A stretch of DNA of 64,000 bases from a virus: positions 1 to 64,000 of IMG/VR virus record IMGVR_UViG_3300031566_000020; one strand, written 5' to 3'. Of this stretch, positions 1 to 64,000 are shown one piece after another. The position numbers were made by a program, and so were the translations under genes. The notes under the pieces are model-generated. The model made no database searches and had not been told where the DNA came from. It worked only from the letters and a program-made list of their open reading frames with translations. Within the stretch, counting starts at the first letter, position 1. Each line of letters starts with the position of its first letter.

Positions 1-119
1 CTGTGGCTTTAAAAGTTTTGGAACGGAGAGGAAACGATAACCCTAATATTGCCGACTTATTTGAAACATTCCACGAAGTTGCTGTTGCTGATGGAAAACT
101 AAATAAGGGAGAGAAGTAA
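1..119 (+). CDS. 3' end of a gene of unknown function
   Basis: An open frame enters from the left edge (first full codon at base 3) and ends at a TAA at 117-119 that overlaps the ATG of the next gene (TAATG). The 38 visible residues end in LNKGEK and contain one FETFHEV segment. Too little is present to assign a family. The direct coupling to the recombinase gene suggests the same transcript. Confidence 0.6.
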   Translation, partial: VALKVLERRGNDNPNIADLFETFHEVAVADGKLNKGEK

Positions 120-898
120 TGGATAAATTTTTAGAATACTTAAAACTAAATTATAATTCTCTTAAAACTATTAAGAGTTATTATCAACAAGTAAATACTT
201 TTAATAATTATTGTAATGGAGATATTAACCAAGAAAATTTAAATAATTATCTTCTTAAATGGAAAGAAGAAGGTAAGAGTAATGCTACATTCAATGCGTT
301 TAAAATTGCTATGATTGCTTACTCTAAATTTACCGGACAGGAATTTGAATTTCCTAAATGGAAGAAAACACAGCGTCAGAAAATTGAATATTACTTTACT
401 GAAAAACAATTACCAACTCTATTAAAATATTTTTATAGAGAGAAAGATTTAGTATTAAGATTTATGTTTTATACAGGAGCTAGACCATCAGAGGTTATTA
501 ACCTAAAAGTGTCCGATATCAACTTTGAAACCAAAGACATTGTGTTTTATAATGCTAAAGGAAATAAGGACAGGGTTGTGCCAATATTGAATGACCAACT
601 ATGTGAAGATTTACAAACTCATTGTGAGAAAAAAAGTGATAAGGTCTTTCCTTTTAGTTACCAACAGATTCAAATGATGTTCAAGAAGATTCAAAAACAG
701 ATGAACCTTACCAATGAAGTTATTGAACCAAGAACAATGCGAAGAAGTTTTGCGAAATATTGTTTATCAAAAGGAATGGATATCTCTTATCTTCAAAAAG
801 TAATGGGTCATACTGATATTAAAACAACAGAAATATATGCTGAACCAGATAAGAAAATGATTAAAGAGTTTTGTGAAAAGATAAGGAATGAGAAATAA
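119..898 (+). CDS. Tyrosine recombinase / integrase (XerC/D type)
   Basis: A 259-residue phage-type tyrosine recombinase that would cut and rejoin DNA through a covalent tyrosine intermediate. An N-terminal SAM-like core-binding domain covers about residues 1-80 and the catalytic domain about 95-255. Visible catalytic residues are Arg122 in TGARPSEVINL, a Lys in AKGNKDRV (147-150), Arg208, His231 in MGHTDIKTTEIY and the nucleophile Tyr240. The usual HxxR box reads RTMRR, so its first histidine is Arg205, a departure from the consensus. The protein is short for a phage integrase and lacks an added arm-binding domain, so it resembles Xer-like or dimer-resolution enzymes as much as classical integrases. 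It could serve integration, genome-dimer resolution or inversion. The start is the ATG overlapping the previous stop. Confidence 0.9.
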   Translation: MDKFLEYLKLNYNSLKTIKSYYQQVNTFNNYCNGDINQENLNNYLLKWKEEGKSNATFNAFKIAMIAYSKFTGQEFEFPKWKKTQRQKIEYYFTEKQLPTLLKYFYREKDLVLRFMFYTGARPSEVINLKVSDINFETKDIVFYNAKGNKDRVVPILNDQLCEDLQTHCEKKSDKVFPFSYQQIQMMFKKIQKQMNLTNEVIEPRTMRRSFAKYCLSKGMDISYLQKVMGHTDIKTTEIYAEPDKKMIKEFCEKIRNEK

Positions 899-960
899 TC
901 TCTTATATAATATATCATTGATATACTTATATTGTATTATGTTTTACCACTTTTATAAAA

Positions 961-1010
961 AGAAATACGATAGTATTTCTATTATAAAAAGCAGTAAAAT
1001 ATTACTGCTT
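961..1010. repeat. Two short perfect palindromes after the recombinase gene
   Basis: AGAAATAC-GATA-GTATTTCT (961-980) is an 8-bp stem with a 4-base loop. AAGCAGTAA-AATA-TTACTGCTT (989-1010) is a 9-bp stem with a 4-base loop. Both are perfect and lie within the 320-bp gene-free spacer. The flanks are A/T-rich without a clear uridine tract, so they may be weak bidirectional terminators or protein-binding palindromes. Confidence 0.6.
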
Positions 1011-1021
1011 ATATTTAATAA

Positions 1022-1071
1022 AATCAATACGAAGTATTGTTTTATTACTTTTTATATACTTCGTATTGATT
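1022..1071. repeat. 16-bp perfect inverted repeat, possible terminator or recombinase site
   Basis: The left arm AATCAATACGAAGTAT (1022-1037) is the exact reverse complement of the right arm at 1056-1071, separated by an 18-base T-rich loop. It is the longest perfect palindrome noticed in the window and sits 124 bp downstream of the tyrosine recombinase stop. The arms contain ACTTCGTAT, also found in loxP half-sites, but in the opposite relative orientation and with a longer spacer. It could be a terminator or a recombinase-binding site. The rest of the spacer (1072-1164) holds only a small GCGTC/GACGC hairpin near 1111-1128 and then promoter P1. Confidence 0.6.
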
Positions 1072-1164
1072 ATTTTGAAAACTTCAGCATTTAAAATGCA
1101 CTTATAAATTGCGTCCAGAGGACGACGCAGTTGATGTATAATCAAACATTTGACGTATAAAAAC

Positions 1165-1193
1165 TTGACAACTTTGCAATAATATGGTATACT
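1165..1193 (+). promoter_or_regulatory. Sigma-70 promoter P1, extended -10
   Basis: TTGACA (1165-1170), a 17-base spacer, and TATACT (1188-1193) preceded by TGG, which makes TGnTATACT, an extended -10. The -35 lies in AAACTTGACAAC, a context shared with the promoters at 2433, 16391 and 21855. It would drive the genes starting at 1221. Confidence 0.85.
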
Positions 1194-1220
1194 TGTATAG
1201 GAGTATAAAAGGAGAAAACT

Positions 1221-1451
1221 ATGAATAGAAAACAACGAAGGGCAAATCGCTATAACTCTATTACTTTCAAGGGTTATAACAAAAGGCACACAAAAGGGGC
1301 TTCCGGTGCGTTACCTGTTCATTTGGAACACTTTAGGAAGCTTGAATACATTAAAAAAGCAACAGAATTTGCAAAAAATGAGTTGAATAAAAACACAGAA
1401 CCTGTTGTACTAGAACAAGTTAATGAAAAAACAGAGGAAAAAACAGCCTAA
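1221..1451 (+). CDS. Small basic hypothetical protein
   Basis: 76 residues, no recognised family. The N-terminal third is very basic (NRKQRRANRYNS) and the C-terminus is acidic (NEKTEEKTA). It has a good ribosome binding site (AAGGAG) 6 bases before the ATG and is the first gene after promoter P1, so it is probably expressed early. The basic N-terminus would suit nucleic-acid or protein binding, which is inference only. Confidence 0.65.
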   Translation: MNRKQRRANRYNSITFKGYNKRHTKGASGALPVHLEHFRKLEYIKKATEFAKNELNKNTEPVVLEQVNEKTEEKTA

Positions 1452-1469
1452 TTTTTGGGGTAATTTGCT

Positions 1470-1739
1470 ATGAAAGCACTTTGGTCATTAAATGTTGAGA
1501 TTTTAGAAGAATATTATGCTCTGCTTGAGAAACTTGAAGCGAAGTTTTTTAGACCATTAACCTATGAGGAGCAAGAGGTAGCTTTTTTAGAGTTGATGAA
1601 GCATAAGAATATCAAACCAATTGGGCATACTGAATTAAATAAAGAAGAATATATAAATGAGTTAGTTTCAAAAGGGAAAAAGATTTTAAATATAGATGAG
1701 GACGGATATAAATTTTACAAACCAAAGGATGAAGAATGA
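1470..1739 (+). CDS. Hypothetical protein
   Basis: 89 residues, rich in Glu, Leu and Lys and probably largely helical, with the segment LTYEEQEVAFLELMKH in the middle. No known domain is recognised. It lies 18 bp after the previous gene, and its TGA stop overlaps the next ATG (ATGA), placing it in the P1 operon. Confidence 0.6.
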   Translation: MKALWSLNVEILEEYYALLEKLEAKFFRPLTYEEQEVAFLELMKHKNIKPIGHTELNKEEYINELVSKGKKILNIDEDGYKFYKPKDEE

Positions 1740-1903
1740 AAGAGATTAACATTGGTTATTATAGATTTCAAATTTTAAATGATGGCGGTACATCAAGTGA
1801 GAATGGAATTTTCTGTGGAAATCATATTGACAATATAATTTTAGAAAATAAATTAGAAGGTGTTGAATTAGAAGTTATTTTAAGACCGAAGGAGAAGAAA
1901 TAA
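1736..1903 (+). CDS. Small hypothetical protein (55 aa)
   Basis: A 55-residue frame begins MKEINIGYYRF and ends RPKEKK. It is coupled on both sides by stop-start overlaps (ATGA at 1736, TAATG at 1901-1905), which is the main evidence that it is translated. It has no recognisable domain. Confidence 0.55.
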   Translation: MKEINIGYYRFQILNDGGTSSENGIFCGNHIDNIILENKLEGVELEVILRPKEKK

Positions 1904-2418
1904 TGAAAAAACTAATCGTATTATTTTTAATGTGTTTTGCATTGACCGGATGTTCTCTTTTACCAAGAGTAACATTTGATACTCCAAATACATTACCACA
2001 ATCAACGGACAAATCATCAGCCAAATTTAAATGCTCCGGAAAGATTGAGTATTATGAAGATGGCACAGTAAAGTCATGCTCCAAAGGATTCTATCAATAT
2101 CAAACGAATTATCAGAAGCAAGAACGTAAAATGACTATTACTGAAAGAGTAAAAAGCTATATCAATGCATTAGCCGGATGGGGATTTTGGGGTGTTGTTT
2201 TAATTATCATCTTATGTCCATCCTTGCTTGGCATCATAGTTGGTAGAGTTTTAGAAGCAACAGGTGGTATCGCTAAAACAACTCTTAATAAGGTTGCAAA
2301 GGCTGTACAAGAAGCAAGGAAGAATGGTAAGGATTTAAATGTGGCATTAGAATCCGAATTAGATGAAAAGAACAAGAAATATATTGCCGATTTAAAAGCA
2401 AAGGAGAAAATTAAATAG
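1903..2418 (+). CDS. Lipoprotein with internal membrane segment (possible unimolecular spanin)
   Basis: 171 residues. A lipoprotein signal peptide ends in the lipobox LTGC with Cys17 as the lipidated residue. About 75 polar residues follow, then a hydrophobic segment (about 93-115, GFWGVVLIIILCPSLLGII) and a 55-residue charged tail. A lipid anchor at one end plus a later membrane helix is the layout of u-spanins, which bridge outer and inner membranes during lysis of Gram-negative hosts. However, u-spanins normally end soon after the helix, and no holin or lysin gene is adjacent. Alternatives are a surface-exclusion lipoprotein. It ends with TAG, one of few amber stops here. Confidence 0.6.
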   Translation: MKKLIVLFLMCFALTGCSLLPRVTFDTPNTLPQSTDKSSAKFKCSGKIEYYEDGTVKSCSKGFYQYQTNYQKQERKMTITERVKSYINALAGWGFWGVVLIIILCPSLLGIIVGRVLEATGGIAKTTLNKVAKAVQEARKNGKDLNVALESELDEKNKKYIADLKAKEKIK

Positions 2419-2432
2419 TGTATTTTTAAAAC

Positions 2433-2461
2433 TTGACGACTTTTAAAAAATATGTTATACT
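2433..2461 (+). promoter_or_regulatory. Sigma-70 promoter P2
   Basis: TTGACG (2433-2438), a 17-base spacer, and TATACT (2456-2461) with TG two bases before the -10 (ATGTTATACT). It sits between the lipoprotein stop and the deoxyribosyltransferase-like gene at 2506 and matches the P1 context (AAACTTGAC, ATATG before the -10). Confidence 0.85.
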
Positions 2462-2505
2462 TGAAGTGAAAGGTTTGGGAAGCTTACATTCTACAAAGGA
2501 AAATT

Positions 2506-3033
2506 ATGTTAAAAGAAACTCCTAAAAATCTAATGTATGTTTACTTGGGTGGAATCATGTTGGGCGGTGAAGCTCAAAAACCAACAGTTGATTGGCGATA
2601 TAGATTAAGAGAAAGCTATGCCAATTGGAAAGGGCAAGGAATGTATGAGATTTGTTTTCTTGACCCTTGGAATGGGGAAGTAGGGGCTGTTATAGATAAA
2701 GAAGGTCTAACAAATGAAAGAGTTCCCGGCAAGGCAATATATGAAGGAGATAAATTAGCTATTAAAAAATCAGATATTGTTATTGCTAATTTTAATCAGT
2801 ATGGAAGTCCAAGACCTTCTGTTGGAACATACTTTGAATGTGGAATGGCATTGGCATTTGATAAACCTTTGATTCTTATTGTTCCAGAAAGAGAGCATGA
2901 AAGATGGAGCAGACATCCATTTACAACTCAATCGGTAGCAATATATAAATCCGTTGATGAGTTAATAGAATCAAAAATTTTAAACTGGTTTTACAAAAGG
3001 ACAAACTCTGCTATTTATGAGTGGAATTTATAA
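2506..3033 (+). CDS. Nucleoside 2-deoxyribosyltransferase-like protein 1
   Basis: 175 residues. The fold signature of the nucleoside 2-deoxyribosyltransferase superfamily is visible: an N-terminal strand with YVYLGGIM, a Trp-Arg segment (DWRYRLRESY), DPWN, a KKSDIVIANF strand and the nucleophile motif SVGTYFECGMA with Glu111. Family members cleave or swap bases on deoxynucleosides or hydrolyse nucleoside monophosphates. It is the first gene after promoter P2 and is coupled by TAATG to a second member of the family. Its substrate cannot be read from sequence. Confidence 0.8.
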   Translation: MLKETPKNLMYVYLGGIMLGGEAQKPTVDWRYRLRESYANWKGQGMYEICFLDPWNGEVGAVIDKEGLTNERVPGKAIYEGDKLAIKKSDIVIANFNQYGSPRPSVGTYFECGMALAFDKPLILIVPEREHERWSRHPFTTQSVAIYKSVDELIESKILNWFYKRTNSAIYEWNL

Positions 3034-3641
3034 TGGCAAACAACGAAAAAATTATTAATGACTATTTAAAAACCTACTTAATTGGTGCTATGGAGAAAAC
3101 CCAAGATAAAGATAATGGTAGGGGTTGGAGAGATAGGTTAAGACCTGAATTGGAATCCAGATTCGATTCAAATAATAATCCAGTTTATGTCTTTGACCCT
3201 ACTATTATGGAAGAAGAACGCACAGGATATGATGTAAAAGAATTCCATGAGAAATTAGAGGATTGGATTTCTTCAGGTAAAAGAGATAAGATTCGTGAAG
3301 CAATGGATAAAATTTGGAGAGGAAAAACATCTTTAAAACAAACAGAAACAACAAAAGCAGATTTGCATCATATGTTTGGTGATGTAGATTATGTTCGGAA
3401 TTCCAATTTTATTATCTGTATGATTAATGAAGGCGATTCTCCTTGCGGTACATATTTTGAAGCCGGTTATGCTTATGAAAGAAATATACCTATCTATTTA
3501 ATTCAAACAATGGCTCTTTCAAAGTATAATAAATCTTTTCTTGGTTGGGTTCTTGGAAGCGGTGGAGATATATTTCCTAACCAAAAACAATTACTGGAAT
3601 ATTTAGATAAGAGATATAATTTAAAAAAGATGGAGAAATAA
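3033..3641 (+). CDS. Nucleoside 2-deoxyribosyltransferase-like protein 2
   Basis: 202 residues from the ATG at 3033. This ATG overlaps the previous stop and is preferred over an in-frame GTG at 3021. It has the same superfamily features as its neighbour: YLIGAM at the N-terminus, GWRDRLRPEL, VFDPTIM, VRNSNFIICM, and CGTYFEAGYAYE with the probable catalytic Glu143. A charged insertion (about 60-110) distinguishes it from protein 1. Two diverged, co-transcribed members beside a dNTP-diphosphohydrolase-like gene suggest purine-nucleotide remodelling, either scavenging host nucleotides or making an altered nucleotide. That role is inferred from context. Confidence 0.8.
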   Translation: MANNEKIINDYLKTYLIGAMEKTQDKDNGRGWRDRLRPELESRFDSNNNPVYVFDPTIMEEERTGYDVKEFHEKLEDWISSGKRDKIREAMDKIWRGKTSLKQTETTKADLHHMFGDVDYVRNSNFIICMINEGDSPCGTYFEAGYAYERNIPIYLIQTMALSKYNKSFLGWVLGSGGDIFPNQKQLLEYLDKRYNLKKMEK

Positions 3642-3642
3642 T

Positions 3643-4029
3643 ATGAAATTTAATGAAGTCAAGGATAGTGGAAAAAGACAGCAGTTTGAAACAGGTAGCA
3701 AAAGGGATACAAATGAAGGGAAACCACGTTATGATTTGATTCCACCTTTGGCTTTGAATAGACTTGCTATGCATTTTGCTAACGGAGCAAAGAAGTATGG
3801 TGACCGAAATTGGGAAAAAGGACAGCCATTAAACAGATACATAGAAAGTGCTGAAAGACATTTACAAAAGATGAAGATGGGCATTGTAGATGAAGACCAT
3901 GAATCAGCATTAGTATGGAATATAATGGCTTATATGCATACCAAGATGATGATAGAAACAGGGGAACTACCAAAAGAATTAGATAATGTTCCTAAATACA
4001 GCGAAGCAGTAAAAAAATTATTTCAATAA
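3643..4029 (+). CDS. dATP/dGTP diphosphohydrolase-like protein (DUF5664 type)
   Basis: 128 residues. It matches the small phage family annotated as dATP/dGTP diphosphohydrolase N-terminal domain: KPRYDLIPPLALNRLAMHF, then GAKKYGDRNWEKG, RYIESAERHL and a DEDHESALVWNIMAY helix. The E/H/D-rich helices are the metal-binding helices of the all-alpha NTP pyrophosphohydrolase (MazG-like) type. It would hydrolyse dNTPs to dNMPs. It starts 1 bp after the second deoxyribosyltransferase-like gene, which supports a shared pathway. Confidence 0.75.
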   Translation: MKFNEVKDSGKRQQFETGSKRDTNEGKPRYDLIPPLALNRLAMHFANGAKKYGDRNWEKGQPLNRYIESAERHLQKMKMGIVDEDHESALVWNIMAYMHTKMMIETGELPKELDNVPKYSEAVKKLFQ

Positions 4030-4043
4030 CAAGGAGAAAGAAA

Positions 4044-4187
4044 ATGAAACCTAGGAAGGAAGTGATTGAGGACGTATTAAATGCTTTTTTGGGTATTGAT
4101 GGACAAGAAGAAGGAGTAAGTGCAGTTTTAGATGATGATGAAATTGATTTGCTATCAACAGCTATTGATGAAGCTTTGAAAGGATAA
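4044..4187 (+). CDS. Small acidic hypothetical protein (47 aa)
   Basis: 47 residues, strongly acidic (GQEEGVSAVLDDDEIDLL). It has an excellent ribosome binding site (AAGGAG) 8 bases before the ATG and is followed 1 bp later by the next gene. No domain is recognised. The acidity resembles small phage inhibitor proteins, but that is only a resemblance. Confidence 0.6.
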   Translation: MKPRKEVIEDVLNAFLGIDGQEEGVSAVLDDDEIDLLSTAIDEALKG

Positions 4188-4188
4188 C

Positions 4189-4404
4189 ATGAAAATCCAA
4201 GTCAAAATTAATAGAGATAATGAAAATCTATATTGCACATATTACAAAGAGCTAATTCCTATTGATGAAAAATATTTAGAAGTCACAGATTATTATTTAG
4301 ATGATGTCATCATAAATGTTTATAGTTATGAATGTATGGACATGTTAGTTAATGACCATATGGAAGAATATGATGAATCACCAGATATTTTCGGAGATTT
4401 TTAA
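4189..4404 (+). CDS. Small acidic hypothetical protein (71 aa)
   Basis: 71 residues, acidic and rich in Tyr and Asp (DYYLDDVIINVY). The stop overlaps the start of the exonuclease gene (TAATG at 4402-4406). No known family is recognised. Confidence 0.6.
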   Translation: MKIQVKINRDNENLYCTYYKELIPIDEKYLEVTDYYLDDVIINVYSYECMDMLVNDHMEEYDESPDIFGDF

Positions 4405-5417
4405 TGAAAAAGGTTGTAATACTAGATGCCGGAGTTCTTACTCACCGCAGTATCTTTGCTTGGGGTGCTGAAAAAAGAAGACTGTTGCTAAAAGGCACAG
4501 ATGATGACCCAAGATGTCCGGCTAGTTATACATATTTAAATACCTGTTATGCAACTTTAAAGAAGATAGGAATAGATAAAGATGATATTGTAATAGTGGC
4601 TAAAGATGGATGGAATTCATGGAGAAAAGCGTTCTTACCGGAATATAAAGGGCAAAGAAAGGCTTTAAGAAAAAGCCATGAAGAAATTGATTGGAAAGCT
4701 CAATATGCAATCATCAATAGGTTGGAAAGACAATTAGATAAATATACTAATTGGCATGTACTACAATTAAATAATGCTTTTAACTTTGCTGATTTATGTT
4801 TAACAGATGAAGGGCAAGAATTAAATATAGAAGACTATGATATTGACATGGCTACGGAGTATGGTATTGAGTGTGATGATATTATGGCTGTAGCAGTTAA
4901 GTATTTTAAAAACTATGACGAAATTGTTTTAATGACAATTGATGAAGATATTTCACAGTTAGTTTATTATAAAAATGTTAAGATTTTTAATCCAAATTTA
5001 AAAAGTCCAACGAATAAAGCTAATAAAGGATATTACGAAATTGTAAAAGAACCTCTAAAAATCAGGGCAAAGAAATACAGGTTAGGAGATAAGTCAGATA
5101 ACATTTTAGTAAACAAAAATCACGATACACCAAGAGATGTAGAGATAAGACAGCTTGTTATTAATCTGATAGATTTGCCGGGGTGGGTGGAAGAACCTAT
5201 TTTGAAACAATTAAACAATTTAGATTATGAGAAAACAATAGATTATAATAATTTGCCATTTCAAAACTCTTTGGGAAAAAGATTTGATACAATTTACAGC
5301 AAGAAATCAGTTCGTACTTATGAAGAATCCATTGAAAGAGATACAAAGAAGCAACAGATAGATGCTGAAAAATCCAAATTAAAAAGAAGTCAGAAGAAAA
5401 AGAAGGTTAAAGTATGA
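4404..5417 (+). CDS. FEN/PIN-like 5'-3' exonuclease (T4 Rnh type)
   Basis: 337 residues. Features of phage 5'-nucleases are an N-terminal Asp in ILDAGVLTHR, the arch-region basic motif DGWNSWRKAFLPEYKGQR, acidic metal ligands in YGIECDDIMAVAVKYF, LMTIDEDISQL, and the helix-3-turn region RLGDKSDNI. These enzymes remove RNA primers and 5' flaps on the lagging strand. The C-terminal 40 residues are a basic Lys/Arg tail. It leads a run of replication genes that includes the primase-helicase, resolvase, RecA-like protein and polymerase. Confidence 0.85.
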   Translation: MKKVVILDAGVLTHRSIFAWGAEKRRLLLKGTDDDPRCPASYTYLNTCYATLKKIGIDKDDIVIVAKDGWNSWRKAFLPEYKGQRKALRKSHEEIDWKAQYAIINRLERQLDKYTNWHVLQLNNAFNFADLCLTDEGQELNIEDYDIDMATEYGIECDDIMAVAVKYFKNYDEIVLMTIDEDISQLVYYKNVKIFNPNLKSPTNKANKGYYEIVKEPLKIRAKKYRLGDKSDNILVNKNHDTPRDVEIRQLVINLIDLPGWVEEPILKQLNNLDYEKTIDYNNLPFQNSLGKRFDTIYSKKSVRTYEESIERDTKKQQIDAEKSKLKRSQKKKKVKV

Positions 5418-5548
5418 AGATTGACCCTTTGGATATTTATAAATCAATAAGAAAGACTTGGAAAAAGAATCCAAAGACCGAAGTACATAAAACAAAGAAG
5501 CGTAAATCAAAACAACAGGAAAAAATAGATTTAAAGAAGGAGTATTGA
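5414..5548 (+). CDS. Small very basic hypothetical protein (44 aa)
   Basis: 44 residues with about one third Lys/Arg (KTKKRKSKQQEKIDLKK). It starts in an ATGA overlap with the exonuclease stop and ends 1 bp before the next gene. No domain is recognised; the charge would suit nucleic-acid binding. Confidence 0.5.
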   Translation: MKIDPLDIYKSIRKTWKKNPKTEVHKTKKRKSKQQEKIDLKKEY

Positions 5549-5549
5549 T

Positions 5550-5798
5550 ATGCCATATATTAAAAGGGATAGGAGAGAAGAACTTGAAGGCTTGTATTTT
5601 AACATGAAGAATGTTGGTCTAAAAGCAGATGGCGATATTAATTATCTCTTATATAAGTATTGTAAAGAAGTGATTAAGCCAAGCTACAATAATTATAAAA
5701 ATTTTTGTGGTGAGTTGCGTCAATGTGCTACAGAGATTGAAAGAAGGATTTTAGCAGAATACGAAGATGAAAAAATTCAAGAAAATGGAGATGTATAA
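5550..5798 (+). CDS. Hypothetical helical protein
   Basis: 82 residues. It begins MPYIKRDRREELEGLYF and has the segment GDINYLLYKYCKEVIKPSYNNY. This resembles small phage proteins of unknown role often found in replication clusters (they share a K-x-R-R-E-x-L start and a G-D-I-N-Y motif). A good RBS (AAGGAG) lies upstream. Function unknown. Confidence 0.65.
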   Translation: MPYIKRDRREELEGLYFNMKNVGLKADGDINYLLYKYCKEVIKPSYNNYKNFCGELRQCATEIERRILAEYEDEKIQENGDV

Positions 5799-5812
5799 TA
5801 AAGGAGAAGAAA

Positions 5813-6088
5813 ATGGCAAATGAAGGTTATGATAGAAAAAAAGATGTTCAGCTTTTCAAAGAAGGAATTAATGTTGGTAAGGAACGTGGCAATCGTTATT
5901 TAAACGTGGTTGCTTATCAGTATGATGGTGGTGAAAAGAAGATTCGTATTGAAGTTTCTAATAAGAACACGAACCCTAATGCTGACCCTAAAAAGCAGTG
6001 GATTAGAGTTGCCGGGATTTCTCAAATTACAAAGGCTGAAGCTGAAGGTTTAGTAAAACTTTTAGAAAAAGCAATTTATAAAATTTAA
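5813..6088 (+). CDS. Hypothetical beta-rich protein, possible nucleic-acid-binding
   Basis: 91 residues with alternating hydrophobic strands (YLNVVAYQYDGG, KKIRIEVSN, KQWIRVAGI) followed by a C-terminal helix (KAEAEGLVKLLEKAI). This strand-strand-strand-helix pattern recalls small single-strand-binding folds of the PC4 type, but no diagnostic motif is present. It has a strong RBS (AAAGGAG) and lies in the replication cluster. Confidence 0.6.
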   Translation: MANEGYDRKKDVQLFKEGINVGKERGNRYLNVVAYQYDGGEKKIRIEVSNKNTNPNADPKKQWIRVAGISQITKAEAEGLVKLLEKAIYKI

Positions 6089-6099
6089 GGAGCTGATTT

Positions 6100-6888
6100 A
6101 TGGCAAAAGTTATTCAGACAGTAGCATGGACTATGAAGGATGATGCTGTTATTAAGTTAAAAGAATCTAATACAGCATATGATGTAGATGAAAAGGTAGA
6201 TGCCTTTTTAAAGGGAAAAAATCTCTATGATGAGTTAGATGGAAAGAAAGTTGAAGTAGAGATTGATGAAGAAAAAGGACATAACGGAACAATTATGCGT
6301 CTTACTCTTGCTGATGGGAAAAAAGAAGAACCTAAAGCAGAAGAACCAAAAGAAACTCCTAAAGAAGAACCTAAACAGCAAGAAAAAGCAGAACCTGTCA
6401 AAGATGAATTGATTATAAAAGAATTGACAGTTGCTGGAGTTTCGGTAAAAAATGCTGGTGTTACTTTCAAAGAAGAAGAAAAGGTTTGGTATACACTTGA
6501 TAGTACAATTAATGCACAGGAATTTAAAGATAAGTATACAAAAAAAGTTGTTGAAGTTTCTATTTTGAAAACAGATAAGGGCAATGATGTAATCAAAGGT
6601 TATACTGTTAAAGAGGATGATGTTAAATCAGAAGATGAAACAACCGAACCAGATGAACCAAGCATGACACAAAAGGATGCTTTTTACAGAGTAAAACAGC
6701 TAGAAAGTCAAGTTCGATATTTAAAGGAACAGCAATCAGCATCTTTTGAAGCACAGTCAGCAGTAAATTCTGCAAACCAAGCAATCACCGGATGTATTGA
6801 AGATGATATTGATAAGGTGCTTGTAAAACTTGAAAAAATTGCAACTAAGAATTATGAGATGATTCAGAAGTTAAAAAATAAGGAATAA
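6100..6888 (+). CDS. Two-domain beta protein with acidic linker and coiled coil
   Basis: 262 residues. The first beta-rich segment (about 1-72) ends with VEIDEEKGHNGTIMRL, followed by a Glu/Pro/Lys repeat linker (about 74-102). A second beta-rich segment with similar ends (about 105-165, VSILKTDKGNDVIKGY) is followed by an acidic stretch and a C-terminal helix/coiled coil. The two beta segments look like diverged copies of one small fold. A role as a phage single-strand DNA-binding or replication accessory protein is plausible from its position between exonuclease and primase, but no OB-fold signature can be asserted. Confidence 0.6.
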   Translation: MAKVIQTVAWTMKDDAVIKLKESNTAYDVDEKVDAFLKGKNLYDELDGKKVEVEIDEEKGHNGTIMRLTLADGKKEEPKAEEPKETPKEEPKQQEKAEPVKDELIIKELTVAGVSVKNAGVTFKEEEKVWYTLDSTINAQEFKDKYTKKVVEVSILKTDKGNDVIKGYTVKEDDVKSEDETTEPDEPSMTQKDAFYRVKQLESQVRYLKEQQSASFEAQSAVNSANQAITGCIEDDIDKVLVKLEKIATKNYEMIQKLKNKE

Positions 6889-6891
6889 ACC

Positions 6892-7956
6892 ATGACTGAT
6901 AAAGAGATTAAACAGCTTGAGAATTTAATCACAGTTCCTTCTCCTTCTGGATTTGAAGGCTATATTGCCGATTACATAAAAGACCAAGTGTTAGAAGTTC
7001 TTAAAGAGGGCAATGTAGAAGTTGATTTCCAGAAGAATGTTATTGTGAAAATTGATGGTGTAGATACATCAAAAACCATCATGATTGATGCTCATTTAGA
7101 CCAAATAGGTTATGTTGTAACAAACATCAGCAAAGAGGGTTTATTAAGCATTGGTATGCTTGGAGGAAGTGATTCATCTATTATTAGTGCAAGGCATCTA
7201 AACATCATTACAGATGGTGGTATTATTAATGCTGTAGTAGATAGAACGCATTCTCATTTGGTTTATGATGAAGATGATGAAAATGTAGGAAATTTATCTG
7301 ATGCACAGATTGATATTGGTGTAAGAAGATTTGATGAAGTATCAAAGTATGTAAAGATTGGTGACCCGGTTGTATTTCATCCTCATTTCTATAAATTAAT
7401 GGAAGATTTTTATGCTGGATATGGCTTTGATGATAAAGCCGGATGTTGGGTTTTATTAAACACTATTAAGAAATTTGCAAAATCAAAACCTCCGATTAAC
7501 ATTGTTTTTGTTTTTAGTTCCCAAGAGGAAACAGGAACACGATTGCCAACTATCGTAAATCGCTTTAATCCATCAGCAATCATTTCAATTGATGTTACAT
7601 TTGGAACAGATTATGGCTTTGGTGATGTTCTTGATAGACAAGTTGGAACATGTGAACTTGGAAATGGCGGTGTTATTTATAGAGGACTTGGCTTAGATAA
7701 AGAGTTCTATCTTGCTTTAGAAAAAACAGCCATTACTAAAAAACTACCATTCCAAACTCAAGCAAATGCTATTTCAGGTGGATTTACTTCTTTGATGGTT
7801 TCATCAGAATTAAACGGAATAAAAGCAAGTGTTATAGGAGTTCCTTTAAGAAACATGCATACTCCTGTTGAAATTATTTGCCTAAAAGATTTAATGAATG
7901 TTTCTAAACTATTAACATCTTTTTTGAAGAATCCAAAAATTTCAGAACTTATTTAA
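6892..7956 (+). CDS. M42 family metallo-aminopeptidase
   Basis: 354 residues, full length for the M42 family (glutamyl aminopeptidase / TET / CelM type). All ligands of the two-metal site are visible: His68 and Asp70 in DAHLDQIG, Asp180/181 in FDDKAG, the catalytic pair Glu212-Glu213 in QEETGT, Asp234 in SIDVTFGTD and His323 in NMHTPVEI. Such enzymes trim amino acids from peptides in the cytoplasm and form dodecamers. It sits 3 bp after the previous gene, within the replication cluster, which is an unexpected position. Active-site completeness argues for a working enzyme. Confidence 0.9.
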   Translation: MTDKEIKQLENLITVPSPSGFEGYIADYIKDQVLEVLKEGNVEVDFQKNVIVKIDGVDTSKTIMIDAHLDQIGYVVTNISKEGLLSIGMLGGSDSSIISARHLNIITDGGIINAVVDRTHSHLVYDEDDENVGNLSDAQIDIGVRRFDEVSKYVKIGDPVVFHPHFYKLMEDFYAGYGFDDKAGCWVLLNTIKKFAKSKPPINIVFVFSSQEETGTRLPTIVNRFNPSAIISIDVTFGTDYGFGDVLDRQVGTCELGNGGVIYRGLGLDKEFYLALEKTAITKKLPFQTQANAISGGFTSLMVSSELNGIKASVIGVPLRNMHTPVEIICLKDLMNVSKLLTSFLKNPKISELI

Positions 7957-7968
7957 GTTAGGAAAAAA

Positions 7969-9825
7969 ATGCATAATCATATCAAAAATCAATATGCTCA
8001 AGTTTTAGTTGAGTACCTAAAAGACCTTTTATCTACAGAAATTAAGAATGATAAGAGTGCTTTTCCATGTCCTGTTTGTAAACGTGAAACAGCTTTTCTT
8101 TATCCAAACCAAAAAACTAATTTCTATTGTAATCATCCGGAGTGTAATTTCAAGGGTGATATTTTTGATTTGATAAGAAAAACAAAGAAACCTGATTTCT
8201 CTGATGCTGATATTGCTGTTTACTTACAGCACAAATTCCAAGTTGAAATAAAAGATGATATAAATGATATTCTTTCTTTATATAAGAAGAATAATTTTAG
8301 TCTTTTTCCTTTAGAACCAAATTCTAAAACCCCACAAAAAGGTTTTATGTGGACAGAAAAGAATTATAAAGACCCTGAAATCTGGAAAGAATGGGTTGAT
8401 AGAGGATACGGACTTGCTATACGGTTAGGCGAAGCATCAAATGTTATAGCAATTGATATTGATTCAGATGAAACATATGAAAAGGTTAAACACTTACTTC
8501 CTGAAAACACTTTAATTCAAGATACCAAAAGAGGTCGGCATTGGGTGTTTGTTTATGAGGAAGATTTTAGTGGTATTAAACATTTGAATTTCCGTAACAA
8601 AGGTTATGATATGGAGCTTCGTGGTAATAATGCTTATATCGCTATTGCTCCAACATCTGCAAATGGTGAGATTAGAAAATGGAATAATAAAAAGATTCAA
8701 AAAATGCCACAAGAATTAAAAGATTTTATTCTTGGTCTTATTGATGCAAATACAAAGAATGTTGAAGAAGACATTCAAGAAGCAATTGATAAAGAAGAAT
8801 TAGGTACAACTATTGATGGTTTAGAAGGTAGATGTAATGACACATTTGTAAAAATGGGCGGTATTTTAAGGAAGAAATTAAATCTTGAAAATACAAAGGT
8901 AGCATTATCTGTATTTAACCAAGCGTTAGACAACCCAATGCCTGATAAAGATATTAGAAATATTCTTAGGCAATTAGATAAATATCAAACATATGATAAA
9001 GAAGAATTATCGCAAGAAGTTTTGGAACGCTTAGAGATTATTAAGGAAGGAACAGCATTTCAAATTGCCAGTTCGTTAAAAAGGGAACAAAAAGATGTTG
9101 AAGATGTATTGAAGCATTTAGAAGATGAACAAAAAGTATTAAATATTAAAGGTAGAAAGTATAAGGTTCTTGAAAATGTAAAATGGACAAGTCAAAAAGA
9201 AGAATTAGGTATTCCAGTTGATTTTGTTTGCCCTTTTTTCCATAATATTGCAAGGTTTTATCAAGGTGGTATGGTTATTATTGGTTCTCCTACAGGTCAT
9301 GGAAAAAGTCATATTACAGGTAACATTATTAAGCAACTATGGGAACAGAAAAGAAAGACGTATTTGATTAATACAGAGCCTGAAGGCGGTATTGGTAAAA
9401 TAACACAGACATTAGGAATTCCAAACGAAGCATATTTAGTGCCTGAAAAAAATGTTTGTCATCCAACGGATATTGAATTAGTAGATAATGCTATTACAGT
9501 TGTAGATTGGTTGAGAATGAAGGAAGGAGATTTTACTCAAACAAGTAACACATTCCATCATTTTCAACAGCAACTGTTAAAACATAAAGGATTTTTGATT
9601 ATTTTAACACAAATAAGAAAATCCAACAACGAATGGTTTGCACCAGACCAAGTTGAAGAATTTGCATCTTTAGCGTGTAAATATTTATGGGGTAATAACG
9701 GAATAGATGGTGAAAACACATATTTCTTGGCAACAAAAATTCGTGATAGTAAAATTGGAAAACAAAACGTAACTATTCCAACATATTTTAACCCAACAAC
9801 TAAAATCTTGGAAGTCCGGAAATGA
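7969..9825 (+). CDS. Primase-helicase fusion (zinc finger, Prim-Pol, RecA-like helicase)
   Basis: 618 residues. The N-terminal zinc finger has Cys34, Cys37, Cys54 and Cys59 (CPVC...CNHPEC), typical of CHC2-like primase zinc domains. A bifunctional primase/polymerase (Prim-Pol) domain follows, with PLEPNSKTPQKGF, GYGLAIRLGE and the metal-binding AIDIDSD (Asp163, Asp165). After a helical linker (about 280-400), a RecA/DnaB-type ATPase carries Walker A GSPTGHGKS (about 438-446) and a hydrophobic Walker B strand (LIILTQIRKS). It would prime and unwind at the phage fork, working with the family B polymerase encoded 4.6 kb downstream. Confidence 0.88.
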   Translation: MHNHIKNQYAQVLVEYLKDLLSTEIKNDKSAFPCPVCKRETAFLYPNQKTNFYCNHPECNFKGDIFDLIRKTKKPDFSDADIAVYLQHKFQVEIKDDINDILSLYKKNNFSLFPLEPNSKTPQKGFMWTEKNYKDPEIWKEWVDRGYGLAIRLGEASNVIAIDIDSDETYEKVKHLLPENTLIQDTKRGRHWVFVYEEDFSGIKHLNFRNKGYDMELRGNNAYIAIAPTSANGEIRKWNNKKIQKMPQELKDFILGLIDANTKNVEEDIQEAIDKEELGTTIDGLEGRCNDTFVKMGGILRKKLNLENTKVALSVFNQALDNPMPDKDIRNILRQLDKYQTYDKEELSQEVLERLEIIKEGTAFQIASSLKREQKDVEDVLKHLEDEQKVLNIKGRKYKVLENVKWTSQKEELGIPVDFVCPFFHNIARFYQGGMVIIGSPTGHGKSHITGNIIKQLWEQKRKTYLINTEPEGGIGKITQTLGIPNEAYLVPEKNVCHPTDIELVDNAITVVDWLRMKEGDFTQTSNTFHHFQQQLLKHKGFLIILTQIRKSNNEWFAPDQVEEFASLACKYLWGNNGIDGENTYFLATKIRDSKIGKQNVTIPTYFNPTTKILEVRK

Positions 9826-9959
9826 AATATTCTAAACAGATTTTATCAGAAAAATCAAAAGAAGAACTTATTAAAATAATCCTAACTTTGCAAGAAGTCA
9901 AAGAAGAAAACCCCTACATTGTTAAGGTGGATACAAGAAAAGGTATGATTAAGGATTAA
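9822..9959 (+). CDS. Small hypothetical protein (45 aa)
   Basis: 45 residues, predicted mostly helical (SEKSKEELIKIILTLQEV). The start is coupled to the primase-helicase stop (ATGA), and the stop lies 1 bp before the resolvase gene. No domain is recognised. Confidence 0.5.
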   Translation: MKYSKQILSEKSKEELIKIILTLQEVKEENPYIVKVDTRKGMIKD

Positions 9960-9960
9960 A

Positions 9961-10497
9961 ATGAAAATCCCTATTGATAAGATTGAGATAGCAACAGGCT
10001 ATAAAGTTAAAAGAAACATTGTTTCTATTGGTTTTGATTGGGCTTCAAGAGCTGGTGTATCTATCATTAAAACAGATGAAAAAAATGCAGAAGTAGAATA
10101 TATTTTTGTTGAGTTCAAAGGAAATAACCCAAAAGAAAAATATAAAAGAATGGTTAGAACATTAGAATATTTGGTTTCTTCACAAGATATTGCTATTATT
10201 GAAAATGTTTTTGTTGGATTTAACAGAAAAGGTTCATTGGAATTAGCTAAATACCATGCCTTTGCTATAAGTGAATGTATAAGGAAAAATGTAAACTATG
10301 AAACAGTTATGGCAAAAGATTGTAGAGCAAAGTTAGGAATTAAAACAACAAAAAAAGCCGGGTATGGTAGAGGAATGGCAAAGAAAGCAGTAGCAGATTA
10401 TCTTGAAAACACTTTCCAAATTAAATTAAATGATGAAGATGCAAGTGATTCTGTTATTTTAGCAATGCTTGGTATATTAGAAGGGATTAAATTCTAA
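9961..10497 (+). CDS. RuvC-like Holliday junction resolvase
   Basis: 178 residues with an RNase H fold of the RuvC type. Asp26 lies in SIGFDWASRAGVSI, Glu81 in AIIENVFVGFN, a Lys-rich region around KTTKKAGYGRGMAKKAV packs near the site, and Asp160/Asp163 lie in LNDEDASDSVILAML. These acids would bind the two catalytic metals. It would resolve branched recombination or replication intermediates before packaging. It lies directly after the primase-helicase and shares its transcript. Confidence 0.8.
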   Translation: MKIPIDKIEIATGYKVKRNIVSIGFDWASRAGVSIIKTDEKNAEVEYIFVEFKGNNPKEKYKRMVRTLEYLVSSQDIAIIENVFVGFNRKGSLELAKYHAFAISECIRKNVNYETVMAKDCRAKLGIKTTKKAGYGRGMAKKAVADYLENTFQIKLNDEDASDSVILAMLGILEGIKF

Positions 10498-10667
10498 TGA
10501 CAAATGAAGAAAAAGCAGAGATTATTACAAAAGAAATAGAATATAAACAGGCACAAATTGATTATTTAGTCAAGCAAATCGAACTTGCAACACAATTGTT
10601 AAATCATTTAGATAAAATCGAAATTGATGACAACTTGATTAGATTTGATTGGAGTGATTTAGAATGA
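10497..10667 (+). CDS. Small helical hypothetical protein (56 aa)
   Basis: 56 residues, one long predicted coiled-coil helix (KAEIITKEIEYKQAQIDYLV) and an acidic C-terminus. It is coupled upstream by TAATG and downstream by ATGA. No recognised family. Confidence 0.55.
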   Translation: MTNEEKAEIITKEIEYKQAQIDYLVKQIELATQLLNHLDKIEIDDNLIRFDWSDLE

Positions 10668-10888
10668 AAAATTCATACGGATTTACCACAAAAGAATTAA
10701 TAGACAGATTAATTCTAATTGGAAAAATGGGAGGATATACTATTGGTATTAAAAAACCATCATTAAAAATTTACCAGAATTATGCTAGAGTTTATTTGGA
10801 TGAATATCCAGAACAAAAGGAAGAGAGAAAAGAATTTTTTGCAAAGAGATGGAACTTACAAAACGAAGCATTAAAAAGGATTGCATAA
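10664..10888 (+). CDS. Hypothetical protein (74 aa)
   Basis: 74 residues, basic, with an aromatic middle (SLKIYQNYARVYLDEYPEQK). It is translationally coupled on both sides. No domain is recognised. Confidence 0.55.
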   Translation: MKNSYGFTTKELIDRLILIGKMGGYTIGIKKPSLKIYQNYARVYLDEYPEQKEERKEFFAKRWNLQNEALKRIA

Positions 10889-11067
10889 TGGGAAATAAAT
10901 ATTCAGAGTGGGAATTTAATGGGGCAAGTGATAGTATAAGTTTTATAGACGATTTTGATTATACAGGTTCTGATGATTTTGCAATTAGTTATTCTTGGTT
11001 TTTTGAAGTCAATCCTGATTATGGAGTTTTTCAAAATATGTATAACCGATTTTTGAGGAAAGAATAA
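10888..11067 (+). CDS. Small acidic hypothetical protein (59 aa)
   Basis: 59 residues from the ATG overlapping the upstream stop (TAATG). An upstream in-frame ATG at 10849 lies deep in the previous gene and is less likely. It is acidic and aromatic (SFIDDFDYTGSDDFAISYSW) and ends in a TAATG overlap with the next gene. No domain is recognised. Confidence 0.5.
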   Translation: MGNKYSEWEFNGASDSISFIDDFDYTGSDDFAISYSWFFEVNPDYGVFQNMYNRFLRKE

Positions 11068-11261
11068 TGAAAAGATTACCAAAAGTAAGAAACAAATACA
11101 CAAAAAAAGAAGTTTATTTTAGATTCTTTGCATCAGAAGAATTTTGTGATTGTTTTTGGTACACAGTAACTACTGACCCATACGGATTTGAAATCGGATT
11201 TATAAGTCATTATACACCAGTAGGAACAACATGGGGGGAGTTAAGAAATGCAAAGTCCTAA
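11067..11261 (+). CDS. Hypothetical protein (64 aa)
   Basis: 64 residues with several Phe/Trp/Tyr (ASEEFCDCFWYTVTTDPYGF). It overlaps the next gene by 14 bp. No known domain is seen. Confidence 0.5.
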   Translation: MKRLPKVRNKYTKKEVYFRFFASEEFCDCFWYTVTTDPYGFEIGFISHYTPVGTTWGELRNAKS

Positions 11262-11595
11262 ATGGAAACAGTTTCAAGATTATATTGCTAGTAGATTACA
11301 ATGTATTGACCCTAATGCTAGAAGCACAAAAGGAAGTGGCAACTGTGGTGAATTAGGAGATGTGAATAATAAGTATCTTCTTGTTGAGTGTAAGGATACT
11401 GATAAAAAATCTGTTACATTTAAGAAAGATGTTTGGGATAAGCTAAAAGGTGAGCTTCCTTTTCATAGCACAAGAATTCCTATGTATGCTATGCAAGACA
11501 AAGACGGAAACAAGTGGGCGGTAGTAGATTTGGATGATTTTCTGGATATTTTTATTGACCATATATATTATGATGAAGGATGCGGAAATGAGTAA
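11248..11595 (+). CDS. PD-(D/E)XK-type nuclease, resolvase-like
   Basis: 115 residues. It has the pattern of small phage and archaeal Hjc-like nucleases: an N-terminal helix with YIASRLQ, then ARSTKGSGNCGELGDV and LLVECKDTDKKS. GELGDV supplies the acidic residue, and ECK is the ExK half of the PD-(D/E)XK site. The helix IPMYAMQDKDGNKWAVVDL closes the core. A metal-dependent DNA nuclease acting on branched DNA is the best reading. A RuvC-type resolvase lies 750 bp upstream, so the two may act on different structures. Confidence 0.7.
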   Translation: MQSPKWKQFQDYIASRLQCIDPNARSTKGSGNCGELGDVNNKYLLVECKDTDKKSVTFKKDVWDKLKGELPFHSTRIPMYAMQDKDGNKWAVVDLDDFLDIFIDHIYYDEGCGNE

Positions 11596-12256
11596 AAAAT
11601 TAAAATCTTATAAAAATAAGGTTTATAAAACAAGATTTGGGATTGAATTAGAAGCCGAATTTCCTGAAAAAGTTGATATTATGGTCTTGCGTCAGCGTTA
11701 TAGAAAGCTTTTAAAAAGCTGGACAGTAACAACAGATACTTCTTTAAACAACGGATTAGAATTTAAGCCAAAAGATATAAACAAACTTAAATTCACAAAA
11801 GAAACTCTTGATGAAATATCAGAGATTTTACATATAATTCGTAAAAGAAAAGGTACTTGTTCTTCAGCACAATGTGGATTACATATTCACATTGATATGA
11901 CATCTTATACAAGCGAAGAAATTTTAAAAATAATCAAAGAAATGATAGCTAGGCAAAACTATATTGTAGAAAATTTTAATGTATCAGAAGATAGATTAGC
12001 AATGTATTGTCAATTAATTAAAAAATCTGATTTAAGAAAACTAAAGGCTGAAACACTTGAATCTTTTAGAGCCGGGGATTATATTCCAAACATTAAATAT
12101 TTAGATTCAAAATATTATGTTTTAAATGTAAAAAGTTTGCAAGAATTTAATACAATAGAATTTAGACTTTTCAATGGAACAAAATATATAAGAGATATTA
12201 AAAAAATATTAACTTTTATTTATGAATTTCTAATTAATGCGTTGGAAAGAGAATGA
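11588..12256 (+). CDS. Amidoligase-like protein (glutamine-synthetase-like fold)
   Basis: 222 residues from the ATG at 11588; a longer in-frame start at 11534 falls inside the nuclease gene. Motifs of the COOH-NH2 amidoligase family (related to glutamine synthetase and gamma-glutamyl-cysteine synthetase) are present: RFGIELEAEFP near the N-terminus, the central GLHIHIDM, and EFNTIEFRLFNGTKY near the C-terminus, which hold the ATP/metal site. Such enzymes form amide or peptide bonds on proteins or peptides. Published analyses link them to peptide tagging and cell-wall modification. The phage substrate is unknown. Confidence 0.8.
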   Translation: MSKKLKSYKNKVYKTRFGIELEAEFPEKVDIMVLRQRYRKLLKSWTVTTDTSLNNGLEFKPKDINKLKFTKETLDEISEILHIIRKRKGTCSSAQCGLHIHIDMTSYTSEEILKIIKEMIARQNYIVENFNVSEDRLAMYCQLIKKSDLRKLKAETLESFRAGDYIPNIKYLDSKYYVLNVKSLQEFNTIEFRLFNGTKYIRDIKKILTFIYEFLINALERE

Positions 12257-12402
12257 ATATAAAATATTTAAAATACATTATTTTTAGTACAGGAATAATA
12301 ATTATTTTAGGAATATTAGTAAGTGGTACTAAAATAGCATGTTCTCCACATTTAGATTTGAAAGATGGAACAGTAGGAATAAAAATTGGAGGAGAATTTT
12401 GA
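12253..12402 (+). CDS. Small membrane protein (49 aa)
   Basis: 49 residues with one hydrophobic helix (about 8-25, YIIFSTGIIIILGILVSG) and a short C-terminal tail. It is coupled to the amidoligase stop (ATGA), and its end supplies the RBS (GGAGGAG) of the next gene. Function unknown. Confidence 0.55.
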   Translation: MNIKYLKYIIFSTGIIIILGILVSGTKIACSPHLDLKDGTVGIKIGGEF

Positions 12403-12575
12403 GTAAATTAAATTTTGGTATTATTGGGTATGAAAGAAAAGTAGGATATTCTAAAAAAAGAGGATGGATTTTTTGTTATAAATGTCACAGGGAAGTAAGG
12501 GATGATATGATAACTGACAATGGATGTATTTGGTGTGATACTGAATATCATTCAAAGGAGAAAAATAATGGATAA
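12399..12575 (+). CDS. Small zinc-ribbon protein, TTG start
   Basis: 58 residues starting at a TTG that overlaps the upstream TGA and follows a near-perfect GGAGGAG by 4 bases. This RBS is the reason for choosing it. A zinc ribbon is visible as CYKC-x15-CIWC. The protein overlaps the RecA-like gene by 8 bp. It probably binds nucleic acid or protein; no specific family is recognised. Confidence 0.6.
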   Translation: MSKLNFGIIGYERKVGYSKKRGWIFCYKCHREVRDDMITDNGCIWCDTEYHSKEKNNG

Positions 12576-13725
12576 AAGTGAAAGAAGAAAAAAATTAGAA
12601 GAAACAATGAAAGCTTTTAATAAAAAACAGAAAGATTCTGTCTTAGATTTTGGTGTTTCTCATGAAGAATCTGAAGTAATTCCTACCGGAATAAAAGCTA
12701 TTGATGATTTTATTGGTGGTGGAACAAAGCGTGGAACTTTCTCTATTATCTATGGTGGATATTCTGTTGGTAAATCAACAATTGTTTTACAACAAATTGC
12801 CCATGCACAAAAGGAAGGACAGATTTGTTGCTATATTGATTTAGAACATAGCTTTGAGAAAGAACGTGCTAAAGCTTTAGGAGTTAATTTAGATGAATTA
12901 GTATTAGCTGAAAAATGCCAAAATGCAGAACAGGCACTAGAAATTATTCGTGCATTGTGCAAAGAAAAAGCAGTTGATTATTTCGCCATTGATTCAGTAC
13001 AGGCTATGTCACCTTTAAATGAGCAAGAAAATAAAGGAAAAGAAAGACAGCTTGTTGAAAAAGAGATTGCTGAATTGGCAAGAACATTAAGTAAATTCTT
13101 TAGAGTAGTTGCACCGGATGTATTTAATGCTCAAGCAAGTATTGTAATGATTGGACAGGTTAGAATTCATGGTATTGGAACATTCTTTACAAGAGCAGGG
13201 CTTACAGGCGGTGAAGCACTTAAACATTGGGCTTCACAGATGATTTTCATGCGTCAAGGACAATCTGCTGATGCTCCTGTAAAAGAGTTTAAGAAATATT
13301 TTCTTGATAAAGATGGAAAATTACGGTACAAAACAGAAAAAGATAAGATTGGCTTTGATTGTGTGCTTAAATTAGAGAAAACAAAATCTTCAAAATCTGC
13401 TTCTGAAGGTGAAGATGTTCATGTTCCTTTTGTTTTTGATTATGGGTTTGTAAACGAAGTTAAGCAAGAAGAAGTTGAAATAAAAATAGAAGGAACACCG
13501 GAAGAAAAAGAACAGATTGAAAAAGAGTTAAAAGAAAAGGGTATTTTAGAAAAATATTCAACTTCAGAAGAACCAAAATCTGCTTATGACCCATTAAAAG
13601 AAGGGTATACACCGCATCCTGTTAAAGAAGAAGGGGAAATTAAACCACCGCAAGGTGGAACAGGAGAAACAAAAATAGAAGAACCAAAAAAGAAACGTGG
13701 CAGACCAACAAAGGAGAAGAAATAA
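12568..13725 (+). CDS. UvsX/RecA-like recombinase
   Basis: 385 residues from the ATG at 12568, which follows AAAGGAG. The RecA core shows Walker A GGYSVGKST (63-71), CYIDLEHSFEKERAKALGV, a Walker B strand DYFAIDSVQAMSP, and the L1/L2-like segment with GQVRIHGIGTFFTRAGLTGGEALKHWASQMIF, a form common in phage RecA proteins. The C-terminal 60 residues are Glu/Lys/Pro-rich and end KKKRGRPTKEKK, an AT-hook-like GRP motif. It would coat single-stranded DNA and drive strand exchange for recombination-dependent replication, together with the SbcCD-like proteins. Confidence 0.88.
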   Translation: MDKSERRKKLEETMKAFNKKQKDSVLDFGVSHEESEVIPTGIKAIDDFIGGGTKRGTFSIIYGGYSVGKSTIVLQQIAHAQKEGQICCYIDLEHSFEKERAKALGVNLDELVLAEKCQNAEQALEIIRALCKEKAVDYFAIDSVQAMSPLNEQENKGKERQLVEKEIAELARTLSKFFRVVAPDVFNAQASIVMIGQVRIHGIGTFFTRAGLTGGEALKHWASQMIFMRQGQSADAPVKEFKKYFLDKDGKLRYKTEKDKIGFDCVLKLEKTKSSKSASEGEDVHVPFVFDYGFVNEVKQEEVEIKIEGTPEEKEQIEKELKEKGILEKYSTSEEPKSAYDPLKEGYTPHPVKEEGEIKPPQGGTGETKIEEPKKKRGRPTKEKK

Positions 13726-13868
13726 TGACATGTAAAAACTGTGAAAAAGAATTGTTAAAAGCACGTTATAAAGAACTTTATAATTATGCTATTTTAGCTT
13801 ATGATGCAACTGGTAGAGTAGCAAAAGAGAGATTAGCTGAACTTAAAAAACAAATAGAGGAAGCATAA
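13725..13868 (+). CDS. Small helical protein with CxxC (47 aa)
   Basis: 47 residues, beginning MTCKNCEKELLKARY, with one CxxC pair and then a long helix. It is coupled on both sides by TAATG. No family is recognised. Confidence 0.55.
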   Translation: MTCKNCEKELLKARYKELYNYAILAYDATGRVAKERLAELKKQIEEA

Positions 13869-14005
13869 TGAATGGAAAAATAGCTAAAAAGTTAAGAAAA
13901 GAAGCAAACAATATGTATGATAATGCTCCTGAAAAAGTACAGAAGAAGACATCACGCAGACGCATTTATCAATGGTTGAAAAATCAATTTAAGAAGGGAA
14001 AATAA
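13868..14005 (+). CDS. Small basic hypothetical protein (45 aa)
   Basis: 45 residues, very basic (KIAKKLRKEANNMYD, KTSRRRIYQWLKNQ). It ends 1 bp before the next start. It is possibly a nucleic-acid-binding peptide; there is no recognised domain. Confidence 0.5.
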   Translation: MNGKIAKKLRKEANNMYDNAPEKVQKKTSRRRIYQWLKNQFKKGK

Positions 14006-14006
14006 A

Positions 14007-14480
14007 ATGACAAGTAGAGATGTAAATAAATTAATTAAAGAAGGCGAATCCGGAGTTGAAAAGCTTTATGCATCTCATATGAAGTATTTTAACATTGTGG
14101 ATACTTGGGCTAAGAGATTAACTGAAGGTGATATTCTTGATGAATATGAATTATCACAAGCAATGGAACAGCTTACAGGCTCTTTAATGAAGTTGGGAAC
14201 TGTGGCTGGTGCATTAGACGCTTTAATGGAAGAAATTGAACATGAAGAAGAAGTTACTCAATATAACTCATTTGAGAAATTAAGGGTACAGGATGTTAAT
14301 GTTGTTAAAGCCAATGCTAGACACAAGATTGGAAAGATTCGTAAATGGAAATCAGACTTTCAGAACTATTTTAATTCTGCACAGTCAGCAGTTATTACTT
14401 CTCAATCAAGATTAAAAAGATTAACAGTTGAAAAGGGTGCAAAAGGGGTAGATTACTGTGGCGAAACACCAAACACATAA
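14007..14480 (+). CDS. Hypothetical helical protein between recombinase and polymerase
   Basis: 157 residues, predicted almost entirely helical, with the central ELSQAMEQLTGSLMKLGTV and the acidic EEIEHEEEVTQY. Its place between a UvsX-like recombinase and the DNA polymerase, together with the helical composition, would suit a recombination mediator or polymerase accessory factor, but no motif confirms this. It has a good RBS (AAGAAGGG) and overlaps the polymerase gene by 23 bp. Confidence 0.6.
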   Translation: MTSRDVNKLIKEGESGVEKLYASHMKYFNIVDTWAKRLTEGDILDEYELSQAMEQLTGSLMKLGTVAGALDALMEEIEHEEEVTQYNSFEKLRVQDVNVVKANARHKIGKIRKWKSDFQNYFNSAQSAVITSQSRLKRLTVEKGAKGVDYCGETPNT

Positions 14481-16407
14481 TATTATGTCACTTGATTCTT
14501 TACTAAATAATGCTATTGTTTATGATATCGAAACCTACTCTATGGATGAATACGGTAGGGAGATAGATATTCAAACAGATAACGAAAGGTATATAGAACT
14601 TGCCCAAGTTAGATGGGTAGGAATTTATTCTTTTCGTGATAATAAAGAATACTATCTTGAAGTATCTAAAGACAGACAAAAAATACAAGAATTATTAAGA
14701 ACAGCTTATGTATTGATAGGATTTAATAGTGAAGATTTTGACTATCCGATTCTTGTTAATAATGGTTTAATTGAATCTTCTCAAAAAGTAAACCATGTAG
14801 ATTGTATGAAAATCCTTGGGTCAAATACAATGATTGATAAAAAAGGATTTAAATATAAAGGTAGAGGAGAACTTATGAATTATAAGTTCAAAAGAAATAC
14901 TCTACAATGCATGGCTGAAACAATGAAGTTGCCTTTTCAGAAAAGCACAATTGATTATAAGATTTTTTATAAAGATACTTATACTGACGAAGAAAAGAAA
15001 GAAATTATTACTTATCTCCGGAATGATATTATGGCAACCAAAAGCTTATTTGATAAACTCTGGACTTACTGGATGCCATTTACAGAACTAATTGATTGGA
15101 AAGAAGTACAAAACCTTTCATGGATAAAGAACTCAATTGCATCTTTGACATATAAATCAGCCTGTTTTGCTCTTGGCACAGAACCAACATACTCTGATAA
15201 GAAAAGCAAATCTGAAGAAATGGGTGGGAGAGTTCTACTTCCTAATTACGAAGAAGCAAGACAGGTATGGTATGTAGATTTCGCAAGTCTATATCCTCAT
15301 ATTATGTGTATGTTTAATTTGTTTGCTGAAGTCGAAGAAGGAAAAGGATGGAATGGGAATGAGCTTTTTAAAACAAGAGGATATTATGATATCACTTACA
15401 AACATGCTTTATGTAAAGAAGTTGAGAAAAGATTAAAGGAACGTATTGAATTAAAGAAAAAGTATGGTAAAGATTATCCAATGGTTTACGCTTTGAAGAT
15501 TTTTTGTAATTCATTATATGGAGCAAGTAGAAGCTCTATTTTTGAAAAGATTCATACAAAGAATATTGGATGGGATACATGCTGGTTAGGGCAACAGATT
15601 CATGAGTTCACGCAAAAAGAATTAGAAAATTATGGTTTTGAAGCAATCTATGGCGATACGGATAGTGTCATGTTAATTGCCAAAGAGGAAAAGCATTTAG
15701 ACAGAGATTACCTTTCAATTTGTTTGAAAAAGATTGTCAAGAAAATTTTTGAAAATGTTCCTTTTCCAGTAGAAACATTTAAAATTGATATTGAAGATTA
15801 TATCCATTATATGATGTTTCCTTTTACAGAACAACCTATGGTTGATGAAAAGACAGGCAAGAACATAAAGAAGGGAAATAGGCTTGTAAAGGAATGGAAA
15901 GGAAATAAAAAGAACTATCTTTATATTACTGATGGAAAAGATGGTCTTGATATTAAAATTACCGGGCTTCCTATCAAAAAGGATGGGGCTACGGAATTAG
16001 GAATGAAGATTTATGAAGAAGTATTAAAAGAGAAGATTCTTGAAAATAAAAGGGCTAAATTCTCAAAAGAGTTTATTGAAGAAACGGTTGAATCCTATTT
16101 GAAGAAAAAAGAGATTATGCAGTTGATTTCCAGAGAGTTTAAGGTGAAACCCTATGATACATATAAGGTTACGAAAGATAAAAAAGAACCAACTGGAATA
16201 CATGCTCAAATAAGCAAGGGTTATTTCAGCTATGGAGAAGGTGTTATTAACCTTATTAAGAACAATAAGATAGGGAAAGCCGGAAAGGTGGCTAAATACT
16301 GTACTGTTGATGAAGCCATTGAAGCCGGATTAAGGGTAAAAGACCTTGATTTGGAGAAGCTCTGGAATGAATTAAATCCCTTTATAGAACTTGACAAAAC
16401 CCCTTAA
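14458..16407 (+). CDS. Family B DNA polymerase with 3'-5' exonuclease
   Basis: 649 residues, short for family B. The exonuclease domain shows VYDIETYS (ExoI), GFNSEDFDYPI (ExoII) and YLRNDIMATK (ExoIII). The polymerase domain shows motif A YVDFASLYPHIM, motif B KIFCNSLYGASR, motif C YGDTDSVM, and a later GLPIKKDG near the thumb. Both catalytic aspartates of motif C are intact, so polymerase and proofreading should work. The start is the GTG at 14458, which follows AAGGGGT; an ATG at 14485 has no ribosome binding site but would remove only nine residues. The small size and absence of a TPR insert argue against protein priming. Confidence 0.92.
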   Translation: MAKHQTHNIMSLDSLLNNAIVYDIETYSMDEYGREIDIQTDNERYIELAQVRWVGIYSFRDNKEYYLEVSKDRQKIQELLRTAYVLIGFNSEDFDYPILVNNGLIESSQKVNHVDCMKILGSNTMIDKKGFKYKGRGELMNYKFKRNTLQCMAETMKLPFQKSTIDYKIFYKDTYTDEEKKEIITYLRNDIMATKSLFDKLWTYWMPFTELIDWKEVQNLSWIKNSIASLTYKSACFALGTEPTYSDKKSKSEEMGGRVLLPNYEEARQVWYVDFASLYPHIMCMFNLFAEVEEGKGWNGNELFKTRGYYDITYKHALCKEVEKRLKERIELKKKYGKDYPMVYALKIFCNSLYGASRSSIFEKIHTKNIGWDTCWLGQQIHEFTQKELENYGFEAIYGDTDSVMLIAKEEKHLDRDYLSICLKKIVKKIFENVPFPVETFKIDIEDYIHYMMFPFTEQPMVDEKTGKNIKKGNRLVKEWKGNKKNYLYITDGKDGLDIKITGLPIKKDGATELGMKIYEEVLKEKILENKRAKFSKEFIEETVESYLKKKEIMQLISREFKVKPYDTYKVTKDKKEPTGIHAQISKGYFSYGEGVINLIKNNKIGKAGKVAKYCTVDEAIEAGLRVKDLDLEKLWNELNPFIELDKTP

Positions 16408-16419
16408 ATATGGTATACT
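16391..16419 (+). promoter_or_regulatory. Sigma-70 promoter P3 inside the polymerase 3' end
   Basis: TTGACA (16391-16396), a 17-base spacer, and TATACT (16414-16419) with TGG before the -10. The -35 lies inside the last codons of the DNA polymerase gene. The context AACTTGACAA ... AAATATGGTATACTTG matches the other three promoters. It would start the transcript for the genes from 16438 onward. Confidence 0.85.
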
Positions 16420-16437
16420 TGTAGTGAAAGGTGAAGA

Positions 16438-16515
16438 ATGCAAACAAATATAATTCAAGACATAAACCTGATTTTAATTGGTATAAATATAGGAATGTTA
16501 TTAATTGGTTCATAA
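16438..16515 (+). CDS. Very small hydrophobic peptide (25 aa)
   Basis: A 25-residue frame, mostly Ile/Leu/Gly (LILIGINIGMLLIG), lies just after promoter P3 with AAGGTGAAGA as a possible RBS. It might be a leader peptide or a small membrane peptide. Evidence is limited to its position and hydrophobicity. Confidence 0.35.
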   Translation: MQTNIIQDINLILIGINIGMLLIGS

Positions 16516-16516
16516 T

Positions 16517-16735
16517 ATGAAAAAAGTCATTCAAAAAATACTTGAGTTTAAATGCTACAAATGCTCTGGAACAGGGTTAATTGAAAAAACATTTAAATCA
16601 GTAAAACAAAACGAAATTCCTTTTATACACAGTAAATGCCCTACTTGTGACGGAACTGGAATTTATAAAGAAACTTTTTATTATTTTATTGATGGTAAAA
16701 AGAAAATAGCATTTTCAGGAGATACTTTAAAATGA
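16517..16735 (+). CDS. DnaJ-type zinc-finger protein
   Basis: 72 residues from the ATG at 16517; an in-frame TTG at 16505 overlaps the upstream peptide. Two CxxCxGxG elements (CYKCSGTG and CPTCDGTG) make half of the DnaJ cysteine-rich zinc domain. It has no J domain, so it is a stand-alone zinc-binding adaptor, common in phages and of unknown partner. A second example is at 19111. Confidence 0.7.
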   Translation: MKKVIQKILEFKCYKCSGTGLIEKTFKSVKQNEIPFIHSKCPTCDGTGIYKETFYYFIDGKKKIAFSGDTLK

Positions 16736-16959
16736 CAAAGAAACTATTCAAAAATGTACTTGAACCATTTAAAAACTCTATTGTTTATAAATCAGTTAAA
16801 GAAGGACAGACTTCTTTTAGAATAACACAGCAATTAGTACAATCTATTTATTTAAAAGCAAGAAAATTGAAAACATTGGCAACACTCATCTTAACTATTC
16901 CGGCTAACAAAGAGGAAAATTACATACTTAGATGCCAAATCAGCAAGGAGAAAAAATGA
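16732..16959 (+). CDS. Hypothetical basic protein (75 aa)
   Basis: 75 residues, basic, no domain recognised. It is coupled by ATGA overlaps to the zinc-finger gene before it and the protease gene after it. Its 3' end carries the AAGGAG ribosome binding site of the protease gene. Confidence 0.5.
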   Translation: MTKKLFKNVLEPFKNSIVYKSVKEGQTSFRITQQLVQSIYLKARKLKTLATLILTIPANKEENYILRCQISKEKK

Positions 16960-17618
16960 AAAAGATTTTAACAATTTTATTTGCATTTTTATTTGTTACA
17001 AGCACAGCAATGGCTTATTCTGGAACATTGGTAAGCCCGGAAGCAGAACCGAAAACGGTTGTAGTTAGCATGTTTGACAGAATTCAAGACTATACTGTTT
17101 CTCTTGTTATGGTAGGAGAAGGTCTTGGCACTTGTAGTGGAACAATGGTTTATGAAGACCAAGAAGCACAATACATTATTACAGCAAAACACTGTGTAGA
17201 AGGTGCATTAGAAGTTTATGTTGAAAATAATATGGCTTATAGATGGCAAACATCTTTAGAAGATGATATGGCATTGATAACTTTGAAAGAGAAAATTTAT
17301 ACAAAAATTCCGGCAAATTTGGCTTATAGACCATTAAGAAAAGGTGACAAAACTTATCTTATTGGATATCCTAGTACAGTTAGATATACAACCCAAGGAA
17401 CAATGATATTAAAAACTAGAGATTGGGTTATTTATGATATGAAAGTAATTCCCGGCTGTTCTGGTGGAGGAATTTTTAATGATTATGGGCAATTAGTTGG
17501 AGTAATATGGGGTGCATATATAAATGTTGAAAGAGAAAACCCAATGAAATCACTTGGAGAAGGTATTGAAGATGTACGAACCTTTTTAAGAAAGGTACTG
17601 CCACAGGCAATAAAATGA
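16956..17618 (+). CDS. Secreted trypsin-like serine protease
   Basis: 220 residues from the ATG at 16956 after AAGGAG. A Sec signal peptide (MKKILTILFAFLFVTSTAMA, cleaved after residue 20) precedes a chymotrypsin-fold domain with the full triad: His79 in IITAKHC, Asp104 in EDDMALITL and Ser169 in PGCSGGGIF. The protein should act in the periplasm or outside the cell, which is unusual for a phage gene outside the tail module. It is translationally coupled to an MgtC-like membrane protein, so it may process that protein or another envelope target. Confidence 0.85.
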   Translation: MKKILTILFAFLFVTSTAMAYSGTLVSPEAEPKTVVVSMFDRIQDYTVSLVMVGEGLGTCSGTMVYEDQEAQYIITAKHCVEGALEVYVENNMAYRWQTSLEDDMALITLKEKIYTKIPANLAYRPLRKGDKTYLIGYPSTVRYTTQGTMILKTRDWVIYDMKVIPGCSGGGIFNDYGQLVGVIWGAYINVERENPMKSLGEGIEDVRTFLRKVLPQAIK

Positions 17619-18040
17619 GTTATTTAATTATTTTAGAAAAATTAATGTTGGCAAGTTTATTAGGTTTCTTTATTGGTAGAGAAAGAAAGAAACAGGATAA
17701 ACATGGTGGGTCAAGAACCTTTGCTCTTGTATGCCTTGGGTCTTGCTTGATTGCCTTAATTTCTTTAGAATTGCTAAAGATGCCAAGACCAGAAGGAGTT
17801 GTCATTAATTTTACTAGAATGGTTAGTTATGCTATTGCATCAATTGGTTTTATAGGCAGTGCAGTTGTAATACATCATAAAGGTGAAGTTGATGGATTAA
17901 CAACAGCTTCAGCTATTTTTGGTATTGTTCCGGTTGGTATTGCAATCGGATTCGGATACTATTTTTTAGGCACAGTTGCTAGTGTCCTTATATATATTTT
18001 ATTAGAATACAAATATTGGTTTGATAAAGGAGATGTGTAA
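17615..18040 (+). CDS. MgtC/SapB family membrane protein
   Basis: 141 residues with four hydrophobic segments. Family hallmarks are LLGFFIGRERKK at the N-terminus, GSRTFALVCLGSCLIALIS, and the highly conserved ASIGFIGSAVVIHHKGEVDGLTTASAIF. The protein is short because the cytoplasmic C-terminal domain of MgtC is missing, as in many SapB-like members. Bacterial MgtC modulates envelope physiology and the F1Fo ATP synthase and supports growth in low magnesium and in macrophages. Its start overlaps the protease stop (ATGA). Confidence 0.85.
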   Translation: MSYLIILEKLMLASLLGFFIGRERKKQDKHGGSRTFALVCLGSCLIALISLELLKMPRPEGVVINFTRMVSYAIASIGFIGSAVVIHHKGEVDGLTTASAIFGIVPVGIAIGFGYYFLGTVASVLIYILLEYKYWFDKGDV

Positions 18041-18042
18041 CA

Positions 18043-19098
18043 ATGGCTAAAGCACATAAAGTTTGGTCAAAAGATAAAATTGATATATTGCGTGACCTTT
18101 GGACAAATCCTAATTTTTCTATTAGTGATATTGCCAAAGAGTTAAACGTAACATATGATGCTGTTAAACATGCATTAAGGCGGTATAATTTAACGCATTA
18201 TAGGAAAGTAAAACAAGATAAAGCTTCTTCTAGTTCAATGCAAAAAATGTTAGAAGCTATTGATGTAAAAGCATTTGAAAAGTTAAAAAAGGAATGCACA
18301 TTAGGTTGGAAAGTAACTAAATCAAAGAAAAAGAAAGGTTCAGGAATTACAGGTTGGGAAAAATACATGATTATTGCAGATGTTCATGCACCTAAACATA
18401 ATGAAGCAGTATTGAAATCTATTTTAGATTTAATGGATGATGAACCTTTTGATGGTGTCATCAATCTTGGAGATTTTGTAGACCTTGAACCTATAAGTCA
18501 TTGGACAAAAAATAAAAGAAAGACACTAGAAGGAAGAAGATTACTAGAAGATTATGTTGTTGCAAATTCCATTTTAGATGAATTTGATAAAAGACTTCCT
18601 AAAAATGCATCAAAGTATTATTTTTGGGGAAATCATGAAGATTGGTATAATCAGTTTATTGAAGAATTACCAGCATTTGAAGGGTTTGCAGACCCAACAA
18701 TTGAATTAAAGTTAGCAGAAAGAGGTTATAAAGTATTTCCTTATAATCATATAGAACAGTTTGGAAGATTGAGTATAACACATGGCATTTATGCAACATC
18801 AGATTCAACAAAAAAACATATTGATGAATTAAAAACAAATGTGATGTTTGGACATACTCACACACAAGCAGAAAAATATTCCTCATCAGAAGCTAGAACA
18901 TTAGCAATGGGAGGATATAACTTAGGATGTTGCTGTGATTTAGCACCAGAATATATGAGAGGAAGACCTCATAAATGGACACATGGTTTTGCTATATTGT
19001 ATGTTGAAAAGAAAACAGGATACTTTTTTGTTGATTTAAAAAGAGTGGTAGATGGACGTTTTATTCACAATGATAAATTATATGATGGAAATAAATAA
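18043..19098 (+). CDS. HTH-metallophosphoesterase fusion
   Basis: 351 residues. The N-terminal helix-turn-helix (about 13-50, ISDIAKELNVTYDAVKHAL) is joined by a basic linker to a calcineurin-like phosphoesterase: MIIADVHAPKHN, NLGDFVDLEPISHW, WGNHEDW, ITHGIY and FGHTHTQAE supply the metal-binding Asp, His and Asn residues. Phage genes of this build are often annotated as DNA repair or 3'-5' exonuclease-like proteins. It probably hydrolyses nucleic acid or a nucleotide. It is distinct from the SbcD-like gene at 23488. Confidence 0.82.
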   Translation: MAKAHKVWSKDKIDILRDLWTNPNFSISDIAKELNVTYDAVKHALRRYNLTHYRKVKQDKASSSSMQKMLEAIDVKAFEKLKKECTLGWKVTKSKKKKGSGITGWEKYMIIADVHAPKHNEAVLKSILDLMDDEPFDGVINLGDFVDLEPISHWTKNKRKTLEGRRLLEDYVVANSILDEFDKRLPKNASKYYFWGNHEDWYNQFIEELPAFEGFADPTIELKLAERGYKVFPYNHIEQFGRLSITHGIYATSDSTKKHIDELKTNVMFGHTHTQAEKYSSSEARTLAMGGYNLGCCCDLAPEYMRGRPHKWTHGFAILYVEKKTGYFFVDLKRVVDGRFIHNDKLYDGNK

Positions 19099-19110
19099 GA
19101 AAGAAAATTT

Positions 19111-19332
19111 ATGACATTAACATTTAAAACGTGTCCTATTTGTGATGGTACAGGAAAGCTGTCTATTTTAAAAAGCAGAATAAATATTTTCAGTAAGTTA
19201 TTAGGTCAAAATATACCTTTGCTTAAAGATGACCACCAGCAATGCTCTCATTGTAAGGGAACAGGAAGGGTCTATGTAAAAATAAATCCTTTTTTTAACC
19301 CTTGGAATCCATTTAATAGGAGTGATTCATGA
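19111..19332 (+). CDS. DnaJ-type zinc-finger protein
   Basis: 73 residues with CPICDGTGKL and CSHCKGTGRVYV separated by about 35 residues, a stand-alone DnaJ-like zinc motif similar to the protein at 16517. The C-terminus FFNPWNPF is aromatic. The stop overlaps the next start (ATGA). Confidence 0.65.
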   Translation: MTLTFKTCPICDGTGKLSILKSRINIFSKLLGQNIPLLKDDHQQCSHCKGTGRVYVKINPFFNPWNPFNRSDS

Positions 19333-19457
19333 GCCGAAACGGAAAAGATAAGTTTTATCGTACCTTAAACTTAGATGAACATGAAAAAAATGCTTTAAGA
19401 ATATATAATGAAGTGAAAAAGAAAGTAAACAAAAGCAACAAAAAAGAGGACAAATGA
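19329..19457 (+). CDS. Small basic hypothetical protein (42 aa)
   Basis: 42 residues (LDEHEKNALRIYNEVKKKV, then a Lys/Asn-rich end). It is coupled to the upstream stop by ATGA and ends 1 bp before the next gene. No domain is recognised. Confidence 0.45.
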   Translation: MSRNGKDKFYRTLNLDEHEKNALRIYNEVKKKVNKSNKKEDK

Positions 19458-19458
19458 T

Positions 19459-19704
19459 ATGCAACCTATCCAACTTGTAGAAGATGTTCAACCAGTTTAT
19501 ACTACTGTCAAATATAAGGGTAAGGACAGAGTAATGCGTAGATTTGGTGCTGTTACTTTAACAGATAAGTATGGTAAGACAAGAGAGGTCAGACCAGCCG
19601 AATATCTATATGAATATAGGGATGGTAAAAACATTTTACATTACTCTAAAACACCATTTAGAAGTACAGGAAATAAGGAGAAAAAGAATGAAACACAGAA
19701 ATAA
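19459..19704 (+). CDS. Hypothetical protein (81 aa)
   Basis: 81 residues, basic and probably beta-rich (VYTTVKYKGKDRVMRRFGAV). It overlaps the next small gene by 17 bp. No known family is recognised. Confidence 0.5.
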   Translation: MQPIQLVEDVQPVYTTVKYKGKDRVMRRFGAVTLTDKYGKTREVRPAEYLYEYRDGKNILHYSKTPFRSTGNKEKKNETQK

Positions 19705-19798
19705 AGTTAAAAGATTACAAAGAAAACAAAGAGTGTTTGATGAAAAGTACACAAGTGAACGTGGATTTAAAAAACCAGGAAGCGTTAAGAAGCCATGA
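19688..19798 (+). CDS. Very basic peptide (36 aa)
   Basis: 36 residues with about 40 percent Lys/Arg (KHRNKVKRLQRKQRV). It follows AAGGAG by 7 bases, and the stop overlaps the next start (ATGA). It is likely translated; function unknown. Confidence 0.5.
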   Translation: MKHRNKVKRLQRKQRVFDEKYTSERGFKKPGSVKKP

Positions 19799-19986
19799 GA
19801 TACGAGTATAATTGTGAACATTGTGGTAATATAGAATATGCATTTCGACCTGTTGATTTAAGAAATGACCCAACAGTTTGCCCAAAATGTCACAAACATA
19901 TGCACAGATTGATAGGTACTCCAAGTTTTATTTTTAAGGGAACAGGTTTTTACGAAACGGATTACAAAAAATCTAAGGAGCAATAA
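19795..19986 (+). CDS. FmdB-type zinc-ribbon protein
   Basis: 63 residues. It begins MRYEYNCEHCGNIEYAF and continues with CPKCHKHMHRLIGTPSFIFKGTGFY, the diagnostic layout of the FmdB/CxxC-CxxC-SSSS family of small putative regulatory proteins. The role in phages is unknown; the zinc ribbon suggests nucleic-acid or protein contact. Confidence 0.8.
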   Translation: MRYEYNCEHCGNIEYAFRPVDLRNDPTVCPKCHKHMHRLIGTPSFIFKGTGFYETDYKKSKEQ

Positions 19987-19987
19987 T

Positions 19988-20134
19988 ATGCAACCACCTA
20001 GAAAAAAAGAAGGTTTAGTAAAACATAAGGGTTGTGAAGGATGTACAAAGAAATGTGTATTCAATTGTCCTTGTACAACAAAAAATAAACAAGAAACTGA
20101 TAGACCATATGGGTGTCATTCATGCAACTCTTAA
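19988..20134 (+). CDS. Cysteine-rich small protein (48 aa)
   Basis: 48 residues with seven cysteines (CEGCTKKCVFNCPC, then CHSC). The spacing suits metal binding or a disulfide knot. It has AAGGAG upstream and overlaps the following membrane-peptide gene by 13 bp. No family is recognised. Confidence 0.55.
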   Translation: MQPPRKKEGLVKHKGCEGCTKKCVFNCPCTTKNKQETDRPYGCHSCNS

Positions 20135-20250
20135 CAGACATTATTACAATTCTATGTGTTGTGAGTTGGTTTATAATTATCTTTAGTGGATTAATTGCTT
20201 GGAGTTTTATTGCACTTTTCATAGAAGTATCGCAAAGGATAAGGAAATGA
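20122..20250 (+). CDS. Small membrane protein (42 aa)
   Basis: 42 residues with one strong membrane helix (about 8-34, ITILCVVSWFIIIFSGLIAW) and a short basic C-terminus. It is coupled to the next gene by an ATGA overlap. It could be holin-like by size and topology, but nothing lysis-related is next to it. Confidence 0.5.
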   Translation: MQLLTDIITILCVVSWFIIIFSGLIAWSFIALFIEVSQRIRK

Positions 20251-20510
20251 AATATTCTTCCGGTGATATTTTATATTATGTAAACCCATTTGTATTTTTT
20301 ATTGATGTGGTCAGAATAGACTATGCCTATAAAGAGGAGGATGGAACAGTTTATTATATAGACCATACAGGAGCTTATTTAAGGGAAGAAGAACTATTTA
20401 AATCATTTAGTCAAGCACAAAAGAAAGCGTTTCAGTTATTAGAAAAGTTTACACATGAATGTAAGTACAACATTTTAAATAATAAACCACAATTGAGAGA
20501 AGAATTATAA
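20247..20510 (+). CDS. Hypothetical protein (87 aa)
   Basis: 87 residues from the ATG overlapping the upstream TGA. The N-terminal half is beta-rich and aromatic (SSGDILYYVNPFVFFIDV), the C-terminal half helical. An SH3-like or KOW-like barrel is possible but not demonstrable. The stop overlaps the next ATG (TAATG). Confidence 0.5.
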   Translation: MKYSSGDILYYVNPFVFFIDVVRIDYAYKEEDGTVYYIDHTGAYLREEELFKSFSQAQKKAFQLLEKFTHECKYNILNNKPQLREEL

Positions 20511-20746
20511 TGGAAATGGTTTCTGTAAATAGTACAAACATAAAGCAAATTGGATATGAAGAAGATATTTATATCACAATGAATAGAAAAACATCCAAGC
20601 TTCGTGTTGTTTTTCAGAATGATAGAGTATACGATTATTACCAAGTACCGATTCATTTATTCAATGCATTTAAGGAAGCAAAGAGTAAGGGCAAATTTTT
20701 TCATGAAAATATAAACAATCAATTCAAATATGAGAGGGTTAAATGA
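20510..20746 (+). CDS. KTSC domain protein
   Basis: 78 residues matching the KTSC domain: VNSTNIKQIGYEED, LRVVFQNDRVYDYYQVP, and FKEAKSKGKFFHENI. Stand-alone KTSC proteins are frequent in phages, and the domain is also found at the C-terminus of some lysyl-tRNA synthetases. The biochemical role is unknown. Confidence 0.8.
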   Translation: MEMVSVNSTNIKQIGYEEDIYITMNRKTSKLRVVFQNDRVYDYYQVPIHLFNAFKEAKSKGKFFHENINNQFKYERVK

Positions 20747-20901
20747 ATACAGATTTTGAGTATACCGATTTATGGTGTTCTAAATGCGGTTATAATGTAG
20801 TTGATTTTATGTATGAAACAGGAAAAGAACAACAATGTGACTGTCAATCAACATTGCATCCGGATTTTAATCCTGAACTTTGGTATAAAGGTGATGATTA
20901 A
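20743..20901 (+). CDS. Zinc-ribbon protein, paralogue of the one at 25566
   Basis: 52 residues with a four-cysteine ribbon (WCSKC ... QCDC) followed by TLHPDFNPELWYKG. The protein at 25566 has the same layout and the near-identical tail TLEPDFNPDLW. The two therefore derive from a duplication and flank the two halves of the split SbcC. It overlaps the SbcC N-half gene by 8 bp. Confidence 0.6.
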   Translation: MNTDFEYTDLWCSKCGYNVVDFMYETGKEQQCDCQSTLHPDFNPELWYKGDD

Positions 20902-22030
20902 TTTAGAAAAGATTGAACTTACAAATTTTCAAAAACATTCCCATCTGGTTTTAGAATTTAATGATGGGGTTAATATTTTATATGGTTCAAGTGATGCTGG
21001 TAAATCATGTGTCAGGAGAGCTATAGAATTTCTCTGTGATTTTAATGTTTGTGATGGTATTCGTAAGACCGGAACAAAGAAAACAGAAGTTAAGGGCTGG
21101 TTTTCAAATGGGGTTATTGTAACAAGAGTTCGTAGCACAAGTATCAACAGGTATATTTTAGAGAAAGACGGAAAAGAACAGATTTTTGATGCTATTGGTA
21201 GAAGTGGAGTTGAAGAAATATAGGAAGCGATAGGCATTTACCCTTTAGAATTTGATGATAAGAAACTTTATTTAAACACACAGCCACAAATTGCTTTACC
21301 TTTTTTATTTGATTTAAGTCCTTCAGATAGGGCTAGGATTTTTAATAAGCTTACCGGAAATGATATTCTAGATAAACTCTTTGGGCAATTCAATAAAGAC
21401 ATTTTACGCATTAAAAGAAAGTATAAAGAGGAAGTTGAGAATTTTGAAGAAAGGTCAAAAGAAATTGATGAAAAAGAAATAGAGAAGGAAAAAGTAGAAG
21501 CACTTCACATGCGGTTAAAAGTACGCATAAATGACATCAAAAACAGGTATGAAAAATATTCTAAGTTGTTAGAGTTAAAGGATTTACAAGTAAAAAATAG
21601 TGAAAACATAAGTAACGTAAAGACCGTTCTAAAAAACTTCACTTTTCCAGAAGATACTGAAATTAAAAAGCTTAGAGAAAATGTAGTGTCATTTAATGAG
21701 CTATTAGAGGTCAAAAAACGCTGTGAGAAGCTCTCTGCTGGTTTGGAAGGGGTCAGAGGTCAGTTAAAGGCTTTGCGTTTGCCTACGCTTGATTCTGCAA
21801 AGATACAGGGCAAAATAGAAAGGTTCAACACCCTGAAATCCCTGAAAGAGAAACTTGACAACAATGAGAAAATATGTTATACTATACAGAGAGAAGTCAA
21901 AATAGGGGAAAAAGAGCTTTCTGTTTCATTAGATAGACAAAAATGTTTACTTAAAGAAATGAAAATTTGTCCAATTTGTAAAAGAGAAATAGACAATTCT
22001 TGTATAAAGGAGAATTTTAATGAAAGATAA
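20894..22030 (+). pseudogene. sbcC: SbcC/Rad50-like ATPase, N-terminal half, with in-frame amber codon
   Basis: A 378-codon frame is interrupted only by TAG at 21221-21223 (codon 110). Before it lie the Rad50-type N-terminal ATPase strands LEKIELTNFQKHSHLVLEF and Walker A GSSDAGKS (31-38). After it, in the same frame, come the Q-loop region LYLNTQPQIALPFLFD, a coiled coil and a terminal CPICKREI (359-362), a zinc-hook-like CxxC. There is no C-terminal ATPase half here; it is encoded separately at 24955. The amber replaces a position where CAG (Gln) would fit (EEI-stop-EAIGIY). If unsuppressed the product is a useless 109-residue fragment. It is a single nonsense mutation, a sequencing error, or a suppressible codon. 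Confidence 0.8.
21855..21883 (+). promoter_or_regulatory. Sigma-70 promoter P4 inside the SbcC N-half gene
   Basis: TTGACA (21855-21860), a 17-base spacer, and TATACT (21878-21883), preceded by ATGT (ATATGTTATACT). It lies inside the coiled-coil coding part of the upstream gene, about 140 bp before the gene at 22020, and would give later genes expression independent of the interrupted SbcC frame. Confidence 0.8.
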
Positions 22031-22262
22031 GATAGCAGAGGTGATAAAGAAAAAGGACTTTCATTATGAGTATGATGACCCAAGAGACTTAGCCCAAGCC
22101 ATTGTTGACCTTATCGCTAAAGAGTTGCCGAAGGAGAAGGAAATGTCTGATTATGCTCCTAATGGGAGTGTTGAAAAAGCAAGGAATAACCAGTCAAATA
22201 TGAGTGGCTTCAACCAATGCCTTAAAGACATCAAACATAAACTGGGGAATAAAACTGCATAA
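22020..22262 (+). CDS. Hypothetical protein (80 aa)
   Basis: 80 residues with a strong RBS (AAAGGAG) and promoter P4 upstream. The N-terminal half (MKDKIAEVIKKKDFHYEYDD) is helical; no family is recognised. The last codons (KHKLGNK) are spelled by one copy of the ACATAAACTGGGG repeat that recurs four more times downstream, so the gene end may have been copied into the repeat array or the reverse. Confidence 0.55.
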   Translation: MKDKIAEVIKKKDFHYEYDDPRDLAQAIVDLIAKELPKEKEMSDYAPNGSVEKARNNQSNMSGFNQCLKDIKHKLGNKTA

Positions 22263-22331
22263 ATTTTAAATCAAGTTTCATGCAAATGAACACACTTTCA
22301 TATAAATGAACATAAACTGGGGGGGGGAGTT

Positions 22332-22427
22332 ATGAGTGTATGCTATGTGTGTGGAAAACCTGAAGATAAATGCACCTGTGGAAAAGAAGGAACTTACAAA
22401 GGCAAACATAAACTAACGGAAGGGTAA
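22332..22427 (+). CDS. Small cysteine-containing peptide (31 aa)
   Basis: 31 residues with CYVCGKPEDKCTC, a probable zinc-binding pair. It follows a G-rich RBS (GGGAG, 4 bases before the ATG). The 3' end overlaps the 5' arm of the cloverleaf-like element at 22417. It is possibly a truncated zinc ribbon. Confidence 0.5.
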   Translation: MSVCYVCGKPEDKCTCGKEGTYKGKHKLTEG

Positions 22428-22512
22428 ACAGCGTGGCTCGTAACCACAACCTTATTGAGTCGCCAAGCGTCTTGGTAAGTGGACAGGGATTACAACCCTG
22501 CCCTTCCGACCA
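22417..22512 (+). ncRNA. Cloverleaf-like RNA element ending in ACCA
   Basis: An 8-bp closing stem pairs CGGAAGGG (22417-22424) with CCCTTCCG (22501-22508), followed immediately by ACCA. Inside are three perfect hairpins: GTGG-CTCGTAA-CCAC, CCAAG-CGT-CTTGG, and CAGGG-ATTACAA-CCCTG adjoining the closing stem like a T arm. The first has a 7-base loop of anticodon-loop form (CTCGTAA). The outline is tRNA-like, with an acceptor stem, discriminator A and CCA. However, no D arm with GG, no TTC-type T loop, and no correctly placed anticodon arm could be drawn. It is a degenerate tRNA, a tRNA mimic or another structured RNA. Confidence 0.45.
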
Positions 22513-22534
22513 AACATAAACTGGGGGTGGAGTT

Positions 22535-22729
22535 ATGAGCAAGGCAAGGTGTAAAAACTGTAAAGAGGTAATTGAATCAAAACATAGACACGACTTTGTA
22601 GCCTGTAAATGCTTTAAGAATAAGCAAAACACAACAGGGATATTCATAGATGGTGGGAATGACTATAGAAGATGTGGAGGAAACTTTGATAATTTAGAGT
22701 GGCTAGATAATAAACTGGGGGTGGAATGA
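22535..22729 (+). CDS. Zinc-binding phage protein of unknown function
   Basis: 64 residues. It has the layout CKNCKEVIESKHRHDFVACKC followed by GIFIDGGNDYRRCG. Small phage and bacterial proteins with this CxxC...SKxxHDF...CxC...DGGxxYxR pattern are widespread but uncharacterised. It starts after the repeat-borne RBS GGGTGGAG and overlaps the next ATG by ATGA. Confidence 0.65.
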   Translation: MSKARCKNCKEVIESKHRHDFVACKCFKNKQNTTGIFIDGGNDYRRCGGNFDNLEWLDNKLGVE

Positions 22730-22872
22730 AAAAGACCACCAAATATAAAAAAAGAATATGGGAAGATAGGTTGCTTTGTGTTGAAACAACAAGCGATATT
22801 GTTGAAAGATACTTCAAAGGAAATTGGGATGTTAAGTTCAGGAATGAGGAGAACGGGGAGGAAACAAAATGA
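22726..22872 (+). CDS. Hypothetical protein (48 aa)
   Basis: 48 residues, basic N-terminus (KKTTKYKKRIWEDR) and an acidic C-terminus. It is coupled upstream and downstream by ATGA overlaps. Its RBS comes from the last copy of the local repeat. No domain is recognised. Confidence 0.5.
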   Translation: MKKTTKYKKRIWEDRLLCVETTSDIVERYFKGNWDVKFRNEENGEETK

Positions 22873-23486
22873 TTAGTGACCGTTTATGTGTAGAAGAAAG
22901 ACATTTTAAAATCGCAAAAGAGATTAGACCATCTATTAAAAAGGATAATATTGTTTTAATTTATGGTACATCAGGAACAGGAAAAAGTGAAGTAGCTGAT
23001 TGTTTGCAAGGGGAATTGTTTAATAAAAATATTTCAAGTTTTGTTCTTTCTTTAGATGATTATTATAACACTATTCCAAGTTTAAGAAATACTAATCGTA
23101 AAAAGATGGGATTAGATTCTGTTGGATTACAAGAGATTGAATGGGAGCATTTAAGTAGAATTTGTGCAGACTTTCAAGAGAAGAAAACAATCTATTTTAA
23201 AAGAGTACATAAATTTGCAGATATTATTGAACATAATTCAATTGATACAGAAGAAGTTGATGTAATTATTATTGAAGGTTTATTTGCTGGTTATATGAAA
23301 AATTATGGTTATGGTGACTTTGCAGTTTATTTAGATGGTAATCCAGCTCAAACATTAGCCTTTAGGGAAAAAAGGCGAAAAGAAAATCCTAATGATTCTT
23401 TTAGACAGAAAGTAGTGCAGAAAGAATTTAACATCATTTGTCAGTTAAAAAGATACGCTGATAAAATTATACCGTTTGAGGAATAA
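22869..23486 (+). CDS. Uridine-kinase-like P-loop kinase
   Basis: 205 residues. Walker A GTSGTGKS (about 34-41), SLDDYYNTI (the substrate-binding DDYY of uridine kinase/phosphoribulokinase), a Walker B strand VDVIIIEGLFAGY, and the lid region FREKRRKENP define the uridine kinase/phosphoribulokinase class. Its substrate may be a nucleoside or another small alcohol. It stands between the two halves of the SbcC system without obvious functional connection; nucleotide metabolism fits best. Confidence 0.78.
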   Translation: MISDRLCVEERHFKIAKEIRPSIKKDNIVLIYGTSGTGKSEVADCLQGELFNKNISSFVLSLDDYYNTIPSLRNTNRKKMGLDSVGLQEIEWEHLSRICADFQEKKTIYFKRVHKFADIIEHNSIDTEEVDVIIIEGLFAGYMKNYGYGDFAVYLDGNPAQTLAFREKRRKENPNDSFRQKVVQKEFNIICQLKRYADKIIPFEE

Positions 23487-23487
23487 A

Positions 23488-24411
23488 ATGAAACTTCTTT
23501 ATTTTCAAGATGGTCATGCAAGTGGAAAGAACTCATGTAATTATATCTCTAATTATTTTGAAGATTGGTTAGAGATGTATGATGAGATTCTTTCTATTGC
23601 AAAGAAAAATAAATGCGAAATGATTTTAGATGGTGGCGATTTAGTTGATACCCCAATGCCATCATATAGAGTTCTGGATGAAATAGCAGACCGGACAGAG
23701 AAAAACAAGATTCCTGTTTTTTCTTTATTTGGCAACCATGCTTCACGATTTCATTCAATGGAACACGCACAGTACACAGGATTGGCTCATTTAATTAAGA
23801 GAAGTGAGTATTTCAACTATCTGGATAACTTTAAAAACGAAGAAGTAAATATTCATGCAATAGAATATTCTCATGATGTTGAAACAAAGATTAAAGAAGA
23901 CGGTCTAATGTTTCATGGCGATTCTAATAAGTTTAAAATTTATGTTGTACACGCTTTTATTTGTCCAAAAGAGTTTCCTTTTGCAACCCATGTTGTACCG
24001 GAAGATATAAAGACGAATGCTGATTTAGTTTTAGTAGGGCATTATCATGACCAATGGGAAAAGAAAATAGGTGATACAACTTATTTAGGTATTGGCTGTA
24101 TTGGAAGAATGGATATTTCGGAAAGAGATATTATTCCTACGGTGCTGTTGATTGACACAGATAAAAGAGAATGGAAGAAGATACCTTTACAATCTGCAAA
24201 ACCAGCAGAAGAAATTTTTGATTTAGCAAAAGTGGAAGCATTAAAGGCAAAGAGCAAATCAATTGATGAATTTTTAAACAGTATTTCTTCTGTTAAGTTT
24301 AAAGGTATTAGGGTAGAAGATATTATAAAGAACATTGCAACAGAGCAAAAAGTTGATAAAGAAGTGTTAGATTTAATTTTTGATAAAATTGGAGAAATTA
24401 ATGGATTATAA
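23488..24411 (+). CDS. sbcD: SbcD/Mre11-like nuclease subunit (gp47-like)
   Basis: 307 residues from the ATG at 23488 after TTGAGGA; an in-frame TTG at 23476 is less likely. Phosphoesterase motifs are in order: YFQDGHASG, LDGGDLVDTP, LFGNHASRFHS, YVVHAFICP and LVGHYHDQWEKK, the full metal-binding set of Mre11 nucleases. The C-terminal 90 residues form the helical ATPase-binding tail. With the Rad50-like halves at 20894 and 24955 it should form the end-processing nuclease used by phages in recombination-dependent replication. Confidence 0.85.
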   Translation: MKLLYFQDGHASGKNSCNYISNYFEDWLEMYDEILSIAKKNKCEMILDGGDLVDTPMPSYRVLDEIADRTEKNKIPVFSLFGNHASRFHSMEHAQYTGLAHLIKRSEYFNYLDNFKNEEVNIHAIEYSHDVETKIKEDGLMFHGDSNKFKIYVVHAFICPKEFPFATHVVPEDIKTNADLVLVGHYHDQWEKKIGDTTYLGIGCIGRMDISERDIIPTVLLIDTDKREWKKIPLQSAKPAEEIFDLAKVEALKAKSKSIDEFLNSISSVKFKGIRVEDIIKNIATEQKVDKEVLDLIFDKIGEINGL

Positions 24412-24628
24412 AGCTGAATTTGACAAATTACAAGAAGATATTAATAATAAGAAGCTTGAGAAAGCCAAGCTGGAAGAACGATTAGAAAATCTTCAAAAAG
24501 AACAAAAACAAATTAATCAAGAGTTGGTAGAACTTGGACTGACTTCTGAAGAATTAGATGATACGATTTATAAATTAGAGGAAGAAATTAAAGCGGAGAT
24601 TGAGAAATGCCAAAAAAACCTAAGTTAA
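24401..24628 (+). CDS. Coiled-coil protein, possible extra segment of the split SbcC
   Basis: 75 residues, a continuous heptad-like coiled coil (EKAKLEERLENLQKEQKQIN). It overlaps the SbcD gene by 11 bp and lies 326 bp before the SbcC C-half. Rad50 proteins have long coiled coils between the ATPase halves, and this fragment resembles such a segment without a hook motif. It may be part of the same complex or an unrelated spacer protein. Its N-terminal start has GGAG upstream. Confidence 0.6.
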   Translation: MDYKAEFDKLQEDINNKKLEKAKLEERLENLQKEQKQINQELVELGLTSEELDDTIYKLEEEIKAEIEKCQKNLS

Positions 24629-24789
24629 AAAAATATTTAGTAGTATTTGAAGACCCTGAACCATATATTGAGGTAGTGGTTAAAGCAAGAAATGAAAACG
24701 AAGCGATTAAAAAGGCTGAAAAGAAAGAACCAGACGGAATTTTTATAGACATACAGGAAATAGAGGAAGTAAAAAATGGGAAAGAATAA
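24607..24789 (+). CDS. Hypothetical protein (60 aa)
   Basis: 60 residues with a beta-alpha-beta pattern (KYLVVFEDPEPYIEVVVKA, then NENEAIKKAEKKEP). It resembles small DpnD/PcfM-like phage proteins with an EVVVKARNENEAI consensus, but this is only a pattern match. It overlaps both neighbours. Confidence 0.55.
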   Translation: MPKKPKLKKYLVVFEDPEPYIEVVVKARNENEAIKKAEKKEPDGIFIDIQEIEEVKNGKE

Positions 24790-24958
24790 ATTAAAAAAGA
24801 TAGAAATTAAAAGGAAATATGTATATACAACATTTACAGATGGAACTGTTTGTAAACATCCTAAACATGCAACAGATGTATCTGTTGAACTTAGACAACC
24901 AAAAGTTCAGCCATTAATACAAAAATTTCCTATAACTTTAAATGATATAATTATATGA
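24776..24958 (+). CDS. Hypothetical protein (60 aa)
   Basis: 60 residues, beta-rich, with YVYTTFTDGTVCKHPKH. A remote resemblance to the 60-residue tail-module protein at 41186 (basic start, a TFTDGT or TLKDGS turn) is visible but weak. It is coupled to the SbcC C-half by an ATGA overlap. Confidence 0.5.
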   Translation: MGKNKLKKIEIKRKYVYTTFTDGTVCKHPKHATDVSVELRQPKVQPLIQKFPITLNDIII

Positions 24959-25566
24959 AAGATAAAATTAAACAATTAGAAGAAGCTTTTGAAAAATTCT
25001 CCAATAAAGTCGGAAGACTTCAAGGGGAATACTCTACTTTAAGAATACAACAAGAAACAAGTGGAACTATAATTGAGAAATTAAAACATCAAGAAGAAGT
25101 TTATACAAAAGCGGTTCAGCTATTAACTTTAGTTCAGCAAATAACAAGAGATAAAGTGAAACAGGGATTTGAAGATATTGTTAGTCATGCATTGAATTAT
25201 ATTTTTGAAAGTGATAAGTATTCTTTTGAGTTGGATTTTAATACAAGGGGAAATTTACAGACTTTAGATTTCAAGGTTAGAACCCCGGATAAAGATGAAC
25301 CTTTAGATTTAATTGATACATCAGGGGGTGGAGTGATTAATATCGTGTCCTTTGCATTAAGAGTTGTCTTGATGGAGCTTACACAACCTAAGACAGAAGG
25401 ATTTATTATTGCAGATGAAACCTTTGCTAATTTAAGTGAAGACCGGATTGAAAGAGCAAGTCAGTTCTTAAAGGAAATAAACCAGAAAATGAATCGGCAA
25501 GTGATTGCGATTTCACACCAAAACAAAATGTTGGATAGTGCAGATAAATTAATTGAGGTAAAATAA
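24955..25566 (+). CDS. sbcC: SbcC/Rad50-like ATPase, C-terminal half
   Basis: 203 residues. An N-terminal coiled coil (about 1-70) leads into the C-terminal ATPase lobe of the Rad50/SMC family: ABC signature region LIDTSGGGVINIVSFALR (119-136), Walker B EGFIIADETFANLS (148-161), and the H-loop region QVIAISHQNKML. It lacks a Walker A motif, which is supplied by the product of 20894-22030. The two chains must pair to form an active ATPase. The stop overlaps the next ATG (TAATG). Confidence 0.85.
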   Translation: MKDKIKQLEEAFEKFSNKVGRLQGEYSTLRIQQETSGTIIEKLKHQEEVYTKAVQLLTLVQQITRDKVKQGFEDIVSHALNYIFESDKYSFELDFNTRGNLQTLDFKVRTPDKDEPLDLIDTSGGGVINIVSFALRVVLMELTQPKTEGFIIADETFANLSEDRIERASQFLKEINQKMNRQVIAISHQNKMLDSADKLIEVK

Positions 25567-25817
25567 TGGAAAAATATTGTAAAAATTGTGGTGAAGAAGT
25601 CCAGCAAGAATTATATGAAACAGGTATTGAAGAATTTTGTCGCTGTCAATGTACTTTAGAACCTGATTTTAATCCAGACTTATGGACAAACAATCTATTG
25701 GAAAGAAAACGTAAGATAGCAAGGGATTTGAAAGACAGGATGAAAAAAGAATGGACAGGTCTGAATGGACAAGACTACCAAGAACAAACTCCATTAGAAA
25801 GTTTTGAAAATGAATAA
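25566..25817 (+). CDS. Zinc-ribbon protein, paralogue of the one at 20743
   Basis: 83 residues. Its N-terminal zinc ribbon (YCKNCGEEV ... CRCQC) is followed by TLEPDFNPDLWTNN, nearly the same as TLHPDFNPELW in the 52-residue protein at 20743, and a helical C-terminal extension absent from that paralogue. It is coupled to the SbcC C-half. Confidence 0.6.
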   Translation: MEKYCKNCGEEVQQELYETGIEEFCRCQCTLEPDFNPDLWTNNLLERKRKIARDLKDRMKKEWTGLNGQDYQEQTPLESFENE

Positions 25818-26625
25818 TCCAATTATAATTTGTGCTTCAGGCAATTCTGTGCCTTTTTTGAATAGCCAATATTATAGAACGCATTGCGGATTACCATCAA
25901 AACTTCAATACACAATACAGAATAATGTTTCTATTGGATTGAATTGGTTCTTTAAATACGGATGCCGGACAACTTTTACATCTTGGGTAGATTGGCAGTG
26001 GTATGTTTGGACAAAAGAACAAACACAATCTTTACCGCTTATGGTTGGAAATTATGACCAATCTTTAAAAAATCATAATGAAGATTTAACCAATAAGAAT
26101 ACGATTTTGTTGAAAAGTAGCAACACATATTATGGCAAAGAATCAATCGAAAAGGGAGTATACACAAAGCATTTGGTAGGGATTTGGGCTATGAGCCTTG
26201 CAGTTTCTTTGGGGTTTAAAGAGATATACCTTCTTGGCTATGATTGTTGCGAAGTAAACGGACAAACACATTTTTATCAAGGGGTTATTGATGTAAATCA
26301 ATCAGTTCCTTTGAAGTTAAGAGGAAAGGTTGTTGAAAACAGACCTATATTTAGAGGAGTAGGAAAGAAAGAAGATGGGAAATATAAAACCGGAACATAT
26401 AACCGGAAAGGTAAAGATATAAGCGATACATATTTTGATAAGTTCACAACAGAAAAGGATGTCAAAATTTATAATGTATCAGAAGAAAGTATCATAACAT
26501 CTTTTCCTAAAATTTCATATGAAGAATTATATGAAAGAGTTGGCGATATTAAAGTTGATAATGATGCAATTAGGGATAAAATAAAGGAAGCTTTACATGA
26601 AAGAGCTTGTGATTGTAACCGTTAG
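25810..26625 (+). CDS. DUF115-like putative glycosyltransferase or glycan-related protein
   Basis: 271 residues from the ATG at 25810, 8 bp inside the upstream gene. It has an N-terminal nucleotide-binding-like strand and turn (IIICASGNSVPFL), a YTIQNNVSIGLNWFFKYG segment, TSWVDWQWY, and EIYLLGYDCCE. These are features of the DUF115/MptE-like and sialyltransferase-like proteins often found in phage and bacterial surface-glycan loci. The exact activity is unknown. It marks the left border of the decoration cassette. It ends in TAG, with a small gene overlapping it. Confidence 0.6.
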   Translation: MNNPIIICASGNSVPFLNSQYYRTHCGLPSKLQYTIQNNVSIGLNWFFKYGCRTTFTSWVDWQWYVWTKEQTQSLPLMVGNYDQSLKNHNEDLTNKNTILLKSSNTYYGKESIEKGVYTKHLVGIWAMSLAVSLGFKEIYLLGYDCCEVNGQTHFYQGVIDVNQSVPLKLRGKVVENRPIFRGVGKKEDGKYKTGTYNRKGKDISDTYFDKFTTEKDVKIYNVSEESIITSFPKISYEELYERVGDIKVDNDAIRDKIKEALHERACDCNR

Positions 26626-26692
26626 TTTTGCGATATCAATTATATTAATTCCTGTCTATGTTTTATACAGGATATATAAAGGACTAAGATGA
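26597..26692 (+). CDS. Single-pass membrane peptide (31 aa)
   Basis: 31 residues, almost all membrane helix (VIVTVSFAISIILIPVYVLY). It overlaps the 3' end of the previous gene by 29 bp and the next start by ATGA. The overlap means the amber stop of the previous gene must be a true terminator if this peptide is made. Confidence 0.5.
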   Translation: MKELVIVTVSFAISIILIPVYVLYRIYKGLR

Positions 26693-26943
26693 GTTTAATA
26701 TCAATAATGGGATGGGTAGGCAATATATTTTTCATTCTAGGGGCAATTTTTCTAGCAATGAAATGGATATCCGGATGGCATTGTCAAATCTTGGGTAATA
26801 TTTGTTATGTTGTTTTCGCTGTTCTCATGGGGGTTGAAGGGGTGAGCCTTTGTGCTTTGTCTATTTTGTTAATAATTATAAATATATTTGGATGGAAAAA
26901 TTGGAAGGAGCAAAAAAATCAATGGATAACTATAAAAAATTAG
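26689..26943 (+). CDS. Small PnuC-like membrane protein
   Basis: 84 residues with three membrane segments and a repeated W/G/N pattern (MGWVGNIFFILGAIFLAMK, WHCQILGNICYVVFAVLMG, IINIFGWKNWKE). This pattern resembles half of a PnuC/SWEET-type triple-helix bundle and small phage membrane proteins of that kind. Transport of a small metabolite is possible if it dimerises. No ligand can be inferred. Confidence 0.55.
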   Translation: MSLISIMGWVGNIFFILGAIFLAMKWISGWHCQILGNICYVVFAVLMGVEGVSLCALSILLIIINIFGWKNWKEQKNQWITIKN

Positions 26944-27092
26944 ACTGTGTTAAAGGACTTTTAATGGGAATGGATAGACAGCTTCAGGCATTATGGGATA
27001 AGTCTATAGGCGAAGAAGCTCAAAATATTGTCATTGATAGATATTATGAAGCTATTATTAATTTTTTAAATGAGGAAGACACTAATGCCTAG
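26922..27092 (+). CDS. Hypothetical helical protein (56 aa)
   Basis: 56 residues from the ATG at 26922, which overlaps the previous gene's end by 22 bp and follows AAGGAG. It is helical (GLLMGMDRQLQALWDKS) with an acidic C-terminus. No family is recognised. Confidence 0.5.
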   Translation: MDNYKKLDCVKGLLMGMDRQLQALWDKSIGEEAQNIVIDRYYEAIINFLNEEDTNA

Positions 27093-27354
27093 ACCACACA
27101 GAAAATGGACAGTTATATCTTCATATTTTAGAGAAGTGCTTGATACACCAACAAAAGCGATTATAAATGACCTTTTGAAAGAGGATAAAAACATTCTTCT
27201 TTTCATTAAAAAAGATGAACAAGATGAAGACCCAAAGAAAGGTCAATCAGAAAAGTTTAAAAAATTATGTGAGTTGTATGAAAACGAAACCAAATTAGGG
27301 AAAATAATTATTTCAGCAGTACCGGATATTGAAAAATACATTGAAATAGATTAA
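27085..27354 (+). CDS. Hypothetical protein (89 aa)
   Basis: 89 residues from the ATG at 27085, chosen because GAGGAAG precedes it by 6 bases; an in-frame ATG at 27070 has no such site. It is Lys/Glu-rich (IKKDEQDEDPKKGQSEKF) and probably helical. No domain is recognised. Confidence 0.5.
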   Translation: MPRPHRKWTVISSYFREVLDTPTKAIINDLLKEDKNILLFIKKDEQDEDPKKGQSEKFKKLCELYENETKLGKIIISAVPDIEKYIEID

Positions 27355-27355
27355 A

Positions 27356-27535
27356 ATGAATATACTTTTAAGAAAAACATTATTATATCGTGTAATTAAT
27401 TTAGTTGTTATAGGAATGATTGTGTTTCTTATAACAAAAAACGTAGAAGAAGCACTTAAATTGAGTCTTGTGGTTGAAGTAACAAAAACTGTACTCTATC
27501 TTGTATACGAATATTTTTGGGAGCTTTCTCACTAA
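27356..27535 (+). CDS. DUF2061 membrane protein
   Basis: 59 residues. The layout LLRKTLLYRVINLVVIGMIV ... FLITKNVEEALKLSLVVEV ... KTVLYLVYEYFWE matches the DUF2061 family of small two-helix membrane proteins. In bacteria this domain is often linked to sulfate-activation genes (adenylylsulfate kinase). Here its stop overlaps the start of a sulfotransferase gene (TAATG). That adjacency supports a link to sulfation rather than chance. Confidence 0.75.
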   Translation: MNILLRKTLLYRVINLVVIGMIVFLITKNVEEALKLSLVVEVTKTVLYLVYEYFWELSH

Positions 27536-28251
27536 TGGAACTTAAAAACTTTATAATTTTAGGCAATTCAAAATGCGGTACAACGGGGCTGTATGCAACC
27601 ATGAGCCAGCATCCTCAGATTGTTCCAGCAAGAACAAAGGAATTGTATTTTTTTGGTTCACCGAAATACACAAAGGGTGTTAATTGGTACAATAGCCAAC
27701 TAGGAAAGTGTGATGAAAATCAAATCACAGGAGAATCTACACCTCCGTATTTTTTCCGAAAAGCATCAGTTCTCCAAATTTATAAATATGATAAAGATTT
27801 AAAGTTTATTGTTCTATTAAGACATCCTGTGAAAAGAGTTATTTCTCATTATAACCATACGAGTGTACCTGGATATGCTTATCCGTTCTCAAAGTTTTTA
27901 GATAAAACATTAAAAAGGATATATATTGAAGCCCACCCATTTTTAATTTTATACCATGTCATTGGGAAAAGCTGTTACTATCCTATGATAAAATATTGGC
28001 TTTCTTATTTTCCAAAGAGCCAATTCCTGTTTGTTAAAAGCGAAGAGTATTTTACTCAGTCACAGAAGGTGTTAAACGAAATTTATAGGTTCTTAAATAT
28101 TAGCGAATATGATACAGAGGTAATCCACGCATTAAAGGGCAAATACAGAGCAACAGTGACCGACGAAGACATCAAGCGATTAGAAGAGTATTATAAACCT
28201 TACAACAAACTGTTACCAGCCTTAATTGGTGAAAAATTTACATGGGAGTAG
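27535..28251 (+). CDS. PAPS-dependent sulfotransferase 1
   Basis: 238 residues from the ATG at 27535. The 5'-phosphosulfate loop FIILGNSKCGTTGLY (6-20) and the 3'-phosphate motif VLLRHPVKRVISHYNH (about 95-110) define the PAPS-binding sulfotransferase fold, most like the carbohydrate (heparan/chondroitin N-/O-sulfotransferase) type. ESTPPYFF and a C-terminal FLNISEY region are also typical. It would transfer sulfate from PAPS to a sugar or other hydroxyl. No PAPS-synthesis gene is seen in the window, so the donor must come from the host. It ends with TAG at 28249-28251. Confidence 0.82.
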   Translation: MELKNFIILGNSKCGTTGLYATMSQHPQIVPARTKELYFFGSPKYTKGVNWYNSQLGKCDENQITGESTPPYFFRKASVLQIYKYDKDLKFIVLLRHPVKRVISHYNHTSVPGYAYPFSKFLDKTLKRIYIEAHPFLILYHVIGKSCYYPMIKYWLSYFPKSQFLFVKSEEYFTQSQKVLNEIYRFLNISEYDTEVIHALKGKYRATVTDEDIKRLEEYYKPYNKLLPALIGEKFTWE

Positions 28252-28256
28252 GATAG

Positions 28257-28868
28257 ATGAAAAACTATTTTTCTATAAGAAACGAAGAGCATATTAAGTT
28301 ACAGTTGGAAGGAATGAAACAGCTTATCAATTTCTTCAGAACAGAATGCGGTGTCTATGCTTATTTAACCTATGGTTCGTTATTAGGGGCTGTTAGAAAC
28401 CAAGATGTTATAGGTCATGATACTGATTATGATATTGCCTATATGTCTAAATTCTCTGAACCAAAAGATATTCAGGCTGAATGGAGAGAGATATGCTGTA
28501 AACTAATTGATAACAATATGTTAGGCAAAATTTGGACTAAGCAAGGCATCTTTATCCATCCAACAAAAGACCAATTAGGTGATTTTTCCGGACAGATGCA
28601 TGTGCAAACTCCAAATAGGGTTATTCATATTGATGTGTATACTTCCTTTTGTAAGAATGGAAAATACCATTTGAGTTTTGGAATTCATGGACACTTAAAG
28701 AGAAGTGATATTGTTCCTTTTGGCAAAGTAACATTAAGAGGTATTGACTTTCCAGCACCAAAAAGACCAGAAGCAATATTAAAATTTATGTATGGTAAGG
28801 ATTGGATGACCCCAAAAGAAGCATATAAATATCAAGGAAAACGAAAGAAACTTTGGGAGTACAAATGA
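28257..28868 (+). CDS. LicD-family phosphotransferase
   Basis: 203 residues. The LicD/fukutin nucleotidyltransferase-fold motif YGSLLGAVRNQDVIGHDTDYDI holds the metal-binding Asp pair. FSGQMHVQTPNRVIHIDVYTSF and RPEAILKFMYGKDWMTPKEA complete the family layout. LicD proteins move phosphocholine or related phospho-groups from CDP-activated donors onto surface sugars. The next gene encodes a cytidylyltransferase that could make such a donor. Confidence 0.8.
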   Translation: MKNYFSIRNEEHIKLQLEGMKQLINFFRTECGVYAYLTYGSLLGAVRNQDVIGHDTDYDIAYMSKFSEPKDIQAEWREICCKLIDNNMLGKIWTKQGIFIHPTKDQLGDFSGQMHVQTPNRVIHIDVYTSFCKNGKYHLSFGIHGHLKRSDIVPFGKVTLRGIDFPAPKRPEAILKFMYGKDWMTPKEAYKYQGKRKKLWEYK

Positions 28869-29272
28869 AAAAAGTAATTACTTTCATGGTTGGAGATTTG
28901 TTTCACATAGGACATCTTAATATGCTTCAGAACGCTAAGAAGCTAGGAGATTATCTTATTGTTGGGATTCCTACATCATGGACTATAAAAGAACATATTA
29001 AAGGGAAAACTCCGATTTTTTCAGCAGAGGAAAGATTACGGATTGTTCAGGCTTTAGAGATTGTAGATTTTGCATTTATTTATACAGACAATGATAGTTT
29101 AGATGAATCAATAAGATTATTAAAACCGGATATTATTTGCAGAGGAGATGACAACAAAAACTTTTTTGGTAAAAAAGCGTCAGAAGAAATAGGATGTGAG
29201 ATTGTATATTTTCCATATACACAAGGAATTTCATCAACAGAAATTAGGAGAAGATTATGCGAAGAAAATTAA
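28865..29272 (+). CDS. TagD-like cytidylyltransferase
   Basis: 135 residues, the usual length of glycerol-3-phosphate and related cytidylyltransferases. HIGH-type motif FHIGHLNMLQNAK, loop KGKTPIFSAEERLRIVQAL, RGDDNKNF, and the terminal ISSTEIRRRL (ISTTxIxxR) are all present. It forms CDP-activated alcohols (CDP-glycerol, CDP-choline or CDP-ethanolamine types). The gene overlaps the LicD gene by 4 bp (ATG within its stop region), indicating that the product feeds the LicD reaction. Confidence 0.85.
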   Translation: MKKVITFMVGDLFHIGHLNMLQNAKKLGDYLIVGIPTSWTIKEHIKGKTPIFSAEERLRIVQALEIVDFAFIYTDNDSLDESIRLLKPDIICRGDDNKNFFGKKASEEIGCEIVYFPYTQGISSTEIRRRLCEEN

Positions 29273-29448
29273 CAGATGAAGAAGTTTACATGATAGTTCG
29301 TGCAGAAGAAGAATGTGGTATGAACACTTTACTTCAAGAACTGTTTACATCAGAAAATCCTGTAGTTTATTGTGAGATTGATGAGAAGGGGTGTTTCGGA
29401 GAGTATACTGTTGAAGAAAAACATAAGAAAGTTAGGAGTAAAAAATGA
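29257..29448 (+). CDS. Hypothetical protein (63 aa)
   Basis: 63 residues, acidic, with LTDEEVYMIVRAEEECGMN. It overlaps both neighbours (16 bp upstream, ATGA downstream). No family is recognised. Confidence 0.5.
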   Translation: MRRKLTDEEVYMIVRAEEECGMNTLLQELFTSENPVVYCEIDEKGCFGEYTVEEKHKKVRSKK

Positions 29449-30017
29449 GGGTAATATTTGGTGGAAATTCTGATATAGGAAAAGCGATTGAAGGGGAACA
29501 TATATCTAGAAAAGATTGTGATGTAACAAAATTTAATGATGTTCTGCATATTATACAAACTTATAGACCAAATGAGATTGTGGATTGTGCTGGGGTTATT
29601 TATCCATCATCAATTTACAGTTCAGATGTTTTAAGTTGGGAGCATGAGTTGAAGGTAAATTTAATAGGTTCTTACTATATTGCAAAGCTAGGTACACTTA
29701 ATATAAACGCAAAGATTGTTTTCATTGGGTCTACAAGCGGATTAAGAGGTAGGGGTGATTGGAGTGGGTATTGTGCATCAAAGGCTGGATTAATATCTCT
29801 TGTTCAATCAATGGCTGAAGAAGGATATAATGCATGGGTGGTAAATCCATCAAGAACAGCAACCAAAATGAGAAAAAAGCTTTTTCCGGATGAAGACCAA
29901 AACACTTTATTGCAACCTTCAGATATAGCAAAAGTTGTGCAAGGATGTTTTGACGGTGTTTATAAATCCGGTAGTAGTATTACAGTAAAAAAAGATAAAA
30001 TAATTGTAGAGGAGTAA
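29445..30017 (+). CDS. Short-chain dehydrogenase/reductase
   Basis: 190 residues, short for the family. NAD(P)-binding GGNSDIGKAI (6-15), the NAG-like DCAGVIYP, VNLIGSYYIAK, and catalytic Ser plus YxxxK in GSTSG ... YCASKAGLI are present. C-terminal VNPSRTATKMR matches the PG-motif position. It would reduce or epimerise a small substrate, plausibly a nucleotide sugar or alditol phosphate for the neighbouring transferases. Confidence 0.82.
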   Translation: MRVIFGGNSDIGKAIEGEHISRKDCDVTKFNDVLHIIQTYRPNEIVDCAGVIYPSSIYSSDVLSWEHELKVNLIGSYYIAKLGTLNINAKIVFIGSTSGLRGRGDWSGYCASKAGLISLVQSMAEEGYNAWVVNPSRTATKMRKKLFPDEDQNTLLQPSDIAKVVQGCFDGVYKSGSSITVKKDKIIVEE

Positions 30018-30019
30018 TT

Positions 30020-30421
30020 ATGAAACTAAAATTTAAAACAGATGGTATTTTTACAGACATCACCGAAAAATTAAAGCCAACAATTAAAGATGGTATTTTA
30101 GTGGTATCAACCCAACATACAACATGTATGTTAGCTATTCTTGAAAATGAATCATTGTTAAAGAAAGATATGGAAGGATTTTTAGAAAGAATTGCTCCGG
30201 AAAAAGGTGTTTATGCTCATGATTATATTGAGAAAAGAGATGTTCCTCCGGATGAAAGAATTAACGGTTTTTCTCATATCAGAGCAATGATGTTTCAACC
30301 ATCATTAACAATTCCTGTAGAAGATGGCAAACTGGTACTTGGAAAATGGCAAACAGTATTCTTAATTGAATTAGACCCAAAAAGGGAACGAACTCTACAT
30401 GTTGTCGAAATCGAAAAATAA
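30020..30421 (+). CDS. YjbQ/UPF0047 family protein
   Basis: 133 residues, full length. Diagnostic residues are VVSTQHTTCMLAILENE, YAHDYIEKR, ERINGFSHIRAMMFQPS, and LVLGKWQTVFLIELDPKRER with the conserved His and Glu. Bacterial homologues have thiamine-phosphate synthase side activity, but their true role is unsettled. It is 2 bp after the dehydrogenase gene. A role in this cassette is not obvious. Confidence 0.85.
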   Translation: MKLKFKTDGIFTDITEKLKPTIKDGILVVSTQHTTCMLAILENESLLKKDMEGFLERIAPEKGVYAHDYIEKRDVPPDERINGFSHIRAMMFQPSLTIPVEDGKLVLGKWQTVFLIELDPKRERTLHVVEIEK

Positions 30422-30430
30422 GGATTTATT

Positions 30431-33127
30431 ATGACTGACCAAATGCATCTTTTAAAAAAAGTTACTGATTTGCTTAAAGATAATAATATCGAATATTTCC
30501 TTGACTGTGGAACTCTACTTGGTGCAGTTAGAGAAGGAGATTTTCTTGCTCATGATGCCAATGATATTGATATTGGATTGAAGCAAGAGGACTATTGGAA
30601 AGTAAGAACCATAATAGACCGACATTTTGAGTTAGAATATAAAAATTATTGGAGAGCTGAAATTGCAGTTACTCTTGATAATAAATGCCATCTAGATATG
30701 TTTTTCTATACAGATGAAGGGAAATATCTAGCAACTCAAGCATGTTTAGGTAACCCAATGCAAAGAGGGATTAATATAGAATCTGAAACACGAAGATTAA
30801 AAGAGAATATTTTTCCTTTGAAAACAATCAAAATGAAAAGAAAAACTTTCTTTGTTCCAAATAATCCGGAAGCTGTATTAGAAGAACAATATGGGAAAGA
30901 ATGGAGAACTCCTGTTACAAAATGGTATCATGAATATGGACAGGGCTTAAATCCGGAGCATAGAACCATAGGAATATTAATCACAGCGTTTTTAAGAGAT
31001 GACAAGCTTTTTAAAGAAGTAAATTCGATATTACAGTATTGCGATAAAGATGACCTATTCAGAAAATGGATTCGTATTTATATTGCTGACCAAGGAAATC
31101 CAGAATGGTCAGAAGAAAAACAAAGATTCTATGACCAATTAAGAGCAAACGGACATAAGATATTTAAAACACCTTACAATTCCGGGCTATCATACAACAG
31201 GAACTTTTTGGTTGAGCAAAGCAACGAACCATACCTGATGATTATAGATGATGATTTTGAGTTTACCGAAAAAACGGATTTAACTCAAATGATTGAAATT
31301 TTAAATCATAGAGAGAAAAACGGAATTGTTGGTGGAGATATTGATGAAAGACCTCCATATCATGCAAACTTAATGTTTGAAGTTAAGGGTGGAATTAATC
31401 ATCTTTATAGAATACAAAAAATGAATCAAGAACAGAATGTTAAGAATTACAAATACTATTATACAGACATTGTGCTTAATTTCTTTTTAGCCAAACGAAA
31501 AGTCTTAGAAGATGTTAAATTAGACAACAATTTAAAATTGGTTGAACATTCTGACCACATGCTCCGTATTAAAAGAGATTCAGATTGGAAAGTGTGCTAT
31601 TGTCCAGATGTTACATGTAGACATCAAAGAGGTAGAGATAGTGATGAGTATCGTAATTTCAGGCATAATCATAACTATGTGCAAATGTTTTTAGATAAAT
31701 GGAATATTAAAGAAGAAAGAAACGCACACAAAGTATATGTAACTCCAATAAAAGAAATTAAGTGTATTGAAGAAAAACCTGAACATAAAGAAAAAATAAA
31801 AGTTGTTCAGATTGCAAGGATTCCATGTGCCAATAGTGCATATGAAGTGTCAAACCTATTAAATAAGTATTCAGATAAATATGAATCACGTTATATTTTA
31901 GGAGCAGAATATAGCCGAAACAATCAAACTATTCCTTTCAGACAATTTCCTTATGATATCTTATGGAAAGAAAATCAAGAGGAAGCTATTAGACTTATTA
32001 AAGAAGCAGATATTATTCATATTCACCACGATTCATGGGAAGACATAGAACAATATTTTGAAGGAAAGTGTGTTGTAAGTACGTTGTATAATTTAACACA
32101 GTCTTTACAGTATAAAGATAATAAATTTAATAATGATTATCTTAATAAATTAAAATCTTTTGGACATATAACAGTTGCAGACCAGCCACTTCAAAAAATA
32201 ATGTTCAGTGATATTTCAACTGACACTGTTCCATTAGTAAAAATGATGTTTGGGTTAAGAGTTTATGACAACGGAAATAAAAATGTTGTTATAGGCTTTG
32301 CTCCAACAAATAAAAGCCCTATAGGTATAGGAAGTAAAAGATTTGAAGAAGTTATGACTGTGATAAACGGTCTTAAAGAAAAATATGACTTTGAATTTAA
32401 ATTAATCGAAGGACTTCCTTATGAAGAAAATTTGGTAGAAAAAGGCAAATGTGACATCATTATTGATGATGTTGATGATAGGTATGAAAAGGCTCACAAC
32501 ACAACTATTGAAGCTGGAATGCTCAATGCAGTTCCATTGACTAATTATAGTGGAGATTGGTATCCAGCACATAAGACATCAATCATTAACTTACAAGAAA
32601 CTTTAGAGTTATATTTAGAGAACCCGGCATTGATAGAAGATTATCGTAAACGGATTTTGGAAAAATGGAGAGCCGAAGTGTATACTCCTCAAAATTTGTT
32701 AAAAGAATTTGAAAGAGTTTATGATAGTTTAACAATAAAGAAATCTATAGAAGAAATAGCAATACCAGATACAAAAGATTTATCAATTAAAGAAGAATTT
32801 ATTTTACTAGATTCAATTTTTGAACAAAATAAAATTGATTATTGTTTAATAAAAACAAGTTGTTTAGATGCAGTAAGGTTTGGAGAACCTCGTTTAACAC
32901 CAGATACAATACATATAGCGGTAAAAGATATTGAAAAAGCGTCAGCGATTTATAAAGAATTAAATTTAAAATTAAAGGTTAAGTTTTCTACTAATATGCC
33001 ACCAAAAATGAAAGAGATTGGATTTTTTGGAAGGGCTAGAAAGATTCCATTTCCTGTAATTCCATATCTTCAAAATTTTTATGGATATGGAACAAGGTGG
33101 AGAAAGTATGGTATAACAGAACAATGA
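30431..33127 (+). CDS. Multidomain LicD-glycosyltransferase protein (898 aa)
   Basis: 898 residues. An N-terminal LicD domain (about 1-165) has LDCGTLLGAVREGDFLAHD. A GT2-type glycosyltransferase domain (about 180-430) carries ILITAFLRDDKLF, YNSGLSYNRNFLV and the DxD-like LMIIDDDFEF. A third domain (about 450-750) starts VVQIARIPCANSAYEVSNLL and contains VIGFAPTNKSPIGIGSKRF and TIEAGMLNAVP, the form of a GT-B (GT4-like) glycosyltransferase. A C-terminal 110-residue LicD-like remnant follows. Such a chain would build and phosphorylate a glycan on one scaffold. It is coupled to the next sulfotransferase by an ATGA overlap. Confidence 0.8.
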   Translation: MTDQMHLLKKVTDLLKDNNIEYFLDCGTLLGAVREGDFLAHDANDIDIGLKQEDYWKVRTIIDRHFELEYKNYWRAEIAVTLDNKCHLDMFFYTDEGKYLATQACLGNPMQRGINIESETRRLKENIFPLKTIKMKRKTFFVPNNPEAVLEEQYGKEWRTPVTKWYHEYGQGLNPEHRTIGILITAFLRDDKLFKEVNSILQYCDKDDLFRKWIRIYIADQGNPEWSEEKQRFYDQLRANGHKIFKTPYNSGLSYNRNFLVEQSNEPYLMIIDDDFEFTEKTDLTQMIEILNHREKNGIVGGDIDERPPYHANLMFEVKGGINHLYRIQKMNQEQNVKNYKYYYTDIVLNFFLAKRKVLEDVKLDNNLKLVEHSDHMLRIKRDSDWKVCYCPDVTCRHQRGRDSDEYRNFRHNHNYVQMFLDKWNIKEERNAHKVYVTPIKEIKCIEEKPEHKEKIKVVQIARIPCANSAYEVSNLLNKYSDKYESRYILGAEYSRNNQTIPFRQFPYDILWKENQEEAIRLIKEADIIHIHHDSWEDIEQYFEGKCVVSTLYNLTQSLQYKDNKFNNDYLNKLKSFGHITVADQPLQKIMFSDISTDTVPLVKMMFGLRVYDNGNKNVVIGFAPTNKSPIGIGSKRFEEVMTVINGLKEKYDFEFKLIEGLPYEENLVEKGKCDIIIDDVDDRYEKAHNTTIEAGMLNAVPLTNYSGDWYPAHKTSIINLQETLELYLENPALIEDYRKRILEKWRAEVYTPQNLLKEFERVYDSLTIKKSIEEIAIPDTKDLSIKEEFILLDSIFEQNKIDYCLIKTSCLDAVRFGEPRLTPDTIHIAVKDIEKASAIYKELNLKLKVKFSTNMPPKMKEIGFFGRARKIPFPVIPYLQNFYGYGTRWRKYGITEQ

Positions 33128-33708
33128 TAAATATACTTATAACAGGACATCCTAGAAGTGGTACACATTATATTGCTAATCTTTTAAATGCTTTAGGACA
33201 TTCGTGTACCTACGAAAAAAGAAATCCTAATGGTTTTACTGCTTCTTGGAAACATATTAAGAGTGGAGTTTTTGAACCGCCATGCAGAGAAACAGAAATC
33301 GTTTGTGATTTTGATAAAATAATTCATCAAGTCAGACATCCTTTAAAGGTTATTGCATCTTCTACTACACTTTGGACAATGAGCATGATTTATATGGCTC
33401 AATTTATAGAACTTCCAGACCCAATTGTTAATAGAGAAAACACAATAAAAAATTGTATGGTTACTTGGTTAAAATGGAATGAGTTTATTGAAAAGAAAGC
33501 AGTATGGCGATATAGATTAGAAGATTTAAAATATGTAAATAAAGAATGGTGCGAACAATTGGAAATCCCTTATTGTGAGATACCAAATAAAAGTCCTGTA
33601 AATACTAGAAAACATATAGAATTAAATTGGTCAGATTTATATAAAATCAATACTGAATTAACAACAGAAATAAGGTCAAAGGCTTTTGAATATGGATACT
33701 CAACCTAA
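33124..33708 (+). CDS. Sulfotransferase-like protein 2
   Basis: 194 residues. P-loop-like 5'-PSB ILITGHPRSGTHYIANLL at the N-terminus and HQVRHPLKVIASST for the 3'-phosphate site identify a second sulfotransferase-fold protein, diverged from the one at 27535. The C-terminal half is less typical. It overlaps the 898-residue protein gene by 4 bp, implying that the two act together. Confidence 0.72.
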   Translation: MINILITGHPRSGTHYIANLLNALGHSCTYEKRNPNGFTASWKHIKSGVFEPPCRETEIVCDFDKIIHQVRHPLKVIASSTTLWTMSMIYMAQFIELPDPIVNRENTIKNCMVTWLKWNEFIEKKAVWRYRLEDLKYVNKEWCEQLEIPYCEIPNKSPVNTRKHIELNWSDLYKINTELTTEIRSKAFEYGYST

Positions 33709-34522
33709 AATCGCAATTTGTATTCCTACAATTCTAAAAGATAATGGCTTAATGCAATCACTTAATTCGATACTTGATGTTTATCAAGACAATTGGGTAG
33801 TGCTTATTGGTGAACAGAATAATATCGAAGATTATAGTGAAGAAAAAACTATTTTCTATCATACAGCTTGTGCAAAGGCACATGATGATTTACATCAGGA
33901 TAGATTTAAAGTGGTTAAACTTCCTTATGATTGTGGTTTATCTTATGCAAGAAATAAGCTTGTTGAGAAAGCAATGGAAATAGGAGCAGATTATTGTGTT
34001 ATTTCAGCAGATAGTATTATGTTCACAGAATCAATGAAAAAATTAAATGAGTTATTTATTTGCTTTAAGGAGTATGATGTTGTTGGGTTAGAATTAAAAG
34101 GACGTATTTCTTGGGAAGCCTATTTAGATATACAAGAAGCATTTGTATTTGATTTTATTGAAAGGCATCCGGTTAATGCTCTTTTAGATAGATATACAGA
34201 CAAGCAAATAACGGTTCATACTTGTGATGTAATACGGAATTTCTTTATGGCAAAAACTCCGGTTTTAGCTTCTGTTCTATGGGATGATAATGTGAAGATG
34301 GGGGAGCATGGTGATTGGTTTTGGAGATTAAAACAAGAAGGGTTTAAGGTAGGATTTACAGATTATTGTGAAGGTCAGTATCGTTCAAATATAGAAACAG
34401 AATATAAACAGTTACGTCAGAAGAACTTAGAGATTGGTAAGGATTATATGAAAAAGAAATACAATCTCAAAAAATGGCATGAATATATTCATTTAGAAAG
34501 AGTTAGGAAACCCAATGTTTAA
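33692..34522 (+). CDS. GT2-family glycosyltransferase
   Basis: 276 residues from the ATG at 33692, 17 bp inside the previous gene. It resembles the GT2 section of the 898-residue protein: IAICIPTILKDNGL, PYDCGLSYARNKLVEKA, then DYCVISADSIMF, NFFMAKTPVL and GEHGDWFWRLKQEGF. The usual DxD is replaced by SADS at the corresponding place, so metal binding may differ. It would add a sugar to the cassette's glycan. Confidence 0.8.
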   Translation: MDTQPKIAICIPTILKDNGLMQSLNSILDVYQDNWVVLIGEQNNIEDYSEEKTIFYHTACAKAHDDLHQDRFKVVKLPYDCGLSYARNKLVEKAMEIGADYCVISADSIMFTESMKKLNELFICFKEYDVVGLELKGRISWEAYLDIQEAFVFDFIERHPVNALLDRYTDKQITVHTCDVIRNFFMAKTPVLASVLWDDNVKMGEHGDWFWRLKQEGFKVGFTDYCEGQYRSNIETEYKQLRQKNLEIGKDYMKKKYNLKKWHEYIHLERVRKPNV

Positions 34523-35216
34523 TATAATAAAAACAATATTTGATACAACAATTGCTATTTTTTTCTCTATTGAAACATACCAGTTTTTATTTTGTTTACT
34601 AATCACAGTTTCCATACACGAATTGGCTCATATGCTAGTGGCTCTAAAATGCGGTATGGGGGTCAAAGCATTTTCAATAGGGTTCGGTAAACCTTATTTA
34701 CATAAAACCTTCAAGGGGATAGATTTTAGGCTTTCTCCGTTGCCTTTTGGGGGGTATTGTGACATAAAGGGCATGGAATCCAAGGAAGAACCTGATGATT
34801 TTTTGGCACATCCATATAGGAACAAATTTGCTGTTTTAATTGCCGGAGTAACTGTTAATATCCTGTTTGCCTGTATTTGCTACATTATAAACTTTGGTTC
34901 TATTCGGCTTGGGTTTGCAATAGACATGGAGTTTTTAAAGGCATTGTTTACAAAGGATTATGAAATGGTAGCCTTTTTGGTTAGAAACATTCCTATGAAT
35001 TGGCTTATTTTACAGCTATCCTTGCTTAATATGTTCTGTGGATTAACCAATTTAATTCCTTTTCCGGCTCTTGATGGAGGGCATTTATGGGAAGTATTAT
35101 TAGAGAAACCTTTAGGAGATAAATTTATTCCTGTTTACAGAGCTTTAAATTACTTTGGATTTATATTTTTGATTATTTTACAATTATATTTGTTATGGTG
35201 GGTTTACTTTAAATAA
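34515..35216 (+). CDS. M50 (site-2 protease type) membrane metalloprotease
   Basis: 233 residues with about five hydrophobic segments. The zinc motif HELAH (His35, Glu36, His39) lies in the first long helix, GFGKPYLH and PLPFGGY follow, and the third ligand is in NLIPFPALDGGHLWE. It lacks an obvious PDZ domain. Members cut membrane proteins inside the bilayer, for example anti-sigma factors or signal peptides. It overlaps the GT2 gene by 8 bp and closes the cassette. Confidence 0.85.
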   Translation: MFNIIKTIFDTTIAIFFSIETYQFLFCLLITVSIHELAHMLVALKCGMGVKAFSIGFGKPYLHKTFKGIDFRLSPLPFGGYCDIKGMESKEEPDDFLAHPYRNKFAVLIAGVTVNILFACICYIINFGSIRLGFAIDMEFLKALFTKDYEMVAFLVRNIPMNWLILQLSLLNMFCGLTNLIPFPALDGGHLWEVLLEKPLGDKFIPVYRALNYFGFIFLIILQLYLLWWVYFK

Positions 35217-35225
35217 GGAGTTATC

Positions 35226-35618
35226 ATGGAAAAACCAAGATTTACAGTTCAATACGAAGATAATACAAACTTTTCTGGAGTTACAATGGAAAGAGATTGG
35301 ATGAAAATTGATGAATCCAAGAAGATTATCCGGGCTATTTTTGTATTTAATAATTCTCAAGTTATTTTAGAAGGTTACAAACAATACAACCATGTTATTG
35401 AAAAAGTTGCATTTGGAAAAAGCGGTATTAGTAGATTTATGTATATGGGAAGAAAAGAAAATAGCACTGATATTTTTGTTATTGATTTATTAAATAAGAG
35501 AATGTTTAAAAAAGAACTTCCTATTTATCAAGAGTACGGAAAGCAAATTCTTAATGGTTGGCAAGAAGGTAAATTAAATAACCCAAGAATGCTATTCAAC
35601 AATGCCGAAATTCGCTAA
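35226..35618 (+). CDS. Hypothetical protein (130 aa)
   Basis: 130 residues with an AAGGAG ribosome binding site. It is beta-rich in the first half (FTVQYEDNTNFSGVTMERDW). No known family is recognised. It overlaps the next gene by 17 bp. Confidence 0.6.
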   Translation: MEKPRFTVQYEDNTNFSGVTMERDWMKIDESKKIIRAIFVFNNSQVILEGYKQYNHVIEKVAFGKSGISRFMYMGRKENSTDIFVIDLLNKRMFKKELPIYQEYGKQILNGWQEGKLNNPRMLFNNAEIR

Positions 35619-35928
35619 TACTTATATAAAGAAATGTAATGCTCTAGGTATTAATCCATTAACACAGGATGAACTTGTGGAGCTTTGCAAACAGCTTCCA
35701 AAGTATCAAAAGAAGACCTATCTCCAATTGTTGAGTTGTTTTAGGGTTGGAATATCAAGAACATGCTGTAATGGTTATTTAGAATCACAAACTTTAAACG
35801 ACCTTTGGTTAATGTTTTATATCAATGAAGCATTTGGGTGGGGGTGGTTTGAAGGAAAGAATGAATGGATAAGAGTAAATAAATACAGCTCTCCAAAAAT
35901 TATCTTAGATATTCCGAAGGATTCTTAA
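35602..35928 (+). CDS. Hypothetical protein, last gene of the plus-strand half
   Basis: 108 residues, helical N-terminal half, with two adjacent Cys (SRTCCNGYL) and an aromatic FGWGWFEGKNEW. Its 3' end overlaps the convergent minus-strand gene by 29 bp. No terminator is apparent between the two convergent halves. Confidence 0.55.
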   Translation: MPKFANTYIKKCNALGINPLTQDELVELCKQLPKYQKKTYLQLLSCFRVGISRTCCNGYLESQTLNDLWLMFYINEAFGWGWFEGKNEWIRVNKYSSPKIILDIPKDS

Positions 35929-36436
35929 AATCAACAAGAATTTTAGCTTCTGGAACAATTAAAGGGTCACTGTCAAAATACTTTTTTATATAGGAAGACA
36001 TTCTTAAATAGAGAGTATTATCTTTCACATCAAAAACAGAAGTTTGCTGTACATTATATTGTCCATTATAAAAATCAATTTCATTCTCAATCCCTGATTG
36101 ATATACAATATTATAAGTAATGTAAGGCATTATCGTTTCAGCTAAAGATTCTACAACTCCCTCACCAGCTATTGAAGCAATAGTTACATCCCAAGATTTA
36201 AAAACATATTCCACTTCTCCGTCTTCATCTAATAGAAAATCCATAACTTCAAAATCAGTAGAATAGTTACGAAATTTTGCTTGATAGTAGATATGCTTAT
36301 TACCATCTCTGGTAATTTGTATCCATTTATCTCTATCACTATATTCATTTTTTAGAGTAGAATCGTTTTTATTATCATACCTATTTGCAGTTTCTAAAAC
36401 AGGTTTCTCTCTCATTTCATCTCTTGGAGTTGTCAT
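35900..36436 (-). CDS. Hypothetical protein, end of the virion module
   Basis: 178 residues, last gene on the minus strand. Beta-rich C-terminal two thirds (YYQAKFRNYSTDFEVMDFLL, NVQQTSVFDVKDNTLYLRM). It is coupled to the upstream gene by a 4-bp overlap. Its composition and position at the end of the tail genes suggest a tail-tip or receptor-binding accessory protein, but no family is recognised. Confidence 0.55.
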   Translation of the reverse strand: MTTPRDEMREKPVLETANRYDNKNDSTLKNEYSDRDKWIQITRDGNKHIYYQAKFRNYSTDFEVMDFLLDEDGEVEYVFKSWDVTIASIAGEGVVESLAETIMPYITYNIVYQSGIENEIDFYNGQYNVQQTSVFDVKDNTLYLRMSSYIKKYFDSDPLIVPEAKILVDFKNPSEYLR

Positions 36437-37428
36437 GTGACGTAAATCTTTCCTTCTGAATAAGTATTTGGGTTAATATAATACATCATTAATTTAACTT
36501 CAAAGTCTACACCTGATGCTTTATAAGTTTTGTATTCAACATGGGAATAGTCTGTTTCTGTAGTTGCTGGTGAAATCTGAAGCATATCACCAGAAATTTC
36601 AAAATCAAACTCTTGGTCATTCTTCTTTGTAAAAACTTTCTTTTGGTGTGCAGTATTTACTCTTTCTTCGCTGACTAATTCAAAGGCATCATATGGTGGA
36701 TTTGTTGTAAATAAAACATCATCAAACCAATCATTCACAACATCCACTGCATCTTCATATGAATAATAAGCTAATAAGCCATTAAATGTAACAACTCCAC
36801 TATCTTCCCAATACTGTCCGGGTGTTTCACATCCTTCACAAGCACAAACAGCATTATCAGCCCCTATATATCTTTCTCCGGGTAAAACATGAACCGGATT
36901 TTCACTTACAGGAACTGGAAAATGAGCTTGAGGGTATTTGAATCCGTAGCCAACACCAGCAGTATATAATTCGGAAGGGTTTGGTGATAAAAGCTCTGCT
37001 CCGCATCCAGATGTATATGTAATACCTTGCCAATCATATAAATGAAATTGAACAGCCATATAACCACTTCTTGTATAACTAAAAACATTTTGAATAGTAA
37101 CATCTGCATTTGACTTAACAAGAATTACTGGTTTAAGGTAAGGCAATAATTCATCAGTAATTGCAATTGTTCCTGTAAATTCATATTTTGCTCTTTCAGG
37201 CAAAAGGGTATTTTCTTCTGTTGATGTGGCTTCTGGTATATCTTCATGCTCTAATACTGTCCAATCAGATTCATAAACAATATGAGAATTTTTAACATAT
37301 TCATGAGCTGACATCCTACGAAAATCAGGAACTTTTTCTATTATAGTAAGGTTCTTATTATTCTCTGAAACCTTTTCCTTAATATAATCTAATTTTTTTG
37401 GTTGATTGTAAGGTCTATGTTGTGTCAT
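36433..37428 (-). CDS. Hypothetical tail-associated protein
   Basis: 331 residues. It begins MTQHRPYNQPKKLDYIKEK and shares an N-terminal style with the next upstream gene product (MTQYRTF, followed by a short coiled coil and YDWNGIIYTS versus YDWQGITYTS). The two are therefore probably diverged paralogues. The YDWxGIxYTS segment lies inside a beta-rich middle. It is likely a structural or receptor-binding component of the tail. Confidence 0.55.
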   Translation of the reverse strand: MTQHRPYNQPKKLDYIKEKVSENNKNLTIIEKVPDFRRMSAHEYVKNSHIVYESDWTVLEHEDIPEATSTEENTLLPERAKYEFTGTIAITDELLPYLKPVILVKSNADVTIQNVFSYTRSGYMAVQFHLYDWQGITYTSGCGAELLSPNPSELYTAGVGYGFKYPQAHFPVPVSENPVHVLPGERYIGADNAVCACEGCETPGQYWEDSGVVTFNGLLAYYSYEDAVDVVNDWFDDVLFTTNPPYDAFELVSEERVNTAHQKKVFTKKNDQEFDFEISGDMLQISPATTETDYSHVEYKTYKASGVDFEVKLMMYYINPNTYSEGKIYVT

Positions 37429-38072
37429 TTTATTTTTTCTTTTGTTAATGCATCATAGGTATTAGGGTTAATCGCACATAACTCTGCTTTAACAAGTAAT
37501 TGTGAATCTGCATCTTCTACAGAAAAGAAAGCATTGTAATAGAAAGTATAATTATCCCCTTCTTGATGCCATCTATAACTTTCATTAAAATCTAAACAAT
37601 TTACAGTTTCATTAATATCGTTATAAATATAAGATTTTAATTTCATATAATTTATAACTCTCTCTGTCATATTATGGAACGTAAGTTGAGTTTGAATAAT
37701 ACCAACTGTTTTTGTGTATTCCCAATCATCTTCAGATGTGCCCGGAGCATATAGGTGGGCTGGTATTCCTTGTGGTACTCTAAAATCTTGAGTTGGATAT
37801 AAAAAAAACCATCCTCCTCTATAGCCTGATTGATAAGCTGTAGAGGGTTCTGGTTCAATAGATGTATAAATTATTCCATTCCAATCATAGAGGTCATAAT
37901 AAGTAGGAGTTGTATCAAGAGAATAAATTTTATTCATCTTAAATACAGGAACAGACTGTTCTATTGGCTTCTGTTTCTCTATTTGAGAAATGCGATAGAG
38001 AATATCTAAAGTTTCTTGATATATATCATTAAGTTTGCTATTTTTATTAACAAAAGTACGATATTGTGTCAT
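37425..38072 (-). CDS. Hypothetical tail-associated protein, paralogue of the neighbour
   Basis: 215 residues. N-terminal MTQYRTFVNKN, a helix, then DLYDWNGIIYTSIE and GGWFFLYPTQDFRVP, which parallel YDWQGITYTSG and the region YPQAHFPVP of the 331-residue downstream protein. It overlaps both neighbours (TAATG and 4 bp). Probable virion protein of the tail tip. Confidence 0.55.
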   Translation of the reverse strand: MTQYRTFVNKNSKLNDIYQETLDILYRISQIEKQKPIEQSVPVFKMNKIYSLDTTPTYYDLYDWNGIIYTSIEPEPSTAYQSGYRGGWFFLYPTQDFRVPQGIPAHLYAPGTSEDDWEYTKTVGIIQTQLTFHNMTERVINYMKLKSYIYNDINETVNCLDFNESYRWHQEGDNYTFYYNAFFSVEDADSQLLVKAELCAINPNTYDALTKEKIK

Positions 38073-40747
38073 TAAGAATCCTCATTATCAATTGTTAGTT
38101 CAGTTTTCATATCTGTTTTACCAGCAACTAAATATTCAGATTCAGCTTGAATATATTCGTCATCTGTATCATCAGGAAATTGAGAGTTAATAATCTCTAA
38201 TTCTTCTTGAGATTTTGAATTATCAGCGTTAATGGTAACTTTCCTATCAGCAGATGTGATTGTGATAGATTTTGCACTGACAGGAAAACCATTGTTTCCA
38301 TTAAATGTATTTGCTGATGTTGTATTATCAATATTTATTCTAGTTAATAAACCAATCTTATAATATAAGTAACAATCTATTGTCATTGTTAAATCACAAG
38401 AGGTATCAGGAAGAACTGTTCCGTTGATATTTTTTAACAATTCATATTCTAAATCAGCTACTGTTTTTGCATAATCAACATAATTATAAGATTCATCAGT
38501 TTTCTTGTATAAGCCATCTCCTCTATCATATAAATAAGGAGTTACGTTTTTTACACCATTTCTACAACTGATTTCTTTATATGGGGCATCACCAACATAA
38601 TAATACCCAAGTTCAGTTTCAGTATCATTCCATTTTCTTTGTCGCCAATGTGAAGCATTTAAAAGCATCCAGAGGTCTTCAGTAACAGGAGCTAAAGATG
38701 TTCCTATAAACCAAAAATGTTTTGAGATTGTACTTCCTAAATCAATCTCTCCCATTTTCTGTACAGTTGGTGACCAGAAATAAGTATATTGAGGAACAGA
38801 ATTCCATGTTCCTTCATGGATTCGCTGTGCAATATTTCCGGGTCTTGATGCACTACGATTTAATGGATTATAAAGACCATTATCACTAATAAAGAATGAA
38901 GTAACATGCTGGTCAATCTGTGTTCCTAAATCAACTTTAATTCCTTTATATTTTTTAGGATTATCCTCATTGCTAGGGTTAATATAAGGATTATAAATTC
39001 TAGGATTGCTCAATAAAACATCATACAAAGATAATCTAGCCCCTACACTTGGTAATGAAAGAGTAATAGTTTGTACCTTTGCTGTTGGTTCATCTTGATA
39101 AGCAGTAACTTCAACTTGTTCTTGAGAATCTGAATAGATACAGTTCAATTCTGCAATCTTTCCATTAAAAACTGTTACACCATCAATTGTAATAAGAACA
39201 GTATTTTGTGATGTTATTGTAGATGATGCACCTTCTAATGTATGATTTAAATCATCATGTTTTCGTGTTAAAGTAAATGTTGCTTGACTTTCAGTTCCTT
39301 CAGAGTGAGTTATTTCGATAGATTCCATAACCAAGTCAGTATTACCTAGTGTAACTCCATCAATTTTAACAACAAAATCCGATAAGTCAATAGGAACTAT
39401 ATCATCAATAGATGTAATAGCAACTGTTTCTTTTGTTAAACATTTAAAATCACTATTAACATAGAAGTAATCATAAGCTAATGCTGTAAATTCACTGTCC
39501 AATTCAAATGCATCTACAATATTAAAATCAGAATCAATCTCAAATGTTTCTTGAGAAACAGCTTTAAAATCTGTGTCTATTTCAAAATTAGACCTATCAT
39601 CAAGAGTATAGATTTCTCCTGTTGTTGAATCAGTTCCGGCATAAGTTATGCCTTTATTAGAGTTATTTTCTATTTGATAAACGTCATCTGTATCACTTAA
39701 ATCAATTGTTACTTTGCTAGATATATCAGAAATTTGGATTTTAGAAATCAGACCACTAGCACCAGATACATAAACATAATTTCCGGTAGTATCAAGACAA
39801 ATATCTTTTGCAGTGTTTATTGCAGAAATTGTTGTTCCTGTATATACTGGTGCGGTAGGTGTAGAAATATCAATTTTAATAAGTTTAGCTGGAGAAGTAT
39901 TTGTTACTGCTAACAAATAGTTTCCAGAATTTATAATTTTATTGATATTAGCACCTATTACTGGAAATGTAGGTGTTTGTACAGATGATGTTATTGTCAA
40001 AACCGAAGGTGTTACTAATGCATCAGTAAGTGTAACTGCTGATGTTGGTGTTTCTACAGAAGAAGTAATTGTTAAAACAGAAGGGGTAATTGTGACATTT
40101 GCGTTGTATTCTTCTGTTGGTGGAGTAAAAGTTGTTGTCCATCTTGCCACATCAGATACACGAATTTCATCTATCCAACCATTAAGATAATATCCAGCAT
40201 TATCAGACATTCGACCAAATTCTAAAGCAACTGCTCTATCAATAAAAGCAGTTGTACTAACACTTGCTGTAGCACCTTGTGGAACACCATCTTTAAAAAT
40301 ATACATACTTGTTCCAGACCGAACAATAGCCAAATGAAACCAAGAGCCTGTTGTTTCAGTAACTGCTCTGCTAAAATCAATACTTCCACCAGCATCCCTT
40401 ACTCTAAGGTTTCCACCTTCCCATGCTATGTAAAAGTAGTTTCCACTACCAGTTACCCTTGAACAAACCGTTGTTGATGGTGTGGCACTGTTCAAATATA
40501 ACCAACAATCAATTGTCCAATCATTTGCTCCAAAATCCCAATCTGCATGGTCACCAACTGATAAATAATCACCAAATGCTGATGTAAGGCATGACCCTGT
40601 GCCAAACTTTTGTTTAGCAGTGTCTACTTGGGCATTACCTTCAGCAGTGATTGTGTGACCAGTAGCAGAATAATCAGTAAATGTTGTTGATTCATCTACT
40701 CCATCACAATGTATAAGTAATTTTACATTACTATCTAAACCAGCCAT
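38072..40747 (-). CDS. LamG-bearing tail hub or tail-associated protein (891 aa)
   Basis: 891 residues. An N-terminal concanavalin/LamG-like domain (about 1-215, FGDYLSVGDHADWDFGANDW and YLNGWIDEIRVSDV) is followed by two near-identical Thr/Ser/Val repeats (TPSVLTITSSV) and a short beta-propeller-like segment (LIKIDISTPTAPVYTG). A large region from about 440 (SIEITHSEGTESQATFTLTRK and VFNGKIAELNC) resembles baseplate hub/distal tail proteins. It would sit at the tail tip and contact surface glycans. Probably follows the distal tail genes in assembly order. Confidence 0.65.
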   Translation of the reverse strand: MAGLDSNVKLLIHCDGVDESTTFTDYSATGHTITAEGNAQVDTAKQKFGTGSCLTSAFGDYLSVGDHADWDFGANDWTIDCWLYLNSATPSTTVCSRVTGSGNYFYIAWEGGNLRVRDAGGSIDFSRAVTETTGSWFHLAIVRSGTSMYIFKDGVPQGATASVSTTAFIDRAVALEFGRMSDNAGYYLNGWIDEIRVSDVARWTTTFTPPTEEYNANVTITPSVLTITSSVETPTSAVTLTDALVTPSVLTITSSVQTPTFPVIGANINKIINSGNYLLAVTNTSPAKLIKIDISTPTAPVYTGTTISAINTAKDICLDTTGNYVYVSGASGLISKIQISDISSKVTIDLSDTDDVYQIENNSNKGITYAGTDSTTGEIYTLDDRSNFEIDTDFKAVSQETFEIDSDFNIVDAFELDSEFTALAYDYFYVNSDFKCLTKETVAITSIDDIVPIDLSDFVVKIDGVTLGNTDLVMESIEITHSEGTESQATFTLTRKHDDLNHTLEGASSTITSQNTVLITIDGVTVFNGKIAELNCIYSDSQEQVEVTAYQDEPTAKVQTITLSLPSVGARLSLYDVLLSNPRIYNPYINPSNEDNPKKYKGIKVDLGTQIDQHVTSFFISDNGLYNPLNRSASRPGNIAQRIHEGTWNSVPQYTYFWSPTVQKMGEIDLGSTISKHFWFIGTSLAPVTEDLWMLLNASHWRQRKWNDTETELGYYYVGDAPYKEISCRNGVKNVTPYLYDRGDGLYKKTDESYNYVDYAKTVADLEYELLKNINGTVLPDTSCDLTMTIDCYLYYKIGLLTRINIDNTTSANTFNGNNGFPVSAKSITITSADRKVTINADNSKSQEELEIINSQFPDDTDDEYIQAESEYLVAGKTDMKTELTIDNEDS

Positions 40748-40760
40748 AATTTAAACCCCT

Positions 40761-41183
40761 TTATGCTAATTGAATTATTCCGCTACTTGACCAATTAATT
40801 TGAAATGTTCCGTTTAATACAACCTCGTCATCTCCAAAATCAATAGAACAAATAAGGTCATCTGTTCCTATTGTATCATCATAGATAACTGCATGACGAG
40901 CTGTAAAAGATGCTGATGTCCATGATAAATTATCTGCATCAAAATTTGCAACGTCATTAGCATCATCCTGTGTAACAGACTGATTGGCTAATGTTTTTTG
41001 TTCGTAACCAGTACCACTTGTTTCTACTTCATTTGCAGAAACATCAGCGAGAACATCATCATCAGCGTCAAAACTATGACTAGAATCCAATAAAAGAACT
41101 TTTATTGTATCCCCACCTGTTCCCATATCCATTAATGCATTCATTAAATTAGCTTTTGCTCTATTATAAACACCTGAAGCCAT
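40761..41183 (-). CDS. Phage structural protein of a common uncharacterised type
   Basis: 140 residues. It begins MASGVYNRAKANLMNALMD and has DTIKVLLLDSSHSFDADDDV and FTARHAVIYDD, a pattern shared by many small phage tail-module proteins. These are recurrent virion-associated proteins of unknown function. It is transcribed with the tail-tip genes. Confidence 0.65.
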   Translation of the reverse strand: MASGVYNRAKANLMNALMDMGTGGDTIKVLLLDSSHSFDADDDVLADVSANEVETSGTGYEQKTLANQSVTQDDANDVANFDADNLSWTSASFTARHAVIYDDTIGTDDLICSIDFGDDEVVLNGTFQINWSSSGIIQLA

Positions 41184-41185
41184 TT

Positions 41186-41368
41186 TTATTCCTCCTGATA
41201 TTGTCCACTTAATTTTAAAGGTTTTTGAATATTCACTTCAAAATCATTTGAACCATCTGTATAATAAGTATATTTTTTTAAAGCTGGTATTTTTTGTACA
41301 CTACCATCTTTTAAAGTTACTGTGATAAAACTTTCTTTAGTAACAATTTCTTTTACTATTTTATCCAT
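41186..41368 (-). CDS. Small hypothetical protein (60 aa)
   Basis: 60 residues, beta-rich, with ESFITVTLKDGSVQKIPALK. Good RBS (AGGAG) before the ATG. It has no recognised family and could be a small virion or chaperone factor. Confidence 0.5.
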   Translation of the reverse strand: MDKIVKEIVTKESFITVTLKDGSVQKIPALKKYTYYTDGSNDFEVNIQKPLKLSGQYQEE

Positions 41369-41376
41369 TATTTCTC

Positions 41377-41979
41377 CTAAGTAATTAATGATGTATCTTC
41401 GGTAAATTCATATGTACCACCGGATAATTCTGTTACTCTTACAATTGTAGAAGGAACTGCGTAAGTAGCAATCCAAATATCTCCGTTTCCATCTACAGTC
41501 ATTGACTTAGCATTTGTGATAGTAGTTCCGCTTTTTGTTAAATCAACAGTTGTTTGAAGAACTCCGGATGTGTTGTATTTTAAAAGCTTGGCATTAGCTC
41601 CACTTGCAGAGCCGGGCAACAAATACCATAAATCAGAGCCACTTATTAAAACATCAACAGGGTCTTCTGATTCAGGGTTTGTAATTTCAACGGTTGTTGT
41701 TAAAGGATTTGAAGCTGAAATAATTTCACCCAATAAAGTTGTATCTGAATAAGCTAAATAGATATAGGTTGCATCTCCGGCAATTGCCACAATTTCATCC
41801 ACATATTTATTTAAACTATAGTATGTCTGTTCAGGGTCAAGACATCCTTGTTTTTTCAAAATACAATAATCACTACTATTCTGTGCAAAAGCTGTCCATA
41901 AATGGTTGCTATTTGTATCAGAATACATAGCAGTGACATCTTCATTGCTTGAAAAACTATGTTGAGTTGTGATTGTCAT
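41377..41979 (-). CDS. Beta-propeller-like tail protein
   Basis: 200 residues with several propeller-blade-like units: DVTAMYSDTNSNHLWTAF, EIVAIAGDATYIYLAYSD, DVLISGSDLWYLLPG and SMTVDGNGDIWIATY. The blade pattern also occurs in the middle of the 891-residue protein downstream. It is probably a tail-tip protein; its partner is unknown. Confidence 0.6.
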   Translation of the reverse strand: MTITTQHSFSSNEDVTAMYSDTNSNHLWTAFAQNSSDYCILKKQGCLDPEQTYYSLNKYVDEIVAIAGDATYIYLAYSDTTLLGEIISASNPLTTTVEITNPESEDPVDVLISGSDLWYLLPGSASGANAKLLKYNTSGVLQTTVDLTKSGTTITNAKSMTVDGNGDIWIATYAVPSTIVRVTELSGGTYEFTEDTSLIT

Positions 41980-41992
41980 TATTTATCCTTTA

Positions 41993-42625
41993 TTAATTAT
42001 CTAACCATTTAACTACAAATACAGGACTTGCACTAAATCCAGTTGTTTGAGAAGCTGGAATTACTACACATATATTTGCATATAAATTGGTAGCTGTGCT
42101 TAAATAACCACTTCCATCATTTAATTCCAAATAATTTCCGTCTGTACTTCCAGCCATTCTTGTTCCGGTTGTAATCCATCCAGCTCCGGGTAATCCTGAA
42201 GTTGTTACAACACCACGAATAAAACTTGAAGATGGTGTTCCACTTCCAAGCATTGCTCCTGTTGCTGTGTTTAAATTATCATCATCATATACTTCTAACT
42301 GTGGTTCTGATGCTGTAGAAGCGTCAAATGCAAAACAAAGAACATACCTTTTATTAACATTGCCCATATTTGGTATATCTTTTAATTCATCTGCACTTGT
42401 ATCTTGAAGTAAATATGTATCCATGATAATTTGTGCCCCTGTTAATATTACACCAGCAGAAATAAGTTCTGCCTGTGATGGCACATCTTCCCCATCTGCT
42501 ACTACGCTATTTCCAGCAGTAAAGATAAGTTTATCTGAACTTTCTGCATACTCAACCCACTCAACCCCACTTGTTCCTTGTGGTGAATCAGTTGAATCAC
42601 AATTTACATAGACTTTTAAAGCCAT
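41993..42625 (-). CDS. Beta-rich tail protein
   Basis: 210 residues, beginning MALKVYVNCDSTDSPQG, rich in Ser, Thr, Gly and Asp. No catalytic motif is visible. Located just after the probable distal tail protein, it is likely part of the tail tip. Confidence 0.55.
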   Translation of the reverse strand: MALKVYVNCDSTDSPQGTSGVEWVEYAESSDKLIFTAGNSVVADGEDVPSQAELISAGVILTGAQIIMDTYLLQDTSADELKDIPNMGNVNKRYVLCFAFDASTASEPQLEVYDDDNLNTATGAMLGSGTPSSSFIRGVVTTSGLPGAGWITTGTRMAGSTDGNYLELNDGSGYLSTATNLYANICVVIPASQTTGFSASPVFVVKWLDN

Positions 42626-42640
42626 ACTATTTCTCCTTTG

Positions 42641-43057
42641 TTAAGCCCAAGCATCTACACGAAATGTGCAGACTACTCTTTGCCAAGTTATTCTTTTCTT
42701 TCGTGAATCTAAAGGAAACTGAAAAGAAGTTAATCTTTTCACCTTATAATCTTTTGTTGTTGTACTTGTTAAACCAACCTTTAACACATATTTTGTATTT
42801 TTAGCTATAGTTGTTAAAAGTGCATTCATTTCTGCAACTAATCCGGCATATGTGGTATTTTTTAACATAAAAGTTAATGTTAAATCCCAAGGTTCTGTTG
42901 AACCAGCCGAAATAATTGACCCCTGTCCTCTTAGAGAAGTATGTTCTACAAAAGATTGAGGGTCTTGGAAATCATCAATATCAGTCACATATTCAAATGT
43001 ATACTGCAATGATGTTCCTGTTGAATCATATAATTTAAATGTTGGTATGTATGCCAT
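42641..43057 (-). CDS. Probable distal tail protein (Dit-like)
   Basis: 138 residues directly downstream of the tape measure, the classical position of the distal tail gene. YIPTFKLYDSTGTSLQYTFEYV and EHTSLRGQGSIISAG match the N-terminal beta domain common to small Dit-like proteins. WDLTLTFML and the basic end KRITWQRVVCTFRV agree with a tail-ring subunit. Confidence 0.62.
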   Translation of the reverse strand: MAYIPTFKLYDSTGTSLQYTFEYVTDIDDFQDPQSFVEHTSLRGQGSIISAGSTEPWDLTLTFMLKNTTYAGLVAEMNALLTTIAKNTKYVLKVGLTSTTTKDYKVKRLTSFQFPLDSRKKRITWQRVVCTFRVDAWA

Positions 43058-43059
43058 GA

Positions 43060-45852
43060 TTATTTGTCCTCTATTTTATTATCTATGACTTTAGCCCCTT
43101 TTTCTTTTGGGTTATTTGCCACTCTATCCCACATCTTATCTAGCTGTTCATTAAAAATATAAACAATTCTTGGTTCAATTTCAGATACTGCTTTTTTGAA
43201 ATCTTCTTTAGAAGTAGAACCAATACTAAAGTTCTTTCCATCTATAACCAAATCCATTGTAACATGATGTTCAGATTTAGCTACTGTGCCTGTCTGTGGT
43301 ATAGGAGTTCCATATTTTTTAGCTTGTGCTTCTTGAGCTAAAACTGCCATTGTTTTTCCGCTTGATAATGCACTATCCATTCTTCTTCGTGCTTCTTCTA
43401 AACGTAAATTTTTCCTAGCTTGTAGCTCTTGCTGTGCTACAGTCTGTCCTATATCTGTTCTTCCAACAACTCCTCTATCAGAAACAGGTACATTTATCTT
43501 TTGTCCGCCTTTAAGCTCCTGAAAGCCAAACTGTGTTTTACCTTTAAAAAACGATAATGCTTGTTGTTCTTTAAAAATATCACCAAAATTCTCTTTAAAG
43601 ACATCAAGAGCTTTACCACCTTTTTTAACAAATGCACTAAAATCTACATCTCCAGCTAAAACATCACTTAATCCTTTAGCCATATCAACACCATATTTTT
43701 GTGCAATGTCATAAAGTTTTTTGGCTCTATCGGATAAATCAGTACCTAATTCTTTTTCATCATTGATAGCTTGTTCTTTTTTAAGTTGGTCATCTAATAC
43801 TTCAAAAATATCTTTTTCTTTTTTATAACGCTTATTTAATGCCTGTTCTGCTTTAAGAATTTCTGAAGTAGAAGCTCCTTCTAATTTTAGTCTGTCAAGG
43901 GTATTTTTAATAATAACATCTTGTAATTTGCCCTGACGAATAAAATTATCTTCTTTCTTTTTATCATTAATTTCTGATTGTTTTTGAGCTTTATCTACTT
44001 CTTTTTGTTTTGCAAGTATTTTTTCTAATTCAGCTCTTACTCTTTCAATATTAACACCTTCACCTAATCCTAAATTTGCACCTGTTCCAGCAACATCTAT
44101 TTTTGCTAAAACTGCTTCGATTTCTTCTATTGAAAGATTTCCTTTAAGCCCTTTATTAATAGCACCAGCCATATCCTGACCTATTTTATCAAAGGTCTTA
44201 TGAGTAGCTTTTGCATCTTTTTCTAATTTATTTGCTTGTTCTTTAACTTGGAGAGCAGTAAAGATACCAACACCTATTGCTCCAAGAGGAGTTGCTAAAC
44301 CAGTAACAATTTTTTTAGCGATACTTGGAACTGTAGCAGTAGCAAAAGCTAACAGTTGGGCACGAAACGCACCAACACCTATAATTCCTCCAGCTATTAA
44401 AGCGTTTTTAATTGTATAACCCATTGCTTCAGCACTACGTTCAACATCTTCTTGTGCCCCAACAACTTTTCTTAAAAGATTAATATATTTATCACCACCT
44501 ACTAATCCTTCTGTAAAAGCTTTTCCAATGAGTTTATTTAAGTTTTTATAACGGTCTGTTAAACCACTAATTGTTTCTGTTTGTTTATTAAATGTTTCGT
44601 CAAATGCTTCAAGGTCTGGTCTTAAAGCAAGGTTTTCTCTTAATACGTTTTTCAAAGAAACTAATGATGCAATAATTTCAGTCCTTCTTGCTCCAAATAA
44701 TTCGCCTAATGATTCAGCTAAATCGGCTGGAACTTCATCAACTGTTTTAAGTTCGGATAATCTATCAACTAACGCAAGAATAAATTCTGTTGTTCCTTGG
44801 GTACTTGGGTCAAAACTTAATTGTAATTTTTGAGATATTCCTTGAATATCAGCCAAAGCACTTAATAATGTTGTTCTTAATAATCTTCCAGCCCTCTTTG
44901 CCTGACCACCTGTACTAAGAGTGGCTAATACAGCAAGAGTATCATTAATAGATAAATTAGCTATGTTAGCTGTACCAGCAAATTTTTCTAAATCTTGGTT
45001 TAATTCTGTGATTTCAAAAGCGTTTGTTTGCCAAAGTTTATCTGTTAAAGCAAGAGCATTCTTAATAGCTAACTGTTTTTCCTCTGTGCTTCCAAGATTA
45101 TTTGTTAAAACACGCAAAGAACGAGCAAAAGCTTTAGCAGTTTCTTCACCTTCACCAAATAAATTAACAGCTAATTTCAAAGAACCAATACCACCAGCTA
45201 AAGATTCTTCAAGTGTAAAACCAACAGTAGCAAACTTCTGAATAGCATTAGTAACTTCTGTTACGCTTCTACCAGATTTAATAGAAAATTCTTCGATTTG
45301 GTCTTGTAATCCACTAAAATCATAACCCGGAGAAGTAGCAGATAAGTTGCGGTTTAATTTTTGCATTGCTCTATCAAATTCAGCAATAGTGGCTAATCCA
45401 TCTTTGATTGTACGAAAAACTGTGGCAATACCTTGACGTAAAGCAAACCAAACAGGGATAGTCAAAACAGCACGTTTTAATAGAGTTTTTAAGTTATCAC
45501 CAAAACTTCTTGTGACATTAGCTCCATTTTTTACTGTTTGATTAACAACCTGTTGATTTTTACCATAACCAGCAACAGTTCTTGTTAAAGTTTTATATTT
45601 ACCATCTACACCTTTTAAAACAGTTTCGTATGTTCTAAGCTGATTTGCAACTGTTCCGTCACCAAGCTTAATTCCTTTAGCGTTATAAGTTATCTTCTTT
45701 AGTTCATTAGATACAACACTTGCCCCTTTTACAAACTCTGTGCCTAAAGTTTTGGCTAATGTTTTATTTGTTAAATCAAGAACCTGTATTTGCCTTTTAG
45801 CTCTTGAAATGTCAGCATCATATTGTATAACTACTCTGTCACCTAAAGCCAT
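43060..45852 (-). CDS. Tail tape-measure protein
   Basis: 930 residues. An N-terminal coiled-coil segment precedes the TP901-type core (about 190-340, FSIKSGRSVTEVTNAIQKF, GEGEETAKAFARSL and TLSTGGQAKRAGRLLRTT). Hydrophobic helices near 490-520 (AGGIIGVGAFRAQLLAFATA) and a long Lys/Glu helical region follow. The length would give a tail of roughly 140 nm by the usual 0.15 nm per residue, which fits a siphovirus. The start overlaps the stop of the upstream chaperone-like gene (TAATG). Confidence 0.9.
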   Translation of the reverse strand: MALGDRVVIQYDADISRAKRQIQVLDLTNKTLAKTLGTEFVKGASVVSNELKKITYNAKGIKLGDGTVANQLRTYETVLKGVDGKYKTLTRTVAGYGKNQQVVNQTVKNGANVTRSFGDNLKTLLKRAVLTIPVWFALRQGIATVFRTIKDGLATIAEFDRAMQKLNRNLSATSPGYDFSGLQDQIEEFSIKSGRSVTEVTNAIQKFATVGFTLEESLAGGIGSLKLAVNLFGEGEETAKAFARSLRVLTNNLGSTEEKQLAIKNALALTDKLWQTNAFEITELNQDLEKFAGTANIANLSINDTLAVLATLSTGGQAKRAGRLLRTTLLSALADIQGISQKLQLSFDPSTQGTTEFILALVDRLSELKTVDEVPADLAESLGELFGARRTEIIASLVSLKNVLRENLALRPDLEAFDETFNKQTETISGLTDRYKNLNKLIGKAFTEGLVGGDKYINLLRKVVGAQEDVERSAEAMGYTIKNALIAGGIIGVGAFRAQLLAFATATVPSIAKKIVTGLATPLGAIGVGIFTALQVKEQANKLEKDAKATHKTFDKIGQDMAGAINKGLKGNLSIEEIEAVLAKIDVAGTGANLGLGEGVNIERVRAELEKILAKQKEVDKAQKQSEINDKKKEDNFIRQGKLQDVIIKNTLDRLKLEGASTSEILKAEQALNKRYKKEKDIFEVLDDQLKKEQAINDEKELGTDLSDRAKKLYDIAQKYGVDMAKGLSDVLAGDVDFSAFVKKGGKALDVFKENFGDIFKEQQALSFFKGKTQFGFQELKGGQKINVPVSDRGVVGRTDIGQTVAQQELQARKNLRLEEARRRMDSALSSGKTMAVLAQEAQAKKYGTPIPQTGTVAKSEHHVTMDLVIDGKNFSIGSTSKEDFKKAVSEIEPRIVYIFNEQLDKMWDRVANNPKEKGAKVIDNKIEDK

Positions 45853-46244
45853 TATTCGTCACCTTCTTTATCTTCAGTATTTTTTACACCAGAAAAAATA
45901 GGAATGTCAAACTGATTTTTCTTTTTACTGTTTCTTTGTTTGCGTTCTTCACGCTTCATTTTTCTTAAATCTTTTTCTATCGTTTTGGCTCTCCAATATA
46001 AAAAAGCATCACATCTGGAATTGTTATCTATTACTTTTTCATCAAGATTTTCCCACTCCATACTTGATAGTTCTGAATAAAGCATAGAATAGACACGAAG
46101 CCAATAAAGAAATAAATACTGTAATCCTGAAAAGGTATTCCGATTTTTAAATATATTAATTCCAGAACAGTCTTTTGAACAAGTATATATCTCTTGCCAA
46201 TAAGAAGACCTTGCGAGTTGTCTAATCTTATCTTCAATATTCAT
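45852..46244 (-). CDS. Probable tail assembly chaperone, second subunit
   Basis: 130 residues immediately upstream of the tape measure, mostly helical, with a basic Arg/Lys region (DLRKMKREERKQRNSKKKN). In siphophages the two genes between tail tube and tape measure encode assembly chaperones. It begins 2 bp after the previous stop, so a programmed frameshift as in other phages is not evident here. Confidence 0.55.
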   Translation of the reverse strand: MNIEDKIRQLARSSYWQEIYTCSKDCSGINIFKNRNTFSGLQYLFLYWLRVYSMLYSELSSMEWENLDEKVIDNNSRCDAFLYWRAKTIEKDLRKMKREERKQRNSKKKNQFDIPIFSGVKNTEDKEGDE

Positions 46245-46246
46245 TA

Positions 46247-46885
46247 TTATGTTAAGCTCAATAGTAAAGATTGAACTCCATCTAAAGCTATAGTAGATAA
46301 TCCAGATTCATCTTTTTTATAAGCTTCAAAGGAATCCCAAATCTTTTTTGTTTTATCATTAACAACTTCTTCTGTACACATATAAGCAAGATATCTATAA
46401 TATTCAACTTTAACCTGTGATTCAATACAAGGCGATAAATATTCAGCTATATCAATTAAAATATTTTGAAATCTTGTGTTTATTTCATCTTGTTTTTCCA
46501 ATGCTTTTGCTAATCTTTCAGGTTCATCAGAAGGTATTAGGGCTGTTTCAAGCATTGCATCTCTTAATTCGCTTAAAATCTGCTCTTTTTCTTTTTCTAA
46601 TGCCGGAATATCAATGTTTTGAGATTCTTTTAATATTTTAATCCAGTCCTTCTTTGTAACATTATCTTTATCCTTATAAAGTTTAATCTTTTCTTTGTTC
46701 TGAATACGTTCTGCTACAATCTGGTCTTCCTGACTAGGCATTCTAACCCTATAAGTAGCGTCTTTATAAGAAAATAAGTATTTATTATCTTCAATCAAAG
46801 CTCTTGTTGAAGTGCATAAATTTAAATCCTTTAAAGTCTGTTGGATTTCTGCTTTCTTTTCTTGTGATAATATTTCGTTTTCCAT
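46247..46885 (-). CDS. Probable tail assembly chaperone, first subunit
   Basis: 212 residues, largely helical, with YKDATYRVRMPSQEDQIVAE and later EYYRYLAYMCTEE. Position between the major tail protein and the tape measure supports a chaperone role. Good RBS upstream (AAAGGAG). No catalytic motif. Confidence 0.6.
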   Translation of the reverse strand: MENEILSQEKKAEIQQTLKDLNLCTSTRALIEDNKYLFSYKDATYRVRMPSQEDQIVAERIQNKEKIKLYKDKDNVTKKDWIKILKESQNIDIPALEKEKEQILSELRDAMLETALIPSDEPERLAKALEKQDEINTRFQNILIDIAEYLSPCIESQVKVEYYRYLAYMCTEEVVNDKTKKIWDSFEAYKKDESGLSTIALDGVQSLLLSLT

Positions 46886-46903
46886 ACTATTCTCCTTTAA
46901 TTG

Positions 46904-47110
46904 TTAAAAGCCATACTGGGTTTCATCATCTTCATCTAATTTTAAAAGGTCTTCAATACTAATCATTTTATCTGCTAAACCAGAATAATCATTATAATAA
47001 TGTGTGTGAATTTCAACAGTTCTCATTTCTTTAAGTTCTTCAATAGCTTTTCTAAGGTAAGCAAGTTCGGTTTCAATCATTTTAAGACGGTCAGTTTCTG
47101 GTTCACTCAT
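46904..47110 (-). CDS. Small helical protein (68 aa)
   Basis: 68 residues, acidic, with a coiled-coil start (ETDRLKMIETELAYLRKAIEEL). It lies after the terminator-like hairpin at 47129-47172 and before the chaperone gene. Function unknown. Confidence 0.55.
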   Translation of the reverse strand: MSEPETDRLKMIETELAYLRKAIEELKEMRTVEIHTHYYNDYSGLADKMISIEDLLKLDEDDETQYGF

Positions 47111-47128
47111 GGTATCTCCCTTTTTAAA

Positions 47129-47172
47129 TAAAAAAACCCCTATTGCCTAGATTATTCATCTGACTTAGGGGT
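47129..47172 (-). terminator. Rho-independent terminator, minus strand
   Basis: ACCCCTA (47166-47172 read on the minus strand) pairs with TAGGGGT (47136-47142), with an inner AGAT/ATCT hairpin in the loop. A run of seven T on the minus strand follows at 47130-47136. The stem covers the end and stop codon of the 88-residue gene. It would partly end transcription before the chaperone and tape-measure genes. Confidence 0.75.
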
Positions 47173-47418
47173 ATATATAGGAAACTCTTTATACTCTCTC
47201 CCTTCAGCATAAAACACAATGGTATTGCGAAGGGTACGAAATTCTTCGTAAATAAGTTCTTTTAAAAGAGCCTTTTGAAGACCAAGCACATTCTTGGTAA
47301 CTTCAGAAATATTAGGTTGTTCTTGTAAAACTTCAATCTGTTTACAAGCCTTACCAACCAAACTCCGGCTCTGGTCTTTACAAATCCTTTTAATAAATTC
47401 CTTAGTTGCTTTGTCCAT
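47152..47418 (-). CDS. Hypothetical protein after the major tail protein
   Basis: 88 residues, mostly helical (KQIEVLQEQPNISEVTKNVL). Its ribosome binding site (AAGGGG) can be paired away by an upstream CCCCTT (see the hairpin at 47424-47465). It is flanked by that element and a terminator. It could be an extra chaperone; no family is recognised. Confidence 0.55.
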   Translation of the reverse strand: MDKATKEFIKRICKDQSRSLVGKACKQIEVLQEQPNISEVTKNVLGLQKALLKELIYEEFRTLRNTIVFYAEGREYKEFPIYTPKSDE

Positions 47419-47423
47419 ACATT

Positions 47424-47465
47424 CCCCTTACATTTTGCAAGGGGAGGAAGGTTATCTCCCTCCCC
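47424..47465 (-). promoter_or_regulatory. Alternative hairpins controlling a ribosome binding site
   Basis: On the minus strand GGGGAGG (47459-47465) pairs with CCTCCCC (47441-47447), a strong stem after the major tail protein. The same CCCC together with TT (47439-47444) can instead pair with AAGGGG (47424-47429), which is the ribosome binding site of the next gene. The two structures exclude each other. The first leaves the binding site open and the second hides it. Confidence 0.6.
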
Positions 47466-47483
47466 AAGCATTAAACTACTTTA

Positions 47484-48719
47484 TTATAAATCGCCTACTG
47501 TTGTTGTAATCTTAACATCATCAGATTCAGCAGAAACATCAATTGTGCCAAATTCGTTAGCACTAATTGAAAAACTGCCACCTGTGTATGATAAATTATC
47601 AACCTGATAACCAATTAAGAAGATATCTTTATCAGCATTGTTATAAATCTTAACAGTAATTTTAACATCATCACTGAAAGATTTAACACTTGATGCTAGG
47701 TTAGCAGAAGCTAAACTTGCCATGAAAGCTCTATCACCACGATACCGTTTTACTCTTGCACTAAAATCAACAGTTACAGGACTGTCAGAAACTTCACGAA
47801 GGATTCTTTGGTCATTACCAAGAACCTTTTCATCAATTCTGTTAAATGTAACTGTAAGTGATAAAGAGGACAATCTATCCAATTCTAATTCAGTAACACC
47901 GTCATCAATTAAAATAGTGACGTTCTCTGCTTTGAGGAAGCAAATACTGTCAGAATCAACTGATGTTGGGTCACCGGAAGCTGGAAATGTACCAGCACTC
48001 CAATAAACGTGATAGATATCTCCTGTTGTAGCAGAAAGAATTGTTACTGTTGTAGTTCCATTAACATATGTATAATCTGTTGTGATTTCAAGGGTTTTAG
48101 CTTCGCCTGAACGAACACGCACAACTGACATAACATACACACCAGCGTTATGTGGGTCTACTACAGGTGTTGGGTCAGAGATATCAATAGTATAATTCTC
48201 TGCACTATAACCAGAACCAACTGTAGATTTGCTGAATGTTAAACATTTGTTTGCACCAGCAAAAATACGTCTGTCATCTCCGCTAAGTTCGATATCCCTT
48301 GTAATACGTCCTTCAGGGTCATCTACGTTTAGTGTAATGCTATTAACTGTACACTGTGGAATCCAAATTGTTGAATCAAGGCTTCCAGCATATGCGTCTT
48401 TTATGTAGAAAATAGCGTCGGTTAAGGAGCTATTGAAATCAGCTACATCAAGCCCCCCGGATGGTTCTGAAGCTAAGTTTGCTAAACAAAGATAACTAGC
48501 AATCTCACCACGTTCCAACTGTGATAATGGAACTGTGACTACAGGTGTTTCTGTGTCTGTTCCACATTTTGTTTGTTTTCCAATTACATAAACTTTTTCT
48601 GACCCTACGCTTGGGTCTGCCCCTATACCTGTCAATCCATGAAGTTCATCATTTGAACCAGCTATAATTGGACGAAAGTAAGGGCTTACTGCTCTTGCGT
48701 GTCTAATATCGTCTGCCAT
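47484..48719 (-). CDS. Probable major tail (tube) protein
   Basis: 411 residues. The position upstream of the chaperones and tape measure, the beta-rich composition, and the conserved style of tail-tube subunits (VNSITLNVDDPEGRITRDIEL and SVSANEFGTIDVSAE-type C-terminus) support it. A central region (about 160-245) looks like an inserted Ig-like domain (YVMSVVRVRSGEAKTLEIT). The gene is followed by a strong hairpin, as expected for a highly made protein. It is longer than a minimal tube protein (about 250 residues) because of the insert. Confidence 0.7.
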   Translation of the reverse strand: MADDIRHARAVSPYFRPIIAGSNDELHGLTGIGADPSVGSEKVYVIGKQTKCGTDTETPVVTVPLSQLERGEIASYLCLANLASEPSGGLDVADFNSSLTDAIFYIKDAYAGSLDSTIWIPQCTVNSITLNVDDPEGRITRDIELSGDDRRIFAGANKCLTFSKSTVGSGYSAENYTIDISDPTPVVDPHNAGVYVMSVVRVRSGEAKTLEITTDYTYVNGTTTVTILSATTGDIYHVYWSAGTFPASGDPTSVDSDSICFLKAENVTILIDDGVTELELDRLSSLSLTVTFNRIDEKVLGNDQRILREVSDSPVTVDFSARVKRYRGDRAFMASLASANLASSVKSFSDDVKITVKIYNNADKDIFLIGYQVDNLSYTGGSFSISANEFGTIDVSAESDDVKITTTVGDL

Positions 48720-48795
48720 GTTTCAATTTCTCCTTTTAACTATATTTATTAATCTGTATTCAACTTCGGCACTGCGAACTGTATCTGACCATACT

Positions 48796-49044
48796 TTAAC
48801 TAACTAATTTTTCTAATTTCGACACCTTTTCTCCTTGTACTGCAAAGGATTTATCCAACTCTGTTACCTTACGGTCAATATCATTTACTCTTTTTTCAAT
48901 CTTTTCAACATCAATAGCAAGATGACGTAAATCGTTAAACTTTATTGTCAAAAAAGCAATAGATGTGATAAGAGCATTTACTACTCCTAAAATAAATAAA
49001 TAAAATTTCCAATCTCCGAACATCTCTATCTCCTTATTCTGCAA
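48796..49044 (-). CDS. Membrane/coiled-coil protein, holin- or XhlA-like
   Basis: 82 residues. One membrane helix (about 12-31, FYLFILGVVNALITSIAFL) is followed by a heptad-rich coiled coil (IDVEKIEKRVNDIDRKV). The layout resembles small phage membrane proteins such as XhlA/hemolysin-type. A lysis role is conceivable, but it is embedded among tail genes. It overlaps the tail-terminator gene by 11 bp. Confidence 0.55.
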   Translation of the reverse strand: MQNKEIEMFGDWKFYLFILGVVNALITSIAFLTIKFNDLRHLAIDVEKIEKRVNDIDRKVTELDKSFAVQGEKVSKLEKLVS

Positions 49045-49528
49045 TTGAAATATTGCAAGTTATTCTATGTCTAAACTTTTCAAAAAGATTAGCATCCTCT
49101 GTGCTTCTAATGGCTGTATCGGAAACAAAATCAATTGAAGCTTTACCATTCAAAGCTTTAAATGGCGAATCCGGTGTTCCTGAATTTGGGTCATATTCAT
49201 AAACATCAAATCCATCATTAATTGTTGTTGCTACCCATTCAGCCAAATCAGCTCTCATTCCATCATCTAAAGCACGAATGTCAATAATCATAAGAAAGGA
49301 TTCTAATCTTCGATTTTGACCTACAAATGCTCTTGGAGCTGTTTTGCTGTCTATATAAATAGATATATTAGGTAGTGTCCAATCATCCTGTGGAGTATTG
49401 CCTACTCTTATATCTATTGCTTGGTTTGACCCTTTATAAAAAATAGTCAAATCGTTTGCTTCATCTGTTAAAAAATCAACAAATGAATTTTCTAAATTTC
49501 TTCTAGTTTGCCAAGTAAGATTACTCAT
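49034..49528 (-). CDS. Probable tail terminator / neck protein
   Basis: 164 residues with LTIFYKGSNQAIDIRVGNTP and LESFLMIIDIRALDDG, and an ending RHRITCNISIAE. Its size and its place among connector and tail genes match tail terminator proteins that cap the tube. Confidence rests mainly on position. Confidence 0.55.
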   Translation of the reverse strand: MSNLTWQTRRNLENSFVDFLTDEANDLTIFYKGSNQAIDIRVGNTPQDDWTLPNISIYIDSKTAPRAFVGQNRRLESFLMIIDIRALDDGMRADLAEWVATTINDGFDVYEYDPNSGTPDSPFKALNGKASIDFVSDTAIRSTEDANLFEKFRHRITCNISIAE

Positions 49529-49530
49529 GA

Positions 49531-49866
49531 TTAAAATAAGCTTTCTGTTATTTCAAGAGTTAAAATTGTTGTTTTATCAACAGAAGTTGTTGCGTTCCAT
49601 GTGGTTTTTAACTGTAATTTATAAAAACCAACTGCTAAATTAAGGTCAGTTGTGTTTAACGTGATATAAGCATACCCATTACCAACATTTGTTTTATCAA
49701 AATCGGAATCAGATTTTGAAATAACAGCAGTTCCAGCACTATTTTCAACCTTTAAAGCAAATGTAGCAGTGGTGATAGCTGTATCATAATAAAAACTTAA
49801 CCTTTTGGCTTCTGTTTGAACTAAAGATAATTTTGTTGTATTTTTTCCATTAATAGTTACTGACAT
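49531..49866 (-). CDS. Small beta-domain virion protein
   Basis: 111 residues, all beta (LSFYYDTAITTATFALKVEN and YITLNTTDLNLAVGFYKLQL), an Ig- or BppU-N-like fold that also appears in the 124-residue protein at 54073. It is probably a structural accessory protein. The start is coupled to the 42-residue gene by TAATG. Confidence 0.55.
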   Translation of the reverse strand: MSVTINGKNTTKLSLVQTEAKRLSFYYDTAITTATFALKVENSAGTAVISKSDSDFDKTNVGNGYAYITLNTTDLNLAVGFYKLQLKTTWNATTSVDKTTILTLEITESLF

Positions 49867-49994
49867 TATTCTACCTCGATTTTAATAAGAATATCTGTTG
49901 TTAATTCAATATTTATTTCCTGTACTACTTCTGTTGTTTCTTCTGTTTCAACAGGAGGTAAAAAACCCTTAGTTATTAAAGTAAGACCACTCAT
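49866..49994 (-). CDS. Small hypothetical protein (42 aa)
   Basis: 42 residues, acidic Glu/Thr-rich (VETEETTEVVQEINIELTTD). The start follows AAGGAG by 8 bases, and the stop overlaps the next ATG. It lies between two virion genes. Function unknown. Confidence 0.5.
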   Translation of the reverse strand: MSGLTLITKGFLPPVETEETTEVVQEINIELTTDILIKIEVE

Positions 49995-49996
49995 AT

Positions 49997-51106
49997 TTAC
50001 TCCTTCACCACTTTATAAGTTTCCATCTGATTAGAACCGTCATAAGTGGCTGTTAAAGTATATGTTGCGATTTCGTTTTCAGCATTATCACAATCTGTTT
50101 TTGATGAATAAATTTTAACTGTTGCGGATGTTAAAAGTCCACTTGAATAAACAGGGGATGAAATTCTATAATTTTCTTGACTTAATCCTAAAATATAAGG
50201 AATTTTATCAGTTTGTGTTTTAATAGAATCAACATTTCCATCTACAGTTGTTAAATTGCTATTAATTGTATCTACAATTCCATCAACCACAACAACTTTT
50301 GCATCTAAGGTATCAATCTTTGTTTCATTTGCATCCACTTCGGTTATAATTTCGTCTTTATCTGAAGTTGCTTCTGAACGCTTTACAGCATCATATGTTT
50401 CCAAAGCTGTATCTATGTCACTAGAGCTTAAATCGTTTAATGCATCAATCTTTGTTTCATTTGCATCCACTTCGGTTATAATTTCGTCTTTATCTGAAGT
50501 TGCTTCTGACCTTTTCACACCATCATATGTTTCTAATTCAGTAGCTATATCAGAAGAACTTAAATCATTCAGATTTCCAATAGCAGTAGTAATAGCTTCT
50601 TTATCTGAAGTTGCTTCTGTTCTTGTTGGTGGGTCATAAGAATTTAAAGAAGTTGTTACATGCCCTTCAACATTTCCTTCAATAGCCAAAGCAGAAACAT
50701 CAGCTTTCAAATCACTTGCTCCGGCAACTGCTCCACCGCCAACTTGAGTAACATCTACTTGTAAGTTATCGGTGCTGAAGAATGAATCATATACATTTGT
50801 CGGAACTACCATAAATCTTGCGAAAGTAGGAAGACATAAATCTGCATCTTGTATAACAACTTCTAATAATCCTAAAGTAGCTGTATCATCAGTTGTTAAT
50901 GTTAAATCGTACCATCCATCACAATTGGTAACAGCAGACCAAGCATTTCCGCTAATATCTGTTGTTCCAGCTCCATTATGTTTTAGTAATTCTGCTTGGT
51001 CAGCAGAAGCTAATACGACATTAGTTACTGGTGTTACTGCATCTGATATATCCATGAAACAGCCAATACGAACATCAACTGCTGTGGATTGTTTTAAGAA
51101 TTGCAT
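49997..51106 (-). CDS. Repeat-bearing virion protein (369 aa)
   Basis: 369 residues. The N-terminal beta domain (DVRIGCFMDISDAVTPV and GWYDLTLTTDDTATLG) is a form seen in phage tail and decoration proteins. The middle contains 44-residue repeats with LSSSDIxTxLETYDxVKRS and EATSDKDEIITEVDANETK. It ends with a beta domain (SPVYSSGLLTSATVKIYSS). The repeats suggest a fibrous, trimeric or decoration element. It overlaps the next upstream gene by 13 bp. Confidence 0.6.
   Translation of the reverse strand: MQFLKQSTAVDVRIGCFMDISDAVTPVTNVVLASADQAELLKHNGAGTTDISGNAWSAVTNCDGWYDLTLTTDDTATLGLLEVVIQDADLCLPTFARFMVVPTNVYDSFFSTDNLQVDVTQVGGGAVAGASDLKADVSALAIEGNVEGHVTTSLNSYDPPTRTEATSDKEAITTAIGNLNDLSSSDIATELETYDGVKRSEATSDKDEIITEVDANETKIDALNDLSSSDIDTALETYDAVKRSEATSDKDEIITEVDANETKIDTLDAKVVVVDGIVDTINSNLTTVDGNVDSIKTQTDKIPYILGLSQENYRISSPVYSSGLLTSATVKIYSSKTDCDNAENEIATYTLTATYDGSNQMETYKVVKE
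50312..50509 (-). repeat. Perfect 66-bp tandem-spaced repeat
   Basis: The 66 bases at 50312-50377 recur identically at 50444-50509, a period of 132 bp (44 codons). They encode the SEATSDKDEIITEVDANETKI unit. A third diverged copy of the downstream half (EATSDKEAITTAI) lies near 50605. Identity at the DNA level indicates recent duplication or gene conversion. Confidence 0.85.
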
Positions 51107-53157
51107 TGTATCATCCTCCTAAAATGTGTTAAAACTGGTATTGAAATCCCTGATAATAAATCTAAACCATCTTCAGTTCCATCTCCACCATTATAAATTG
51201 ATTTTACTTGGTCTTCTGTTAAAGCTTTTCTATATATCCTTAAATCATCCATATGAGAAGTAGATATTTCTGTTGGAGTTCCAGCATTTGAATATCCATT
51301 TGAACAGACAATATCAATATCAGAAATATCAGCTATCCATGCAGTTGTATCAGTAGTGGCATAGACTGTACCTTCAACACCATTGAGATATAGCTTTGGA
51401 GAAACACCATCTTGTACAAGAGCAACATGATGCCAATTATTTAACCATGTTTCTGTTAGAGGAGAGGAAGCACTCCAATTACGAGAACCTCCTTCGTAAT
51501 GGTGGGCATAAAAATAACTATTTTGTCCTCTAATAATAATATATGATTGGTTATAAGCACCATCTCCACTATCTCCAATTCCAAAGAAAGAACAAGTATT
51601 TGCTGTTGGGTATACCCAAAAAGTTATTGAACCAACAGTATCATCTTTTATTATAGGAATTAAATCATTATAAGTTAGGATATCTCCACCAGCCAATAAT
51701 CTAAGACCTGTATTTATCTTTCCAGTTGTTGTGAATGTAGCTCCTGTTCCGCTAACTATAAGTCCATCTACAACACCAGCAGAATCTTCAATAACAGTAG
51801 TTGCGTCAGTATCATTCATTTTGTAATGAGCAAGTTCATGAGTATATGGTTTTGTTGGTGGTATAAAATTTGTTGTATGCCTAAGTGTATCTAATTGTGC
51901 TGGTGTTGAAAGTCCATCAAATCTGCGAAAAGAAAATTCATCTATATAGCCATTGAAAGCATTAGCGGTTATGCTTGAATATTTGCCAAGTGTCCAAACA
52001 TAACCTAAAGTAGCTCCTGAATTAACTGTAGAACCTGATAATTTCTCTCCATCAATAAAAATATACCAATCAGGATATACAGCACCAAAACGACCACCAC
52101 AAGTTGCATATACATGATACCATTGTCCAGCACTTAGGGATTTATTTCCAATAGTATTACCCCACCAAACCCAATCTCCTGTGGTATGATTGTAATATAT
52201 TGTTACAGCACCAAAGCCAACAATCCAATATAATCTTGAAGTTAATGTCGGAAAATAAATCCAAAATTCAAATACATAAGGAGATGTATTTCCATAATTA
52301 TCCGTACCTACTCCTTGTATATCTGCTGAATCTGATTGACTAAAATCAAATGCATAACTTCCAAATTTGCTTGTAGCAGTATAACTTAAATTTGCTGGTT
52401 CTACCGTAACATCATTAAGCATAGCATTATCGGTATTTTCTTCACCATGAAGAAGAACCTTCATATAACTATCAATTTCGTTTGGATTTCTAGGTACAAT
52501 TAGATTTTCTGTTCCATTTCCAGAATTGTAAAATGCTGTCATTTCATCTGCTGTAAGCATTCCAGACCAAATCCTAAATTCATCTAAATAATCTGTGAAA
52601 TATGTACTGCCAGTACGTCCAATTATGGTAGTAGCATCTCTATAAGTTCCAGAAATACCTGTAAAATCTAAAGTATCAGCAAGAGAATTATTAACATAAA
52701 TTTTTACTTCTTCATTTGTACTATCCCAAACAATAACAATACATTGCCAATCCGTTGAATCATAAATGTAATCTGTTGTTTGATATTGGTCGCCTAACCC
52801 TATTGAAAGACTAGCCATTCCACCACTTTCAACTGTGCCTAATTGAACATGAAAACGTGTGGTAGCAGAAACAGCAGATGGTACAATAACAGGTGAACCT
52901 TCAATAGTGCATCCTTTTATCCAAAATCCAATTGAAAAATCTTCCAAATCACCTAGTATTTGATGTGGATTAAATGGGCATGTGATATACTTTCCAAGAG
53001 TTGTAAAATAAAAACAGCCAGTTCCGACTTTTCCTGTATCATGTAACCATGATGTATATGTATTCACAGTTCCTGTAAAATTACCTGTACTGTCAATAAC
53101 ATTTTGCCCATCAGCTATATTATCATTCAATCCATATCGCAATAATAAAGTTGCCAT
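51094..53157 (-). CDS. Triple LamG-like virion protein (687 aa)
   Basis: 687 residues consisting of three concanavalin/LamG-like units (about 1-215, 225-445, 450-670). Each has an FxIGFWI or FEFWIYF-type strand, a WYHVYA/NWHHVALV turn and an ending such as DYLDEFRIWSG or DDLRIYRKALTEDQVKSIYNGGDGTE. LamG units bind carbohydrate or Ca-dependent ligands. It resembles the 698-residue protein at 58933. It is probably a surface adhesin on the neck or capsid, because its gene lies among connector genes. Confidence 0.75.
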   Translation of the reverse strand: MATLLLRYGLNDNIADGQNVIDSTGNFTGTVNTYTSWLHDTGKVGTGCFYFTTLGKYITCPFNPHQILGDLEDFSIGFWIKGCTIEGSPVIVPSAVSATTRFHVQLGTVESGGMASLSIGLGDQYQTTDYIYDSTDWQCIVIVWDSTNEEVKIYVNNSLADTLDFTGISGTYRDATTIIGRTGSTYFTDYLDEFRIWSGMLTADEMTAFYNSGNGTENLIVPRNPNEIDSYMKVLLHGEENTDNAMLNDVTVEPANLSYTATSKFGSYAFDFSQSDSADIQGVGTDNYGNTSPYVFEFWIYFPTLTSRLYWIVGFGAVTIYYNHTTGDWVWWGNTIGNKSLSAGQWYHVYATCGGRFGAVYPDWYIFIDGEKLSGSTVNSGATLGYVWTLGKYSSITANAFNGYIDEFSFRRFDGLSTPAQLDTLRHTTNFIPPTKPYTHELAHYKMNDTDATTVIEDSAGVVDGLIVSGTGATFTTTGKINTGLRLLAGGDILTYNDLIPIIKDDTVGSITFWVYPTANTCSFFGIGDSGDGAYNQSYIIIRGQNSYFYAHHYEGGSRNWSASSPLTETWLNNWHHVALVQDGVSPKLYLNGVEGTVYATTDTTAWIADISDIDIVCSNGYSNAGTPTEISTSHMDDLRIYRKALTEDQVKSIYNGGDGTEDGLDLLSGISIPVLTHFRRMIQCNS

Positions 53158-53159
53158 TT

Positions 53160-53666
53160 TTAAATTTTACCTTTTCCTAAAACTGATTTAATAAGTATAT
53201 TTACTTCTGCTAAAGTTGCATCTATATAATTTTTTGCTTTAATAGGCTTCGTTGGGTTAATCAAAAATCCACCGGAACTACTTTGATACCATCTTCCACC
53301 GCTTTGACCAGCAGTGGGCTGTGGAACACCCGGAGCAAATTGACCTCTACTTCTTGGTGGTGTTTTTCTTCCACTTTGAGCCACACCAAAGTTCTGCCAA
53401 TACCAATAAGGTGCATTTTGGTTCAAATACTCAATATCGCCAACACCCCAACTTGCTTCGCCCAACTGAACTGCAAAAAATGAATTAGCCAAGTTTCCTT
53501 CAGAACCAGCTCTTTCAATTCGTTCTGTAATTTTCTGACGAATTAGAGTTTCTGTTTCTCTTGCTAATCTTTCAATCTGTATAGCTGATAATTTATAAAG
53601 ACTGTCTATCTGACGCTTTACAAATCCAGCATCAATACCTGTAATTTTAACTCTATAATGAACCAT
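53160..53666 (-). CDS. HK97 gp10-like tail completion / neck protein
   Basis: 168 residues. An N-terminal helix with LARETETLIRQKITERIERAG is followed by YWYWQNFGVAQSGRKTPPRSRG and KNYIDATLAEVN. That layout and size fit HK97 gp10-like proteins at the head-tail joint. The stop and start overlap those of the adjacent connector gene. Confidence 0.65.
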   Translation of the reverse strand: MVHYRVKITGIDAGFVKRQIDSLYKLSAIQIERLARETETLIRQKITERIERAGSEGNLANSFFAVQLGEASWGVGDIEYLNQNAPYWYWQNFGVAQSGRKTPPRSRGQFAPGVPQPTAGQSGGRWYQSSSGGFLINPTKPIKAKNYIDATLAEVNILIKSVLGKGKI

Positions 53667-54088
53667 TATGTATCTCGCCTAAAAAGAATAATTTTACTAT
53701 AAGAAGAATAAGTTGTTGGATAAATAAGAAACTTATTTCCTACAGCTTCACTATAAGCGTAATATGCGTTACTGTCAATAGTAATTGCTTCTGCATTTTT
53801 AATCAATTCCACATCATCATCAGAAACAATTATTGCTAAAGCCCCTGTTTGGGCTACTCCTAATCCTTGATAGGAAAGAGAAGACCCACTAATTGTTTTC
53901 TTTAAAATCTTAACAGGAATAGCGTTCATATATGTTTCTGTCCATCCTGTATCACGATACTTATCGTATCTTGTTCCTTTTGTTTTTGACTTCTTCAATG
54001 TAACCAAAGCTGTTTCGTGACATCTGCGGAAAATATCATCAAATACTTTTTTATTAATATTAGGTAATGGCATTATTCGCTTGTCCAA
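53666..54088 (-). CDS. Probable head closure / stopper protein
   Basis: 140 residues. Position between the gp10-like gene and the connector genes, plus a beta-barrel-like pattern (ETYMNAIPVKILKKTISG and IIVSDDDVELIKNAEAI), fits a head-closure protein. It overlaps the next gene by 16 bp. No unique motif. Confidence 0.5.
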   Translation of the reverse strand: MDKRIMPLPNINKKVFDDIFRRCHETALVTLKKSKTKGTRYDKYRDTGWTETYMNAIPVKILKKTISGSSLSYQGLGVAQTGALAIIVSDDDVELIKNAEAITIDSNAYYAYSEAVGNKFLIYPTTYSSYSKIILFRRDT

Positions 54089-54447
54089 TCTACATCTTCA
54101 TATTCTAAGTAAATATATTTTTTGGCAATCGTTTTGACTACCCCTGATGCTAACTCTCTTTCTACTTCTAAATAGCAATCGTGGCAAAAATTATCCGTTT
54201 CATCTTTAGCAACAGTAACAGTAAATTCACCACTTTCTGCATCAGTGATTTCTATTTCATCATCACTTCCACCTGTTACATCAGATGTTGCCATTTTTGT
54301 GTAATTGCCATCTGCATCAGTAAATTGTGCCCTTAAAGTCCATCCAGTAATATCTGTGTCACGAACAACAAAAGGAAAACTCAAAGTATCACCTTGATAA
54401 AACTTCTCATCATCATCCCAATTGTATCTTATTTTATATGTACTCAT
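54073..54447 (-). CDS. Beta-domain virion protein (BppU-N-like)
   Basis: 124 residues with QGDTLSFPFVVRDTDITGWTL and SGEFTVTVAKDETDNF. This matches the small Ig-like/BppU-N fold, in which an N-terminal QGDxxxFxF motif is typical. Probably a structural accessory protein of the neck or baseplate. Confidence 0.6.
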   Translation of the reverse strand: MSTYKIRYNWDDDEKFYQGDTLSFPFVVRDTDITGWTLRAQFTDADGNYTKMATSDVTGGSDDEIEITDAESGEFTVTVAKDETDNFCHDCYLEVERELASGVVKTIAKKYIYLEYEDVDWTSE

Positions 54448-55040
54448 GATATGTCCTCACGCAATTCAGTTGTAATATCCCCCAAATAGCTTTGGAAATG
54501 TACAAATGCTTCTTTAATTTGTTCTTGGTCTGATTTATCTCTTTTTGCTTCAATAGTCAAATCCGGAATAGCAATCTTAACATTCTGTGGATTGATTAAG
54601 ATAGAAGCGATAATAGCGATAAAATAAAGTTCATTTGTACTTGGGTCTGTATCGTTTACAGCAACAACAGTTGTGCCGGATATTTCAAAGGTTTTTTTGT
54701 ATTGATATTGCACAAAATAACTTAAAGCACTTTCGATATAACTTGAAATCTCTGTATCTGAATATTCAAGGTAATATGAATAAGTAATAATAACCGTATC
54801 ATTTGCTGTTAAAGATGCGGATACTGTCACATAACCTGTGCTTGAGCTATAAGTAAAACTAGATGTAGCTACTCCATTAATTGTAACAGCAATTGTAGCA
54901 GAGGATACATAATCTTTTGATAATTTAAAGGTATTGTCAGAAGAATAAGTAAAAACTTGTCTTCCATCAGTCCTTAATGTATCTTGAATCAGCCCTCTTA
55001 CGATTGACGTTATACTTGCTACTGTGTTTGTAAGTGCCAT
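54444..55040 (-). CDS. Probable head-tail connector (adaptor) protein
   Basis: 198 residues from the ATG at 55040 preceded by AGAGGA. Helical N-terminus (VASITSIVRGLIQDTL), a beta insertion with TVSASLTANDTVIITYSYYL and then helical C-terminal segments. This pattern occurs in gp6-like adaptors with an inserted Ig-like piece. It overlaps the upstream gene by 74 bp, a large overlap for this genome. Confidence 0.6.
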   Translation of the reverse strand: MALTNTVASITSIVRGLIQDTLRTDGRQVFTYSSDNTFKLSKDYVSSATIAVTINGVATSSFTYSSSTGYVTVSASLTANDTVIITYSYYLEYSDTEISSYIESALSYFVQYQYKKTFEISGTTVVAVNDTDPSTNELYFIAIIASILINPQNVKIAIPDLTIEAKRDKSDQEQIKEAFVHFQSYLGDITTELREDIS

Positions 55041-55524
55041 AAGGTTTATCCTCTTTTTTCAATAAAACTTCGTTTTTGTCTTCTCTTACTTTTATAATTT
55101 CAAAACCATTTTTTCTTAAAATATATGCTGGTTTATAAGCTTTTGTTTTTACATTAAATTTAATAAAGTGCCTATTTTTAATATTAACCTTGATAAATAA
55201 CGCATTTAATTTTTGCCAACTTAAATAATTAATAAGGTCTTGGAAATCTGTTTGATTATCAGAAAGCACTTTAATATATTTTCGTTCTGACTTATCTTTA
55301 TAGCCGACCACTAATAATACAGCCTTTATTTCTCCACAGTCTTCCTTCACATAGCATTTATTATTCCATTTCATGCATTCGTTAAATACCTGTTTAGCAA
55401 CAGTAGCATCAGTAAGAAAATAACGCTTATTATCTTTTGTGATATAAAAATCTCCATAAGAATCACGCTTTTGGCAATAATAAATAAAATTTTTTAAATC
55501 TTTTGACTTTAGTGGTCTTATCAT
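54967..55524 (-). CDS. GNAT-like acetyltransferase candidate
   Basis: 185 residues. MIRPLKSKDLKNFIYYCQ, KAVLLVVGYKDK, and LRKNGFEIIKVREDKNEVLL follow the strand order of GNAT enzymes, though the CoA-binding Q/RxxGxG/A is not visible. It sits between the capsid and connector genes, an odd place for an enzyme, and may be a morphogenesis insert (moron). The 3' end overlaps the connector gene by 74 bp. Confidence 0.5.
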   Translation of the reverse strand: MIRPLKSKDLKNFIYYCQKRDSYGDFYITKDNKRYFLTDATVAKQVFNECMKWNNKCYVKEDCGEIKAVLLVVGYKDKSERKYIKVLSDNQTDFQDLINYLSWQKLNALFIKVNIKNRHFIKFNVKTKAYKPAYILRKNGFEIIKVREDKNEVLLKKEDKPYGTYKHSSKYNVNRKRADSRYIKD

Positions 55525-55554
55525 TTTTCTTTTTTCTATTAAAGGTTAAAAGAA

Positions 55555-55585
55555 GTGGTGGAGGAGGATTTCTCCTCCTCCCCAC
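55555..55585 (-). terminator. Strong hairpin with GAAA tetraloop after the capsid gene
   Basis: On the minus strand, GTGG + GGAGGAGGA, loop GAAA, then TCCTCCTCC, a one-base bulge and CCAC, making a 13-bp stem, followed by TTCTTTT. It lies 17 bp after the capsid stop. The GNRA tetraloop makes it very stable. It could end or attenuate transcription, or protect the capsid mRNA from 3' decay. Confidence 0.75.
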
Positions 55586-55601
55586 ATATTACCTATAACT
55601 A

Positions 55602-56582
55602 TTAGCTACGAGTGAATTTTGAGAAACAATAATCGTTAAGTGCGGTGGCACTATATTCTTCAAAACCTACGAAGCCTTTAGCGATTTTGCTGTTAGAACC
55701 AATGTTAATCTCGTTTCCTGTAGAGATAACAATACGTTCCTTTGAAGCTGGTTTCATTTCTGTATCGAATGAATTTGCCAACTCTGCTGTCTGACGACGA
55801 GCAACTAACAAAGGACGATTCTTTTTAGCATCAGAAACTGCTACAACGTATGCTTTTGTTGCTGACATAACGGTTGTTGATGAACCGTTAATAGTAACAG
55901 CTAATGATTCAATAGGAATGTGCTTATCTACAACATCATAGATAGAAACAGCTTGATTCTTATTGGCATCATAGTTTAACAACATAACGTCAGTTGTAAC
56001 TGTTCCACCAGTGATAAGAACTAGATTGCGTCCATAAGGAGCAACTTCTCTAGCCATATCAACTAGGTCAGGAAATACGAATTTGGTTTCGCCACTACGA
56101 AGAGTGTGTAGGTTTGAAACAGTTATAGCACCAGCATCAACAAGAGCTAGAACAGCATAAATTTCCTGTCTGTCCATAGCTTCCTGAATCATGTCAGCGT
56201 TGAAAGTAAGTACATCATGGTCACCCTGTAACCAATCCTGTAAACAAACATAAATCTTTTCAGAAACTAAGTCTGTCCAAGTAACTTCGGTGCGTGAACT
56301 TGGGGTAACTGCTGTTTCTGTTAGATTACATCCGCTAGTTAGTGTGCGAACCTTCTTTGTTACTGTTTCAGGAGCTAGGTAGTAAAGATGCTCTCCACGA
56401 CCAACTCTCTCAAACCGGGCAATTGCGTCAATTACTTCAGGGATAGGAAGCTCAACATCATAGACATCACCAATTGTCTTTGCAATGAAAAGTTCTCTAT
56501 CCGCATCAGAGTAATTCCTTGCTTCTTTCATTTTTTCTGATAGAACTGTTTTTTGTTCTGCGGTTAATTTGATTTTACTCAT
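55602..56582 (-). CDS. Probable major capsid protein (HK97-like)
   Basis: 326 residues. Position after a protease-scaffold gene, and its composition, mark it as the capsid protein: an N-terminal helical arm, a TEVTWTDLVSEKIYVCLQDW region, and FDTEMKPASKERIVISTGNEI with a hydrophobic C-terminus. Its length (326) fits HK97-fold capsid proteins without a delta domain. It is bounded by strong hairpins and has an AGGAGG ribosome binding site, as expected for the most abundant virion protein. Confidence 0.75.
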   Translation of the reverse strand: MSKIKLTAEQKTVLSEKMKEARNYSDADRELFIAKTIGDVYDVELPIPEVIDAIARFERVGRGEHLYYLAPETVTKKVRTLTSGCNLTETAVTPSSRTEVTWTDLVSEKIYVCLQDWLQGDHDVLTFNADMIQEAMDRQEIYAVLALVDAGAITVSNLHTLRSGETKFVFPDLVDMAREVAPYGRNLVLITGGTVTTDVMLLNYDANKNQAVSIYDVVDKHIPIESLAVTINGSSTTVMSATKAYVVAVSDAKKNRPLLVARRQTAELANSFDTEMKPASKERIVISTGNEINIGSNSKIAKGFVGFEEYSATALNDYCFSKFTRS

Positions 56583-56614
56583 TTCTTTTGTTTCCTCCTA
56601 ATAATTATTAATAA

Positions 56615-58336
56615 TTATTTGTCTTTTTTCAACACGACTGTTGATGATTCCCTATCCTCTAATTTTTGTTTTCGGATAGAAGCCATTACTTCTTTAAAAC
56701 TGTCTGTTTTTACTTCTGCACCTGTATCTAAATTTTCTTCAGCTTTTTCTTCCTCAACTTCAGCTTTAACTTCTTCTTTAGTTTCTGGAATCTTTGCCTG
56801 AAGTTCATCTTTTTCCTTCTTTACTTTTGCTAATTCAACTTTTACCTCATTTAGATAATCTTCATCAGAAAAGTCTTTAGCATATTCATTGTCTTTTAAT
56901 TCCTCTTTACGAGTAGCAACGATTTCTGCATCTGCTTTTGCTTTTACAGCTTGAGCAACTTTTTCTTCATTAAGATAATCCTCATCAGTAAAGTCAGCAA
57001 CAAACTCATTGTCTTTCAACTCAACTTTAAGTTGTCCGATTTTTTCAGCGTTAGCCCTGACTTCTTCAATTTCAGAATCTTTAGCTTGTAAAGTGTTCTG
57101 AAGTTCTTCGATTTTTGCTTTCAGCTCGGTGTTTTCTTCTTTAAGAACTTCTAGTTCAGACTTCTCGACTTCTTCTGCCTTTTCTTCAGTTTCTTCAGCC
57201 TTTTCCTCTGTTTCTTCTTCGGCTGTTTCTTCTGTTTCTTCGGCTTTTTCTTCGGTTTCTTTAGCTTCTTCTTCAGCCTTCTCTTCGGCTTTAGGTTCGG
57301 CTAATTCTTCACGAATTTTTGCTACTATTGAATCATCGAGTAAATCCTCATCAGAAATGTCCTTAACAGCATCACCAAGTTCAGCACGAATTTCTTCGAT
57401 TTTGGCTAATTGTTCTTCTGTCACTTGACTATTTCCTCCTTGTTCGGATTTATCATTGTTCTCACCTTTTAATACATCTCTATATTTATCTAACTCCTGT
57501 TTTGCTTTTGCTTGTAATTCTTCAGCAGTTATAGAATCAGAAATAGGTTTAATCTGATTTACAACTTCTAAAGCATAACGGTATTGAGTTAAGTCAATCT
57601 TTCCTTCCATATCTTTAAAGGGAAGATGTCTTGCTTTTTTATCTTCAACTTCGCTTTTAAGATAAGAAGGCTCAATAACTGCAAAAGAGGAATTAGGCAA
57701 AGAATTGATATAGGTTGTTTGCCATTTTCCAGCTTCCAAAATCTTGTTGCAATTTTCTTCAATCTGTGAAGCAAATACAACTTTATTTTCTGATAATCTA
57801 GCCTTAATAAGATTAGCATACTCATAAGTTTTGGCTTTTGGATAAGCTGGTGCATGAGTGATTAACATTCCTACACCTTGGAAATCAACTTCATGTAACC
57901 TGATAGTACCGTCAGCTAATTGTTCCTGTCTTTCAGTTTCAGCTAACAGCTCAAAAGAAACACTTAATGTTCCAGCGTCAAGTGCTTCTAATGCCATTGC
58001 ATATTCATCTTTATAGATGTTTTTTGCAAAAGAGTAAACAATTTCAATTTCTTCTTGGTCATTTACCCAAGCATCTAATATAATACCAACAATCCATCCG
58101 TAACCAAAATGTTCAAGGTTTACCTGTGAACCTATTAATCCTTGAATACCAGTTTCAACTGCTTGTCTTGCCAAACGAATACCATTTAAATTGGCTACTT
58201 CGATTGGAGCATAAACAGACTGAAATAGGGCTGTATGAGTTGAAGGTAAAATAATTCCGACTTTCTGTGCAACTTCTTGAATGCGATTGGTTTCTTGTGC
58301 AACAGAAGTTGTTTTTGCATACATTTTTAATTTCAT
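56615..58336 (-). CDS. Capsid maturation protease fused to scaffold (573 aa)
   Basis: 573 residues. The N-terminal domain (about 1-190) has NLEHFGYGWIVGIILDAW with a candidate catalytic His and GTLSVSFELLAE with a candidate Ser, and ends VDFQGVGMLITHAPAYP. This layout is shared by phage prohead proteases. The rest is highly acidic coiled-coil scaffold (about 280-560) rich in EEKAEETEEKAEE and repeats of DNEFVADFTDEDYLNE. Protease-scaffold fusions shape the procapsid and are removed by self-cleavage. The gene lies directly upstream of the capsid gene. Confidence 0.75.
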   Translation of the reverse strand: MKLKMYAKTTSVAQETNRIQEVAQKVGIILPSTHTALFQSVYAPIEVANLNGIRLARQAVETGIQGLIGSQVNLEHFGYGWIVGIILDAWVNDQEEIEIVYSFAKNIYKDEYAMALEALDAGTLSVSFELLAETERQEQLADGTIRLHEVDFQGVGMLITHAPAYPKAKTYEYANLIKARLSENKVVFASQIEENCNKILEAGKWQTTYINSLPNSSFAVIEPSYLKSEVEDKKARHLPFKDMEGKIDLTQYRYALEVVNQIKPISDSITAEELQAKAKQELDKYRDVLKGENNDKSEQGGNSQVTEEQLAKIEEIRAELGDAVKDISDEDLLDDSIVAKIREELAEPKAEEKAEEEAKETEEKAEETEETAEEETEEKAEETEEKAEEVEKSELEVLKEENTELKAKIEELQNTLQAKDSEIEEVRANAEKIGQLKVELKDNEFVADFTDEDYLNEEKVAQAVKAKADAEIVATRKEELKDNEYAKDFSDEDYLNEVKVELAKVKKEKDELQAKIPETKEEVKAEVEEEKAEENLDTGAEVKTDSFKEVMASIRKQKLEDRESSTVVLKKDK

Positions 58337-58338
58337 AA

Positions 58339-58923
58339 TTAATCTCCTAAGTCAAGAATATCTAATGCTTCAAGAATATTTAAAATATCCTTTTTTCCTA
58401 CTATTATTGAATCGTCTTTTATCTGAATTGATTTCTTTCCAGCGATTAATGTTTTTTCTTCGTTGAAAAGAAGTTTTGTTCCTTTTATTGTATCTTTAAA
58501 AGAATCAAAGATTAACTTTTTTCCTTTAATCTCCGCTTCTTCTGAAATGTTAAACTTTCTAAAGGCAACAACATCAACTTCTTCATGTACTAAATAATTA
58601 ACCAATCCTCTTAAAAGGATAACATCTTCTGTTGAAAAAAGCTTTTTACCTATCGTTGAAAATGCTTCTTTTGTCTGTACTGCTTTAATGCCTTCTAAGA
58701 GATACTCATTTTCACTTAAAAATAATAAAATACCTACTAATGAAAAAACTTGTTTATATTCTAAAAGCTTGTAGCCACGAAGTTTAAAAAGTTGGTCTTT
58801 TAATCTTCTGCGTCTTACTCTTCTTTGTCTTTCAGAATAAACATTAACTGTTGCTGGAGTAGCCTGTTCAAAAACTAAAACTGAATTAAATTTTCCGGAA
58901 TTAAAACCAAATGAGTTAAACAT
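58339..58923 (-). CDS. Hypothetical structural-module protein (194 aa)
   Basis: 194 residues. It begins MFNSFGFNSGKFNSVLVFE, a start shared by several phage head-module proteins. A basic patch (SERQRRVRRRRLKDQL) is followed by repeated GKK units (IKGKKLIF, IAGKKSIQ, IVGKKDIL). Its place next to the scaffold gene suggests an internal or portal-associated role. Confidence 0.55.
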   Translation of the reverse strand: MFNSFGFNSGKFNSVLVFEQATPATVNVYSERQRRVRRRRLKDQLFKLRGYKLLEYKQVFSLVGILLFLSENEYLLEGIKAVQTKEAFSTIGKKLFSTEDVILLRGLVNYLVHEEVDVVAFRKFNISEEAEIKGKKLIFDSFKDTIKGTKLLFNEEKTLIAGKKSIQIKDDSIIVGKKDILNILEALDILDLGD

Positions 58924-58932
58924 TTAAATCCT

Positions 58933-61029
58933 TTATGAAATTATGTAACATTGGCTGTGTGGAAATCCGGTAATCAATTCATAGTAACCAGCCGGGTTGT
59001 ATTCTGTTCCATCTCCACCATTATAAATATCAAGAATCTGTTGTTCAGTTAAAGCTGTTTTGTAGTATCGGAAGTCGTCGATTTTGCCTTGGAAATAATA
59101 ATATCTTGTTGAGTTGTTGAAATATAAATCTCCTATTTCCATATTATCGACACCACTTACTCCTGCAATCCAGAGTGTTGGGTCAGTATCATTTTTAAGA
59201 GTGGAATATGCTGTGTTATCAATATATAAAACAGGACTTGTTCCATTCTGTACTAAAACTAGATGATGCCAATTAGCTACAGATGCCGATATATTAGTGA
59301 TAGACCATTTGGTAGCTCCAGCAGATGCATGCGAGATGCTTATTTGTTCGTTATCGTTGTTGTATCTTATCCCAAACCAAGAGTCAGCATTTGTGTCTGC
59401 AAAACTCCATAGAAAAGTATTGTCGCTTGAGACATCCTCGGCATAGAACCAGAAAGATACAGAACCAGAAGTATCTGAAGAGACATCTGTAAAAAGATTC
59501 GCTAGACTAACATACTCATTCATTCCATTGAACTCAAATGCAGAATTAATTTTACCAGCAACGGACAAATTGCTAGTATTCGTAGAGGCTGTTCCATTAT
59601 TCGCCCCATACCCATCATCCGTTACTGTAGTGTTTCCAGCATCATCATTGCATTTAAAATGAGCATAAGCATCAGTTTCTGTTCCAGTTCCTTCATAGTA
59701 GATATTAGCTACTTCTGTAGGAGATAAAGCTGTTTTGTAATATCGGAAATCGTCAATTTTTCCTGGGAAAAAGAATTGATTACCGCCATTGTTATAATTT
59801 GAACATCCTATACGTCCATTATCTATTCCACTTAAACCAGCAAACCATAATGTTGTATTAATTTCTTTATTCCATTCTCCTGATGATGTAACATCAACAC
59901 CATTTAAATAAAATTTTGGTCGGATACCATCTTGAACTATTGCAAAATGATACCAAGTAGTAGATTCTATTACAGATGTTAATATCCATACCCATGTATT
60001 TGTGCTACTTATTCTATAAAAAATTTTTATTTCTGAATTAGAATCAGTATAATCAGTAGAAACTATAAAATTATCTGTACCAGCATTCGTATCTCCTAAA
60101 GCAAAAATATGCGTATCTTCATCAGTAATATCATCTTTATTAAACCAAAAAACAATGCTTCCTATTGTGTCACTTGCTATATCAGTTTGCAAAGCATCAA
60201 CATTTATATATTCATCAGCCCCATTAAACTCAAATCCACCAAAGCTTACTCCATTATTTGTTACGGTGTGTCCGGTATTTCCACTATCCGTTTCATCACC
60301 ATCCATATGAAGAAGTAACTTTGTATTTGCATCAGATGTATGGGCTGATGTTGGTACTGTTATTGTGTCTGTTTTTCCGCTATTAGGAGAAGCATTAAAT
60401 GGGTTACCATTATATACTCTAAATTCATCCATTGCTCCATTATGAGGATATGTTGTTCCTATTGTGGTTGCCCCTATTAAGAAATTTCCAGTAAATGAAT
60501 CGTTAGCTAACATTGTTTGATATGTTACTTGGTTACCATCAACATAAAACCCAATTTCATTATCAATAAAAACCATAGCAACATGTCGCCAAATCCCATC
60601 AGCAAGGAGTACATCGTTATCAGAATCAGGAGTAGTGATGCTTGAACCACCTGATTTTATAGCAATAGATATATTAGCATTTCCTGTTCCACCTATTACA
60701 ACATAATATCTATTATTAACATCTTCATAATGTGTAAAAGGAGAAATATGACTTGGAAAACTATCTATTCTTATCCAAAAATCTACTGTCCATTCACCAG
60801 TATCACTTCCAAATATATCCCAATCGGCTGAATCTGGAACAGTTAAATGTGTTTCCTCACCATTAAACTTTCCACCGCCTGAAAAATAACCATTAACAGG
60901 AACTTTACCAGCACCAGCTAACGTATCTGCATCTCCAGAAGCAGTTCCGTTATTTCCACCACTACCATAATCTGTTACTGTAGTGCTTTCAGCATTTTCA
61001 TTTAATTTATAGTGAGCATAAGCTCCCAT
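58933..61029 (-). CDS. Triple LamG-like tail or surface protein (698 aa)
   Basis: 698 residues with three LamG/concanavalin-like units. Each starts with a sequence like AHYKLNENAESTTVTDYG or AHFKCNDDAGNTTVTDDG and ends with GKIDDFRYYKTAL and IYxGGDGTE. Unit boundaries are near residues 1-215, 225-450 and 455-690. The last two units are closely alike, also at the DNA level near 59030-59090 and 59722-59764. It is a paralogue of the 687-residue protein at 51094. Predicted role: binding to host or mucus carbohydrates. Confidence 0.78.
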   Translation of the reverse strand: MGAYAHYKLNENAESTTVTDYGSGGNNGTASGDADTLAGAGKVPVNGYFSGGGKFNGEETHLTVPDSADWDIFGSDTGEWTVDFWIRIDSFPSHISPFTHYEDVNNRYYVVIGGTGNANISIAIKSGGSSITTPDSDNDVLLADGIWRHVAMVFIDNEIGFYVDGNQVTYQTMLANDSFTGNFLIGATTIGTTYPHNGAMDEFRVYNGNPFNASPNSGKTDTITVPTSAHTSDANTKLLLHMDGDETDSGNTGHTVTNNGVSFGGFEFNGADEYINVDALQTDIASDTIGSIVFWFNKDDITDEDTHIFALGDTNAGTDNFIVSTDYTDSNSEIKIFYRISSTNTWVWILTSVIESTTWYHFAIVQDGIRPKFYLNGVDVTSSGEWNKEINTTLWFAGLSGIDNGRIGCSNYNNGGNQFFFPGKIDDFRYYKTALSPTEVANIYYEGTGTETDAYAHFKCNDDAGNTTVTDDGYGANNGTASTNTSNLSVAGKINSAFEFNGMNEYVSLANLFTDVSSDTSGSVSFWFYAEDVSSDNTFLWSFADTNADSWFGIRYNNDNEQISISHASAGATKWSITNISASVANWHHLVLVQNGTSPVLYIDNTAYSTLKNDTDPTLWIAGVSGVDNMEIGDLYFNNSTRYYYFQGKIDDFRYYKTALTEQQILDIYNGGDGTEYNPAGYYELITGFPHSQCYIIS

Positions 61030-61030
61030 A

Positions 61031-64000
61031 TTATGACCTCGTTACTTCTAAAATAATTGTTACACGTTGAATTGTTGTTACAGAATCAACATTAAATCTT
61101 AAAATATCATCCTCTGAAATAGCAGTTGTCCAACCTGTTAAAGTTGAATCTTGTGATTTTGTAGCAGTTGTGATTGTAGGCGGTGTTGCACCAGAACCTA
61201 TAATTGAATCAGCATCAGTAGCCGGATAATTTGCGTATGTATCTTTCCAAATATCAACAACGATACTTCCTGATTGGTCAGCTAAAAGAGTTACCTTTGT
61301 AATTGTTCCACCAAAAGGAACTAATAAATCACCAGCAACACCTGTAGAAATTTCAGAACCACCACCGTCAATAACGAAAGAAACACTAGATTTTTGTAAG
61401 CTTGTTACATCTGTTTCAATTGCATCTAAAGCTTCCTGTACAGTTACTCCGGAATCATCTGTGTTGATATTGTTTGCATCTGTAGTGTCTACGTTTTCAA
61501 CATTACTCAAGCCAACTTGTGTTTTTGTAACAGTATGTGGGTTGCTCACATCATCTATGTGGTCTTGAACCGTTACACCAGATTCATCAGTATCAATATT
61601 ACTTGCAATCGTTGTATCAACATTCTCTACATTACCAAGACCAACATCTGAAGCGGTTAATGCATCAACTGTATCATCTACATATTTCTTTGTTGCTGGT
61701 TCATAATCTCCATTAGGAGTAAAGGCATCAGTGTTCTCTTTATAAAGATAACGAACATCCCCTCTTGTATTGTTATGATATTGAGTATGGTCATCATCAG
61801 AAAGACCAGATAAATTTCCATGGTCTGTAGCTAATACTGGTGTAAATACCGTATCAAATGCAGACTGAATTAATACAGGAGTTGCAACATTTTGTTTAAT
61901 AATAATTCTTCCAATTAAAATACCATTTTTTGAAATATGTGCTGGTAAAAGAGTAGGTGGTGCTTCTGCTTCAGCACTACTAGAAGAAGCATATGTATTT
62001 TGAGGATAGATGAGAGCAATTTCTTGACTATCTGCTTCTGCATAAATCCAAATATTCGCATATTGATTATTATCTATATTCTGTAATGTCGCTAAAGAAG
62101 TATCGTTCCATTGTAAAACAGAAAATTGGGTGACACCACTATCTTGCCATGTTCCAGCTACTCCATTATACCAGTAATATTCTACTGTATCTCCTGATGT
62201 TGATGTATCAACTGCTGGAATATCATATTCATTGAATAAACTCCACAATTTACCTTTGGTTACTGCAATGGTTTGTCCACCGGGAGCAGAAATAGCTAAT
62301 CCACCATATTCTTTATCTCTATATACATGACCTTCAGCTTTCAACCGTTCCAAGATGTTTGTTATAGCATCGCCAGTTTTCCAAGGATTATTTAAAATAT
62401 GTAAAACATCTTCTTCATTAACAACCGTTGCTAAAGGAAAATCAGTATCATAATCCCATTCATAACTATCTGATTTTACAACAACCTGTGAACCACCAGC
62501 ATCATCATATTCAATACCTACATAACGTGTAGTATTTATATCAATTTCTATGTTAGTTTCTGCGTCAAAATCGAAGAAAAGAATTTCTGCGACATCATCA
62601 TCTGTTACTTTTATCCAACCAGTACCAGCAGATACATCAACTTGTCCAGAACCACTATCTGTGACTACTCCACCAGAAATAAGTCCTACAGAAAATCCTA
62701 AATTAATAGCATCTTGTACAGATGTATAAGTTGGTGTTCCTAATTGTGCTAGTTCTACATTATCAGCGTCAGTTGTATCAACATTCTGAACATTACCTAA
62801 TCCCACTTGTGTAGCTGTTACAGAATGTGGATTGTTTGTTAAATCCTTGTGAGCTATTGCATTGTCATAAGATGTTTTCTGAATTGTAATGTTATCTTCG
62901 ATAACAACCCCTGTTGATGATGTATAATGAAATGTATTTCCCCAAGGAGTTCCATCATAAACAACTCTACCACCACGACTTGTAACACATCCATAAGTTA
63001 ATCCTGCATGTGCAGTAATAGACTTAGCATAAATAAGAGCATTATAATCGGCTTGAATGCCAAAGGTACTATTAGATAAATAAATAGTATCTAAAACAGC
63101 ATTACTTCTATAAACTTCAAAGTGATAATCACCTGATGCGGTATATACATCTTCATAAAACACATAATCACAATCATGAATTCTGCTTTTTCCGAGAAGT
63201 GTATTGTTAATGCCATTTCCACTGATTATAATAGGAACTTTAAAATTAAATATATCAATTGAATCTGAACTAAAATTGCCTGTACCAACATTAATCTTAA
63301 ATGTAGTTTGTTCGCCATCGGCAAACTTTTTTATTTGAGATAAAGTATGGCTGACAGTTGCCCAAGGACTTCCAACAGAACCATCACCTGTTGTATCATT
63401 TCCTGTAGTTTCTACATAATAATTGATTGTTCCATCGCCAACATATGCTTTAGGAATTTCAGTTACTGCGATTTCATTTACTCCACCATAATCAAGATAT
63501 TGGTCAGTATTTTGCGTATGTGCTGTTCCCTGTAATGTTGATACATCACTCTCAACAGCATCTAGGGCTTCCTGAACATTGACACCTGAATCGTCTGTGT
63601 CAATGTTATTAGCGTCAGTGGTGTCTACATTCTGCACGTTGCCAAGTCCTACATCGGATGCGTCTACGCTGTGTGGATTACTAACATTATCAATGTGGTC
63701 TTGTACATTTTCACCTGATGTATCAGTAGTTACTTGGTCTGCGGTTACAGAATGTGGATTGCTTGTGTTTGTTAAATGGGCTACAAGACTATCATATTCA
63801 GCTTCTGATAAAGTTAATTTATCAAATACTAAACCAGAAGTGAGAGTTCCATCATTATTTGCAAAAGATGAATTATCGTGTACTAAAATACTACCTCTAT
63901 CAACCTTATATCGTTTAAAAACTGGTGATGCACTATCAGAAATTGAACAATAATAAACATATGATAAATAATCAGCATAAATACCTATGGATGAACCACC
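61031..64000 (-). CDS. Long tail fibre with NPHxVT/VGLGNV repeats, 5' end outside the window
   Basis: The frame is open from the right window edge to a stop at 61031; at least 989 residues are visible. Units of the form NPHSVTATQVGLGNVQNVD followed by TTDANNIDTDDSGVTVQEAL recur at least five times; the NPH...VGLGNV element is a common phage tail-fibre repeat. Between them lie a parallel-beta-helix-like section (about 370 residues from the middle) and a DDDHTQYHN motif. The C-terminal 130 residues form a compact beta domain, probably a cap. It would be the trimeric fibre that contacts the host. An internal GTG at 63637 is not the real start. Confidence 0.85.
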   Translation of the reverse strand, partial: GGSSIGIYADYLSYVYYCSISDSASPVFKRYKVDRGSILVHDNSSFANNDGTLTSGLVFDKLTLSEAEYDSLVAHLTNTSNPHSVTADQVTTDTSGENVQDHIDNVSNPHSVDASDVGLGNVQNVDTTDANNIDTDDSGVNVQEALDAVESDVSTLQGTAHTQNTDQYLDYGGVNEIAVTEIPKAYVGDGTINYYVETTGNDTTGDGSVGSPWATVSHTLSQIKKFADGEQTTFKINVGTGNFSSDSIDIFNFKVPIIISGNGINNTLLGKSRIHDCDYVFYEDVYTASGDYHFEVYRSNAVLDTIYLSNSTFGIQADYNALIYAKSITAHAGLTYGCVTSRGGRVVYDGTPWGNTFHYTSSTGVVIEDNITIQKTSYDNAIAHKDLTNNPHSVTATQVGLGNVQNVDTTDADNVELAQLGTPTYTSVQDAINLGFSVGLISGGVVTDSGSGQVDVSAGTGWIKVTDDDVAEILFFDFDAETNIEIDINTTRYVGIEYDDAGGSQVVVKSDSYEWDYDTDFPLATVVNEEDVLHILNNPWKTGDAITNILERLKAEGHVYRDKEYGGLAISAPGGQTIAVTKGKLWSLFNEYDIPAVDTSTSGDTVEYYWYNGVAGTWQDSGVTQFSVLQWNDTSLATLQNIDNNQYANIWIYAEADSQEIALIYPQNTYASSSSAEAEAPPTLLPAHISKNGILIGRIIIKQNVATPVLIQSAFDTVFTPVLATDHGNLSGLSDDDHTQYHNNTRGDVRYLYKENTDAFTPNGDYEPATKKYVDDTVDALTASDVGLGNVENVDTTIASNIDTDESGVTVQDHIDDVSNPHTVTKTQVGLSNVENVDTTDANNINTDDSGVTVQEALDAIETDVTSLQKSSVSFVIDGGGSEISTGVAGDLLVPFGGTITKVTLLADQSGSIVVDIWKDTYANYPATDADSIIGSGATPPTITTATKSQDSTLTGWTTAISEDDILRFNVDSVTTIQRVTIILEVTRS

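Follow-up and report, generated by a model that had tools for sequence, protein, structure and literature searches.

The viral record IMGVR_UViG_3300031566_000020 (68,226 bp, its end falling inside a terminase as read by eye) carries, within the first 64,000 nucleotides analyzed here as the window, a plus-strand gene cassette that probably builds a charged glycan decoration and attaches it by way of a CDP-alditol, the likeliest acceptor being a virion protein or its glycan. Its three-gene core, composed of a TagD/PCYT2-type cytidylyltransferase (CTT), a short-chain dehydrogenase (SDR) and a member of the YjbQ/UPF0047 family, probably produces a sugar alcohol, activated with cytidine, that is to be attached to a glycan. 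The original prediction had envisaged a sugar chain bearing CDP-derived phospho-groups and sulfate; the families and motifs support this general reading, which is here made more specific. The genes it named are all in place by open reading frame and Pfam checks, two domain calls falling below the Pfam cut-off, yet its list had overlooked the YjbQ gene and a 63-residue reading frame. Gene content, conserved linkage and the catalytic motifs, intact in most of the genes, are direct observations.

The CTT gene (28865-29272, alternative start 28853; CTP_transf_like, PF01467, 1.4e-18) overlaps the stop of the preceding LicD gene as ATGA, and its product retains the nucleotide-binding motifs FHIGH and GISST. 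The arginine of the TagD motif (RTEGIST) is replaced by tyrosine (YTQGISS), so that the substrate may be other than glycerol- or ribitol-phosphate. The second core gene encodes a candidate alditol reductase (29445-30017; adh_short, PF00106, 4.4e-14) with the motifs GGNSDIG and YxxSK, and an SDR is adjacent to the cytidylyltransferase in the window as well as in the phages L003 and L046. The third, YjbQ (30020-30421; PF01894, 1.1e-31; TIGR00149 above cut-off), forms one clade with the other phage YjbQs, four in all (support 95/97). The SDR and CTT families are broad, a point against the CDP-alditol reading.

The order CTT-SDR-YjbQ, then LicD, recurs in an otherwise unrelated siphovirus (L003 and L004, near-identical and counted once), with the core at 61-73% amino-acid identity (72-73% for CTT and 61% for the SDR), and the core plus LicD form the only convincing homology between the window record and L003. 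Between these core genes dN is 0.20-0.31 (NG86) and dS about 2.5-2.9, hence saturated; this low dN against a saturated dS indicates purifying selection on the core. The linkage expected of the block across phages holds for this collinear stretch, whereas the full block of nine to eleven genes was met nowhere else: nucleotide and protein searches found none among annotated phages, and viral scans with the 898-residue LicD protein, the first sulfotransferase (ST1) and a portal-like protein as queries gave no match. Two further phage contigs emerged from a YjbQ motif scan. L046 has, in a row behind tail-like genes, two TagF-like transferases, an IspD-type cytidylyltransferase, an SDR (47%) and YjbQ (50%), while in L045 YjbQ lies beside a NeuA-type cytidylyltransferase, with an aldolase next and an SDR nearby. 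Since YjbQ and the SDR recur beside TagD-, IspD- and NeuA-type enzymes, one pathway step appears to be served by three cytidylyltransferase families. The CTT and LicD genes flank an Fe-ADH-like gene in L023 and a double DUF2061 in L027/L041. The broader CTT pattern extends to 22 viral contigs, most of them with neither LicD nor YjbQ, and CTT alone is therefore no marker of the cassette. Among cellular sequences, CTT adjoins LicD in polysaccharide loci; seven YjbQ genes have no CTT or SDR relatives nearby (two of them with only 1 kb of flank), and two scans of cellular genome contigs, one with the SDR alignment and one with the motif FMVGD..FHxGH, returned zero relatives. The phage YjbQ/UPF0047 clade could be a dedicated enzyme for the synthesis of a CTP-activated alditol or related sugar, acting together with an SDR and with whichever of the three unrelated types of cytidylyltransferase is present, a proposal offered tentatively and short of being called probable.

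Candidates for alditol-phosphate transfer stand alongside the core, as two FKRP-like LicD proteins in the window and TagF-like enzymes in L046. The shorter LicD protein (28257-28868; PF04991, 1.3e-7) matches human FKRP by profile (4e-6) and bears the motif GSLLGAVR...DTDYDI. The 898-residue protein (30431-33127; LicD, PF04991, 5.4e-8; Glycos_transf_2, PF00535, 4e-9) comprises a LicD domain (about 1-165), a glycosyltransferase domain (about 180-440) whose PDB match is B4GALNT1 (5.5e-9), a further region and a degenerate LicD-like tail, its C-terminal half having no family match. Both N-terminal LicD domains preserve G[ST]LLGAxR and the Asp-rich motif, which are lost in the C-terminal copy. A paralogue of the glycosyltransferase domain (GT2b, 33686-34522; 30% identity, 4e-24) is likewise B4GALNT-like, although it falls below the Pfam cut-off. 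Of the two sulfotransferases, ST1 (27535-28251, listed from TTG 27517; Sulfotransfer_1, PF00685, 3.4e-17) resembles heparan-sulfate 3-O-sulfotransferases, with HS3ST3A1 as its best PDB match (5e-23), and displays clear 5'-PSB and 3'-PB motifs for PAPS (SKCGTT, KELYFF and RHPVKRVISHY). The probable second one, ST2 (33124-33708, listed from GTG 33097), has both PAPS-binding motifs (HPRSGT and RHPLKVIASS) although its Pfam score (PF13469, 24.0 bits) stays under the threshold of 27. AlphaFold models of the 898-residue protein and ST2 reached pLDDT values of 31 and 36, too low to be informative.

The cassette opens with a 59-residue membrane protein (DUF2061, 27356-27535; PF09834, 1.3e-10, above cut-off), and the 63-residue reading frame (29257-29448), which has a good Shine-Dalgarno sequence and no family match, overlaps the SDR gene by 4 nt. 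Genes are separated by gaps of 1-9 nt or overlap slightly (spacing range -17 to +9 nt), with junctions of the ATGA and TAATG types. It had been claimed that the overlaps show expression as one unit; the close spacing is present and suggests, short of proof, a single transcript, because a promoter and terminator scan did no better than shuffles. Upstream, an MptE/DUF115-like gene (25804-26625, plus strand; PF01973, 6e-6, below cut-off; best phage family phrog_4603, alpha-2,3-sialyltransferase, 7e-12) is a possible partner, absent from the related cassettes. Downstream lies an M50 (site-2-type) membrane protease (34515-35216; Peptidase_M50, PF02163, 1.1e-35; motifs HELAH and NLIPFPALDGGH), which had been counted as a member; the gene is present and adjoins the cassette, but none was recognized in any related cassette; it need not belong, and its membership is doubtful.

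As regards substrates, order of steps and acceptor, we infer the following scheme. The SDR would reduce a ketose or ketose phosphate, CTT would activate the polyol phosphate with CTP to a CDP-alditol (activation may instead precede reduction), and YjbQ would supply or condition the substrate for this synthesis. The two LicD proteins may then transfer alditol phosphate as a phosphodiester onto a glycan extended by the B4GALNT-like glycosyltransferases, to which ST1 and ST2 would add sulfate. PAPS is assumed to come from the host, as is the primer glycan; an APS kinase appears in the record only below cut-off. Formation of CDP-alditols by a cytidylyltransferase and a reductase is established (PMC10918830), as is the use of CDP-ribitol by the LicD proteins FKTN and FKRP (PMC4873967). 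The Haemophilus Bcs1/TarIJ synthesis of CDP-ribitol together with FKTN/FKRP offers the same logic, a cytidylyltransferase and a reductase feeding a LicD transferase, and among annotated phages the window SDR finds its best match in phage YerA41, in the SDR portion of a protein that fuses IspD and SDR; in contrast, the window has a TagD-type rather than IspD-type cytidylyltransferase, an additional YjbQ, and is phage-encoded. CTP activation and SDR reduction to an open-chain CDP-alditol, the scheme proposed here, also produce the CDP-6-D-glucitol of the Campylobacter jejuni capsule (PMC10918830), although with enzymes of families PF01128 and PF01370 and no YjbQ.

A protein of the phage virion, or the glycan on it, is the likeliest acceptor, with a host-surface polymer as the main alternative. 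Virion decoration is favored because glycan genes follow the major head protein gene, directly or after one small gene, in four other phage lineages (L003, L032, L040/L041 and Salinibacter phages), and is weakened because the window cassette ends a plus-strand DNA-metabolism block, outside the structural operon. Of the cassette genes, the Salinibacter phages, which can be cultivated, have the glycosyltransferase only. This position fits remodeling of the host capsule, LPS or teichoic acid such that other phages cannot adsorb, a reading with a sizeable if lesser chance of being correct. The small DUF2061 membrane protein would suit it, as would the integrase gene (119-898), which suggests that the phage can be temperate, and LicD has been proposed to act so in gut phages: some Flandersviridae similarly encode a CDP-forming enzyme with LicD, the licD and ispD pair being read by the authors as host interaction (PMC8008677), although the pair sits in a replication module and SDR, YjbQ and sulfotransferase are not reported there. 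Against it, the record contains no flippase (PF01943) or GtrA (PF04138), while controls were detected, and in L003, L032, L041 and L055 the relatives are situated within the head or tail region. For virion decoration there is a precedent in mycobacteriophages, whose glycosyltransferases modify capsid and tail proteins (Freeman 2023, as cited in PMC12619734), although no phospho-polyol or sulfate pathway is known there.

Rather unlikely is that the TagD/PCYT2-like enzyme activates no alditol but forms, for example, a CDP-phosphocholine- or phosphoethanolamine-like or heptose-type conjugate, in which case the SDR and YjbQ would act on a different sugar. PCYT2 is the best PDB match of CTT (4e-21, with TagD at 1e-16), CTT is RfaE-II-like in NCBIfam and PHROGs, and Mf1-type LicD enzymes use CDP-choline (PMC11982090); however, no choline or ethanolamine kinase or uptake gene was seen among the cassette neighbors, and an alditol is suggested both by the SDR as a conserved partner and by the TagF-like transferases of L046. 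Decoration of phage DNA by the sugars is highly improbable, for although phage glycosyltransferases are generally known in DNA hypermodification (also cited in PMC12619734) and the cassette adjoins DNA-metabolism genes, no modified-nucleotide synthesis gene was noticed next to it, and relatives of LicD, sulfotransferases and B4GALNT act on glycans. Equally improbable is a random cargo of captured host polysaccharide genes without function for the phage: the full block has no second occurrence in the collections searched, but the low dN with saturated dS, the intact motifs and the recurrence with replaced parts in other phages speak against it.

Three further systems were considered and rejected, namely Gtr-type O-antigen (serotype) conversion by GtrA and GtrB (no PF04138 match in the record), Wzx/Wzy polymer export (no PF01943 flippase in the record) and anti-phage defense (no relevant PADLOC model match).

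If the proposal for the phage YjbQ clade is true, phages would be seen to build sulfated, phospho-polyol glycans on their own particles, and the charged virion glycans so predicted might have effects on adsorption, on the masking of receptors and on how stable the particle is. The cassette would also help account for LicD and sulfotransferase genes in phages, the latter having been described as unexplained (PMC10580990). The YjbQ family would gain a testable role in CTP-activated alditol chemistry; its name-giving function is only a secondary thiamine-phosphate-synthase activity, and a 2021 review lists its function as unknown. Direct assay of YjbQ is possible because it is linked to a cytidylyltransferase and an SDR in the window and in three further phage cassettes. 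The family is represented in 10 of the 14 control genomes and by several solved structures.

The run of genes at 27356-35216, originally predicted to be a sulfation and phospho-glycan decoration cassette, is present as described, and domain searches of the ORFs found there recovered DUF2061, a PAPS sulfotransferase (27535-28251), LicD (28257-28868), a TagD/PCYT2-like cytidylyltransferase (CTT, 28865-29272), a short-chain dehydrogenase (SDR, 29445-30017), an 898-aa LicD-glycosyltransferase fusion (30431-33127) and an M50 protease (34515-35216). The proposed second sulfotransferase (33124-33708) and last glycosyltransferase (33686-34522) fall below the Pfam cut-off, yet the former has PAPS-binding motifs and the latter is backed by paralogy. 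A UPF0047/YjbQ gene (30020-30421) and a 63-aa ORF (29257-29448) had been overlooked. Neighbouring genes overlap at ATGA or TAATG junctions or over longer stretches reaching 17 nt, or else lie 1-9 nt apart. The closest solved structures are heparan sulfate 3-O-sulfotransferases for the first sulfotransferase, fukutin-related protein FKRP for LicD, ethanolamine-phosphate (PCYT2) and glycerol-3-phosphate (TagD) cytidylyltransferases for CTT, B4GALNT1 for the glycosyltransferase domain of the fusion, and UPF0047 entries without known function for YjbQ; such matches suggest family likeness and are not proof of identical substrates.

A viral scan with the window CTT retrieved two contigs with near-identical cassettes, IMGVR_UViG_3300025669_002143 (L003) and 3300005915_000260 (L004). 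Behind the major capsid gene, these encode a GT9-like protein, CTT, SDR, YjbQ, LicD, a 100-aa ORF, a sulfotransferase-like protein, a second CTT, a UDP-glucose-dehydrogenase-like protein and a GT4-type glycosyltransferase. The sulfotransferase-like protein exhibits P-loop and RDPR motifs by eye and has no sulfotransferase match in Pfam. CTT, SDR and YjbQ are 73, 61 and 65% identical to their window counterparts, and the translated comparison gave no convincing homology beyond these three and LicD. With dN of 0.20-0.31 and saturated dS, all three genes look to be under purifying selection.

Scanning viral contigs for the YjbQ motif PDExxNG[FHY]SH yielded four, namely L003, L004, L046 and L045. 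L046 (105,910 bp) has, behind tail-like genes named by eye, a pair of CDP-glycerol-phosphotransferase-like genes (part of one checked against Pfam, the other named by eye), an IspD-type cytidylyltransferase, and an SDR and YjbQ 47% and 50% identical to those of the window. In L045 (79,778 bp), the cytidylyltransferase accompanying YjbQ is NeuA-type, an HMGL-like aldolase is also present, and the SDR is more distant. The four phage YjbQs share PPDERING and form one clade (support 95/97), separate from eight others; no CTT or SDR relatives occur near the gene at seven cellular loci, two of which could be viewed with just 1 kb of flanking sequence. That one YjbQ clade stands beside three different cytidylyltransferase families is the strongest indication of a role for YjbQ in a CTP-activated pathway, although three or four independent cases make this suggestive, not proven. 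On a Thiodictyon plasmid (L047, 4896-6631), YjbQ overlaps a RuBisCO-like gene and comes after idi, a possible further clue to its chemistry.

The compound that the core activates is probably an alditol. Among annotated phages, the best relative of the SDR comes from Yersinia phage YerA41, where it forms the SDR half of an IspD-SDR fusion; we take the domain order of this fusion to be that of the bifunctional Haemophilus CDP-ribitol synthase. L046 has TagF-like transferases where the window has LicD. In L023, a 117-kb phage contig, CTT, an iron-alcohol-dehydrogenase-like protein (767-1555) and LicD are consecutive, and the second possibly replaces the SDR. Bacterial CDP-alditols are made by a cytidylyltransferase and a reductase (PMC10918830), and CDP-ribitol is the donor for ribitol phosphate transfer by the LicD-domain proteins FKTN and FKRP (PMC4873967).

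Precedents include LicD and IspD pairs in Flandersviridae phages (PMC8008677), sulfotransferases with an unexplained role in OM43 phages (PMC10580990) and, as cited in PMC12619734, virion glycosylation in mycobacteriophages. Since the literature searched held no report tying YjbQ to cytidylyltransferases, the cassette is filed as a new version of the known phage glycan-modification cassettes.

The window belongs to a 68,226-bp IMG/VR virus record. Genes for integrase, exonuclease, Prim-Pol, a RecA-like protein and family B polymerase are on the plus strand, tail and fibre genes are on the minus strand from 36 kb on, and portal-like and terminase-like proteins (named by eye) are encoded close to the end of the record. 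An M42 glutamyl aminopeptidase gene (6892-7956; 4.6e-58), uncommon in phages, lies amid the replication genes, and an 84-aa protein that matches part of PF04973 (nicotinamide mononucleotide transporters; 2e-6) is encoded a short way upstream of the cassette (26689-26943). Of the 57 ORFs that start with ATG and encode 120 aa or more, 35 have a Shine-Dalgarno-like motif in front (background 7%), so a host within the Bacteroidota is unlikely.

Glycan genes follow the major head protein, either immediately or with a single small gene in between, in L003, L032, the L027 record (L040/L041) and Salinibacter phages, and come after tail-like genes in L055, which favours late expression and virion decoration. 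The window cassette differs in position, being near the 3' end of a plus-strand block head-on to the fibre genes. Neither a flippase nor GtrA was found in the record, and no APS kinase exceeded the cut-off in this genome. The virion has roughly an even chance of being the target; the host surface is a tentative, less probable candidate. A B4GALNT-like glycosyltransferase occurs in 184 Salinibacter phage records, in the one inspected (L035, 8833-9951) close behind the major capsid gene. The stretch from L040 7666 to L041 8310, flanked by the major head protein and a 1195-aa protein, holds a long series of sugar genes, comprising kinase-like, cupin, epimerase, UDP-GlcNAc 2-epimerase-like, GT9, CTT, DUF2061, LicD and methyltransferase genes, several named by eye.
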